From assembly GCA_947258655.1 (NCBI GenBank), contig CAMYJD010000026.1, forward strand, positions 1-41,603: a stretch of 41,603 bases of DNA, written 5' to 3'. The stretch comes from an uncultured Gammaproteobacteria bacterium. GTDB taxonomy: Bacteria > Pseudomonadota > Gammaproteobacteria > JAADHQ01. The notes below the pieces were generated by a model. It worked only from the letters and a program-made list of their open reading frames with translations, was not told the DNA's origin and searched no databases. Below are positions 1 through 41,603 of this stretch, piece after piece (position 1 is the first letter of the stretch; every line of letters starts with the position of its first letter). Position numbers and translations under genes: made by a program.

Positions 1-1
1 T

Positions 2-778
2 GTGCGCGAGATCAATTTACTCGGTCAGAACGTCAATGCCTATCGCGGTATGATGGATGATGGTGACGTCGCCGATCTGGCCCTGTTGATCAGTTATGTC
101 GCTGCCATTGATGGTATCGACGGGATTCGCTACACGACGTCACATCCAGTTGAACTGTCTGACAGTCTGATACAGGCCTATATGGAAGTACCCGAACTGG
201 TCAGTCATTTGCACCTGCCGGTGCAAAGCGGTTCCGACCTGATCCTGGCTATGATGAAACGTGGTCATAGCGCCGCCGATTACCGTGCCAAGGTCAGGCG
301 TTTGCGCGAGGCGCGCCCCGACCTGAGCTTGTCATCGGATTTCATTATCGGATTCCCGGGTGAAACGGATGCGGATTTTGACGCGACCATGCAGTTGATC
401 GAAGACATCGGCTTTGATACCTCGTTTAGTTTTATATTTAGCGCCAGGCCAGGGACACCAGCCGCAGCGTTGGCCGATGACGTGCCGATGCAGGTCAAGA
501 AGGAACGCCTTGCCAGGTTACAACAACGGATCAACCAGATGGCGAGCGCGATTAGTGCATCGATGGTTGGTAGCGTACAGCGCATACTGGTGGACCGTCC
601 GTCGCGAAAGGACCCTGGGGAGATGTCCGGCAGGACCGAAAACAATCGTGTCGTCAATTTTGTCGGTGGACCCGAATTGCTGGGGCAGTTTGTTGATGTC
701 AAGATCACCCGCGCATTGCCCAATTCATTACGTGGTGAGTTGCTGGAGAATGGCACTAATACGGTTGATGTTGCATGA
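2..778 (+). CDS. miaB: tRNA-2-methylthio-N6-dimethylallyladenosine synthase MiaB, 3' part
   Basis: Cut by the window edge: the frame is open from the first bases and no true start is inside. The visible 258 residues match the C-terminal half of MiaB, the radical-SAM enzyme that adds a methylthio group at C2 of i6A37 in tRNAs reading UNN codons. The stretch [11 protein letters not shown] near the left edge, [10 protein letters not shown] around residue 70 and the FIIGFPGET segment (about 113-121) are typical of the radical-SAM barrel of methylthiotransferases, and the last ~65 residues look like the TRAM RNA-binding domain. The N-terminal MTTase domain and the CxxxCxxC cluster motif lie outside. 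It precedes phoH-ybeY-corC-lnt as in E. coli. MiaB is preferred over RimO because of this neighbourhood and the LLGQNVNAY signature. Confidence 0.95.
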
Positions 779-877
779 AAATAGTGCATTTTAGACAAAA
801 ATAGCCTGATTTTGACCTGTTTCTACTATTTTGGTGCATGTTGCTGACCGGCGTAAATGAATTTTCAATGACATGGC

Positions 878-906
878 TTGCCAGATCCCCTTGTTTACAC
901 CATACT
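878..906 (+). promoter_or_regulatory. candidate sigma-70 promoter upstream of phoH
   Basis: TTGCCA (878-883) and CATACT (901-906) are 17 bases apart, with 5 of 6 and 4 of 6 consensus matches. They lie in the 204-base gap between miaB and phoH, the largest gap of this cluster. Two other TTGACC boxes (812, 907) have no matching -10. Pattern evidence only. Confidence 0.33.
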
Positions 907-982
907 TTGACCATATGAATACATCTATGAAAAAGAGTTATCTGTTGTTCATCTGTCGATGATGCCCTTCCTGTAAGTAATC

Positions 983-1960
983 TTGAAAGACCACCCTGCA
1001 AGTCTGGATGTTGCCCTCGAGCCTGTTGATCAAAATCGACTGGCCAACCTGTGTGGCCAGTTTGATGAGCATCTGCGCCATCTGGAGAGACGCCTGGGTG
1101 TCGAGATCAACAATCGCGGCAACCTGTTTCAGGTCATCGGTGATGACAGGTCCACAAAGGCCGCCTATCGCTTGCTGAAGAAATTATATGCGGCGACCGA
1201 ACAGGAGGTGTTGTCAGCGGAAACCATACACCTGTATCTGCAGGATGCAGCCATCTCCGATTTGCTCGATGATGCGGGCAGCGGCTCTGAAAATTCTGAG
1301 GCCGTCATCAGTACACGCAAGGGTTTGATCAGGGGTCGTGGTCCCAATCAGCGTCATTATCTGGGCAGTATCCTCAGTCATGATGTCAATTTTGGCATTG
1401 GACCGGCCGGGACCGGCAAGACCTACCTCGCCGTGGCCTGTGCCGTTGAGGCACTGGAGCAGGAAAAGGTGCGTCGCATTGTATTGGTCAGACCCGCGGT
1501 TGAAGCGGGTGAGCGTCTGGGTTTCTTGCCTGGCGATATGGCCCAGAAAATCGATCCCTATCTGCGTCCCCTTTATGATGCGTTGTATGAAATGCTTGGT
1601 TTTGACCGGGTCAGTAAACTGATCGATCAGCATGTTATTGAGGTTGCGCCGCTGGCCTTCATGCGCGGGCGCACGCTGAATGAATCATTCATTATTCTGG
1701 ATGAAGCGCAAAATACAACCGTCGAGCAAATGAAAATGTTTTTGACTCGTATCGGTTTCGGTTCTACGGCTGTCGTCACCGGAGATGTGACCCAGACCGA
1801 TTTGCCCAGTCATAGTCAATCGGGTTTGCGTCACGTGATCGAGGTATTAAAAGACGTTGAAGGTATCAGCTTCACGTTCTTTACCTCGCGTGATGTTGTC
1901 CGTCACCCGCTGGTGCAACGTATTGTGGTGGCCTATGACAAGCATGCATCGCAGAATTGA
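983..1960 (+). CDS. phoH: PhoH-like ATPase (YbeZ)
   Basis: A 325-residue PhoH-family P-loop protein, thought to work with the rRNA endonuclease YbeY in RNA metabolism. The Walker A motif GPAGTGKT is at residues 140-147 and the Walker B-like FIILDEAQN at 236-244. The N-terminal part (LEPVDQNRLANLCG, about 12-25) is the gammaproteobacterial YbeZ pattern. The start chosen is TTG at 983, because an in-frame stop (TAA 974-976) lies just upstream and family members begin near this point; the ribosome site is weak. It is followed after 9 bases by ybeY, consistent with co-expression. Function in bacteria is still only partly defined; the family assignment is certain. Confidence 0.94.
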   Translation: MKDHPASLDVALEPVDQNRLANLCGQFDEHLRHLERRLGVEINNRGNLFQVIGDDRSTKAAYRLLKKLYAATEQEVLSAETIHLYLQDAAISDLLDDAGSGSENSEAVISTRKGLIRGRGPNQRHYLGSILSHDVNFGIGPAGTGKTYLAVACAVEALEQEKVRRIVLVRPAVEAGERLGFLPGDMAQKIDPYLRPLYDALYEMLGFDRVSKLIDQHVIEVAPLAFMRGRTLNESFIILDEAQNTTVEQMKMFLTRIGFGSTAVVTGDVTQTDLPSHSQSGLRHVIEVLKDVEGISFTFFTSRDVVRHPLVQRIVVAYDKHASQN

Positions 1961-1969
1961 TGGCCTGTT

Positions 1970-2428
1970 GTGGAACTCGAGATCGATATGCAAAATCTTA
2001 GCAAGGCTGACAAACTGCCGCAGGAGACAGATTTCAAACGCTGGATAGGCGCTGCGTTGCAAGGGCATAAACAGTCTGCCGAGGTCGTTGTACGTGTTGT
2101 CGATGAGCAGGAAAGTGCCGAACTTAACCAGTCCTATCGCGGCAAGGCCGGGCCAACCAATGTACTGTCATTTCCGTTTGCTGCACCTGCGCATATTGAT
2201 ATGGATTTACTCGGCGACCTGGTTATTTGTGCACCGGTCATAAAACGGGAAGCCATGCAGCAACACAAGACGCTGGAGTCGCATTGGGCGCACATGGCCG
2301 TGCATGGAGCGCTGCATTTGCTCGGTTACGATCACCAGACCAACGAACAGGCAGCGGAAATGGAGCTGTTGGAAAAGAAAATATTGACAGGTATGGGCTA
2401 CCAGGCGCCATACGCTGATGAGGAATAA
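1970..2428 (+). CDS. ybeY: endoribonuclease YbeY
   Basis: A 152-residue zinc-dependent endoribonuclease involved in 16S rRNA 3' maturation and ribosome quality control. The signature HGALHLLGYDH is at residues 112-122, giving the three zinc-binding histidines H112, H116 and H122. SYRGKAGPTNVLSFPF (about 55-70) is the usual central motif. The GTG at 1970 is chosen because homologues begin with a similar LEIDxQ stretch; an in-frame ATG at 1988 is the alternative. It sits between phoH and corC, the conserved ybeZYX order. Length is normal for the family. Confidence 0.95.
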   Translation: MELEIDMQNLSKADKLPQETDFKRWIGAALQGHKQSAEVVVRVVDEQESAELNQSYRGKAGPTNVLSFPFAAPAHIDMDLLGDLVICAPVIKREAMQQHKTLESHWAHMAVHGALHLLGYDHQTNEQAAEMELLEKKILTGMGYQAPYADEE

Positions 2429-2456
2429 TGTTTGAAATGGAGACAGAGAAAGACCA

Positions 2457-3332
2457 ATGAGTGAGGACACGTCGAGTAGCAACGATTCCGAGGGTCGATC
2501 ATGGCTGGAGCGTTTGGGCCAGATCCTGCATGCAGACCCACGGGATCGGCAAGATTTACTGGAAATTCTACGCGAGGCTGAAAAACGGGCACTGCTGGAT
2601 ACCGATTCACTGGGAATGATTGAAGGTGTTTTACAGGTATCCGAGATGCAGGTGCGCGATATCATGATCCCGCGATCACAGATGTCGGTATTGTCCAGGG
2701 AACAGTCTCGCGATGATATGTTGGCGGTGATGATTGAAAGTGGCCATTCGCGCTTTCCTGTTATCGGCGACAGTCGTGATGAAGTCATGGGTATTATCCT
2801 GGCCAAGGACATGTTGCGCTTTACCCGTGATAGCAGTAGTGACAATTTTTCTATCCGTGAAATTCTGCGTGAACCGGTTTTTGTACCCGAAAGCAAACGC
2901 CTGAATGTATTGCTGAAGGATTTTCGCTCCAGCCAGAATCATCTTGCCATTGTTGTCGATGAATATGGAGGCGTTGCCGGTATGGTGACTATCGAGGACG
3001 TGCTCGAACAGATCGTTGGCGAGATCGAAGATGAACACGATATCGATGAGGGCAAGTACATTCTCAAGCATGACGATAATCACTATATCGTCAAGGCATT
3101 GACCGATATCGAGGATTTCAATGCCTTCTTCAATACTTCATTCAGTGATGATGAGTTTGACACGATCGGCGGACTGGTTCTGAATACCCTCGGTCATATG
3201 CCCAAGCGTGATGAAGTCGTCAGCATTCAAGACATGTCTTTCCGCATACTACGCTCGGATAATCGCCGGATCTATTTACTTGAGGTCATCCTCGAAGAGC
3301 AGACAGAACCCGCGTCCATCGAATCAAGTTAG
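2457..3332 (+). CDS. corC: CorC/HlyC-family CBS-domain protein (YbeX)
   Basis: A 291-residue cytosolic protein with the CorC/YbeX architecture: an N-terminal helix-rich segment, two CBS domains starting at about residue 66 ([13 protein letters not shown]) and running to about 190, and a C-terminal CorC_HlyC domain (about 205-280, including [10 protein letters not shown]). The motif [17 protein letters not shown] is the usual end of the second CBS. In E. coli YbeX is 292 residues and has been linked to Mg2+/Co2+ efflux and more recently to ribosome metabolism; the latter fits its place after ybeY. The ATG at 2457 follows a purine-rich GGAGACAGAGAAAG stretch. No transmembrane DUF21 domain is present, as expected for this short form. 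Confidence 0.93.
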
Positions 3333-3350
3333 GCCCTGATCGTAGCGCAT

Positions 3351-4841
3351 ATGCACGTGAATATTCCTCACTGGCTGACTCTGCTGGCGCTGTTCGTGGC
3401 GGGATTGTTGCTACCCGTAGCATTCGCGCCTGTCGGCTGGGGCCCTCTGGCCGTACCGCTACTGGCCTATCTTTTTTATCAATGGCAATGCGCAGACCGC
3501 CCCGTGCAGGCGTGGTGGCAGGGCTGGATCTTTGGCTGCGGCATGTTTGTGTCCGGTGTGTACTGGGTTTATATCAGTATGCATGATTATGGCGCCGTGC
3601 CGGTCGTGTTCTCTGCCTTGCTGACCTTGCTGTTTGCATTATTTCTGGGCCTGTTCCCGGCCCTGACGGGCTGGTTGTCCGTACGCTTTTTCAGTTCTGC
3701 CGACCGTGTGCGTCTGCTGCTGGTATTTCCGGCTGTATGGGTACTGATAGAGTGGGTGCGGAGCTGGTTTTTTACCGGCTTTCCATGGATGAACCTCGGC
3801 ACCAGTCAGGTGGCTTGGCCATTGGCGGGTTATGCCGCGATTGTTGGTGAATACGGGATTAGCTATCTGTTGGCGCTGAGCGCAGCTGCCTGTGTGTATG
3901 TCATCGGCGCAACGGCCAGGGCGCGTATTATCACGCTGGTGCTGTTCATAGTACTATGGAGCGCAGGTCAGTCGTTGCGCCAGGTCGAATGGACTGATAG
4001 CGCCGGTGACGCTTTCAAGGTTGCCCTGGTGCAGGGCAATGTCGACCAGGCGACCAAGTGGGACCCGGATTACCGGGCCCAGATCATCGCTGCCTATCTT
4101 GAACAGAGTCGACCTCACTGGGAGGTGGATGTCATGATCTGGCCGGAAACAGCGATTTCGGCCTTTTATGACGATGTCCCCGAAATTACCGCTCATCTCG
4201 ACAAACTCGCACGCGATACGGATACCGATATCCTGGTCGGGATCCCTTACCGTGACCAGGCGACACAGGATTATTACAACAGTGTGCTGAGCATCGGCAG
4301 CGCGCATGCCTTCTATCATAAACGCCATCTGGTGCCATTCGGCGAGTTTATTCCATTGCAGGAACAGCTCAGTGATGTGCTCGATTTTATGGGCCTGCCG
4401 ATGTCCGGTTTCAGCCGCGGCGCATCGACCCAGGTGCCACTCAGTGCCGGCGGCTATCTCGCCGGTCTGACGGTTTGCTACGAGATTATCTTCAACAGCG
4501 AGGTGATTCAATCCCTGCCCGCGGCCAACTATCTGGTCAATGTCAGCAATAATACCTGGTTTGGTGATTCCAGCATGCCCTACCAGCAACTGCAGATGGC
4601 GCAATTACGGGCGCTGGAGACGGAACGTTATGTATTGAGTGCAACCAATAATGGCGTCAGCGCAGTAGTCGATCACCGCGGCAGGATTGTCGGGCGCTCA
4701 CCGCAGTTCCGGGCCGATGTACTGAGGGCCGATGTACAGGCGCGTCGCGGTGCAACGCCGTATGTGATCTATGGGAATTACCCTATTATTATTTTCCTTT
4801 CCGTGCTGCTTGGCATGCTGGTGATACGAAATTCCCGCTGA
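3351..4841 (+). CDS. lnt: apolipoprotein N-acyltransferase Lnt
   Basis: An inner-membrane enzyme that transfers the third acyl chain from phospholipid to the N-terminal cysteine of apolipoproteins. It has 496 residues (E. coli 512). The first ~210 residues form several hydrophobic segments; residues ~222-470 are the periplasmic nitrilase-like domain. The catalytic triad is visible: E266 in WPETAIS, K324 in YHKRHLVPFGE and C376 in VCYEIIF, matching E267/K335/C387 of E. coli. A last membrane helix is at ~475-493. It completes the phoH-ybeY-corC-lnt cluster, 18 bases after corC. It supports the lipoprotein LptE encoded downstream. Confidence 0.96.
   Translation: MHVNIPHWLTLLALFVAGLLLPVAFAPVGWGPLAVPLLAYLFYQWQCADRPVQAWWQGWIFGCGMFVSGVYWVYISMHDYGAVPVVFSALLTLLFALFLGLFPALTGWLSVRFFSSADRVRLLLVFPAVWVLIEWVRSWFFTGFPWMNLGTSQVAWPLAGYAAIVGEYGISYLLALSAAACVYVIGATARARIITLVLFIVLWSAGQSLRQVEWTDSAGDAFKVALVQGNVDQATKWDPDYRAQIIAAYLEQSRPHWEVDVMIWPETAISAFYDDVPEITAHLDKLARDTDTDILVGIPYRDQATQDYYNSVLSIGSAHAFYHKRHLVPFGEFIPLQEQLSDVLDFMGLPMSGFSRGASTQVPLSAGGYLAGLTVCYEIIFNSEVIQSLPAANYLVNVSNNTWFGDSSMPYQQLQMAQLRALETERYVLSATNNGVSAVVDHRGRIVGRSPQFRADVLRADVQARRGATPYVIYGNYPIIIFLSVLLGMLVIRNSR
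4711..4737 (+). repeat. 12-bp direct repeat inside lnt
   Basis: GGGCCGATGTAC occurs at 4711-4722 and again at 4726-4737, a 15-base period that encodes RADVL-RADVQ near the end of the Lnt periplasmic domain. It looks like an in-frame five-codon duplication or a chance match of a naturally repetitive strand. Confidence 0.6.
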
Positions 4842-4959
4842 GCCTGTTGTTATCATCATTCTGCTGCCTGCGATTATCCCTGATAATTAAAGTATAGGCC
4901 GAGCCAGATCGATATTGCTGATTAATAACATTAACTTACGCGTAAACGCTTGTTCTCCT

Positions 4960-7116
4960 ATGGTTGTGAATAACACCAGGCCTGTCATCATTGCCGGATT
5001 TGTTGCTATCCTGTTGATTTTTATGGTGCTGAATGCCGTGTGGCTCAGTAATCAGAATCAGCAACACGAGCGATTGATCAAGGTGGATACGTTCCGCCAG
5101 GCAGCCAGCAGTATTGGCGATATGCGCAAGATTACGCTGCGGCGGGCTTTGGCCCTGCATGAGTTGTTGTTAGTAAGCGATGAACTGGACAGGGATGACA
5201 AGTACCAGGAGTTTAATGAGCTGGCGGGTGCATTTATCGATGCGCGCGATACATTGTTGACACTCGAGCTGGATGAGCAGGGCCTTGCGCTGTGGCACAA
5301 GACCAGGCTCAGGGTCATCGCCAGCCAGCAGGCCCAGGCCGATGCCGCACAGATGTTGCTTGATGGCGAATTCAAACAGGGCTGGGAAATACTCAGACGG
5401 GAAGTCATTCCCAGGCAACAACAGATTACCGATACATTGTCGGAAATGCTGGCATACCACAATCAGCAGGTGGCACAGGAAATAGCCAATGCCGAGCACA
5501 ACCAGCGCAAGACCAATTCGATCATCGTGATATTAACTGTACTGGCCCTGCTGATCAGTTGCTGGATTGTGTTCTATGTCGTGCGTACGACGGCGCGTAT
5601 CCATAATGATTTGCGCCGCGCAGATGAGGCCAGGATCGCCAATCAGATGAAGAGCGAGTTTCTGGCCAATATGAGCCATGAAATCAGGACCCCGTTGACT
5701 GCTATCATAGGTTTTGCAGAGGCCGCGCTGAATCCGGGTCAGAGTCGCCAGGAACGCCTGGACGGCATCAATACGATCCATCGCAACGGTATACATCTGT
5801 TGTCCCTGATCAACGAGATCCTCGACCTGTCGAAGATTGAGGCGGGCAAACTGGAGGTGGAGCTGATGCCGGTTCCGGTATTTGAAGTCCTCCAGGACGT
5901 CAGTAATGTCGCCACCAACCGTCTGCGGGAGAAGGGACTGAAGTATGACCTGAACTGCAAATATCCGTTGCCGGCTATGATTCATACCGATCCGTTACGA
6001 CTAAAGCAAATACTGCTTAATCTGCTCAACAATGCCGTCAAGTTTACCGACAGGGGGCATGTGTATATCAATGTCTGGTGTGAACCCGAACAGGAGAAGA
6101 TCTATTTTTCAATTGAGGACACTGGTATCGGTATTGTGGCAGAACAGATTGACCAAATCTTTGATTCATTCGCCCAGGCCGACACGAGTGTTACCCGCAA
6201 ATTTGGTGGTACCGGTCTCGGTCTGAGCCTGTCGCGTCGGTTGGCAAGCTTATTGGGTGGAGATATCCGGGTCGACAGTATTGCCGGCAAGGGTAGTAAT
6301 TTTACTTTAAGTATCGATACCGGCCCATTGCTTGTCAGTGATTTCATTCATCAGCATAACTTGCCCGTTGACGACACGGACATAAGCGAAGAACAGGTTA
6401 TCCCGATGTTGCAAGGCAGGGTATTGCTGGTCGATGATGTCGAGGACAACCAGAAACTGATTTCGTTTTTTATCAAGAAAACAGGTGCTCAAGTCGATAT
6501 TGCCGGCAATGGCGAGCAGGCGCTGGATATACTGCAATCCTCGCAATATGACCTGGTGTTGATGGATATGCAGATGCCGGTCATGGACGGTATAGTGGCA
6601 ACACAACAGATACGCGCCCGTCAGCTCAATGTCCCCGTGTTGATGTTGACGGCAAATGCCTATAACGAAGACCGTAAACGTTGCGAACAGGCAGGAGCGA
6701 ACGGCTTTCTGAGCAAGCCGGTCAGTAATCAGCAGATCAATGAAGCGCTGGTACAATACCTTGCGCCCTACGAACAAGCGGATGAGCACAGCAATCCAAT
6801 CTATTCCGCATTGCTCGAGACAGATCCGGAGCTGGAGGACATCGTCAACCGCTTTGTCTATCATTTGCCGGAATGGATGCATGCGCTTGAGGATGCATGC
6901 CAACGTCGGGACTGGGAAAATCTCGCGCACAGACTACATGATCTGAAAGGCACGGCCGGTAATATGGGTTTTGTCGAAATCTACAGCTGTACCGTTGATA
7001 TGGAGACTAGCCTCGAAGCGGTGGAATACGAAACAGTGGGTATCCAGATGGCCGAGTTGAGATTACTCGTTGAACGGGTCAATCCCGGGGTGGCTATAAC
7101 GGCAGAGAAAAGATAA
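4960..7116 (+). CDS. hybrid sensor histidine kinase with receiver and HPt domains
   Basis: A membrane-bound tripartite kinase of 718 residues from the ATG at 4960; a TTG at 4915 would add 15. Order: TM1 (~8-29), a helical periplasmic sensor region of ~155 residues (~30-185) without a recognisable named domain, TM2 (~186-208), a short linker with no clear HAMP, HisKA with the phospho-acceptor H240 in MSHEIRTPL, an HATPase domain (N box LLNNAVKF ~355-362, DTGIGI, GGTGLGLSLS), a receiver domain (~486-607, acceptor D536 in LVLMDMQMPVMDG, K586 in LSKPV) and a C-terminal HPt with H660 in HDLKGTAGN. All phosphorelay residues are present, so it should be active. No partner response regulator with an output domain is nearby, so target and stimulus are unknown. 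The layout resembles BarA-like kinases but this is not a clear orthologue. A GATAAT at 4882-4887 could be a -10 element, without a good -35. Confidence 0.9.
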   Translation: MVVNNTRPVIIAGFVAILLIFMVLNAVWLSNQNQQHERLIKVDTFRQAASSIGDMRKITLRRALALHELLLVSDELDRDDKYQEFNELAGAFIDARDTLLTLELDEQGLALWHKTRLRVIASQQAQADAAQMLLDGEFKQGWEILRREVIPRQQQITDTLSEMLAYHNQQVAQEIANAEHNQRKTNSIIVILTVLALLISCWIVFYVVRTTARIHNDLRRADEARIANQMKSEFLANMSHEIRTPLTAIIGFAEAALNPGQSRQERLDGINTIHRNGIHLLSLINEILDLSKIEAGKLEVELMPVPVFEVLQDVSNVATNRLREKGLKYDLNCKYPLPAMIHTDPLRLKQILLNLLNNAVKFTDRGHVYINVWCEPEQEKIYFSIEDTGIGIVAEQIDQIFDSFAQADTSVTRKFGGTGLGLSLSRRLASLLGGDIRVDSIAGKGSNFTLSIDTGPLLVSDFIHQHNLPVDDTDISEEQVIPMLQGRVLLVDDVEDNQKLISFFIKKTGAQVDIAGNGEQALDILQSSQYDLVLMDMQMPVMDGIVATQQIRARQLNVPVLMLTANAYNEDRKRCEQAGANGFLSKPVSNQQINEALVQYLAPYEQADEHSNPIYSALLETDPELEDIVNRFVYHLPEWMHALEDACQRRDWENLAHRLHDLKGTAGNMGFVEIYSCTVDMETSLEAVEYETVGIQMAELRLLVERVNPGVAITAEKR

Positions 7117-7122
7117 AAGTGC

Positions 7123-7238
7123 AAAGATACAAGGGAATGTGGCCGGCTCGCCGGCCGCTGTATTAAAAACCTGATTGCCCATGTGCTTACATTTTCCACT
7201 TTGTCCTGAATTTACAGCCCCTTTCCCCTTGTATCTTT
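7123..7238 (+). repeat. 13-bp perfect inverted repeat flanking the leuS leader
   Basis: AAAGATACAAGGG (7123-7135) is exactly complementary to CCCTTGTATCTTT (7226-7238), with 90 bases between. The second arm ends two bases before the leuS ATG at 7241 and covers the place where a ribosome site would lie. The interval also holds a short GC-rich hairpin (7141-7156). The structure could be a leader that controls leuS translation, or the ends of a small inserted element; no clear target-site duplication is seen. Confidence 0.6.
7141..7156 (+). other. GC-rich hairpin after the hybrid kinase
   Basis: GGCCGGC (7141-7147) pairs with GCCGGCC (7150-7156), leaving a loop of two bases (or CTCG with a 6-bp stem). 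It lies 25 bases after the kinase stop codon. It is not followed by a T-run, so an intrinsic terminator is possible but not supported; it may instead be part of the leuS leader fold. Confidence 0.4.
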
Positions 7239-7240
7239 TA

Positions 7241-9712
7241 ATGGAAGAAACCTACAAACACGCTGAAATAGAAGCCAGTGCCCAACATTACTGGCTGGAA
7301 AATCAATCATTTAAGGCAATAGAGGATCCCGATCGGGAGAAATACTACTGTCTGGCCATGTTTCCTTATCCGAGTGGCCGCCTGCATATGGGCCATGTGC
7401 GTAATTATACCCTCGGCGATGTTATCGCCCGCTATCAGCGTATGCTGGGCAAGAATGTGTTGCAACCGATGGGTTGGGATGCATTCGGTCTGCCAGCGGA
7501 AAATGCGGCGATGAAAAACAATGTGCCGCCAGCCAAATGGACCTATGAAAATATCGATTATATGAAGGGGCAATTGCAGCGTCTCGGTTTTGCCTATGAC
7601 TGGGACAGAGAGCTGGCGACCTGTCATCCCGAATATTACCGTTGGGAGCAATGGCTGTTCACGCGCCTGTTTAAAAAAGGCCTGGTATACAAGAAGACCG
7701 CTGCGGTTAACTGGTGTCCACATGACCTGACGGTGCTGGCCAACGAGCAGGTCATCGAGGGGAAATGCTGGCGTTGCGACACATTGGTCGAACGCAAGGA
7801 GATCCCGCAATGGTTTATGAAGATCACGGATTATGCCGATGAATTGCTGCGCGATCTGGAGAAACTGCCGGGCTGGCCCGAGCAGGTGCGCACGATGCAG
7901 AAGAACTGGATCGGTAAATCGCGTGGTCTTGAGGTGCATTTCGCCGTCGAGGGTCAACAGCAGGCCCTGAAAGTCTTCACGACCCGGCCTGATACACTGA
8001 TGGGTGTCAGCTATGTGGCCGTTGCCCCCGAGCATCCATTGGCGGCACAGGCAGCGTCCGCCGTTCCCGAGCTGGCTGCCTTCATCGAGGAATGTCGCCA
8101 TATGGAGACCTCCGAGGCGGCCATGGAGACGATGGAGAAGAAGGGCGTTGATACCGGCTTGCTGGCCATCCATCCGCTCAGTGGTGAACGCGTCCCGGTG
8201 TATGCCGCCAACTTCGTGTTAATGGCCTATGGTGAAGGTGCGGTCATGGCAGTGCCGGCACATGATCAGCGCGACTGGGAGTTTGCGCACAAATACAAGC
8301 TGCCGATCAAGCAGGTCATCGAGCCACTTGACGGCAGCGCGATAGACCTGCAACAGGGTGCCTATGTCGATAAGGGCAGGTTGATTGATTCCGGGGATTT
8401 TTCCGGCCTGAACTTCAAGCAATCCTTCGATGCCATCGCCAGCGATCTCAACGCACAGGGCAAGGGCAAGGTCCAGGTCAATTACCGTTTGCGTGACTGG
8501 GGCGTTTCGCGTCAGCGCTACTGGGGAGCGCCGATACCGATCATTAATTGCCCGTCCTGCGGTGCGGTCGCGGTTGCCGATCAGGACCTGCCGGTCAGGT
8601 TGCCGGAAGATGTGTCCTTTGACGAAGTCGGGTCGCCGATTAAGAAAATGCCATCGTTTTATCAGACCACATGTCCTGAATGTGGTCAGGATGCCGAGCG
8701 TGAGACCGATACCTTCGATACGTTTATGGAATCTTCATGGTATTTTGCCCGCTTCAGCTGCCGTGATAATGATCAGGCAATGCTGGATGGGCGGGCCAAT
8801 TACTGGCTACCCGTGGATCAGTATATCGGCGGAATCGAACATGCCATCCTGCACCTGTTGTATGCACGTTTTTACAACAAGTTGATGCGCGATGAAGGAC
8901 TGATTGCAGTCGATGAGCCTTTCGACAGGTTGCTGACCCAGGGCATGGTGTTGAAAGACGGTGCGAAGATGTCCAAATCCAAGGGCAACACCGTCGATCC
9001 GCAGGAGTTGATAGATAAATATGGTGCCGATACCGTGCGCCTGTTCACGATGTTTGCCGCCCCTCCGGAACAATCACTGGAGTGGTCTGACAGTGGTGTC
9101 GAAGGGGCCTATCGTTTCATCAAGCGCCTGTGGGCATTGGCGCATGAACACCAGGCATGCATGAGCGCATGTAATGCCGCAGGCTGTAATATAGATGCGG
9201 ACAGCCTCAATGATGAACAAAAGGTGGCGCGTCGGCAAATACACGAACTATTGCAACAGGCCCTGCATGATTTCAGCCGTTATCAGTTCAATACCGTGGT
9301 ATCGGCGTGCATGAAAATATTGAACATCATAGGCAAACGTCCTGTCGGTACAGATACGGATATCGATGCCTGTGTCAATCACGAGGCCCTCGGGATTCTG
9401 ATCAGGCTGCTGTCACCGGTGGCCCCGCATGTTGCGTTGTCACTGTGGCGCGAACTTGGCTATGGCGATGATATCCTCGAGGCAGAATGGCCACTAGTGG
9501 ATGAACATGCATTGGTGCGTGACACGATTGACCTGGCTGTGCAGGTGAACGGCAAGGTGCGTGCAACGATCAGTGTTGCCGCCAGCAGCGATCAGCAGAG
9601 CATAAAGGATGCTGCGTTGGCCAATGAAAATGTACAAAGAAATATTACTGGCAAGGAAGTGAAGAAAGTGATCGTCGTGCCCGCCAAGCTGGTCAGTATT
9701 GTGGCGAAATAG
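7241..9712 (+). CDS. leuS: leucyl-tRNA synthetase
   Basis: A cytosolic class I aminoacyl-tRNA synthetase that charges tRNA-Leu; 823 residues (E. coli 860). The HIGH-type motif is HMGH at residues 49-52 within [12 protein letters not shown], and KMSKS is at 576-580 in [10 protein letters not shown]. Between them lies the CP1 editing domain (about 225-420, with GVDTG and the AVPAHDQRD segment), and two zinc-ribbon-like Cys pairs (CPSC and CPEC, around 435-490). The C-terminal anticodon and LeuS-specific domains follow. The ATG at 7241 is chosen because [11 protein letters not shown] is the normal N-terminus; longer in-frame starts upstream would add a hydrophobic, non-conserved tail. No Shine-Dalgarno sequence is visible; the ATG directly follows an inverted-repeat arm. 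lptE and holA follow closely, as in E. coli. Confidence 0.97.
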
Positions 9713-9724
9713 TCCGTGACCAGC

Positions 9725-10243
9725 ATGCAAACACCCATGAAGCAGATAGCGGGCCTGGTCCTGGTCATTGTGATTTCAGGTCTGTCTGCCTGTGGCTTTC
9801 AGTTACGTGGACATGCCAAACTGCCTGCGGCCATGGAGCGGATCTATTTGCAATCCGACGCTTCTACATTGTTGTTACGGCATTTACGCCAGTCCCTGCT
9901 CAGGTCCGGTGCACAGCTGGTCGACGATATCAGTGAAGCGACGGCTGTCATGATCGTTGATAGGGAAGAACAGGGAAGGGGGATATTGTCCGTCAGTGAA
10001 ACTGCCCGAGTCAGGGAATATGAGAGTCGGTATACGATCAGTTTTGCGGTCAATAGTGTATCCGGCGAAGCGATTATTCCGCGACAGATAATTGAGCAAA
10101 GACGTGACTACAGTTTTAATGAAAACCAGGTGCTGGCAAAGGAGCGCGAGGAAGCAAGCCTGATACGTGATATGCAAATCGAGGCCGTGCAGGGTATGCT
10201 GCGCAAGATCATGTACACCTATAAATCTACACGTCAGCCCTGA
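9725..10243 (+). CDS. lptE: LPS-assembly lipoprotein LptE
   Basis: An outer-membrane lipoprotein that plugs and assembles the LPS translocon LptD; 172 residues from this start. The signal peptide (K6 followed by a hydrophobic stretch) ends in the lipobox LSAC with the lipidated cysteine at 23, followed by GFQLRG, the conserved start of mature LptE. The remainder is a small alpha/beta LptE domain ending in a positively charged tail. Starts at GTG 9716 or ATG 9737 are also possible; all keep the lipobox. It lies 12 bases after leuS and 11 before holA, the conserved gammaproteobacterial order. Its LPS-transport partners LptA, LptB and LptC are encoded at 33.3-35.1 kb. Confidence 0.93.
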   Translation: MQTPMKQIAGLVLVIVISGLSACGFQLRGHAKLPAAMERIYLQSDASTLLLRHLRQSLLRSGAQLVDDISEATAVMIVDREEQGRGILSVSETARVREYESRYTISFAVNSVSGEAIIPRQIIEQRRDYSFNENQVLAKEREEASLIRDMQIEAVQGMLRKIMYTYKSTRQP

Positions 10244-10254
10244 CGGGGATCGGC

Positions 10255-11277
10255 ATGAAAATCAGAGCGGAGCAATTAGACAGGCATTTACAACAATCAC
10301 TGGCGCCGATATATCTGCTCGGGGGTGATGAGCCACTGCAAGTGCAGGAAGCCGGTGATGCTATCCGTCAGGCGGCGCGCCAACAAGGATTTACAGAACG
10401 CGAAGTCAGACATGTCGAACGTGGCTTCGCATGGCAGGAAGTGATGCAGGTGGCGGATAGTATGTCGCTGTTTGGTGACCGCAAGATCCTTGAAATCCGT
10501 ATGCCAGGCGGCAAACCGGGTGATGAGGGTGCGCGCGTATTGCGTGAGTATGCCGCGCAGCCCGCCGAAGACACGTTGTTGATGATCAGCTGTGGCAAGC
10601 TGGACAGCGCCACGTTGCGGACGAAATGGGCGCAGGCGCTGGAACAGTCCGGGGTACTGATACAGGTTTGGCCAGTCGAGGCAGGGCAGCTGTTCGAGTG
10701 GATCCAGGCACGCATGCGCGGGCAGGGTATGCAAGCATCGCGTGAAGCTGTGTTGTTGCTGGTTGAGCGTGTTGAGGGTAATCTGCTGGCCGCGGCCCAG
10801 GAAATCGATAAATTATTACTACTACATGGCCCCGGCCGAATTGATGCCGAGGCTGTGGCCGATGCGGTTTCCGACAGTGCACGCTACAATATCTATACCC
10901 TGGTCGATACTGCGTTGAGTGGCAAGGTGGATAAAACCTTGAAGATACTCAATGGCTTACGCGGGGAAGGAGTCGAGCCGGTGCTGGTTTTATGGGCATT
11001 GAGCAGGGAAATACGCAGTCTGTCGGCAATGGCCGCAGAAGTCCGCAAGGGGGCGCCTATCGAGTCCGTACTGGGTCGTCAGCGTGTCTGGGAGCGACGC
11101 AAACCCCTGGTGCGTGATGCGCTGAAACGGCATCAGCTGGGGCGCTGGTATGCACTTTTACAGCACTGTGCCAGGATTGACCGGATAATCAAGGGCGTAG
11201 AGGTAGGAAAGCCGTGGGATGAACTGTTACAATTAGGCATATCAATGGCAGGAATAACGGTGCTGGCATCACAATGA
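10255..11277 (+). CDS. holA: DNA polymerase III subunit delta
   Basis: The delta subunit of the clamp-loader complex, which opens the beta sliding clamp during replication. At 340 residues it matches E. coli HolA (343). The N-terminal [18 protein letters not shown] (about 16-33) is the characteristic HolA opening, followed by the AAA-like domain I/II and the C-terminal collar domain (about 210-335, with [13 protein letters not shown] and [13 protein letters not shown]). As expected for delta, no functional Walker motifs are seen. The stop overlaps the proA start by four bases (ATGA), indicating translational coupling. Confidence 0.95.
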
Positions 11278-12554
11278 GCGCAAATCCACACACAGGTTTT
11301 CAGGTGCAGGCCTATATGCAACAGGTCGGCATGCAGGCGCGCGCAGCTGCTCGATTAATGGCCGCAGCGGATACCGCCAGCAAGAATGCGGCGCTGATCG
11401 CGATAGCAGCCAGACTGGAATCATCAGCACAACTGTTACAGGACGAGAATAACAAGGATCTCGAAGCGGGTCGTCAGAACGGTCTTAGCGACGCGATGCT
11501 GGATCGCCTTGAGCTGACCACAGAGCGTATCGGCGCTATGGCGGAAGGTCTGAGGCAGGTCGCTGCACTGCCTGATCCGGTGGGCGTAATCAGTGACATG
11601 CAATATCGCCCGAGTGGTATCCAGGTTGGACGTATGCGTGTACCCCTCGGTGTTATTGGCATCATCTTTGAGTCGCGCCCGAATGTTACCGCAGATGCCG
11701 CCGCATTATGTCTGAAATCCGGCAATGCCAGTATTCTGCGCGGCGGTTCCGAGGCCATTCATTCCAATCAGGCCATTGCGCTCTGTATTCAGCAGGGTCT
11801 GGAGGAAGCCGGTCTGCCTGCTGACGCCGTGCAGGTTATCGAGACCACTGACCGGGATGCGGTCGGTGAACTTATCAGGATGCCGGAATATGTTGATGTC
11901 ATCGTTCCGCGCGGCGGCAAGGGCCTGATCGAGCGCATCAGCCGCGAAGCCAGAGTGCCGGTCATCAAACATCTTGACGGTATCTGTCATATCTATATCG
12001 ATGATGACGCGGATCTGGACAAGGCGATCCAGGTTGCGTTCAATGCCAAGACCCAGCGCTATGGTACCTGTAATACAATGGAAACCCTGCTCGTGTCCGA
12101 AGTAATTGCGAAGGAAGTATTACCCGAGCTCGGTGCCATGTTTGCAGAAAAAGGTGTTGAAGTCAGAGGTTGTGAAACCACCTGTAATCTTGTCGCTACA
12201 GCAAAACCGGCAAGCGTTGAAGATTGGGATAGCGAATATCTGGCACCCATATTGTCCGTGCGTGTGGTAAAGGGTCTGGATGAGGCCATCGACCATATCG
12301 AGGCACATAGTTCGAAACATACCGATGCCATCATTAGTGAAAATTATTCCAGTACGCGACGTTTTCTGCGCGAAGTGGATTCCAGCTCTGTTATGGTCAA
12401 TGCCTCAACCCGCTTTGCAGATGGTTTTGAATATGGATTGGGTGCTGAAATCGGTATCAGTACCGACAAGTTGCATGCGCGCGGGCCGGTAGGACTGGAA
12501 GGTCTGACTACTCTGAAATTTGTCGTCCTCGGCGACGGTCATATCAGGACATAG
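11274..12554 (+). CDS. proA: gamma-glutamyl phosphate reductase
   Basis: The second enzyme of proline biosynthesis: NADPH-dependent reduction of L-glutamyl 5-phosphate to the semialdehyde. At 426 residues it is close to the usual 417. It has the aldehyde-dehydrogenase fold with [20 protein letters not shown] (131-150) in the nucleotide-binding half, and the catalytic cysteine C266 in [11 protein letters not shown]. The C-terminal [19 protein letters not shown] is diagnostic for ProA. proB is not in the window. The start overlaps the holA stop by four bases, and nadD follows after 23 bases. Confidence 0.96.
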
Positions 12555-12577
12555 ATACGCGTGGCTGCCATTCTGTC

Positions 12578-13213
12578 ATGATCGGAATTTTCGGGGGCAC
12601 ATTTGACCCGATCCACTTTGGCCATTTGCGCCCGGCACTTGAGGTTTTCCAGGACTTGCGTCTTGAGCAACTGCGCTGGATACCAGCAGGTCAACCTCCC
12701 CATCGTGATAGCCCGGATGCATCGATTGAACAGCGCCTGGATATGTTGCGCCTGGCACTGCAGGATATACCTCAATCTGTAGTAGATGAATGTGAAGTGC
12801 AACGCCCGGGTCCGTCGTATATGTTTGATACGCTGACCATGTTGAGGCAGCGCTTTGCTGAGACCGGCCTGGCCCTGATATTGGGAATGGATGCATTTAA
12901 TGGATTACCGGGCTGGCATCGCTGGCAGGAACTGTTAAATCTGGCGCACATCATCGTATGTTCGCGGCCTGATGTTGATTTAGCTGCAAGTGCTGAACTG
13001 CATGCAATGATTGCAGCCAGCAGGGTCGACGATATATCGCGTTTGCATGATAGTCATGGCGGCCTGATTTATATTCATCCGGTAACCGCGTTACCGATAT
13101 CAGCAACCGAGATTCGTGGCATATGCAAACAGGGCAAAAGCCCGCGTTTTTTATTACCCGCAAATGTGTGTGATTACATAGAACAGAACGGTCTGTACCG
13201 ACAAGAGGTCTGA
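12578..13213 (+). CDS. nadD: nicotinate-nucleotide adenylyltransferase
   Basis: Catalyses adenylation of nicotinic acid mononucleotide to deamido-NAD, the committed step shared by NAD synthesis and salvage. It has 211 residues (E. coli 213). The nucleotidyltransferase motif [11 protein letters not shown] is at residues 6-16 and the C-terminal ISATEIR (a form of the ISSTxxR motif) at about 172-178. [15 protein letters not shown] in the centre is typical. The start has no strong ribosome site. It heads the widely conserved nadD-rsfS-rlmH group. Confidence 0.95.
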
Positions 13214-13223
13214 ATACAAGAGA

Positions 13224-13580
13224 ATGAATAGCGAAGAATTACTAAAACTGGTGATGGATGCCATCGAGGACATGAAAGCCATTGATGTGCGCGTGCTTGA
13301 TGTACGTGATATGACTTCGGTGACTGATATAATGATTATCGCCAGCGGTAGCTCCAGTCGGCATGTCAAGTCCATTGCTGATAATATTATTATGAAGGCC
13401 AAGGAGCAGGGGGTCCCACCTCTTGGCAGTGAAGGCGAAACAACCGGTGAATGGGTGTTGGTCGATATGGGTGATATTGTTATCCATGTGATGTTACCCG
13501 AGGTTCGTGATTTTTATAATCTGGAAAAGTTATGGACTGTGAAAGCACCTGATCAGGTTGCCGATAAAAAGTCGGATTAA
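13224..13580 (+). CDS. rsfS: ribosomal silencing factor RsfS
   Basis: A 118-residue protein of the Iojap/RsfS (YbeB) family. It binds uL14 on the 50S subunit and blocks subunit joining when nutrients are scarce. The conserved core includes ALKAIDV-like [10 protein letters not shown] (18-27), [20 protein letters not shown] (about 34-53) and [30 protein letters not shown] (74-103 region). The start is preceded by AAGAGA. Its stop (TAA 13578-13580) shares one base with the rlmH start, so the two are likely coupled; both act on the large subunit. Confidence 0.95.
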
Positions 13581-14047
13581 TGCGCATTAATCTGATTGCA
13601 GTGGGTACACGTATGCCAGCATGGGTGGACGATGCCTATCAGGATTATGCCTCGCGCTTGCAGCGGGACTGTACCTTGAAACTAGTCGAAATAAATCCGG
13701 GGAAACGTCACAAGGGCGCTGACCTGAACAGACTGCGAATGGAGGAAGGTAAAAGGATACTGGCGGCAATTCCCGCTTCCACTTATGTTGTTGCGCTGGA
13801 TGTAGGCGGAAAATCCTGGAGTACAGAGCAATTATCAGAGCAGCTTGCCAGCTGGATGCAATCAGGTCGGGACCTGGCCCTGCTGGTCGGGGGGCCGGAG
13901 GGGCTGTCAGAAGACTGTAATCGCCGCGCAGACCAAAGCTGGTCATTGTCGCCACTTACCCTGCCTCATCCCATGGTACGAGTGATCATCGCCGAGCAGT
14001 TGTTCAGGGCCTGGAGTATCCTCAATAATCATCCATATCACAGATAG
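13580..14047 (+). CDS. rlmH: 23S rRNA pseudouridine-1915 N3-methyltransferase RlmH
   Basis: A SPOUT methyltransferase that methylates pseudouridine 1915 of helix 69 in assembled 70S ribosomes, using SAM. The 155 residues equal the E. coli length. The SAM-binding knot shows FxxGG-type LLVGGPEGLS (about 100-109), followed by LSLSPLTLPHPMVRVIIAEQ-type sequence and the C-terminal NNHPYHR that contacts the substrate. The ATG overlaps the rsfS stop by one base (TAATG). Confidence 0.96.
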   Translation: MRINLIAVGTRMPAWVDDAYQDYASRLQRDCTLKLVEINPGKRHKGADLNRLRMEEGKRILAAIPASTYVVALDVGGKSWSTEQLSEQLASWMQSGRDLALLVGGPEGLSEDCNRRADQSWSLSPLTLPHPMVRVIIAEQLFRAWSILNNHPYHR

Positions 14048-14097
14048 GCCGATGCAGGAGCGTGTATGACGGTGCGGATGCTGGTAAATTACGGTTT

Positions 14098-14137
14098 TTG
14101 TGATCAATGCTACTGTGCGGATAATTGTGTGACACAA
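14098..14137 (+). promoter_or_regulatory. candidate promoter and overlapping palindrome before maf
   Basis: TTGTGA (14098-14103) and GATAAT (14120-14125) are 16 bases apart, with 4 of 6 and 5 of 6 consensus matches. The -10 overlaps a palindrome, TTGTG-TGA-CACAA (14125-14137), placed just before the maf ATG at 14140. The palindrome could be an operator; no regulator is identified. If this is the promoter, the leader before maf would be very short. Confidence 0.3.
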
Positions 14138-14139
14138 TA

Positions 14140-14727
14140 ATGTCTCGGGCTATACAACTTTACCTGGCATCGACTTCACCGCGCAGACGGGAACTGCTGC
14201 AACAACTGGGGCTTGTATTTGATACTCTTGCTGTCGATGTGAATGAAACGATCATGGATAATGAATCTGCCAATGATTTTGTTGTGCGCATGGCGTTGCA
14301 AAAGGCCACAGCCGGCTGGCAGCATATACGCCGTGAACAGCCGCTGCCGGTGCTGGGCTCTGATACTGTGGTGGTTGTCGATGACGAGATTTTTGGTAAG
14401 CCGCGTGATCGTGCGCATGCGCAGGATATGTTGACCCGCTTGTCAGGTCGTTGCCACCAGGTCCTGACAGCAGTGGCGCTGAAGTCTGTAGCCACTGAGG
14501 ATGTCAGGGTAAACAGCAGTCAGGTCTGTTTCCGTTCCTTGTCTATGCAAGAGATCAATGCATACTGGCAAACAGGAGAACCGCAAGACAAGGCCGGTGC
14601 TTATGCAATCCAGGGCCTAGCGGCGCAGTTTATCCGCCATCTTCAAGGGAGTTATTCAGCTGTCATGGGTCTGCCTTTGTACGAGACCGCGGAATTACTC
14701 TCTGAAACAGGTGTCGAATGTCTGTAG
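14140..14727 (+). CDS. maf: Maf-family nucleoside triphosphate pyrophosphatase (dTTP/UTP type)
   Basis: A 195-residue house-cleaning enzyme that hydrolyses dTTP/UTP and modified pyrimidine nucleotides to the monophosphates. The start motif LASTSPRRRELL (9-20) binds phosphate; the acidic VNETI and GSDTVVVVDDEIFGKP segments hold the catalytic and metal-binding residues, with D73 in GSDT the likely base. The AYAIQGLAAQFI segment and the position before rng and yhdP place it with E. coli YhdE rather than YceF. ATG 14140 is chosen over TTG 14125, which would add only five residues and overlap the candidate -10 box. Confidence 0.93.
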   Translation: MSRAIQLYLASTSPRRRELLQQLGLVFDTLAVDVNETIMDNESANDFVVRMALQKATAGWQHIRREQPLPVLGSDTVVVVDDEIFGKPRDRAHAQDMLTRLSGRCHQVLTAVALKSVATEDVRVNSSQVCFRSLSMQEINAYWQTGEPQDKAGAYAIQGLAAQFIRHLQGSYSAVMGLPLYETAELLSETGVECL

Positions 14728-14804
14728 ACAGCCGAAAAGTAAAAAGACCTGGGTGTATCGGCGAAATTACCAGCTAACAATAATATAAAATATACCGGAA
14801 AAAA

Positions 14805-16280
14805 ATGAGTGAAGAAATACTGATAAACGTGACACCTCGGGAAACTCGCGTCGCACTGATCGAAAATGGTGTATTGCAGGAAGTATTTATCGAACGCACG
14901 AGAAAACGGGGCATTGTCGGAAATATCTACAAGGGCAAGGTCAGTCGCGTATTGCCGGGTATGCAGGCAGCCTTTATAGATATTGGCCTTGAGCGCGCGG
15001 CATTTCTACATGCATCCGACATCAGTAACGCATTGTTGTCCGACGAGGAAGAACTGGACGGGGACCGACGCCAGAATGATATTTCCGACCTGGTGACAGA
15101 AGGGCAGGAAATACTGGTACAGGTCATCAAGGACCCATTAGGCACCAAGGGTGCACGTCTGACAACACACATCACAATACCTTCACGTTATCTGGTGTTG
15201 TTGCCAGGTGAAAGTAATATCGGCATTTCAACCAGGATAGAAGATGAGAATGAGCGCCTGCGTCTGAAGGAGGCCGTTTTGGGCATGACTAATGGCGAAC
15301 AAAGTAAAGGTTACATCATCAGGACTGTGGCCGAGGGTATCGATGAGCAGGCGCTGGTTTCAGATCAGGACTTCCTGTGCAAATTATGGGGATGTATCCA
15401 GGAACAGATTAAAACCACCCGCTCGGGTTCAGTGGTTTATGAGGATCTGTCATTGGCTATTCGTACATTGCGTGACATGGTCGATGACCGTATTGAAAAA
15501 ATACGTGTGGACTCGCGTGAGAGCTTTCAGAAAATGCAACAATTCAGTCGCCAGTTCGTTCCGCATATGACTGGTTGTCTGGAATATTATCCGGGCGAGC
15601 GTCCCATATTTGACCTGTATAATGTTGAAGATGAATTGCAGAGGGCTTTGGATCGAAAAGTGCAGCTGAAATCCGGTGGCTATTTGATCATCGATCAGAC
15701 CGAGGCGATGACTACCATCGATGTCAATACCGGTGCCTACGTTGGTCACCGCAATCTGGAAGAAACTATTTTCAAGACCAACCTTGAAGCGGCGCAAGCC
15801 ATTTCACGGCAATTGAGATTACGTAACCTCGGCGGCATTATTATTATTGATTTCATTGATATGTCGCTCGAGGATCACAAGCGTCAGGTGTTGCGTGCAC
15901 TGGAGAAATGCCTGGTCAAGGACCATGCCAAGAGCCAGATCACCGAGGTATCCAGTCTTGGACTGGTCGAAATGACTCGCAAACGGACAAGGGAAAGTCT
16001 GGAGCATATACTGTGTGATGCTTGTCCCACCTGCGGAGGACGTGGTTCGATAAAATCGGCCGAGACCGTCTGTTATGAAATATTCAGGGAAATTATTCGC
16101 GAGGCACGTCAGTATGATGCCAGGGAGTTGCTGGTACTCGCTTCCCAGGACGTCGTCGATCTGCTGCTGGATGAAGAGAGTTCCAGTCTTGCCGAACTGG
16201 AATCCTTTATCGAGGTTCCGATCAAGTTTCAGGTGGAATCGTTGTTCTCGCCGGAACAGTATGATGTAGTATTGATGTAA
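14805..16280 (+). CDS. rng: ribonuclease G
   Basis: An RNase E/G-family endoribonuclease for 16S rRNA 5' maturation and mRNA decay. At 491 residues it matches RNase G (489) and lacks the long C-terminal scaffold of RNase E. The S1 domain is at ~36-125 (GNIYKGKVSRVLPGMQAAFID). The magnesium-binding aspartates are D306 in TIDVNTG and D349 in IIIIDFIDM, with the same 43-residue spacing as D303/D346 of RNase E. The zinc-link cysteines appear in CDACPTCGG (404-412). It follows maf and precedes yhdP as in E. coli. Confidence 0.95.
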   Translation: MSEEILINVTPRETRVALIENGVLQEVFIERTRKRGIVGNIYKGKVSRVLPGMQAAFIDIGLERAAFLHASDISNALLSDEEELDGDRRQNDISDLVTEGQEILVQVIKDPLGTKGARLTTHITIPSRYLVLLPGESNIGISTRIEDENERLRLKEAVLGMTNGEQSKGYIIRTVAEGIDEQALVSDQDFLCKLWGCIQEQIKTTRSGSVVYEDLSLAIRTLRDMVDDRIEKIRVDSRESFQKMQQFSRQFVPHMTGCLEYYPGERPIFDLYNVEDELQRALDRKVQLKSGGYLIIDQTEAMTTIDVNTGAYVGHRNLEETIFKTNLEAAQAISRQLRLRNLGGIIIIDFIDMSLEDHKRQVLRALEKCLVKDHAKSQITEVSSLGLVEMTRKRTRESLEHILCDACPTCGGRGSIKSAETVCYEIFREIIREARQYDARELLVLASQDVVDLLLDEESSSLAELESFIEVPIKFQVESLFSPEQYDVVLM

Positions 16281-16331
16281 TGATTTCCGACAACAAATTT
16301 ATTTTTCGAGTAGTCGATATATAGCGATTCC

Positions 16332-19300
16332 ATGCAGGGCATAAAAAAATTCTCCAGACGCTGTATGACTTTCTGTTGGACCAGTCTGGCGATTATTATC
16401 ATTCTGTTTGCACTGCTGGTCAGTATCAGTCGCATGTTAATGCCATTGCTTGCCGATTACAGGCCAGACCTGGAGCAGCTCGCCAGCGAGCAACTGGGCA
16501 GGCCGGTAAAGCTGGAAAGTCTCAATGCTGAATGGGTGGGCCTGTGGCCACGCATTCATCTCTCCGGAGTACGTGTACAGTCCAAGGCTGACAGTAAAGA
16601 CTGGCTGCAGGTAAGTGATGTGTGGCTGTCGCTGGACTTGTTGTCGCTGCTGAGTAAGGGTCAGCTGGATACCCGTCGTGTCAGGATTGATGGACTGCAT
16701 CTCGATGTGCAGCGAATTAATGATGCGGTTTATGTCGTCAATGGCGAGCCTTTTCGCCTGGATCAAAACAGCCCGGATGATCAGGCCGATCTGTTGCAGT
16801 GGTTATTCACACGCGATCGATTACAAATGCAGGATAGCCGTTTTGCCTACAAGGACGAGCGCTACAGTAGTCAGGCCATCGAGTTGTCAGATGTCAATGT
16901 TTCCCTGCAAAATAGTAATGGTTTGCACCATGCCTATGGCCATTTCAGTATACCCGCGCAGCGACATAGCCGTCTGTCTTTTGTTATCGATATGCACGGG
17001 GATATGTTGCAACCACAAAATGTATTTAATGATTTATATTTGCAGGGTGATCTATATGTCTCCAGTGGCATGCAGGAATGGTTGCAGCCCATTGTTAATA
17101 TTGAGCAGGGCGCAATCAAGCTGAAACTATGGGGAGCCGGGTCCTTGCAAAGACTTGAACGCGTAAGCGCGGATGTGCATGCACAGGACCTGGCCTGGTC
17201 AGTTGCGGATAAAAACAGACAGGAGGTCCGTAGTGAGATAGACGAGTTACAGGCCAGAGTTTTCTGGAGCCGCCATGAAATGGGCTGGAATCTGGATGTT
17301 GAGGATTTCACCCTGCTCAAGCAGGACAGGAAATGGCCGCAGTCAGAAATTCATTTGCTCTATCGCGACAAGCCTGAACAGGAGTATGTGTCGCTTGAAG
17401 GTGCCGTCGACTTTGTCAGGCTCGAGGATGTTTCCGGTCTTTTATCCGGCAACCTGCCGCACACCCTGGCGATCAGTGAGCAGATCAGGCAACTGGATAT
17501 GCAGGGCAGTTTGGAGGAAACCAAATTCCGAATATCACGCGACCGCGATGGCGTCCGCGACCTTTATTTCAGTTCAGTCTTCGAGAACTTCGGTTTCGAA
17601 CCTTGGCGTTCGTTACCGGGTGTGCGGGGCTTGGATGGCAGGGCTATCCTGACGCACGACAAGGGCGTGTTGAAGCTCGACAGCGCCGACACTGTGCTGG
17701 ATTTTGGCGATCTGTTCAAGGATCGGTTGACGTTACGTGATATCCGCGGGGATGTGTACTGGAAGTCTGGTGCTGCAGGAGTCGAGTTATCCTTCGATGG
17801 TCTGGCCGCCGACAATGAGCATGTTGAAACGATCTCGCGGGCTGCGATTCTTGTTCCCGCTGACGGCGGTTCACCATTTATAGATATGAGTGTGGATTTT
17901 AGCAATGGCCAGGTGCGTCACGCAGCAAACTATTTGCCACGCAGGATCATGGGTAAGCAAACGGTAAAATGGCTTGACAAGGCATTTGTGCAGGGGCGGG
18001 TGAGCGCTGGAAAAATGATATTTCACGGCCGTTCCGCGGATTTTCCTTTTGCCAAAGAGGCCGGCACTTTTGTGGTCGATTTCGATATCGAGGATATGCA
18101 GCTTGACTACGCAGATTTATGGCCGCATTTGCATGAAGTTGATGCTAGTGTACGTTTTCATAATAACTCATTGCTCGTCAATATACATCGTGGAACAGCA
18201 AGTCAGGTCGGCCTGGAGTCTTCACTGCTGAAAATTGAGTCTCTCGGTAGTAAGGCAGTGCTGAATATGGATCTGAATTTTTCAGGCAGGACGCAACAGT
18301 TGATTAAATATCTGCATGACAGCCCGGCAGGGGAAGATGCGCGTACAGCCCTCAATAGCGTCAGTACTGATGGTAATATGGACAGTCAGGTGAAACTCTC
18401 CATTCCGCTTGCGCAGCCGCGGGATTTCAGATTACAGGGACACACACATATTAAAGAAGGTGATCTGCGCCTGCAGGAGTGGCAATTTGAGCTGACGGAG
18501 TTCAAGGGGGATTTGCACTATGCGTATGATGGCAAAAACTTCACATATACCTCAAACAATATGCAAGGCCAGTATCTGGGCAGGCCGGCACAGCTAAATG
18601 TCAGCACAAAAACCAGGCGCAAGCAGGCCGCGGTAATTGTAATTGACATGCATTCACGCCTTGGCTTGTCACAATTACTGGATGGTAAGCTGCCACACGC
18701 GGGGGATATTTTTCGCGGTGATTCGAACTGGAAGATCGCGTTGAATTTGCAGGATAAAGGCACGACATTAATGCTTGAATCCAATCTGCTCGGTGAGCAA
18801 ATCGAGTTGCCGGATGGTTTTTCCAAGCAGTCCGGGCAAAAACGCAATTTGCGTATTCAGGCGAATATCGACCAGGCGCAGATAGAAATGATCGGGGTCG
18901 AATATGGTGATACTGCAAGCGCCCGTTTCAGGCTAACCGGGAAAAAAAACAAGGCGGGATTTTCTAAAGGAGCAATACGCTTTGGCAAAGGCAAGGTCGT
19001 GCTTCCGTCTACAGACGGCCTTGTCGTAAATGGGCAACTGGACACTATAGCGGTTGATAAATGGCTGTCTCTGTTTGGCGAAGACGATGGAGGGCTATCC
19101 GCTGCCGATGCTGTGGCGATAATCAATAAGGTCGATCTGCTTGTTGGCAGACTGATTGTCGGGCAACTGCAATATAACAAACTGTCTGTAATAGCGAACC
19201 ACAGAAAGACTGATGTGCTGGTCACAGTCGGTGCGGATGAGGTCGCGGGTCAAATCACTATTCCGGTAAATGGAGACACATTAACGGCTATTGATTTGAA

Positions 19301-20198
19301 CCTCAAATATCTTTATCTGAAAACACCAGCTGAGAAACTTGAATCTTCGGTAACTGATCCGAGAAAGCTTCCTGCAATCAGATTTGTTAGTCAGAAGTTG
19401 TTTCTGAATGGAAACGAATTGGGTAATCTGGTTTTGGATATTGGTAAAATTCCACATGGCCTGAAGATTGATAAACTCGAACTCAAAGGCAAGTTGATGG
19501 AGGTCAGTGCTGCCGGCAGTTGGCAGTTCAGGCAATCCTGGCATGAATCAACATTCAGTATGAACTTGAAGACACCGGCGATTGGCGAGGCTATGGAATT
19601 ATTCGGTTTTCAGGCGAGTATCGATGATGGTGAGGCTAGTGCACAGTTGCAAGCCAGCTGGAGTGGTCCACCGCACTGGTTTGAGATGAAACGTCTCAAT
19701 GGCAGCCTGCAATTGTCAATCAATAAAGGTCAGTTACGCGATATCGATCCGGGCGGTGGCAGAATATTTGGTTTGCTGAGTGTGCAAAGCTTGCAACGCC
19801 GCTTGTTCCTGGATTTCAGTGATGTGTTTAAGAAAGGATTCAGTTTTGACAAGATCGCAGGCAGTTTCAGTATTGCCGATGGTGATGCATATACCAATGA
19901 TTTGTTTCTCGATGGTCCCGCTGCAAGGATTGATATTGCCGGCAGGATTGGCCTGGCAGCCGAGGATTATGACGAAGAGATTATTGTTACGCCAAAACTG
20001 TCTTCGAGTATACCGGTGTTGGGTCTTGCTGCCGGTCCCCAGGTAGCGATAGGTCTATTCCTGACTGAAAAAATCCTGCGTAAGGATATCAATAAAATGT
20101 CGCGGACTCGCTACAATCTGACGGGATCATGGGATACGCCCGAGATCAGGAAAATAACCGTTGAGATCGAACAGGATGATGAATTTGAAGGGCCCTGA
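16332..20198 (+). CDS. yhdP: AsmA-family inner-membrane protein YhdP
   Basis: A 1288-residue bridge-like protein (E. coli YhdP is 1266). One N-terminal transmembrane helix (~16-38, TFCWTSLAIIIILFALLVS) anchors a very long periplasmic domain of repeating beta-strand units, with the AsmA-type C-terminal region (~1130-1250). Together with TamB and YdbH, YhdP moves phospholipids from the inner to the outer membrane. The start ATG 16332 leaves a 51-base gap from rng. The DYRPDLEQLASEQLGRPVKL opening (about 43-62) is typical of the family. Several Lpt and lipoprotein factors nearby also serve the envelope. Confidence 0.93.
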   Translation: MQGIKKFSRRCMTFCWTSLAIIIILFALLVSISRMLMPLLADYRPDLEQLASEQLGRPVKLESLNAEWVGLWPRIHLSGVRVQSKADSKDWLQVSDVWLSLDLLSLLSKGQLDTRRVRIDGLHLDVQRINDAVYVVNGEPFRLDQNSPDDQADLLQWLFTRDRLQMQDSRFAYKDERYSSQAIELSDVNVSLQNSNGLHHAYGHFSIPAQRHSRLSFVIDMHGDMLQPQNVFNDLYLQGDLYVSSGMQEWLQPIVNIEQGAIKLKLWGAGSLQRLERVSADVHAQDLAWSVADKNRQEVRSEIDELQARVFWSRHEMGWNLDVEDFTLLKQDRKWPQSEIHLLYRDKPEQEYVSLEGAVDFVRLEDVSGLLSGNLPHTLAISEQIRQLDMQGSLEETKFRISRDRDGVRDLYFSSVFENFGFEPWRSLPGVRGLDGRAILTHDKGVLKLDSADTVLDFGDLFKDRLTLRDIRGDVYWKSGAAGVELSFDGLAADNEHVETISRAAILVPADGGSPFIDMSVDFSNGQVRHAANYLPRRIMGKQTVKWLDKAFVQGRVSAGKMIFHGRSADFPFAKEAGTFVVDFDIEDMQLDYADLWPHLHEVDASVRFHNNSLLVNIHRGTASQVGLESSLLKIESLGSKAVLNMDLNFSGRTQQLIKYLHDSPAGEDARTALNSVSTDGNMDSQVKLSIPLAQPRDFRLQGHTHIKEGDLRLQEWQFELTEFKGDLHYAYDGKNFTYTSNNMQGQYLGRPAQLNVSTKTRRKQAAVIVIDMHSRLGLSQLLDGKLPHAGDIFRGDSNWKIALNLQDKGTTLMLESNLLGEQIELPDGFSKQSGQKRNLRIQANIDQAQIEMIGVEYGDTASARFRLTGKKNKAGFSKGAIRFGKGKVVLPSTDGLVVNGQLDTIAVDKWLSLFGEDDGGLSAADAVAIINKVDLLVGRLIVGQLQYNKLSVIANHRKTDVLVTVGADEVAGQITIPVNGDTLTAIDLNLKYLYLKTPAEKLESSVTDPRKLPAIRFVSQKLFLNGNELGNLVLDIGKIPHGLKIDKLELKGKLMEVSAAGSWQFRQSWHESTFSMNLKTPAIGEAMELFGFQASIDDGEASAQLQASWSGPPHWFEMKRLNGSLQLSINKGQLRDIDPGGGRIFGLLSVQSLQRRLFLDFSDVFKKGFSFDKIAGSFSIADGDAYTNDLFLDGPAARIDIAGRIGLAAEDYDEEIIVTPKLSSSIPVLGLAAGPQVAIGLFLTEKILRKDINKMSRTRYNLTGSWDTPEIRKITVEIEQDDEFEGP

Positions 20199-20268
20199 GC
20201 GGCATGAAAAATCAGTATTTAGCTATAGCCCACTGATTAAGATGGAAATATTATGGTATGCTGTAAAT

Positions 20269-20655
20269 ATGAAGATATTGAATTTTTCTCGAAAACGGCC
20301 GGCTGCTATAGCCATTTTCTTATGTGTGCTTGTTTTCACATCCTACCCTCATGATGATAGTCAGGCCGCTTCATGGACTATCAGTGCCGAGGAGTGGGCG
20401 CGCCCGCGTTCTGGTCTGTCACTGGTGCAAATGGAGCCATTGATGGCGACGATTCAGGCGCTGAATATGGAGTATTCAACGCAGTTGCTTATTCGTTACC
20501 CGGGAGGCGAAGAAGGTGCGTTGTGGGCCAGTGAGTTGAGGGATTGGCTGGTATCGCTGGGTATACCTTCTGGCAGAATAGAAATACGACCTGGACAGTC
20601 CTCACATGAGAATGTAACCCTAATGTTGAAATACCTGACGGAGGATAAAGAATGA
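20269..20655 (+). CDS. small exported protein of unknown function
   Basis: I do not recognise the family with certainty. From ATG 20269 it encodes 128 residues: an N-terminal signal (KILNFSRKR followed by AAIAIFLCVLVFTSY) with likely cleavage near SQAA-SW at about 36, then about 90 residues. The mature part contains EWARPRSGLSLVQM, YSTQLLIRYPGGEEGALW and LRDWLVSLGIPSGRIEIRPG; the last part recalls the end of OmpA-like/peptidoglycan-associated domains, where a residue-numbered exponent-like fold computes an offset, but key OmpA residues are not evident. In-frame ATG 20242 is an alternative start. Its stop overlaps the nitrilase start by four bases (ATGA), so the two are probably co-translated. 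Confidence 0.7.
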   Translation: MKILNFSRKRPAAIAIFLCVLVFTSYPHDDSQAASWTISAEEWARPRSGLSLVQMEPLMATIQALNMEYSTQLLIRYPGGEEGALWASELRDWLVSLGIPSGRIEIRPGQSSHENVTLMLKYLTEDKE

Positions 20656-21479
20656 CCGTTGTTGTAGCCATACAGATGGCATCAGGGCCTAATGTGAATG
20701 CTAATTTACTCGAGGCTGAAAGATTGATAGCCAGTGCGGCTGCTGAAGGTGCGGAATTGGTGGTATTACCGGAAAATTTTGCCCTGATGGGGCATGACGA
20801 AACCGATAAGCTTGCCATCAGGGAGTCACAGGGCGTCGGTGAGATTCAGGGATTTTTATCACTACAGGCAAAAAAACATGGACTGTGGATAGTGGGCGGC
20901 ACTATTCCGATGAAAACAGAGGATGACTCGCGAATTCGCGCAGCATGTCTTTTGTTTAATGCGCAAGGCGAACAGGTCGCGCGTTACGACAAGATACATC
21001 TGTTTGATGTCAGCTTGCCGGACAGCGGTGAACACTATATCGAATCGGAAACCATCGAACCGGGCGCCGATCCGGTTGTTGTCGATACGCCATTCGGTAA
21101 ACTCGGATTGGCCGTGTGTTATGACCTGAGATTCCCGGAGCTTTTCAGGGATATGGTCGACAGAGGGATGGAAATATTGGCCATCCCTTCTGCATTTACG
21201 GCCATAACCGGTAAGGCGCATTGGGAAGCATTGATACGTGCCCGAGCCATCGAAAACCAGTGCTATGTTATTGCAGCGGCGCAAGGCGGTTATCATGCGT
21301 CCGGTCGGGAAACCTATGGCGACAGCATGATTGTTGATCCATGGGGTATCATTCTGAATCGTTTATCCAAGGCCGCGGGTATCGTCAAGGCTGACGTTGA
21401 TATTGAAAGAGTAGGCAATGTGCGCAAGACCTTTCCTGCAGTGGAGCATCGACGTCTGCAATGCAAGGTCAGTTTCTGA
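20652..21479 (+). CDS. nitrilase-superfamily amidase (Nit1-like)
   Basis: A 275-residue cytosolic carbon-nitrogen hydrolase. The Glu-Lys-Cys triad is visible: E41 in VLPENFAL, K114 in YDKIHLFDV and C156 in VCYDLRFPELF. FDVSLPDSGEHYIES and the RARAIENQCYVIAAAQGG segment match the Nit1 branch, whose eukaryotic and E. coli members hydrolyse deaminated glutathione, a metabolite-repair reaction. Substrate is therefore inferred as deaminated glutathione or a similar omega-amide. It is coupled to the small exported protein upstream and precedes tldD by 41 bases, a neighbourhood common in gammaproteobacteria. Confidence 0.88.
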   Translation: MTVVVAIQMASGPNVNANLLEAERLIASAAAEGAELVVLPENFALMGHDETDKLAIRESQGVGEIQGFLSLQAKKHGLWIVGGTIPMKTEDDSRIRAACLLFNAQGEQVARYDKIHLFDVSLPDSGEHYIESETIEPGADPVVVDTPFGKLGLAVCYDLRFPELFRDMVDRGMEILAIPSAFTAITGKAHWEALIRARAIENQCYVIAAAQGGYHASGRETYGDSMIVDPWGIILNRLSKAAGIVKADVDIERVGNVRKTFPAVEHRRLQCKVSF

Positions 21480-21520
21480 GGTGCGATTGTCTGTACTTCC
21501 TCACATAAACAGGTAAACAT

Positions 21521-22963
21521 ATGACTGATTTTTTGGACATAGCGAGACAAACCATATTGGCGCCTGCTGGTATGGTGGATGAAGATCTGAACAAAATACT
21601 GGATAACACACTCGGAAATGCCATTGACAGTGCAGATGTGTATTTTCAGGTGCAACGTCATGAATCCTGGATAATGGAGGACGGTATAGTCAAGGAAGGC
21701 AGTTATAATATCGACCAGGGTGTTGGTGTTCGTGCCATCAGTGATGAGAAAACCGGATTTGCCTATTCCGATGAAATAATGTTGCCGGCGTTGATGCAGG
21801 CATCGAAGGCCGCGCGTGCGATTGCGTGCAATGGGCAGCAGGGCAAGTTGCAGGCCTGGAAGGCGACGGTCGGTCATGATCTGTATATGGCTACAGATCC
21901 CCTCGAAGCATTGTCGTCAGAAGTCAAATTGCAACTGTTGCAGGATGTGGATGCCGAGGCGCGCCGTCTCGATCCGCGTATTAAGCAGGTCATTGTCAGT
22001 TTGTCCGGTACGCACGAAGTGATACTGGTAGCCAATAGTGACGGTTCCCTGGGTGCTGATGTACGCCCGTTGGTACGCATGAATGTCAGCGTTATTGCCG
22101 AGGACAAGGGGCGTCGTGAGCAGGGCGGTGCAGGTGGCGGTGGCCGGTTTGCCTATGACTATTTTATCAATGAACAGCGCGGGCTGGATTTTGCACGCAA
22201 GGCCGTGCGTCAGGCCTTGCTGAATCTGGAAGCCATTGAGGCGCCTGCGGGTACGATGAATGTCGTGTTGGGCCCCGGCTGGCCCGGTGTGTTATTGCAT
22301 GAGGCAGTCGGACATGGGTTGGAAGGGGATTTCAACCGTAAGGGCAGTTCGGCCTTTTCCGGGCGTATCGGCGAGAAGGTGGCTTCCGACCAATGTACGG
22401 TCGTCGACGATGGTACCTTGAGCGAACGTCGAGGTTCATTAAATATTGATGATGAAGGGACACCCACCGAACAGACAGTGCTGATCGAGAACGGCATTCT
22501 CAAGGGTTATATGCAGGACCGCCTAAATGCCAAATTAATGGGTGTGGCCAGTACCGGCAATGGCCGCAGGGAATCCTTTTCGCACCTGCCCATGCCACGT
22601 ATGACCAATACCTATATGCTGGCGGGAAAATATGATCCTGAGGAGATTATTGCCTCGGTCGGTAACGGCCTTTATGCGGTTAATTTTGCTGGTGGGCAGG
22701 TGGATATTACTTCGGGGAAATTTGTATTTTCCGCCAGTGAGGCGTACATGATTGAAAATGGCAAGGTCACGCACCCGGTCAAAGGAGCAACCCTGATCGG
22801 AAACGGACCGGAAGTGATGACGCGTGTCAGTATGGTCGGAAATGATCTACAGCTGGATGATGGTGTCGGTACCTGTGGCAAGGAAGGTCAGAGTGTCCCA
22901 GTTGGCGTCGGCCAGCCAAGTATGCGTATAGACGGGATTACGGTTGGTGGAACAGGTGTGTAG
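21521..22963 (+). CDS. tldD: metalloprotease TldD
   Basis: One half of the TldD/TldE (PmbA) zinc protease, which degrades unfolded or peptide substrates and matures microcin B17-like peptides in E. coli. It has 480 residues (E. coli 481). The metal-binding HEAVGH is at residues 260-265, followed by GLEGD, and the conserved GTCGKEGQ with the third ligand cysteine is near residue 455. PmbA, which lacks the HExxxH, is encoded at 23.5 kb, so the heterodimer can be formed. It converges with darP; only three bases separate the stop codons. Confidence 0.96.
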
Positions 22964-22966
22964 AGA

Positions 22967-23485
22967 TCAGGATTGATCGCTGTCGCTGTATATGGACTGG
23001 AGGTATTTAAACAGGGTACGAGCTGACTTCGGTGGTTTTTGTGTGTTGCGTTCCTTGTGTGCATTACGCACAAGCTGGCGTACATGTTGCACATCAAGGC
23101 CAGGGAACTTAGCCAGTAACTCATCCATTGCAGTCGGTGAATTCTGCAGCAACTGGTCACGCCAGCTTTCAAGTTGATGAAAGTGCGCACTATCACGTTT
23201 ATGCTGTAACTGGATTTTGCGCATGGCCTGTTTGAGCGGTTCCGGATCTATATCACGCATCAGTTTGCCAATATATTGTAACTGGCGTTTACGTCCGCCA
23301 TGCTGGTGTATTTTTTGTGCGGCGAGGATGGCATCGAGCAGGTTCTGCGGTAGTGGGATCGTGTGCAGTTGGTCCTCGTTTAGCTGTGTGAGTTCAGTGC
23401 CCAATGCCTGTAAGGCATTGGCCTCGTGTTTTTTCCGGGTTTTGCTCTTTTCGAGGCTTGACTCGTTTTCGTCTTCTGTGGACAT
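22967..23485 (-). CDS. darP: ribosome-associated protein DarP (YjgA)
   Basis: A 172-residue highly charged, helical protein of the YjgA/DarP family, which associates with late 50S assembly intermediates and helps form the peptidyl-transferase centre. Conserved stretches include HQHGGRKRQLQYIGKLMRD (about 63-81) and ARTLFKYL near the C-terminus. ATG at 23485 is taken rather than the TTG four codons upstream. It is divergent from pmbA with 44 bases between the starts, the same arrangement as E. coli yjgA-pmbA, and convergent with tldD. Confidence 0.92.
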   Translation of the reverse strand: MSTEDENESSLEKSKTRKKHEANALQALGTELTQLNEDQLHTIPLPQNLLDAILAAQKIHQHGGRKRQLQYIGKLMRDIDPEPLKQAMRKIQLQHKRDSAHFHQLESWRDQLLQNSPTAMDELLAKFPGLDVQHVRQLVRNAHKERNTQKPPKSARTLFKYLQSIYSDSDQS

Positions 23486-23529
23486 AAATAATGGCAATTA
23501 AATTTGTCGGAGGTGATTGGGAGTATAGC

Positions 23530-24873
23530 ATGTCGAAAAAGATAGATCCGGATTACCCGGATCAGGAACAAATGGAAAATCTGGTGTCATATGCGTTACA
23601 GCAGGCAAGGAAGCACGGCGCAAGTGATGCCGAGGCCGGGATGAGTTTCGGTGCCGGGTTGAATGTCACTGTACGTCTGGCCGAGGTTGAAACGCTCGAG
23701 TACAACCGTGATCGCAGTCTTGGTGTATCGGTATATCTCGGACAAAAAAAAGGTTCGGCAAGTACCTCTGACTGGAGTGAAAAGGCGATACAGGAAACCG
23801 TCAATGCTGCCTGTGCCATAGCCAAGCATTCGGGTGAAGACCCATTTACTGGGCTGGCTGATGCACAGTTTATGGCCACAGAATTAGCGGACCTGGACCT
23901 GTGTTATCCATGGGAATTGTCCGCAGAGCAGGGGATCGATCTGGCCAGACAGTGTGAAGATACTGCACGCGCGCATAGCGGCATCAGTAATTCCGAGGGG
24001 GCCTCGGTATCCACCCATACCGGAATCAGTGTCTATGCCAACACCCATGGTTTTCTCGGAGGCTATCCTGCGACCCGTCACAGTATCAGTTGCAGCGTCA
24101 TCGCCGGGGATGAAAGCGGTATGCAACGTGACTACTGGTATACAGTCGCGCGTGACGCGCATGATCTGGAGCAGGCAGAGTCTGTCGGGAACATGGCTGC
24201 AAAACGTACCCTTGGTCGCCTCAACGCGAGGAAGCTCAAGACTGCCCAGGTCCCTGTAATATTAAGGGCAGAGGTAGCCAGCAGTCTTTTCCGCCATTTT
24301 GTCAGTGCGATTTCGGGTGGTAATCTTTATCGCAATTCGAGTTTCCTGCTTGATCATCTGGGAAAGAAAATCTTTCCTGATTTTATACAGATTCATGAGC
24401 GTCCTCACCTTAAGAAAGGGCTCGGCAGTACGACCTATGATAATGAGGGTGTAGCGACACAAAACCGTACCCTGGTTAGTGATGGTATCCTGCAATCTTA
24501 TGTGCTCAGTAGTTATTCGGCACGCAAGCTGGATATGCAGACAACGGGTAATGCCGGTGGCGTGCATAATATGCAGGTCAAACCGACCGGCCCTGATTTT
24601 GATGCGCTGCTGGCCGAGATGAACAATGGTCTGCTGGTCACCGAATTGATGGGGCAGGGCATCAACATTGTTACTGGTGATTATTCGCGCGGTGCGGCAG
24701 GCTACTGGGTCGAGAACGGCGAAATCCAGTATCCGGTAGAAGAGATTACGATTGCGGGAAATCTTCGCGATATGTTCCATCAGATCGTGCAGGTCGCCGA
24801 TGATGTCGATATGCGCGGAAATATCCATACCGGCTCGGTGCTGCTAGAGAACATGACACTTGCAGGAGACTAG
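23530..24873 (+). CDS. pmbA: TldD-partner metalloprotease subunit PmbA/TldE
   Basis: The non-catalytic partner of TldD; 447 residues from ATG 23530 (E. coli 450). There is no HExxxH. Conserved parts include LEYNRDRSLGVSVYLGQKKG (about 57-76) and the C-terminal GAAGYWVENGEIQYPVEEIT-type strand pattern. The start at 23530 is chosen over 23491 because GGAGGTGAT (23509-23517) and GGGAG (23519-23523) lie just upstream and family members start here. It is divergent from darP and ends 26 bases before the convergent mgtE stop. Confidence 0.95.
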   Translation: MSKKIDPDYPDQEQMENLVSYALQQARKHGASDAEAGMSFGAGLNVTVRLAEVETLEYNRDRSLGVSVYLGQKKGSASTSDWSEKAIQETVNAACAIAKHSGEDPFTGLADAQFMATELADLDLCYPWELSAEQGIDLARQCEDTARAHSGISNSEGASVSTHTGISVYANTHGFLGGYPATRHSISCSVIAGDESGMQRDYWYTVARDAHDLEQAESVGNMAAKRTLGRLNARKLKTAQVPVILRAEVASSLFRHFVSAISGGNLYRNSSFLLDHLGKKIFPDFIQIHERPHLKKGLGSTTYDNEGVATQNRTLVSDGILQSYVLSSYSARKLDMQTTGNAGGVHNMQVKPTGPDFDALLAEMNNGLLVTELMGQGINIVTGDYSRGAAGYWVENGEIQYPVEEITIAGNLRDMFHQIVQVADDVDMRGNIHTGSVLLENMTLAGD

Positions 24874-24881
24874 ATAATACC

Positions 24882-24902
24882 TGATCCTGCATAAGCGGAT
24901 CA
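24882..24902. terminator. hairpin between convergent pmbA and mgtE
   Basis: TGATCC-T-GC (24882-24890) can pair with GCGGATCA (24895-24902) around an ATAA loop, one base bulged. It lies between two converging genes and overlaps the mgtE stop codon, as bidirectional terminators often do. Neither strand has a T-run after the stem, so termination is uncertain. Confidence 0.25.
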
Positions 24903-26261
24903 AATAAAGTAGAGTGTCGCCAGGCCGAGGAAGGCGATATAGCCAATGATATCGGTAAATGTGGTCAGAATAACGCTGCCAGCCAGGGCTGGGTCAATAC
25001 CCATTTTTTTCAGTACAATCGGGATACTGAAGCCAGCAATGGCAGCGAATAGCAGGTTGATCAGCATTGCTGCAGCGATGAAGACACCTATCATGATGTC
25101 ATGAAACCAGAATACTGCAACTGCGGCAACCACGATGGCCCAGACCAGACCATTCAGTGCACCTACAGCCGCTTCCTTGTAGAGCAGCCACTTCGAATTA
25201 GATTTGCCTATATGCCCTAATGCCAGACCGCGTATAATCAGTGTCAGTGTCTGGGTGCCCGCTATACCACCCATACTGGCAGCGATTGGCATCAATACAG
25301 CAAGGGCGACTACTTTCTCCAGCGTTCCCTGGAACAGTCCGATGACCCAGGCAGCCAGCAGTGCGGTCAACAGGTTCAGGCCCAGCCAGATGGCACGGCT
25401 TTTGGCGCTGTGTATAACCGGTGCAAACATGTCGTCTTCTTCGTGCATGCCGGCCATACTCATCAATGAATGATCGGCTTCATCGCGGATGACATCGACG
25501 ACATCATCAATGGTGATGCGTCCGATCAGGCGGTTATCTTCGCTGACCACAGGGGCAGAGATCAGGTCACGTTTTTCAAACAGATGGGCAACCTCTTTTG
25601 CCGGCATCATCGCCGGTATCGGTTCCAGATCCTTGCTCATGACCCCAGCGACGGTAAGGCTAGGGTCGCAGGTCAGTATTTTGGCCAGATCGAGATTTCC
25701 CAGGTACATGTCAAAGCGGTTCACGACATTCATTTTGTCGGTAAACGGAGGTAGGTCGCCGCGCAGTCGCAGGTAACGCTGGACGACATCCAGGGTGACA
25801 TCTGCACGCACCGTGATAGTATCGGTGTCCATCAGGCCGCCAGCACTGTCTTCCGGGTAGGATAGTACCGATTCCAGGCGTTGACGGTCCTGCTTGTCCA
25901 TTGCGTGCAGGACTTCCTTGATAACGATGTCTGGCAAATCGCTGAGCAGGTCAGCGAGGTCGTCCATATCCATGCCATCCGTGGCAGCGATCAGTTCATC
26001 ATTATCCATGGCCTTGATCAGTCCGGCACGCACCTCGTCGTTTACATGCAGCAGGATCTCGCCTTCATCGTCGGGATTGACCATTTTCCAGATAACCTGG
26101 CGCTCTGTTGAAGGCAGGGATTCGAGAATATGGGCAATTTCTGCCGGATGCAGATCCGAAAGCATTTTCCAGATATGCTGGTTTTTGCCTTTTTTTAACG
26201 CCCCAAGGAATGAATCCAGGCGATTCTCGGTTTTACGCTCTGTTTGCTGGGCATCATTCAT
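24900..26261 (-). CDS. mgtE: magnesium channel/transporter MgtE
   Basis: A 453-residue inner-membrane Mg2+ channel. The cytosolic N domain (MgtE_N, about 25-130, with LHPAEIAHILESLP) is followed by two CBS domains (about 140-260; SAPVVSEDNRLIGRITIDD) that act as the Mg2+ gate, then five hydrophobic helices from ~288 to 453. PIAASMGGIAGTQTLTLIIRG (~332-352) and the late LAGSVILTTFTDIIGYIAFLG contain the pore-lining residues typical of the family. It lies last in the minus-strand block, 124 bases after the EI stop, a placement seen in other proteobacteria with this regulatory PTS. The upstream gap lacks an obvious Mg2+ riboswitch. Confidence 0.95.
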   Translation of the reverse strand: MNDAQQTERKTENRLDSFLGALKKGKNQHIWKMLSDLHPAEIAHILESLPSTERQVIWKMVNPDDEGEILLHVNDEVRAGLIKAMDNDELIAATDGMDMDDLADLLSDLPDIVIKEVLHAMDKQDRQRLESVLSYPEDSAGGLMDTDTITVRADVTLDVVQRYLRLRGDLPPFTDKMNVVNRFDMYLGNLDLAKILTCDPSLTVAGVMSKDLEPIPAMMPAKEVAHLFEKRDLISAPVVSEDNRLIGRITIDDVVDVIRDEADHSLMSMAGMHEEDDMFAPVIHSAKSRAIWLGLNLLTALLAAWVIGLFQGTLEKVVALAVLMPIAASMGGIAGTQTLTLIIRGLALGHIGKSNSKWLLYKEAAVGALNGLVWAIVVAAVAVFWFHDIMIGVFIAAAMLINLLFAAIAGFSIPIVLKKMGIDPALAGSVILTTFTDIIGYIAFLGLATLYFI

Positions 26262-26313
26262 CAGTCAATGTTCGGTGTTAGTCGTTTGCAGCAGAGTGTA
26301 ACCAGAATCATCA

Positions 26314-26325
26314 GATAGGTCTATC
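26314..26325. promoter_or_regulatory. short palindrome upstream of mgtE
   Basis: GATAG-GT-CTATC (26314-26325) is a perfect 5-bp inverted repeat 53 bases before the mgtE start in the ptsI-mgtE gap (26262-26385). It could be an operator half-site pair; no regulator is identified. Confidence 0.25.
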
Positions 26326-26385
26326 CTTGGTCCGGGTATTTGCAGGTAATTTACTCAAATTTTGCGATTGGCCTGACGTCAGTCA

Positions 26386-28131
26386 TTAATGATATTGCGC
26401 ATTGATGACCTGTATATGTTTAAGTGCATCTTCCGCATGTTCGCACTGAAGTACTTCATGACTGGCGGGCACAAGCTTTTTGATCAACGAGTGATTGATG
26501 ATATTTTTTACTTCGAGGATGGCATTAGGTTGCATGCTGAATTCGCGCAGTCCCAGCCCGAGTAACAGGCGGGTATAGTCTGGATCGCCAGCCATTTCAC
26601 CGCACATGGCGACGGGTATTCCAGCATTTTTCCCTGCCTCGATGATCTGTTTGATCAGTATCAATACCGAAGGGTGGCTAGGTTTATAGAGATAGTTAAC
26701 GTCTTCATCAATACGGTCAATGGCCAGTGTATACTGGATCAGGTCATTGGTACCGATCGACAGAAAATCAAGATGACGTGCAAACAGGTGTGATGATATT
26801 GCTGCGGCTGGTACTTCGATCATACCTCCAACAGGCATATTCTGGTCGAATTCAATATTCTGACTGCTCAACTCGGCCTTGATATTATCGAGAATATTTA
26901 TGACCTGGAATATCTCTTGCGTGTTCGACAGCATCGGAATCATCATGCGTACAGGGCCCGTTGCCGAAGCACGCAGGATAGCACGTAATTGTGGTATGAA
27001 CAGCCCTGGGTCCTTGAGGCAGAGTCTGATCGCACGTAGGCCCAGAGCCGGATTGGTAGGGCATTCTGCCTGCTGTAGGTTCTGTAGGGGTTTGTCTGCG
27101 CCCAGGTCCAGTGTTCGTATTGTTACCGGCTTGCCTTTCATTGCAGATACTATATCCTGATAGGCGTTAAACTGCTCTTCTTCATCAGGCAAATCATCCC
27201 TGTTCATAAACAGATACTCTGAACGAAATAAACCGATACCATCTACTTTGGTATCATGCAAGGCCTGCATATCTTCAGGTAGTTCGGCATTGGCATGCAG
27301 ATGAACAGCAATATTGTCCATACTTAACGCAGGTTTGTTTTTGAGTTTGTTTAGTGAAGAATAATACAACCTGAAGGCGCGTTGTTTTTCGCTGTAGTAT
27401 TCCTTGATGACATCGGAAGTTTTCGCCAGAACTATGCCCTGATCGCCATCAATAATAATTTCTTCATCATTCTGGAAATAACGTTTCGCATGGTGTATGC
27501 CAACGATAGCGGGGAGTTTAAGGCTACGCGCGAGTATCGCTGTATGCGAGAGCGGCCCCCCGGACTCGGTAACAAAAGCGATCATGCCCTGATGTTGTAG
27601 TAACACAATATCGGCCGGGGTGAGATCATCAGCGATGATTATTTTGTTTTGCAATAACTGCACACCTTCATGCAAGGGCAGTTCTTCATCCATATTTGTA
27701 AGAATACGCAGAATGCGGTTGACTACATGGATGACATCATCACGTCGCGTCTTCAGATAGGCATCATCCATTTCATCGAAAACGCTGACCAGCATATCCA
27801 GTTGTAGTTTTAGTGCCCATTCTGCACTGCATAACTGTGACCTGATGATCTGGATTGGTGCTTCGGATAATGCTGAGTCATTCAACATCAATAAATGGGT
27901 GTCGATAAAGCCGCTGATATCGGTTGGTGTTGATCCAGGTATTTTTTTGCGGATTTGCTGTAACTGGGTGTTGGCAACATCGATGGCGCGACGCAGGCGA
28001 TCTATTTCATCATCCAGGCGATCGCGAGGGATGCAGGTCTCTGCGACCTCGGGTTGACCTCTCTCAAGCTTATGGGCGCGCCCTATTGCGATGCCACGAG
28101 ATACAGCAATACCTTTTTTGGCGAGCGTCAT
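26386..28131 (-). CDS. ptsI: PTS enzyme I
   Basis: Phosphoenolpyruvate-protein phosphotransferase, 581 residues, the usual size of canonical enzyme I (~575). It autophosphorylates from PEP and passes phosphate to HPr. The active histidine is H196 in GGPLSHTAILAR, and the PEP-domain cysteine is C510 in AMCGEMAGDP; GLFRSEYLFMNR (~317-328) is a further PEP-binding signature. Unlike E. coli PtsP, no N-terminal GAF domain is present, so nitrogen sensing by that route is not expected. It follows HPr by 178 bases, the longest gap of the PTS block, and its ribosome site GGGAAG (28137-28142) can pair with an upstream arm. mgtE is downstream. Confidence 0.95.
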   Translation of the reverse strand: MTLAKKGIAVSRGIAIGRAHKLERGQPEVAETCIPRDRLDDEIDRLRRAIDVANTQLQQIRKKIPGSTPTDISGFIDTHLLMLNDSALSEAPIQIIRSQLCSAEWALKLQLDMLVSVFDEMDDAYLKTRRDDVIHVVNRILRILTNMDEELPLHEGVQLLQNKIIIADDLTPADIVLLQHQGMIAFVTESGGPLSHTAILARSLKLPAIVGIHHAKRYFQNDEEIIIDGDQGIVLAKTSDVIKEYYSEKQRAFRLYYSSLNKLKNKPALSMDNIAVHLHANAELPEDMQALHDTKVDGIGLFRSEYLFMNRDDLPDEEEQFNAYQDIVSAMKGKPVTIRTLDLGADKPLQNLQQAECPTNPALGLRAIRLCLKDPGLFIPQLRAILRASATGPVRMMIPMLSNTQEIFQVINILDNIKAELSSQNIEFDQNMPVGGMIEVPAAAISSHLFARHLDFLSIGTNDLIQYTLAIDRIDEDVNYLYKPSHPSVLILIKQIIEAGKNAGIPVAMCGEMAGDPDYTRLLLGLGLREFSMQPNAILEVKNIINHSLIKKLVPASHEVLQCEHAEDALKHIQVINAQYH

Positions 28132-28259
28132 GAAAGCTTCCCATTGCCGGCTGGCACGCGTATATAGTGGATGCCTGTATGTCTATGTTTAGTCGGCAAA
28201 TCGTGACCGGGAAGCTGAAACACAGAATTTACTAATAGTTGTATCACTGTGGTGTGCAA
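28128..28259 (-). CDS. possible small coupled reading frame in the ptsI leader
   Basis: A TTG at 28257-28259 opens a 43-codon frame that ends in TGA at 28128-28130, overlapping the ptsI ATG as ATGA. A strong GGAGGAG (28269-28275) lies nine bases upstream of the TTG. The predicted peptide (MHTTVIQLLV...) has no recognised domain or signal. The same Shine-Dalgarno could instead serve an ATG at 28265-28267 that opens only seven codons. Its existence as a gene is speculative; the overlap and ribosome site are the only support. Confidence 0.2.
   Translation of the reverse strand: MHTTVIQLLVNSVFQLPGHDLPTKHRHTGIHYIRVPAGNGKLS
28135..28216 (-). promoter_or_regulatory. inverted repeat that can mask the ptsI ribosome site
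   Basis: On the minus strand AGCTTCCC (28209-28216) is perfectly complementary to GGGAAGCT (28135-28142), 66 bases apart. The second arm contains the GGGAAG that precedes the ptsI ATG by five bases, so the fold would hide it. Confidence 0.35.
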
Positions 28260-28267
28260 ATTGTCAT
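28238..28267 (-). promoter_or_regulatory. candidate sigma-70 promoter before ptsI
   Basis: On the minus strand ATGACA (28262-28267, 5 of 6 matches to TTGACA) and TACAAC (28238-28243, 4 of 6) are separated by 18 bases. It lies in the HPr-EI gap and could give EI and mgtE an extra promoter. It overlaps the Shine-Dalgarno-like leader sequence, so the two interpretations compete. Confidence 0.25.
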
Positions 28268-28309
28268 ACTCCTCCGTTGTTACGCCGAGATCGATTTTCT
28301 GCTGTATCT

Positions 28310-28579
28310 TTATTCATCTTCTCCGAAGCGGTTCTGGATTAATATGTCGAGTTGCTCTGATGCTTGCTGCTCGTCAGCGCCAGATGCGCTTAATAATAGC
28401 TCTGTGCCCTTGGATGCGGCCAGCATCATGACGCCCATGATGCTTTTACCGTTAACCTTCTGCGGGCCTTTGTGTAAATAAATGTCGCTGGAAAATGTTG
28501 AGGCCAGGGTGACAAATTTTGCAGCTGCGCGCGCGTGCAATCCCAGTTTGTTAATAATTTGTACTTGTTTTTCTATCAT
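28310..28579 (-). CDS. ptsH: phosphocarrier protein HPr
   Basis: An 89-residue phosphocarrier. The EI-phosphorylated histidine is H15 in KLGLHARAAAKFV, and the regulatory serine S46 is in NGKSIMGVMML, both at canonical positions when ATG 28579 is used; the TTG at 28591 would extend back into the EIIA gene. Presence of S46 fits the HPr kinase encoded four genes upstream. The start follows the EIIA stop by two bases, so translation is probably coupled. Without EIIB/EIIC its phosphate likely goes to the two EIIA proteins of this cluster for regulation. Confidence 0.95.
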   Translation of the reverse strand: MIEKQVQIINKLGLHARAAAKFVTLASTFSSDIYLHKGPQKVNGKSIMGVMMLAASKGTELLLSASGADEQQASEQLDILIQNRFGEDE

Positions 28580-28581
28580 AT

Positions 28582-28968
28582 CTATTTGCAAATCATAATA
28601 CCGTCGTGGCCCCCTGAGCTTGCTTTTTCGGCAAGTTGCTCAAGGTTAAGGCGGGGATAATTTAATACACGGATCAGCATTGGCAGATTGATGCCTGAAA
28701 TAACGATAACTGAATTACTGTTGGCCAGGCGAGTGGCGATATTACTCGGAGTGGAACCGTACATATCAGTCAGTACAAGTACACCATCGCCATTATCGAG
28801 CTCGTTTATTCGTGATTTAGCTTCGCTAATGGCTGTTTCCAGTTCGCAATCACTGTAAATGGCGAAATCCGCCGCCTGTAACGGGCAGGTTCCCAGCATA
28901 ATCCTGGCTGTTTCCAGCAACTGCTGGCCAATATTATTGTGGGTGATGATAAATATGCCTACGCTCAT
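28582..28968 (-). CDS. PTS mannose-family EIIA component
   Basis: A 128-residue EIIA of the mannose (EIIA-Man) fold. The phosphorylatable histidine is H10 in IFIITHNNIG, and VLVLTDMYGSTPSNIA (about 63-78) is the conserved dimer/active-site segment. No mannose EIIB, EIIC or EIID is nearby, so a regulatory role is inferred, as for the similar orphan EIIA of Xanthomonas and betaproteobacteria. The start overlaps the rapZ stop by four bases, and HPr follows after two bases. Confidence 0.92.
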   Translation of the reverse strand: MSVGIFIITHNNIGQQLLETARIMLGTCPLQAADFAIYSDCELETAISEAKSRINELDNGDGVLVLTDMYGSTPSNIATRLANSNSVIVISGINLPMLIRVLNYPRLNLEQLAEKASSGGHDGIMICK

Positions 28969-29822
28969 GATAATTCCCGGTGCCTGATCATTATATTCTT
29001 GCGTAAGGGTTTAAAATAGGCTGCTATAGACTCTGCCATGTACACAGAGCGATGCTGGCCGCCCGTACAGCCAATGGCAACAGTCATGTAATTGCGGTTC
29101 TCCTGTTCAAACCTCGGTATCCAGGTATCCAGGAAGTCGATTATGTTTTTTTTCATTTCGATGACCCAGGGCTGTTCCTCGAGGTATTCAATAACCTTAC
29201 TGTCCTTGCCTGTTAGTGGCCGTAATGAAGTTTCCCAGTGAGGATTGGGAAGACAACGCATGTCAAAAATAAAGTCGGAGTCGCTGGGTGCTCCATGTTT
29301 ATAGCCAAAGGATTGAAAAAGCAGTGACATGCAGTCGGCAGGTTCATTAATGACTCTTTTGCGTACCAGTTCACGCAGTTGATAGATATTGGTGTGGGTG
29401 CTGTCTATATGCAGATCTGCCAGAGCGGCAATAGGGTAAAGCAGCTTGCGCTCAAGTTTTATCGCATCGGGGAGTGGTCGTTCTTCATTTGTCAGTGGGT
29501 GTTTTCGCCGGGTTTCACTGAAGCGCTTTAACAAGGTTGCCTCGTCGGCTTCCAGATAGATGATTTCCATATCAAGACTGGACGAAGTAAGGTCTTTCAG
29601 TAATTCCGGAAAACGCTCAAGGTCCTGGTGAATATTTCTTGCGTCGATCCCAACTGCTACCATACTGTTGTCTTTGCCCCAATTGCTGATCAGTTGTTCG
29701 ATCAGGGATGGCAGCATACCAATAGGCATGTTGTCGATGCAATAATAATCAAGGTCTTCGAGTGTATTGAGGGCAATACTTTTACCAGAACCGGACAGAC
29801 CGCTTATGATGATCAGTTTCAT
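28965..29822 (-). CDS. rapZ: RNase adapter protein RapZ
   Basis: A 285-residue P-loop protein (E. coli 284). Walker A is GLSGSGKS at residues 8-15; the C-terminal domain carries GCTGGQHRSVYMAE (about 249-262), the metabolite-binding and RNA-adapter part. In E. coli RapZ binds glucosamine-6-phosphate and guides RNase E to the GlmZ small RNA. Whether GlmZ-type RNAs exist here cannot be told from the window. The ATG overlaps the hprK stop by four bases. Confidence 0.95.
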   Translation of the reverse strand: MKLIIISGLSGSGKSIALNTLEDLDYYCIDNMPIGMLPSLIEQLISNWGKDNSMVAVGIDARNIHQDLERFPELLKDLTSSSLDMEIIYLEADEATLLKRFSETRRKHPLTNEERPLPDAIKLERKLLYPIAALADLHIDSTHTNIYQLRELVRKRVINEPADCMSLLFQSFGYKHGAPSDSDFIFDMRCLPNPHWETSLRPLTGKDSKVIEYLEEQPWVIEMKKNIIDFLDTWIPRFEQENRNYMTVAIGCTGGQHRSVYMAESIAAYFKPLRKNIMIRHRELS

Positions 29823-30769
29823 TGTATGCTCTTTTGTACAATACTATTCTGGCGCTGGATAAAATCTTCGGCAGCATCATAGCCCTTTTGTATGAGGATA
29901 TGATTACGCACAGCAGTTTCAACCGCAATCGCCAGATTGCGACCAGGTGCGACCGGTAATGTGACTTCCGGGACATTTATACCCAGTATCTTGCGGTTGC
30001 GTTTTGATCCGCGCAGGCGGTCAACGCGGTGAAGCTGTTCATCAGTCATATTTTCGAGTGCGATAACGAGACGCAGGTATTTACCGGTTTTGATGGCGCT
30101 ATCACCGAATAAGGCGCGTATATTCAGAATCCCCAGACCGCGTACTTCAAGGAATTCCCGTAACAGGGCAGGGCAGGTGCCGTTAATGATATCCGGTGCT
30201 ATTTTCGAGAATTCCGGAGCATCATCAGCAATCAGCCGATGTCCGCGACTGATCAGATCCAGGGCCAGTTCACTTTTGCCGATACCGCTTTCGCCAGTCA
30301 GCAATACCCCGCTACCCATGACCTCCATGAATACACCATGGATGATCATCGAATCGGCAAGTACGGAACCGAGCAGGTACTGAAGGTGGTTGAGGACTTC
30401 CTGGCTGCTGACCAGGCTGGTAAGTAACGGGATATTATGGCGGTCCGATAGGCGCAGAAAATCGTTGGGTATCGGTAAACCACCAGCTATCAGGACCATT
30501 GCTGTCTGTTTTTCGGAGAACAGCTGGGTGACGGCATCATGGCGGGAATTCTTGCCCTGTTTTTCCAGATACTCCAGCTCTGTCTTGCCGAGTATCTGGA
30601 TCCTGTTGGGGTGAATGATATTTAAATGACCTACCAGGGCAATATTCTTGTTGTCTGCGGTTTTCGATGATTTTATAACCCGTTGCCCACCCTGTTCGCC
30701 AGCCTTCCATTCCAGTTCTATGCGTTTTTCTAACTGCGTTACCAGGTCATGGACTGCGATATCATTCAT
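29819..30769 (-). CDS. hprK: HPr kinase/phosphorylase
   Basis: A 316-residue bifunctional enzyme that phosphorylates HPr on Ser46 with ATP or pyrophosphate and reverses it with phosphate. Walker A GESGIGKS lies around residues 158-165, and the family signature LEVRGLGILNIRALFG follows in the C-terminal catalytic domain (about 208-223); an N-terminal DRTGG-like domain covers ~1-130. E. coli lacks this gene, so its insertion between ptsN and rapZ marks the older proteobacterial arrangement. It overlaps both neighbours by four bases (ATGA). Confidence 0.95.
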   Translation of the reverse strand: MNDIAVHDLVTQLEKRIELEWKAGEQGGQRVIKSSKTADNKNIALVGHLNIIHPNRIQILGKTELEYLEKQGKNSRHDAVTQLFSEKQTAMVLIAGGLPIPNDFLRLSDRHNIPLLTSLVSSQEVLNHLQYLLGSVLADSMIIHGVFMEVMGSGVLLTGESGIGKSELALDLISRGHRLIADDAPEFSKIAPDIINGTCPALLREFLEVRGLGILNIRALFGDSAIKTGKYLRLVIALENMTDEQLHRVDRLRGSKRNRKILGINVPEVTLPVAPGRNLAIAVETAVRNHILIQKGYDAAEDFIQRQNSIVQKSIQ

Positions 30770-31233
30770 GCGGCTGAGCTGGTGTGCTGATTACTCAGGA
30801 GCTCATATAGTTGCTCCCTGGTCTCACTCTTGCGGAGTGCTTCGCAAAACGCCTGATCGCTGAATATCCTCGCCAATTGGGCGAGGATGTCCAGGTGTTC
30901 ATCAGTAAAGTGGTCCGGCACCAATAGACTGAAAAGCAGATCTGTCGGCTGGTTGTCTATTGCATCAAAATCGACGCCTTGCTCCAGCTTGATAAAAGCC
31001 CCGATGGCCTGTTCCCTGCCTGGCAGGCGGGCATGGGGTAGGGCAACACCATGCCCGAGCCCGGTGCTTCCGAGTCTTTCACGGCTGATCAGGCTCTTGA
31101 ATATTTCATCCTGACTGATGTCAGGAGTATCAGTAACCAGCAGTGCGCTTAAGGCCTCCAGGACCTTCTTCTTGCTCCTGGATTCATTGTCACAACTGAT
31201 TCTTTCGGGAACGATAAGGTCTGATATTTTCAT
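30766..31233 (-). CDS. ptsN: nitrogen-regulatory EIIA (PtsN)
   Basis: A 155-residue EIIA-Ntr (fructose-type fold). The phospho-accepting histidine is H67 in GHGVALPHARL (60-70), with the second conserved histidine H61. It relays phosphorylation state to targets such as K+ uptake and sensor kinases in other bacteria. It lies between hpf and hprK, and its stop overlaps the hprK start by four bases. The second EIIA of the cluster means HPr has two possible acceptors. Confidence 0.95.
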   Translation of the reverse strand: MKISDLIVPERISCDNESRSKKKVLEALSALLVTDTPDISQDEIFKSLISRERLGSTGLGHGVALPHARLPGREQAIGAFIKLEQGVDFDAIDNQPTDLLFSLLVPDHFTDEHLDILAQLARIFSDQAFCEALRKSETREQLYELLSNQHTSSAA

Positions 31234-31254
31234 GAGTATCGGCTTGAAGTTTGA

Positions 31255-31551
31255 CTATCTTCGATGGTGATTGGTTATTTTTTCCTTGTGCTTCTTGACC
31301 TGTCTGTCGAGCTTATCAATGAGTCCGTCGATGGCAGCATACATGTCTTCCTGGGTATCATCCGCGTACAGATTATTACCGCTCAGATGTACGGTCGCCT
31401 CTGCTTTTTGTCTGAGTTTTTCAACACTTAAAATTACATGTACATCGACTACCTGGTCAAAATGCCGTTCGAGTTTTTCCAGCTTGGATTCAACATAGTC
31501 ACGCAGGGAATCTGTCAGATCTACGTGATGGCCGGTAAGGTTGATTTGCAT
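31255..31551 (-). CDS. hpf: ribosome hibernation promoting factor, short form
   Basis: A 98-residue member of the HPF/YfiA family (E. coli HPF 95). It binds the 30S decoding region and promotes 100S dimers in stationary phase. The N-terminal MQINLTGHHVDLTDSLRDYV and central LYADDTQEDMYAAIDGLIDKL are typical, ending in a basic KKHKEK tail. It lacks the long C-terminal dimerisation domain. It sits between rpoN and ptsN, as in E. coli, 21-22 bases from each. Confidence 0.95.
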   Translation of the reverse strand: MQINLTGHHVDLTDSLRDYVESKLEKLERHFDQVVDVHVILSVEKLRQKAEATVHLSGNNLYADDTQEDMYAAIDGLIDKLDRQVKKHKEKITNHHRR

Positions 31552-31573
31552 TTTAAACTCCTTGCTTAGGTTA

Positions 31574-33058
31574 TTATGCCAGTCGCTTACGTTCGTTGGA
31601 GGAAGGTAGCAACATGGCCTCTCGGTATTTGGTAACGGTTCGGCGCGCCACTTTTATGCCCTGTTTCATCAGCAGGTCCGCGAGCTTGCTGTCACTCAGG
31701 GGTTTATCCGGACTTTCGGCGGCAATCAGTTTCTTGATAATCGCGCGTATGGCCGTGGCCGAGCATACGCCGCCTTCAGTAGTATTGACGTGACTTGAGA
31801 AGAAATACTTGAACTCGAATATTCCATTTGGTGTATGCATATATTTCTGTGTAGTTACACGGGAAATGGTTGATTCATGCATATCGACAGCTTCTGCGAT
31901 ATCCCTCAGTACCAGAGGGCGCATCGCTTCTTCACCATAATCGAGAAAGCCGCGTTGACGTTCAACAATACAGCGCGCCACCTTGAGCAGGGTTTCATTA
32001 CGGCTTTGCAGGCTCTTCAGAAACCAACGTGCTTCCTGGAGGTGATTTCTCAGGGAGTTGGTGTCATCGCTGCTGTCGCTTCGGCGTATCAGCCCGGCAT
32101 ATTGCTGGTTGATTCGTATTTTGGGCATCGTGTCCGGGTTAAGCTCCACTGTCCATACATCATTCTTTTTTTTCACCAGTACATCAGGAACGATGTATTC
32201 GGGGGTGGCCGGTGTAATACTGGAGCCCGGTTTTGGGTCAAGGGACTGGATAAGCTGAATGGCGTCTGTCAGTACGTTCTGGCTTATATGCATCTGCCTC
32301 ATTATGCGTTTGAAATCACGTGAACCTAATGCATCAAGATGGTTTTGTACCAAACCGATGGTAGTCTTAAGATGCGGGGTGTCGTCAGGCAGATGATGCA
32401 GTTGCACCAACAGGCATTCCCTCAGGTCACGTGAGCCAACACCGAGTGGGTCAAATTGCTGAATGCGGTGCAGCACCGCCTCGACCTCATCATAATCGAT
32501 CGTGTCCTCATCGACGGTTGTATTCTGGATTATTCCCTGGTGGATATCTTCCAGTGGAATATGCAGATAGCCATCTTCATTGATTGCGTCGATTATCGAC
32601 ATGGCAATGGCGCGGTCTGTATCGGAGAATGGTGTCAGCTGCATTTGCCAGGTAAGGTGATCATGAAGACTCTCACCACTTGAGTTGACGCCTTCCCATT
32701 GTTCCTGTTGTTCATCACTGGCCGGTTGGGAGTAGGAAGTTGAACCGTCATATACATCATCCCAGTTGCTGTCCGTAGGTAATTCATCCGGGATTTCGTT
32801 CTTGCTGGCCAGATCGGATGTTTCCGTGCTTGACTGGGACTCACTTGCTTCCTGGGCAGGCTCGTTTGTTTCGGCATCCTTGGCATTGCTGTTTTCATTT
32901 TCTTCCTCGGCCACCTCCAGCATGAAATTGGATTCGAGGACATTCTGAATTTCCATTTGCAGATCGATAGTAGACAGTTGTAACAGTTTTATGGCCTGTT
33001 GCAGCTGTGGGGTCATATGCAAACGCTGCTCATGACCAAGATATAGTGATTGTTTCAT
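31574..33058 (-). CDS. rpoN: RNA polymerase sigma-54 factor
   Basis: The alternative sigma factor that recognises -24/-12 promoters and needs AAA+ activators; 494 residues from ATG 33058 (a TTG at 33064 is two codons further). Region I is glutamine- and leucine-rich (LTQ-like [16 protein letters not shown], about 15-30), followed by an acidic region II (~50-110), the core-binding domain, the HTH and the RpoN box [12 protein letters not shown] near the C-terminus. It is preceded by a hairpin that may terminate lptB transcription and by a sigma-54-like element, suggesting its own promoter. Confidence 0.96.
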
Positions 33059-33110
33059 ATTCAAAAGTTAAAAATCGATCGCAAAATGTTCATCTATAAA
33101 TATATTTTAC

Positions 33111-33127
33111 TGCATTTATTATGCCAG
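33111..33127 (-). promoter_or_regulatory. sigma-54-like -24/-12 element before rpoN
   Basis: On the minus strand the sequence reads CTGGCATAATAAATGCA: a YTGGCA -24 box, GG and GC separated by exactly ten bases, and TGCA at -12. Mismatches to the consensus are at the two bases after TGGCA and at the first T of TTGC. Predicted transcription would begin about 42 bases before the rpoN ATG. A CATAAT inside the same stretch could also act as a sigma-70 -10 box. Confidence 0.42.
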
Positions 33128-33149
33128 TACAGTTAGATTGCACATTTAT

Positions 33150-33186
33150 TTCAATAAAAATACCTGATTATTCAGTACAGGTATTT
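33150..33186 (-). terminator. terminator-like hairpin between lptB and rpoN
   Basis: On the minus strand AAATACCTG (33178-33186) and CAGGTATTT (33158-33166) form a perfect 9-bp stem around an 11-base loop, and the second arm continues into a TTTTTATT run. It is 70 bases after the lptB stop and about 100 bases before the rpoN start. It would end or reduce read-through from the LPS genes. Confidence 0.5.
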
Positions 33187-33255
33187 GCGTTTTAAATCCC
33201 TGCTCATCGACGGGCAATGCACTGTTATACCTGTCAGTGGTACTGCGGCTGATGA

Positions 33256-33981
33256 TTACAATGAAAAATCATGACCCAGGTATACCTCTCTAACCTGTTG
33301 ATTTTCCAGTATTGATTCTGGTTCGCCTTCGGCAATGACCTGTCCTTCACTTAATATATAGGCAGATGTGCATATTCCTAGTGTCTCGCGCACATTATGG
33401 TCGGTAATCAGCACACCGATACCTCGATCACGCAGGTGTTTGATGATCTGCTGAATATCGACAACCGATATCGGATCAACGCCGGCAAAGGGTTCATCGA
33501 GGAGAATAAAAGCGGGATTCATGGCCAGGGCGCGTGCAATTTCTGCGCGTCGGCGTTCTCCGCCTGATAGACTGATGCCCGTGTTATCCCTGATGTGACC
33601 TATATGCAGATCGAGGAGCAGCTTTTCCAGTTCCGACTCACGTTCCTGGGGGGTGAGATCCTCACGTAATTGCAGGATAGCCATAATATTGTCAGCGACG
33701 TTTAATTTGCGGAATATCGATGCCTCCTGGGGCAGGTATCCTATACCGTTGCGTGCCCTGGCATGCATGGGCAAACTGGCGATGTCCTGATCATCGATAA
33801 ATATCTGCCCCTGGTCAGTCGGTATCAGGCCGACGATCATATAGAAAGTAGTTGTTTTACCGGCACCATTTGGCCCCAACAGCCCAACGACTTCTCCGGT
33901 ATTGATCGACATGCTGACATTGTCAACAATGGTTCTGTTCTTATAGCGTTTAACCAGATTGGTTGTGCGTAACTGGGTCAT
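33256..33981 (-). CDS. lptB: LPS export ABC transporter ATP-binding protein LptB
   Basis: The cytosolic ATPase of the LptB2FGC transporter that extracts LPS from the inner membrane; 241 residues, the same as E. coli. Walker A is GPNGAGKTT (about 36-44), the signature is LSGGERRR (about 138-145) and Walker [15 protein letters not shown] follows. LptF and LptG are not in the window. Its ATG shares one base with the lptA stop (TAATG), so the two are translationally linked. Confidence 0.96.
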
Positions 33982-34496
33982 TAACGTGCATCGCCCTCTG
34001 CCGGGGGTTGAATGGTAATGGTGACGCGGTCGCCACCACTCTTTTTACCGGCATCAACGGTGTCCTTATCCAGGCTGTAAACAATACGGTTGCTGGAAAA
34101 TGTATTGGCGCCCTGGCGTAACACTGCATCCTGTTCAAAGATGATAATGTTGCTGCTTGCCTCAAAGGCCATGTTTGCAGCAGTCGCGGAAATATCCTTA
34201 TTACCTTTTTCTGTTCGTTGCTGAAATTCTACCGGCTCTCCCTGTGCCTGCATTTTTTGCAGTTTTCCTTTAACGGTATAGACAACCAGTTTATTGGCGG
34301 TGATACGCATACTGCCCTGTTGCACGACGACATTTCCGCTATAGGTGCTGGTTCCGGTTTTTTTATTTATGCTTGCACGGTCAGCCTCTACGTTGATGGG
34401 CTGCTTGCGATCAGACTGCAGGGCAAGTGTATTGGCCGAAACAGACAGACAAATGCCAGCGATGATAAAGCGCAATGATTTAACGTTGAGGTTCAT
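33981..34496 (-). CDS. lptA: periplasmic LPS-binding protein LptA
   Basis: A 171-residue periplasmic bridge component (E. coli 185). It starts with a signal peptide (about 1-25, [16 protein letters not shown]), followed by the OstA/jelly-roll domain: [21 protein letters not shown] (35-55) is the typical LptA opening. LptA oligomers carry LPS from LptC to LptD-LptE. Its start lies within the last 17 bases of lptC and its end touches lptB. Confidence 0.94.
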
Positions 34497-35052
34497 AACT
34501 TACTCTGACTTGTGCAAGTAGTTGAATTTTTTCCTGGTCCAGATCGGCAAACATACCCTTTGCCCGCACTGATATTCCACTACCTTTCAGATGGATAAGG
34601 TCAGCTGTACTGACAGTGTTATCGGTGGTGTTTATATGCAGGCTCTCAGTAGACATCGTCAAGGGTTCCAGTGTTGGTGTTGCTGATCGCGCAATTCGGA
34701 CCTTCCCCTGTAGCGTTACGTCCTGACCTCGAGGGCTTACCTGTCCCTTGTTGGCATATATTTTCCAGTGCTCTGCGGGCGTGCGTAGCAGTTCCAGATT
34801 GGGATCCTCCAAACGGGTCTGATCACTAAGTTTGTAGTGTAGCATGCTGGTGGCGCTGAGGTGGTATTGCATTTTCCCCTCAGTGTCGATCAATGACAGT
34901 TTGAAATCTTCGATACTGTAATCGACCTCGTCCTTGACCTGGCTGATATCAGAGGGAAGGGTTTGCTCGGATATTTGTTCACTCAACTGGATGCTGGCGG
35001 TGACGATTACGCTGATCAGTACCAGTAACAGAAATGTGCGCAGGCGTGTCAT
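34480..35052 (-). CDS. lptC: LPS export protein LptC
   Basis: A 190-residue bitopic protein (E. coli 191): one N-terminal membrane helix (about 5-24) and a periplasmic OstA-like domain, with YSIEDFKLSLIDTEGKMQYHLSA-like sequence (45 onwards). It hands LPS from the LptB2FG complex to LptA. It overlaps kdsC by four bases and lptA by 17, so all three are tightly packed. Confidence 0.93.
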   Translation of the reverse strand: MTRLRTFLLLVLISVIVTASIQLSEQISEQTLPSDISQVKDEVDYSIEDFKLSLIDTEGKMQYHLSATSMLHYKLSDQTRLEDPNLELLRTPAEHWKIYANKGQVSPRGQDVTLQGKVRIARSATPTLEPLTMSTESLHINTTDNTVSTADLIHLKGSGISVRAKGMFADLDQEKIQLLAQVRVSYEPQR

Positions 35053-35582
35053 TTGTTATTATGCAGGTAACTTTCCAGTTCTGTCTGCAGGCAGCCATTG
35101 GCCTCCATGATCATCTCGCAGACATCACGACCGGCACCTCTGCCGCCATTGGATGGAGTTAGCCAATGCGCATGTTTTTTCACCATCGGATGCGCATCCT
35201 GAACCGCAATCGCCAGTCCGACCTGGCTCATGACTGGCAGATCGACCACGTCATCACCGACATAGGCGCATTCTGCAGGCGACAACTGTCGGGTCTTGAG
35301 TAAATCGGTAAAGGCAAGGGTCTTGTCATGCTGACCCTGGTAAACGATTTTGATGCCGAGGTCCTTGATGCGGTGCTTGACGACTTCAGAAGTCCGTCCC
35401 GTAATGATGGCGATTTCAACACCTGTCTTTTGCAGCATTTTCATTCCATGTCCATCACGTGAATTAAAGGCCTTGTATTCCTGTCCATCATCGCCGATAA
35501 ACAGTGAGCCATCAGTTAATACTCCATCGACATCAAAAATGACAACTTTAATATTTTTAGCTCTTTCCAGTATATCTTTCAT
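35049..35582 (-). CDS. kdsC: KDO-8-phosphate phosphatase KdsC
   Basis: A 177-residue HAD-superfamily phosphatase that releases KDO from KDO-8-phosphate for LPS core synthesis. The nucleophile motif DVDGVLTDG is near residues 17-25, followed by FNSRDGHGMKML and the third HAD motif YVGDDVVDLPVM (about 116-127). Its product pathway partner KdsD is directly upstream. The ATG is 38 bases after the kdsD stop; lptC overlaps its end. Confidence 0.95.
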   Translation of the reverse strand: MKDILERAKNIKVVIFDVDGVLTDGSLFIGDDGQEYKAFNSRDGHGMKMLQKTGVEIAIITGRTSEVVKHRIKDLGIKIVYQGQHDKTLAFTDLLKTRQLSPAECAYVGDDVVDLPVMSQVGLAIAVQDAHPMVKKHAHWLTPSNGGRGAGRDVCEMIMEANGCLQTELESYLHNNK

Positions 35583-35620
35583 ATGGTTCTTCCGTTTGCA
35601 TGAATGAGTATTGGCGATCC

Positions 35621-36592
35621 CTAGACGACACCTGCGCGTAACAGGTCATGCATATTCAGGGCGCCGATCAATTGGTGGTTTTCATCCTCCACCAGGAGTG
35701 CATTGATCTTGTAGCTGTCCATAACCTGCAATGCCTCGGCAGCGAGAATTTCCTGCCTGACAACCTTGCTATTGGCAGTCATGACGTCTCTGATCGGCGT
35801 ATTGTGGATGTCCAGGCCAAGATCCAGGGTCCTGCGCAGGTCACCATCGGTAAAGATACCAACGATTCTCATTTTTTCATCGACGACGGCGGTCATGCCC
35901 ATACTTTTTCGTGTCATTTCCAGTAAGGCATCACCCAGTAAAGCATTTTCACCTATATATGGAATGCTGTCACCGGTATGCATGATCTGTTCAACATGCA
36001 ATAACAACTTACGACCCAGACTGCCGCCCGGGTGAGAACGGGCGAAGTCCTCGGCGGTGAAGCCGCGTGCCTCCAGCAGTGCTATGGCCAGGGCATCGCC
36101 CATGGCCAGTGTTGCCGTCGTGCTGGATGTCGGCGCCAGATCCAGGGGGCAGGCCTCACTCGCGACACTGATATCGAGATTGACATCGGCAGTCGTGGAT
36201 AACTCCGATGCCGGGTTGCCGGTCAGGCTGATCAGCGGCGTATGCAGGCGTTTGATCAATGGCAGGATGGTCAGGATTTCGGCGGTCTCGCCCGAGTTCG
36301 ACAGTGCGAGTACTACATCCTTCGAGGTGATCATGCCCATATCACCATGGCTGGCCTCGCCCGGGTGGACAAAAAAGGCCGGGCTGCCGGTACTGGCAAG
36401 CGTGGCTGCAATTTTTCCACCGATATGGCCCGATTTTCCCATGCCGATGACAACGATTCGACCTTCACAGGCGAGCATCAGCTCGCAGGCTTGATGAAAG
36501 GCCTGATCCAGGCGCTCGATCAGGTCATGGATGGCTTTCGCCTCGGTCTCCAATACGGCCCGACCCAGAGCGATGAAATTGTGGTTTTTCAT
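35621..36592 (-). CDS. kdsD: D-arabinose 5-phosphate isomerase KdsD
   Basis: Converts D-ribulose 5-phosphate to D-arabinose 5-phosphate, the first step of KDO synthesis. At 323 residues (E. coli 328) it has the N-terminal SIS domain (GMGKSGHIGGKIAATLAS, about 50-67; HPGEASHGDMGMI) and two CBS domains (about 205-320). The SHPGGSLGRKLLLHVEQIMH stretch (184-203) carries a conserved catalytic histidine. A TATAAT box lies about 40 bases upstream, so an internal promoter for kdsD-kdsC-lptCAB is possible. Confidence 0.95.
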   Translation of the reverse strand: MKNHNFIALGRAVLETEAKAIHDLIERLDQAFHQACELMLACEGRIVVIGMGKSGHIGGKIAATLASTGSPAFFVHPGEASHGDMGMITSKDVVLALSNSGETAEILTILPLIKRLHTPLISLTGNPASELSTTADVNLDISVASEACPLDLAPTSSTTATLAMGDALAIALLEARGFTAEDFARSHPGGSLGRKLLLHVEQIMHTGDSIPYIGENALLGDALLEMTRKSMGMTAVVDEKMRIVGIFTDGDLRRTLDLGLDIHNTPIRDVMTANSKVVRQEILAAEALQVMDSYKINALLVEDENHQLIGALNMHDLLRAGVV

Positions 36593-36627
36593 ATCATTAT
36601 TGTGTCAAAGCGTTAGTTAACCGGGCC

Positions 36628-36656
36628 ATTATACCTGCTGAACCCAGATTTTACGC
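36628..36656 (-). promoter_or_regulatory. candidate promoter before kdsD
   Basis: A perfect TATAAT (minus strand, 36628-36633) lies 36 bases before the kdsD start. At 17 bases spacing the -35 region (36651-36656, GCGTAA) is poor and lies in the last two codons of the HMA gene. A TTGACA at 36603-36608 is nearer the gene but has no -10. Confidence 0.35.
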
Positions 36657-36851
36657 CAGCGGATAGCCCAATACGGCCATTTTTTCTGCAAGTTTATCGG
36701 TCGACAGATCATGGCCCGTTACCGTGACAAGACCTTGCTGCAGGTCCACCTCGACCTTGTCTACGCCGGGAAGTACTGCCAGTCCTTCGCGGATTGCATT
36801 AACACAGCCCATGCATTTGATATTTTCAGCAGTGAATTTATGTGTGTCCAT
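36651..36851 (-). CDS. heavy-metal-associated (HMA) domain protein
   Basis: A free-standing 66-residue HMA domain of the copper-chaperone/CopZ type, cytosolic. The metal-binding pair is in IKCMGC (CxxC, about residues 13-16), here with KCMGC instead of the usual GMTCxxC. The rest (VDKVEVDLQQGLVTVTG) follows the beta-alpha-beta ferredoxin-like pattern. Copper delivery is inferred, but no copper ATPase lies nearby. It sits between yrbG and kdsD, 13 bases after yrbG. ATG 36851 is preferred over the TTG one codon upstream. Confidence 0.85.
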   Translation of the reverse strand: MDTHKFTAENIKCMGCVNAIREGLAVLPGVDKVEVDLQQGLVTVTGHDLSTDKLAEKMAVLGYPLA

Positions 36852-36864
36852 CAAATGTCCTGTT

Positions 36865-37833
36865 TTAGTGTTGACTCGAAAAATACAATACTACCTGATA
36901 GGTAATAAACATCGACAGTAGTATGCCCCCTTCAATACGGTTGATCTTGCCGGGAGCCCTGAAACCATAGGACATCGCAAACAGCAGAACCGTCAATGTG
37001 ATCATGACCGGGAAATCACGTTCGAGGACATTGGCAGGGACGGGTCCGGGCCTGATTGCGCCCGGCAGCCCCAGTACCGCCAGCAGGTTGAACATATTCG
37101 AGCCAATAATATTGCCAATCGCAATGTCCGGCTCCTTTTTATATGCGCTCACTATGGATGCGGCCAGTTCCGGCAGGCTCGTACCGATCGCAACAATGGT
37201 CAGTCCGATCACGACATCACTGACACCCAGCTCGGTGGCGATAGCGACGGCACCATTGACCAGTAGTTTCGAACCCAGCAACAGTGTCAGCAAGCCGGCC
37301 AGGAACCACAGACAGGCCTTCAGCGTGGTAATGCCTACCGGTATTTCATCTTCATATTCGTGCACGATCGGGTCGGTTTTGCGCGAGCGCAGGCCGATCA
37401 TCGTGATCGTATAGATAAGGATAAACATGCCGCTGATCAGGATAAAACCGTCCATGCGACTGAAATTGCCATCCATCAATAACACCAGACTTCCGAGCGT
37501 GACCGCCAGCATAACGGGATACTCGCGTTTCAGGGTTTCCGACTTGACTGTCAGCGGTATAACCAGGGCAGTAAAACCAAGAACGAGGGCGATATTGGCG
37601 ATATTGGAGCCGATCGCGTTACCGATAGCCAGTCCCGGATTGTTATCATAGGAGGCCACGGCCGAGATCAGGATCTCCGGTGCTGAGGTGCCAAAGCCGA
37701 CGATCGTCAGACCAATGACCAGCGGGCTGACGCCGAGATTGCTGGCCAGTGCCGAAGCGCCCATGACGAAGCGGTCAGCACCCCATAACAGGATGGCAAA
37801 ACCGGCGAGGATGATCAGTATATTTTCAAACAT
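36865..37833 (-). CDS. yrbG: calcium/sodium antiporter family protein YrbG
   Basis: A 322-residue inner-membrane protein of the CaCA exchanger superfamily with about ten hydrophobic segments in two inverted halves. The alpha repeats show GFGTSAPEILISA (about 47-59) and AIGTSLPELAAS (about 217-228), with the acidic residues that coordinate cation. E. coli YrbG is 325 residues; its physiological substrate is not settled. It heads the conserved yrbG-kdsD-kdsC-lptCAB order, with the HMA gene inserted between yrbG and kdsD. Confidence 0.92.
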   Translation of the reverse strand: MFENILIILAGFAILLWGADRFVMGASALASNLGVSPLVIGLTIVGFGTSAPEILISAVASYDNNPGLAIGNAIGSNIANIALVLGFTALVIPLTVKSETLKREYPVMLAVTLGSLVLLMDGNFSRMDGFILISGMFILIYTITMIGLRSRKTDPIVHEYEDEIPVGITTLKACLWFLAGLLTLLLGSKLLVNGAVAIATELGVSDVVIGLTIVAIGTSLPELAASIVSAYKKEPDIAIGNIIGSNMFNLLAVLGLPGAIRPGPVPANVLERDFPVMITLTVLLFAMSYGFRAPGKINRIEGGILLSMFITYQVVLYFSSQH

Positions 37834-37864
37834 GCCTTATATTTCTTATGTTCTCATTCAATGT

Positions 37865-38050
37865 TCAGGTGCGCTTGACTTTCGTCGCGCCGCAACGTGT
37901 ACAGCGATAGCGGGTTATCAGTTTACCTTCCTTGACATCAAAACCGGTTTTTTTATCCTCGACCCACTTATGGAAATTATGCCGACACAGGGTTTTACCC
38001 TTATGTTTCTGACTGGGCTTGGGCTTTTTAAATGCTATGATGTCGGCCAT
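37865..38050 (-). CDS. small zinc-ribbon-like protein
   Basis: A 61-residue basic protein that I recognise only as a recurring small gammaproteobacterial family without assigned function. It begins MADIIAFKKPKP and has CRHNFHKW in the middle and YRCTRCGATKVKRT at the end, so C/H plus CxxC could bind one zinc. ATG 38050 is preferred over ATG 38071 because homologues begin at MADxIAFKK. It is first of the minus-strand block, 31 bases before yrbG, with a good candidate promoter upstream. Confidence 0.75.
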   Translation of the reverse strand: MADIIAFKKPKPSQKHKGKTLCRHNFHKWVEDKKTGFDVKEGKLITRYRCTRCGATKVKRT

Positions 38051-38152
38051 GGGAAAATATCGTGCTTCCATATATCTGATGCGTTTGTCTCAGGCCAGGA
38101 TCCAGCGCAGGCGCAAGACGGCAATTTACCTGCGCTAATCAATCGAAGCACT

Positions 38153-38182
38153 ATTATACAGACAGAACACAGAAAATCTAAA
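38153..38182 (-). promoter_or_regulatory. candidate sigma-70 promoter for the zinc-ribbon/yrbG/LPS operon
   Basis: On the minus strand TTTAGA (38177-38182, 4 of 6) and a perfect TATAAT (38153-38158) are separated by 18 bases. It points to the zinc-ribbon gene with a leader of about 95 bases and is the best promoter-like sequence I found for the block ending at lptB. Confidence 0.5.
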
Positions 38183-38204
38183 TTGTGAACATGGTATAGG
38201 CCAT

Positions 38205-38837
38205 ATGGCGAAAGAAAATGTTGAAATCGGAGCACTTGGATGGACGCATCCAGGCTGGGACAGTAGCTATTACCCGGAAGATTTGCCTGAAGACTGGCGA
38301 CTCGATTATTACAGTCATCATTTCCAGTTCGTATTGATGCAGGCCAATGAGTGGTTGCACTGTAGTGAGGATGAAATCGAACAATGGCTCGAGGATGTCA
38401 AGGACTCATTCGATTTTTTTCTGGCACTCGGCGCAGATGACATCGGCGCGCCTGCTATCCGCCAGGTTGTCCGCATCAAGGGTATTCTGGCAGAGCGTTT
38501 GCAGGGCCTGGTGGTGATGCACTGTAACGAAACGATCGAAACATCTGTGCTGCAGGAGCTGTCTGCACTGACTACTGTGTATATCGATACGGATAGCGGC
38601 GACGAGGAGGCGGCCGCCGGCACCAGTCCCTGCTGGCGCGAGGGTCGAAGCATGCGCGGCTGTGCACTCGGTTTTATAGGTGAAGATGCGGCCCGGGATA
38701 TGCGCAATATGCGCGCTATTATGGAAGCCTTCATCGAACAGGGTGGTGCGCAGCAGCTTTATCTGGTCTATGTAGGTAAGCCCCCATCGACCAAGGCCAT
38801 GCAGGATGCCCAGATTATTCTGCAGATGCTGGCATGA
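38205..38837 (+). CDS. DUF72-like protein, short form
   Basis: A 210-residue protein. The first 45 residues (IGALGWTHPGWDSSYYPEDL, LDYYSHHFQFV) clearly match the beginning of DUF72 (YecE family, TIM-barrel-like). Beyond this, similarity is not evident to me and the protein is shorter than YecE (272). A long acidic middle (about 54-80) and the loop DTDSGDEEAAAGTSPCW are unusual. DUF72 has no proven function. It is divergent from the zinc-ribbon gene. The ATG 38205 lacks a strong ribosome site. Confidence 0.78.
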   Translation: MAKENVEIGALGWTHPGWDSSYYPEDLPEDWRLDYYSHHFQFVLMQANEWLHCSEDEIEQWLEDVKDSFDFFLALGADDIGAPAIRQVVRIKGILAERLQGLVVMHCNETIETSVLQELSALTTVYIDTDSGDEEAAAGTSPCWREGRSMRGCALGFIGEDAARDMRNMRAIMEAFIEQGGAQQLYLVYVGKPPSTKAMQDAQIILQMLA

Positions 38838-38859
38838 AATCGATATAAAATTACATTAA

Positions 38860-38950
38860 AACAGGGTATTAACTTGTCATATATACGGGTGTATGCCCCG
38901 GAGGCGATAACTTGCCCTGTTGCACGTAACGCTATTCTATAAAAATATAG
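38860..38950 (+). other. possible structured region before the TPR gene
   Basis: In the 265-base gap 38838-39102, AACAGGG (38860-38866) is perfectly complementary to CCCTGTT (38915-38921). Between them CGGG/CCCG can form a hairpin, and TAACTTG occurs twice. A second palindrome, CTATA-AAAA-TATAG, is at 38937-38950. It could be the leader of the TPR-HupE operon or the end of the DUF72-like transcript. No convincing promoter pair was found here. Confidence 0.3.
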
Positions 38951-39102
38951 TAATTACAATAAGCTATAAGAGCTCCTCTGGCCCAGTCTCGGGCCTGACA
39001 TGTTAGCCTGGATAATCTCATTGCAGTTGTGCATCCAATTAGCGCTGTCTTGCGTATGTATTGCTGAACAGATACATCCATGCAATCAACGGCCCGGGGG
39101 AG

Positions 39103-40260
39103 ATGGAATTGTACAAATCCTGCATCATCGTGATATTGCTGTTGGCAGCAGCATTCGCATCCGCACAGCCATATATACCTGAAGATCCGGCACAGATCAT
39201 CATGAACATCAGACAAGCTGACGAACTTCAGGCGTTAAAAACCCTGCGTCAGCAGTTAGGTCAGCAGCCGGACAATCTGGCATTGGTGGAAAATATTGTC
39301 GAACGCTATATAAGCCTCGGGCGTGAGCATGCGGATGAGCGTTATTTTTCCTATGCAGAATCCCTGTTAAAGCCCTACCTGGATACGGCCCGTTACGGGC
39401 CGGTATTATTGTTGCAATGGGCCGATATCCTCCAGCGCCAGCACCGTTTCGAGGCTGCCGTAAACGTGTTGGATGAGTTGTTGCAGTACACAAACGCCAA
39501 TCCACATGCACATCTGATGCGTGCCGTTATCTATCAGGTAAAAGGCGATTACGCAGCCGCAATGCAGGATTGCAGGGCGTTGCTGGGGCGTGTCGACATG
39601 TTGTTGGCAACGACCTGTATAGCGCAGATACATGGATTGCAGGGGGATTTGTCTGCCAGTGCGGCATTGCTGGAATCCAGTATCCAGCGTTACCAGCAAG
39701 CGAACAATGAATCCCTGGCCTGGTCGCGGACCGTACTGGCCGAAATGCTGGTACGCCTGGGCAGGCCGCAACAGGCGCTCATGTATCTGCAACAGGTGAT
39801 TTCTGGCAGCAAGGATTATTACGCCCTGGCGCTGATGGCCGACATTCTGCTCCAACAACAGCGTTTTACCGAGGTGTTGGTGTTACTCGATGAATACAGA
39901 TATGTCGGTAAGCTGCTATTGCGTTACGTAATTGCAGCGACGGGCCAGCAACGCCTGCAGGTAGATGATGAGCGTGCATTGCAAGCGCTTATACAACGTA
40001 TGCGTTTGTTCGGCGCTTCGGCTCATAAACGTATGCTGGCAAGGTATTACCTCGACGTAAGAAATGATTCACGCAGGGCGCTGGAATTTGCACGCCATAA
40101 CTGGCAGCAACAACGTGAGCCGGACGATGCGTTGTTATTGCTGCGCTGCCTGCTTGCTACAGGAGACCTGGACGGTCTGCAGGATTTCATTGCCGGCTTG
40201 CGCCAGAACGGATGGCATGATGAACGTATTGAGTTATTGCTGACGGGTGTTTCAGTATGA
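39103..40260 (+). CDS. exported TPR-repeat protein
   Basis: A 385-residue protein with a signal peptide (ELYKSCIIVILLLAAAFASA, about 2-21, cleaved before QPYIPED) and several tetratricopeptide-like helical pairs between about 45 and 300, for example LLLQWADILQRQHRFEAAVNVLDELLQ-type and TVLAEMLVRLGRPQQALMYL units. No enzyme motif is seen. ATG 39103, just after GGGGGAG, is preferred over TTG 39061, which would put 14 extra residues before the signal. The stop overlaps the HupE-like start (ATGA), so it is coupled to a membrane protein and probably acts with it in the periplasm. Confidence 0.85.
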   Translation: MELYKSCIIVILLLAAAFASAQPYIPEDPAQIIMNIRQADELQALKTLRQQLGQQPDNLALVENIVERYISLGREHADERYFSYAESLLKPYLDTARYGPVLLLQWADILQRQHRFEAAVNVLDELLQYTNANPHAHLMRAVIYQVKGDYAAAMQDCRALLGRVDMLLATTCIAQIHGLQGDLSASAALLESSIQRYQQANNESLAWSRTVLAEMLVRLGRPQQALMYLQQVISGSKDYYALALMADILLQQQRFTEVLVLLDEYRYVGKLLLRYVIAATGQQRLQVDDERALQALIQRMRLFGASAHKRMLARYYLDVRNDSRRALEFARHNWQQQREPDDALLLLRCLLATGDLDGLQDFIAGLRQNGWHDERIELLLTGVSV

Positions 40261-41363
40261 ATATTAGAATATGCTTGTTGCTTGTTTTAACTTGTCTACT
40301 GCCTTTTTTCGCTCATGCCCATACATCCAGTGAGGCATTTTTAAAAATACAGCTGGACGGAAGTCGCGCCACAGGTGCGTGGGAATTCGCATTGCAGGAC
40401 CTGGAAAATATTGTCGGTGTGGATGCCGACGGCGATGGCCGGATTAGTTGGGGGGATATTAAAAACCGGGAAGCGGCCATCCAACAATATATTCTTGCCG
40501 GTATAGCGCTGCAACAGAATGACGAAACCTGTCATGTGATTCCGGGTACGACCATGTTGAATAACAGACAGGATACTGTATTCCTGCATGTGCCGGTCAC
40601 AGTGGAATGTCCAGCGATGATTGAACGACTACAAATAAACTATGATCTGTTTTTCAATCAGGACATTCGCCATCATGCCATCTGGTTGATTACGAAGCAG
40701 GATAAAACATTCAGTCGCATCAGCAGTTCCGATAACAGAAATATACAGGTTAATCTTGCTGCAGCGGAATCTTCCGACGGATTTCTCGAGTTTGTTGCCC
40801 AGGGTGTCTGGCATATATGGATCGGGCTGGATCATATCCTGTTTCTGGTGTTGTTAATGCTGGGTGTGGAAAACGCGCTAGGGTCGTTGTCGCCGACACA
40901 GCGCAACGCGCAACGCTGGCGCCGGCTCATCAAGACAGTAACGGCGTTTACCATAGCCCATTCCGTGACCCTGGCATTGGCGACGACTGCGTGGTTCAGA
41001 TTACCGCTCGTCTGGGTTGAATCCATGATAGCCCTGTCTGTGATAGTGGCCGGACTCAATGTCCTGTTCAAATGGATCGATGAGCGCCTGTGGTTATTCG
41101 CCTTTGGTTTTGGTCTGATTCACGGCTTTGGGTTTGCATCCGTGTTGCTGGATCTGGAACTCGGGCAGTCCAGTCTGCTGATAAACCTGCTGGCCTTTAA
41201 TATCGGCGTCGAGAGCGGTCAACTGGTGATCGTTGCAGGGCTGGTGCCGCTGATCATCGGCTTGCATCGATTAGGAACCCGAGGGCTATATATCAGGCAT
41301 GCGCTCAGCGCTGGTGTGATTATGCTGGCATCGGTGTGGCTGGTCCAACGTAGCGGCATGTAG
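40257..41363 (+). CDS. HupE/UreJ-family membrane protein with periplasmic domain
   Basis: A 368-residue protein. A signal peptide (about 1-21, ending FAHA) is followed by a ~165-residue soluble domain, then six to seven membrane helices. The HupE/UreJ signatures are clear: GLDHILFLVLLMLG (about 189-202), AFTIAHSVTLAL and LIHGFGFASVLLDL; their histidines are proposed metal ligands. Family members import nickel or related metals in hydrogenase and urease clusters, but none is seen here, so the substrate is open. Residues 56-67 (DADGDGRISWGD) match an EF-hand Ca2+-binding loop at positions 1, 3, 5, 6, 8 and 12. It is coupled to the TPR protein. Confidence 0.88.
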   Translation: MNIRICLLLVLTCLLPFFAHAHTSSEAFLKIQLDGSRATGAWEFALQDLENIVGVDADGDGRISWGDIKNREAAIQQYILAGIALQQNDETCHVIPGTTMLNNRQDTVFLHVPVTVECPAMIERLQINYDLFFNQDIRHHAIWLITKQDKTFSRISSSDNRNIQVNLAAAESSDGFLEFVAQGVWHIWIGLDHILFLVLLMLGVENALGSLSPTQRNAQRWRRLIKTVTAFTIAHSVTLALATTAWFRLPLVWVESMIALSVIVAGLNVLFKWIDERLWLFAFGFGLIHGFGFASVLLDLELGQSSLLINLLAFNIGVESGQLVIVAGLVPLIIGLHRLGTRGLYIRHALSAGVIMLASVWLVQRSGM

Positions 41364-41375
41364 TGGAGCAGAGGG

Positions 41376-41603
41376 CTAATATAATAACGACGCCATTTTC
41401 TTGCGATAACGGGATACCAGTTCGCCGTTATTGCCGAGCATCTCGAACACCTTGAGCATGCCCTTGCGGCCGCCATCGTCATTGAACTGGCGATCACGCT
41501 TCATGATTTCAAACAGCTGTTCCAATGCAGTTTCAAAATCACCTTGGGCGAGGCTTGCGTTGCTGAGCTGTAGCCGCGCCTGGCAGTCATCGGGATGCTG
41601 TTT
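41376..41603 (-). CDS. cnoX: chaperedoxin CnoX (YbbN), 3' part
   Basis: Runs off the right edge: 75 C-terminal residues are in the window and the frame is open to the last base. The visible sequence (ARLQLSNASLAQGDFETAL, then LEQLFEIMKRDRQFNDDGGR, then MLKVFEMLGNNGELVSRYRK and the ending MASLLY) is the TPR-like C-terminal part of YbbN/CnoX, a thioredoxin-fold chaperone that protects proteins from hypochlorous acid and passes them to DnaK and GroEL. The thioredoxin domain is outside. It converges with the HupE-like gene, 12 bases apart. Confidence 0.85.
   Translation of the reverse strand, partial: KQHPDDCQARLQLSNASLAQGDFETALEQLFEIMKRDRQFNDDGGRKGMLKVFEMLGNNGELVSRYRKKMASLLY

Follow-up and report, generated by a model that had tools for sequence, protein, structure and literature searches.

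The sigma-54 RNA polymerase binds promoters at their −24 and −12 elements and forms a closed complex there, which opens only through the action of an activator. At the small RNA gene glmY, the sigma-54 and sigma-70 promoters are reportedly 'perfectly overlapping', as the title of Reichenbach 2009 is said to put it. Control of the sigma-54 gene, rpoN, by its own product is not new, and one of the species concerned, R. etli, belongs to another class, the alphaproteobacteria. According to the articles cited here, ChIP-seq in P. aeruginosa places sigma-54 upstream of its own gene, with Kohler 1994 cited for rpoN self-regulation in P. putida (PMC8855297); rpoN is enriched among the genes for which sigma-54 promoters are predicted, in several classes of which the gammaproteobacteria are one (PMC12316311); and negative autoregulation of R. 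etli rpoN1 is mentioned with a citation (PMC3916325). The excerpts of PMC2725144 and PMC3804575 contain nothing on rpoN's own promoter.

Competition between the two polymerases has been described at other genes. Both holoenzymes compete at glmY and glmZ, and glmZ is transcribed more strongly when rpoN is mutated (PMC3844500); overlapping sigma-54 and sigma-70 promoters at glmY/glmZ are also described in PMC4591121. In E. coli, sigma-54 polymerase represses overlapping sigma-70 promoters, four of which were tested in vitro, and the −12 C was present at every sigma-54-repressed site (PMC4551910). Neisseria pilE has been discussed in similar terms (PMC6755734).

Here we compare these systems with an element in front of rpoN in an uncultured gammaproteobacterium, located in a window of 41,603 nucleotides (the whole stretch of DNA analysed). 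In Pseudomonas, sigma-54 binds upstream of its own gene and is said to regulate its own expression (PMC8855297, excerpt), as is proposed here, a likeness that covers self-regulation alone, the published geometry being outside the comparison. The prediction of PMC12316311 shares rpoN autoregulation with our case, and its excerpt gives no sigma-70 overlap, geometry or sign; R. etli rpoN1 shares the negative autoregulation that we propose below, the mechanism not being described in the excerpt of PMC3916325. At glmY/glmZ, as proposed here for rpoN, one stretch of DNA serves both holoenzymes in competition; however, the products there are small RNAs, whose activator is known, whereas ours is a sigma factor gene in a putative feedback loop for which no strict NtrC-type activator site was found. 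The E. coli argT, chaC, mdfA and patA promoters (Class I/II; PMC4551910, excerpt) have a sigma-54 site inside the sigma-70 footprint, an arrangement that is probable for rpoN, and keep the −12 C, as rpoN does. Repression by occupancy, described for them, is only proposed for rpoN, and they are separate single genes, whereas the geometry described here recurs before one gene in many genera. Since self-control of rpoN has already been reported or predicted, what is new is the fixed composite of elements and its confinement to rpoN; no description of the composite at rpoN was found in the open-licence literature searched.

Results

A predicted sigma-54 box upstream of rpoN

The rpoN gene (31574–33058, minus strand, ATG at 33058) encodes 494 amino acids with the AID, CBD and DBD domains of sigma-54 (Pfam); no second Sigma54_DBD match was obtained anywhere in the genome (3.48 Mb). 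The genes around it, named from Pfam family and position, follow one another on the minus strand as lptA-like, lptB-like (an ABC ATPase gene, 33256–33981), a 197-base gap, rpoN, and then hpf-, ptsN-, hprK- and rapZ-like genes; the region after rpoN (26386–31551, minus strand) continues with EIIA-man, HPr and PTS enzyme I-like genes and thus holds a PTS/Hpr-kinase set. Of the 197 rpoN upstream regions compared below, 176 also gave a match to the C-terminal part of lptB.

Within the gap, the −24/−12 box CTGGCATAATAAATGCA lies at 33127–33111 on the minus strand, with GG at 33125–33124 and GC at 33113–33112. An earlier note on this DNA had reported a GG-N10-GC in front of rpoN with this sequence, strand and position, and about 54 bases from the ATG; the box is indeed upstream of the ATG, at a separation of 52 bases. 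Compared with TGGCACG-N4-TTGCW, the sigma-54 consensus used here, it agrees at 9 of the 12 specified positions, and the three differences are those already counted. The pattern TGGCAYNNNNNNTGCW, with up to three mismatches, had 995 matches in the window, where shuffled sequence averaged 1029, and a loose match of this kind, taken alone, is weak evidence; the exact form of the box is expected about 0.0003 times per 130 bases, by a rough estimate. Mapped E. coli sigma-54 sites with ATGCA or ATGCT at −12 exist (hyfA, hycA; PMC4591121, excerpt), and the A before TGC in CTGGCATAATAAATGCA is therefore no objection.

The hairpin that had been described upstream of the box was recovered between lptB and rpoN (33158–33186, minus strand) as a 9-bp stem, 33186–33178 paired with 33166–33158, followed by a T-rich run, when 33192–33158 was folded alone (−8.7 kcal/mol, z −3.4); in a longer folded stretch the best structure was a different one. 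The hairpin is absent from the list of a terminator scanner, whose limit its 11-base loop exceeds, and is a possible lptB terminator. In the unfolded sequences of three genus relatives it was not evident by eye. We also saw by eye that the 13-mer ACTGGCATAATAA is present twice on the minus strand, at 33116–33128 in the promoter box and at 31571–31583 at the rpoN stop codon; the latter copy is without GC at −12, and the repeat there is probably due to chance.

Loss of the GG or GC in close relatives, which was to count against the site, was looked for in four genus members. GG-N10-GC was kept in all four, and their lptB–rpoN gap was poorly conserved outside the box-bearing block and a stretch beside the ATG. 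Because the box is conserved in relatives, we do not attribute it to chance.

We then collected 212 rpoN loci, 198 of them distinct, and after dropping one with a short upstream sequence (L154) obtained 197 upstream regions. These consist of the 80 loci nearest by RpoN together with loci or regions taken from among the best-scoring listed matches of further searches, so that the fractions given here are not class-wide rates. A strict box (TGGCAY-N6-TGCW, at most 120 sense bases from rpoN) occurred in 32 of the 197 regions, compared with 2 on the antisense strand, 0 with the sequence reversed and 0 at 300–420 bases upstream; 200 dinucleotide shuffles gave a mean of 0.065 and a maximum of 1. When the spacer of the strict box was varied from 0 to 14, the canonical one, with GG-N10-GC, accounted for the 32 matches and each of the 14 other spacers for 0–1, and this enrichment of the N10 spacing only is a mark that points to sigma-54. 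The distance from the strict box to the rpoN ATG varied from 17 to 95 bases, which argues that the element is kept for itself rather than as a side effect of its nearness to the start codon. A graded sigma-54 score based on the above consensus reached at least 20 of 23 on the sense strand in 52 of the 197 regions and far upstream in 2; on the antisense strand of the rpoN upstream regions the number was 9, against these 2. On an RpoN tree, one clade of 39 members had the strict box in 29; the tree was built quickly with FastTree, its deep branches are weakly supported, and it does not separate gain from loss.

Self-control of rpoN through the predicted sigma-54 site is therefore probable, and the conservation of that site supports it well. 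The suggestion of the earlier note that rpoN may control itself is thus supported, through the box kept in 4/4 genus members and the strict box in 32/197 regions.

A −10-like element at a fixed distance from the box

The hexamer TAAAAT (33109–33104, minus strand), which matches TATAAT at five of six bases, begins two bases after the −12 GC and resembles a sigma-70 −10 element. An overlap with a sigma-70 promoter had been suggested before on the basis of a CATAAT inside the box; the overlap itself looks real, but the conserved −10 is the TAAAAT just downstream. CATAAT was rejected as the conserved −10: it is lost within the same genus in L004 and L033 (TGGCACAGATAATGCA, with CACAGA at that place), and follows TGG in just 6 of the 38 composites described below. 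A promoter proposed by a scanner, CTGGCA-17-TATATT, was likewise discarded, its TATATT not being kept in three genus relatives.

The combination recurred in other rpoN regions. A loose expression, [TCA]GG-N10-GC-N2-TANNNT within 130 bases, was found in 41 of the 197 regions, and in none of them on the antisense strand or far upstream. Moving TANNNT to other offsets between 0 and 12 left 0–6 regions, and keeping it at +2 while changing the GG–GC spacer to other values from 4 to 16 left 2–11, compared with 41 for a spacer of ten. With a moderately strict box, the composite was present in 38/197 regions within 150 bases and in 37/197 within 130 bases; for the latter distance, shuffles gave a mean of 0.145 and a maximum of 3. 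One of these composites (L234) has the lowest sigma-54 score, 13.5 of 23, and is probably due to chance. The −10 hexamer agreed with TATAAT at 4–5 of six bases in 37/38 composites, a figure to which TANNNT contributes as part of the selection. Among the columns left unselected, A was found at hexamer position 4 in 32/38 and at position 5 in 26/38, and the two bases between GC and TANNNT were R in 37/38 and then S in 34/38; in 24 mutually diverse rows the corresponding counts were 18, 15, 23 and 21. The columns that the expression left free thus also seem to resemble a −10 element. On the tree, the 38 composites among 197 tips correspond to at least 18 changes. The composite was absent from 159 of the 197 sampled rpoN regions, and 13 of the 32 strict boxes were without TANNNT at +2.

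At the −35 place, 17 bases before TAAAAT, stands CTGTAC (33127–33132, minus strand), which agrees with TTGACA at 2/6 bases; a canonical −35 at 16–18 bases was not found. Across the composites, the hexamer at this place agreed with TTGACA at 0–3 of six bases. A hexamer CTGyAm was preferred directly before TGG, and CTG stood there in 15/38 composites compared with 0–2 of 38 at other offsets from −25 to −2; in these offset counts and hexamer matches, as in the lptB distances given below, one row (L003) enters with a spurious second match. The sigma-54 elements and the −10 are thus present at fixed spacing, the −35 is weak, and the sigma-54 sequence looks as if it fills the 17-base spacer of an apparent housekeeping promoter with a weak −35. 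From the usual element-to-start distances, transcription on the minus strand is predicted to start at about 33100 for sigma-54 and about 33097 for sigma-70. A sigma-70 overlap at the rpoN box is likely.

Distribution of the composite element

We scanned 274 gammaproteobacterial genomes for a strict composite pattern (TG-N3-TGGCAY-N5-WTGCRS-TANNNT) and obtained 15 matches in 15 genomes of 10 genera, all directly upstream of rpoN with 35–117 bases between; the reversed pattern had 0 matches in the same 274 genomes. RpoN was matched in 223 of the 274 genomes of a class sample of this size. In a sample of 398 genomes from the phylum, the strict composite was found at our own site and once in genome G610 (L258), the reversed control also giving one match, and the other gammaproteobacteria sampled there were without it. 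The G610 match has no rpoN beside it, the rpoN of that genome being on another contig, and was taken as chance. Except for this one match in another genome, the strict composite was confined to rpoN in the genomes scanned.

In our own genome, the pattern TGGCAYN5WTGCW had 40 matches including the rpoN site, compared with 11 for the reversed control, which indicates that sigma-54-like sites are enriched. Of the 39 other matches, loci were retrieved for 30, and 29 distinct sites among these, all but L131, were examined. The idea that the composite is a general feature of sigma-54 promoters was rejected, as TANNNT stood at the rpoN offset in 0/29 of these sites and at another offset within 18 bases in 9/29. 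Ten of the 29 lie inside stop-free runs of at least 150 amino acids and may not be promoters. A Pfam test of 10 downstream frames, chosen from 14, identified two as fliL and fliK, while three were without a Pfam match; the sigma-54-like sites of these two (L112 at C1:181025 and L113 at C1:182656) are 39 bases before the ATG. fliL and fliK are flagellar genes and typical sigma-54 targets.

Other geometries were also observed. In five strict boxes (L035, L041, L046, L142 and L147), TANNNT is shifted downstream by six bases, so that it starts 7 bases after the 16-base box and not 1, a displacement of about half a helical turn; four of the five have GCT instead of GCA. In the family f160 (L259, L260, L261, L263 and L264), an identical AGGCATATAATTTGCT is present in five genomes at 63–77 bases before rpoN. 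It keeps GG-N10-GC and contains TATAAT between the GG and the GC, instead of TANNNT after the GC. This arrangement is a possible second sigma-54/sigma-70 overlap at rpoN, and the notion of a −10 within the spacer, put forward earlier for our own box, fits it better. Considering f160 together with the shifted variants, different geometries of the overlap may have arisen. From other families, we searched 28 genomes, one of which was without an RpoN match, and obtained 29 regions from 27 genomes (2 of them already among the 197; the C-terminal fragment L288 was left out). The +2 composite was found in 0/29 of these regions, and a sigma-54 score of at least 21 was reached in 4/29, without the composite.

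Discussion

We propose that a sigma-54 holoenzyme site and a housekeeping promoter interlock in front of rpoN and that sigma-54 polymerase lacking its activator limits rpoN transcription, a reading that we consider rather probable. The architecture and its conservation were observed in the genomes; from them we infer sigma-54 binding, competition and the negative sign. Sigma-70 polymerase would make the rpoN mRNA from the interlocked site. When sigma-54 is plentiful, its polymerase would settle on GG-N10-GC as a closed complex, which would not open without an enhancer-binding protein; this complex would cover the −10 element and the start and exclude sigma-70 polymerase, and rpoN would be damped by excess sigma-54 in a homeostatic negative autoregulation. 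Under some conditions, an activator may turn the same site into a start. More tentatively, CTGyAm-TGGCAyR-N4-wTGCRS-TANAAT could be a dedicated cis element, used for rpoN only in many gammaproteobacterial lineages, that acts as a built-in homeostat of the sigma-54 level.

Alternatively, the site might be a true sigma-54-dependent promoter, at which an enhancer-binding protein brings about positive autoregulation of rpoN and TANNNT is basal or irrelevant. Such a promoter would agree with the quality of the box as a sigma-54 site, with the 13 of 32 strict boxes that are without TANNNT at +2, and with the high-scoring boxes that occur without the composite in 4/29 regions of other families. Sigma54_activat had 18 matches in our own genome, 13 of them below 1e-40; the same search also matched in all 14 control genomes, and weak matches therefore say little. 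The enrichment of rpoN among predicted sigma-54 promoters (PMC12316311, excerpt) points in the same direction. However, the strict NtrC-type motif GCACY-N5/6-RGTGC was found in no composite region and in only one of the 197 regions (L022, not a composite), and a looser NtrC-like pair, GCAC-N5..8-GTGC, in 1/38 composites, which speaks against an NtrC site as the activator site. Moreover, the box starts 11–31 bases after the lptB stop in 22/47 loci (the L003 row again included), so that an enhancer placed outside lptB would have hardly any space. The fixed TANNNT would also be unexplained, being absent at that offset from the 29 other sites of our own genome. The lack of a strict NtrC site in the composites, together with the little room, therefore favours a negative loop over activation, and we regard positive autoregulation as unlikely.

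A dual promoter of the glmY kind, from which both holoenzymes transcribe rpoN, sigma-70 giving a base level and sigma-54 responding to a signal, appears less probable still. The predicted starts would be at most about 3 bases apart, and glmY, with its reportedly 'perfectly overlapping' promoters, offers a precedent. The two holoenzymes do compete at glmY/glmZ (PMC3844500, excerpt), but the search for NtrC-type motifs identified no enhancer site at rpoN. It is very improbable that the element belongs to another regulator and merely resembles a sigma-54 box: TGGCA...TGCA is partly symmetric and the element as a whole exceeds a plain sigma-54 box in specificity, yet only N10 is enriched, the variable bases are mainly those where the sigma-54 consensus permits variation, and the element stands before the sigma-54 gene itself.

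To our knowledge, how the amount of sigma-54 is held steady is poorly described outside a few model species. The interlocked element proposed here gives a testable loop: if its sign is negative, changing the GG/GC with TAAAAT intact would make rpoN rise. If the proposal is true, lineages in which sigma-54 limits itself could be read from sequence, and rpoN would be a gene-specific case of sigma-54 acting as a repressor by occupancy.
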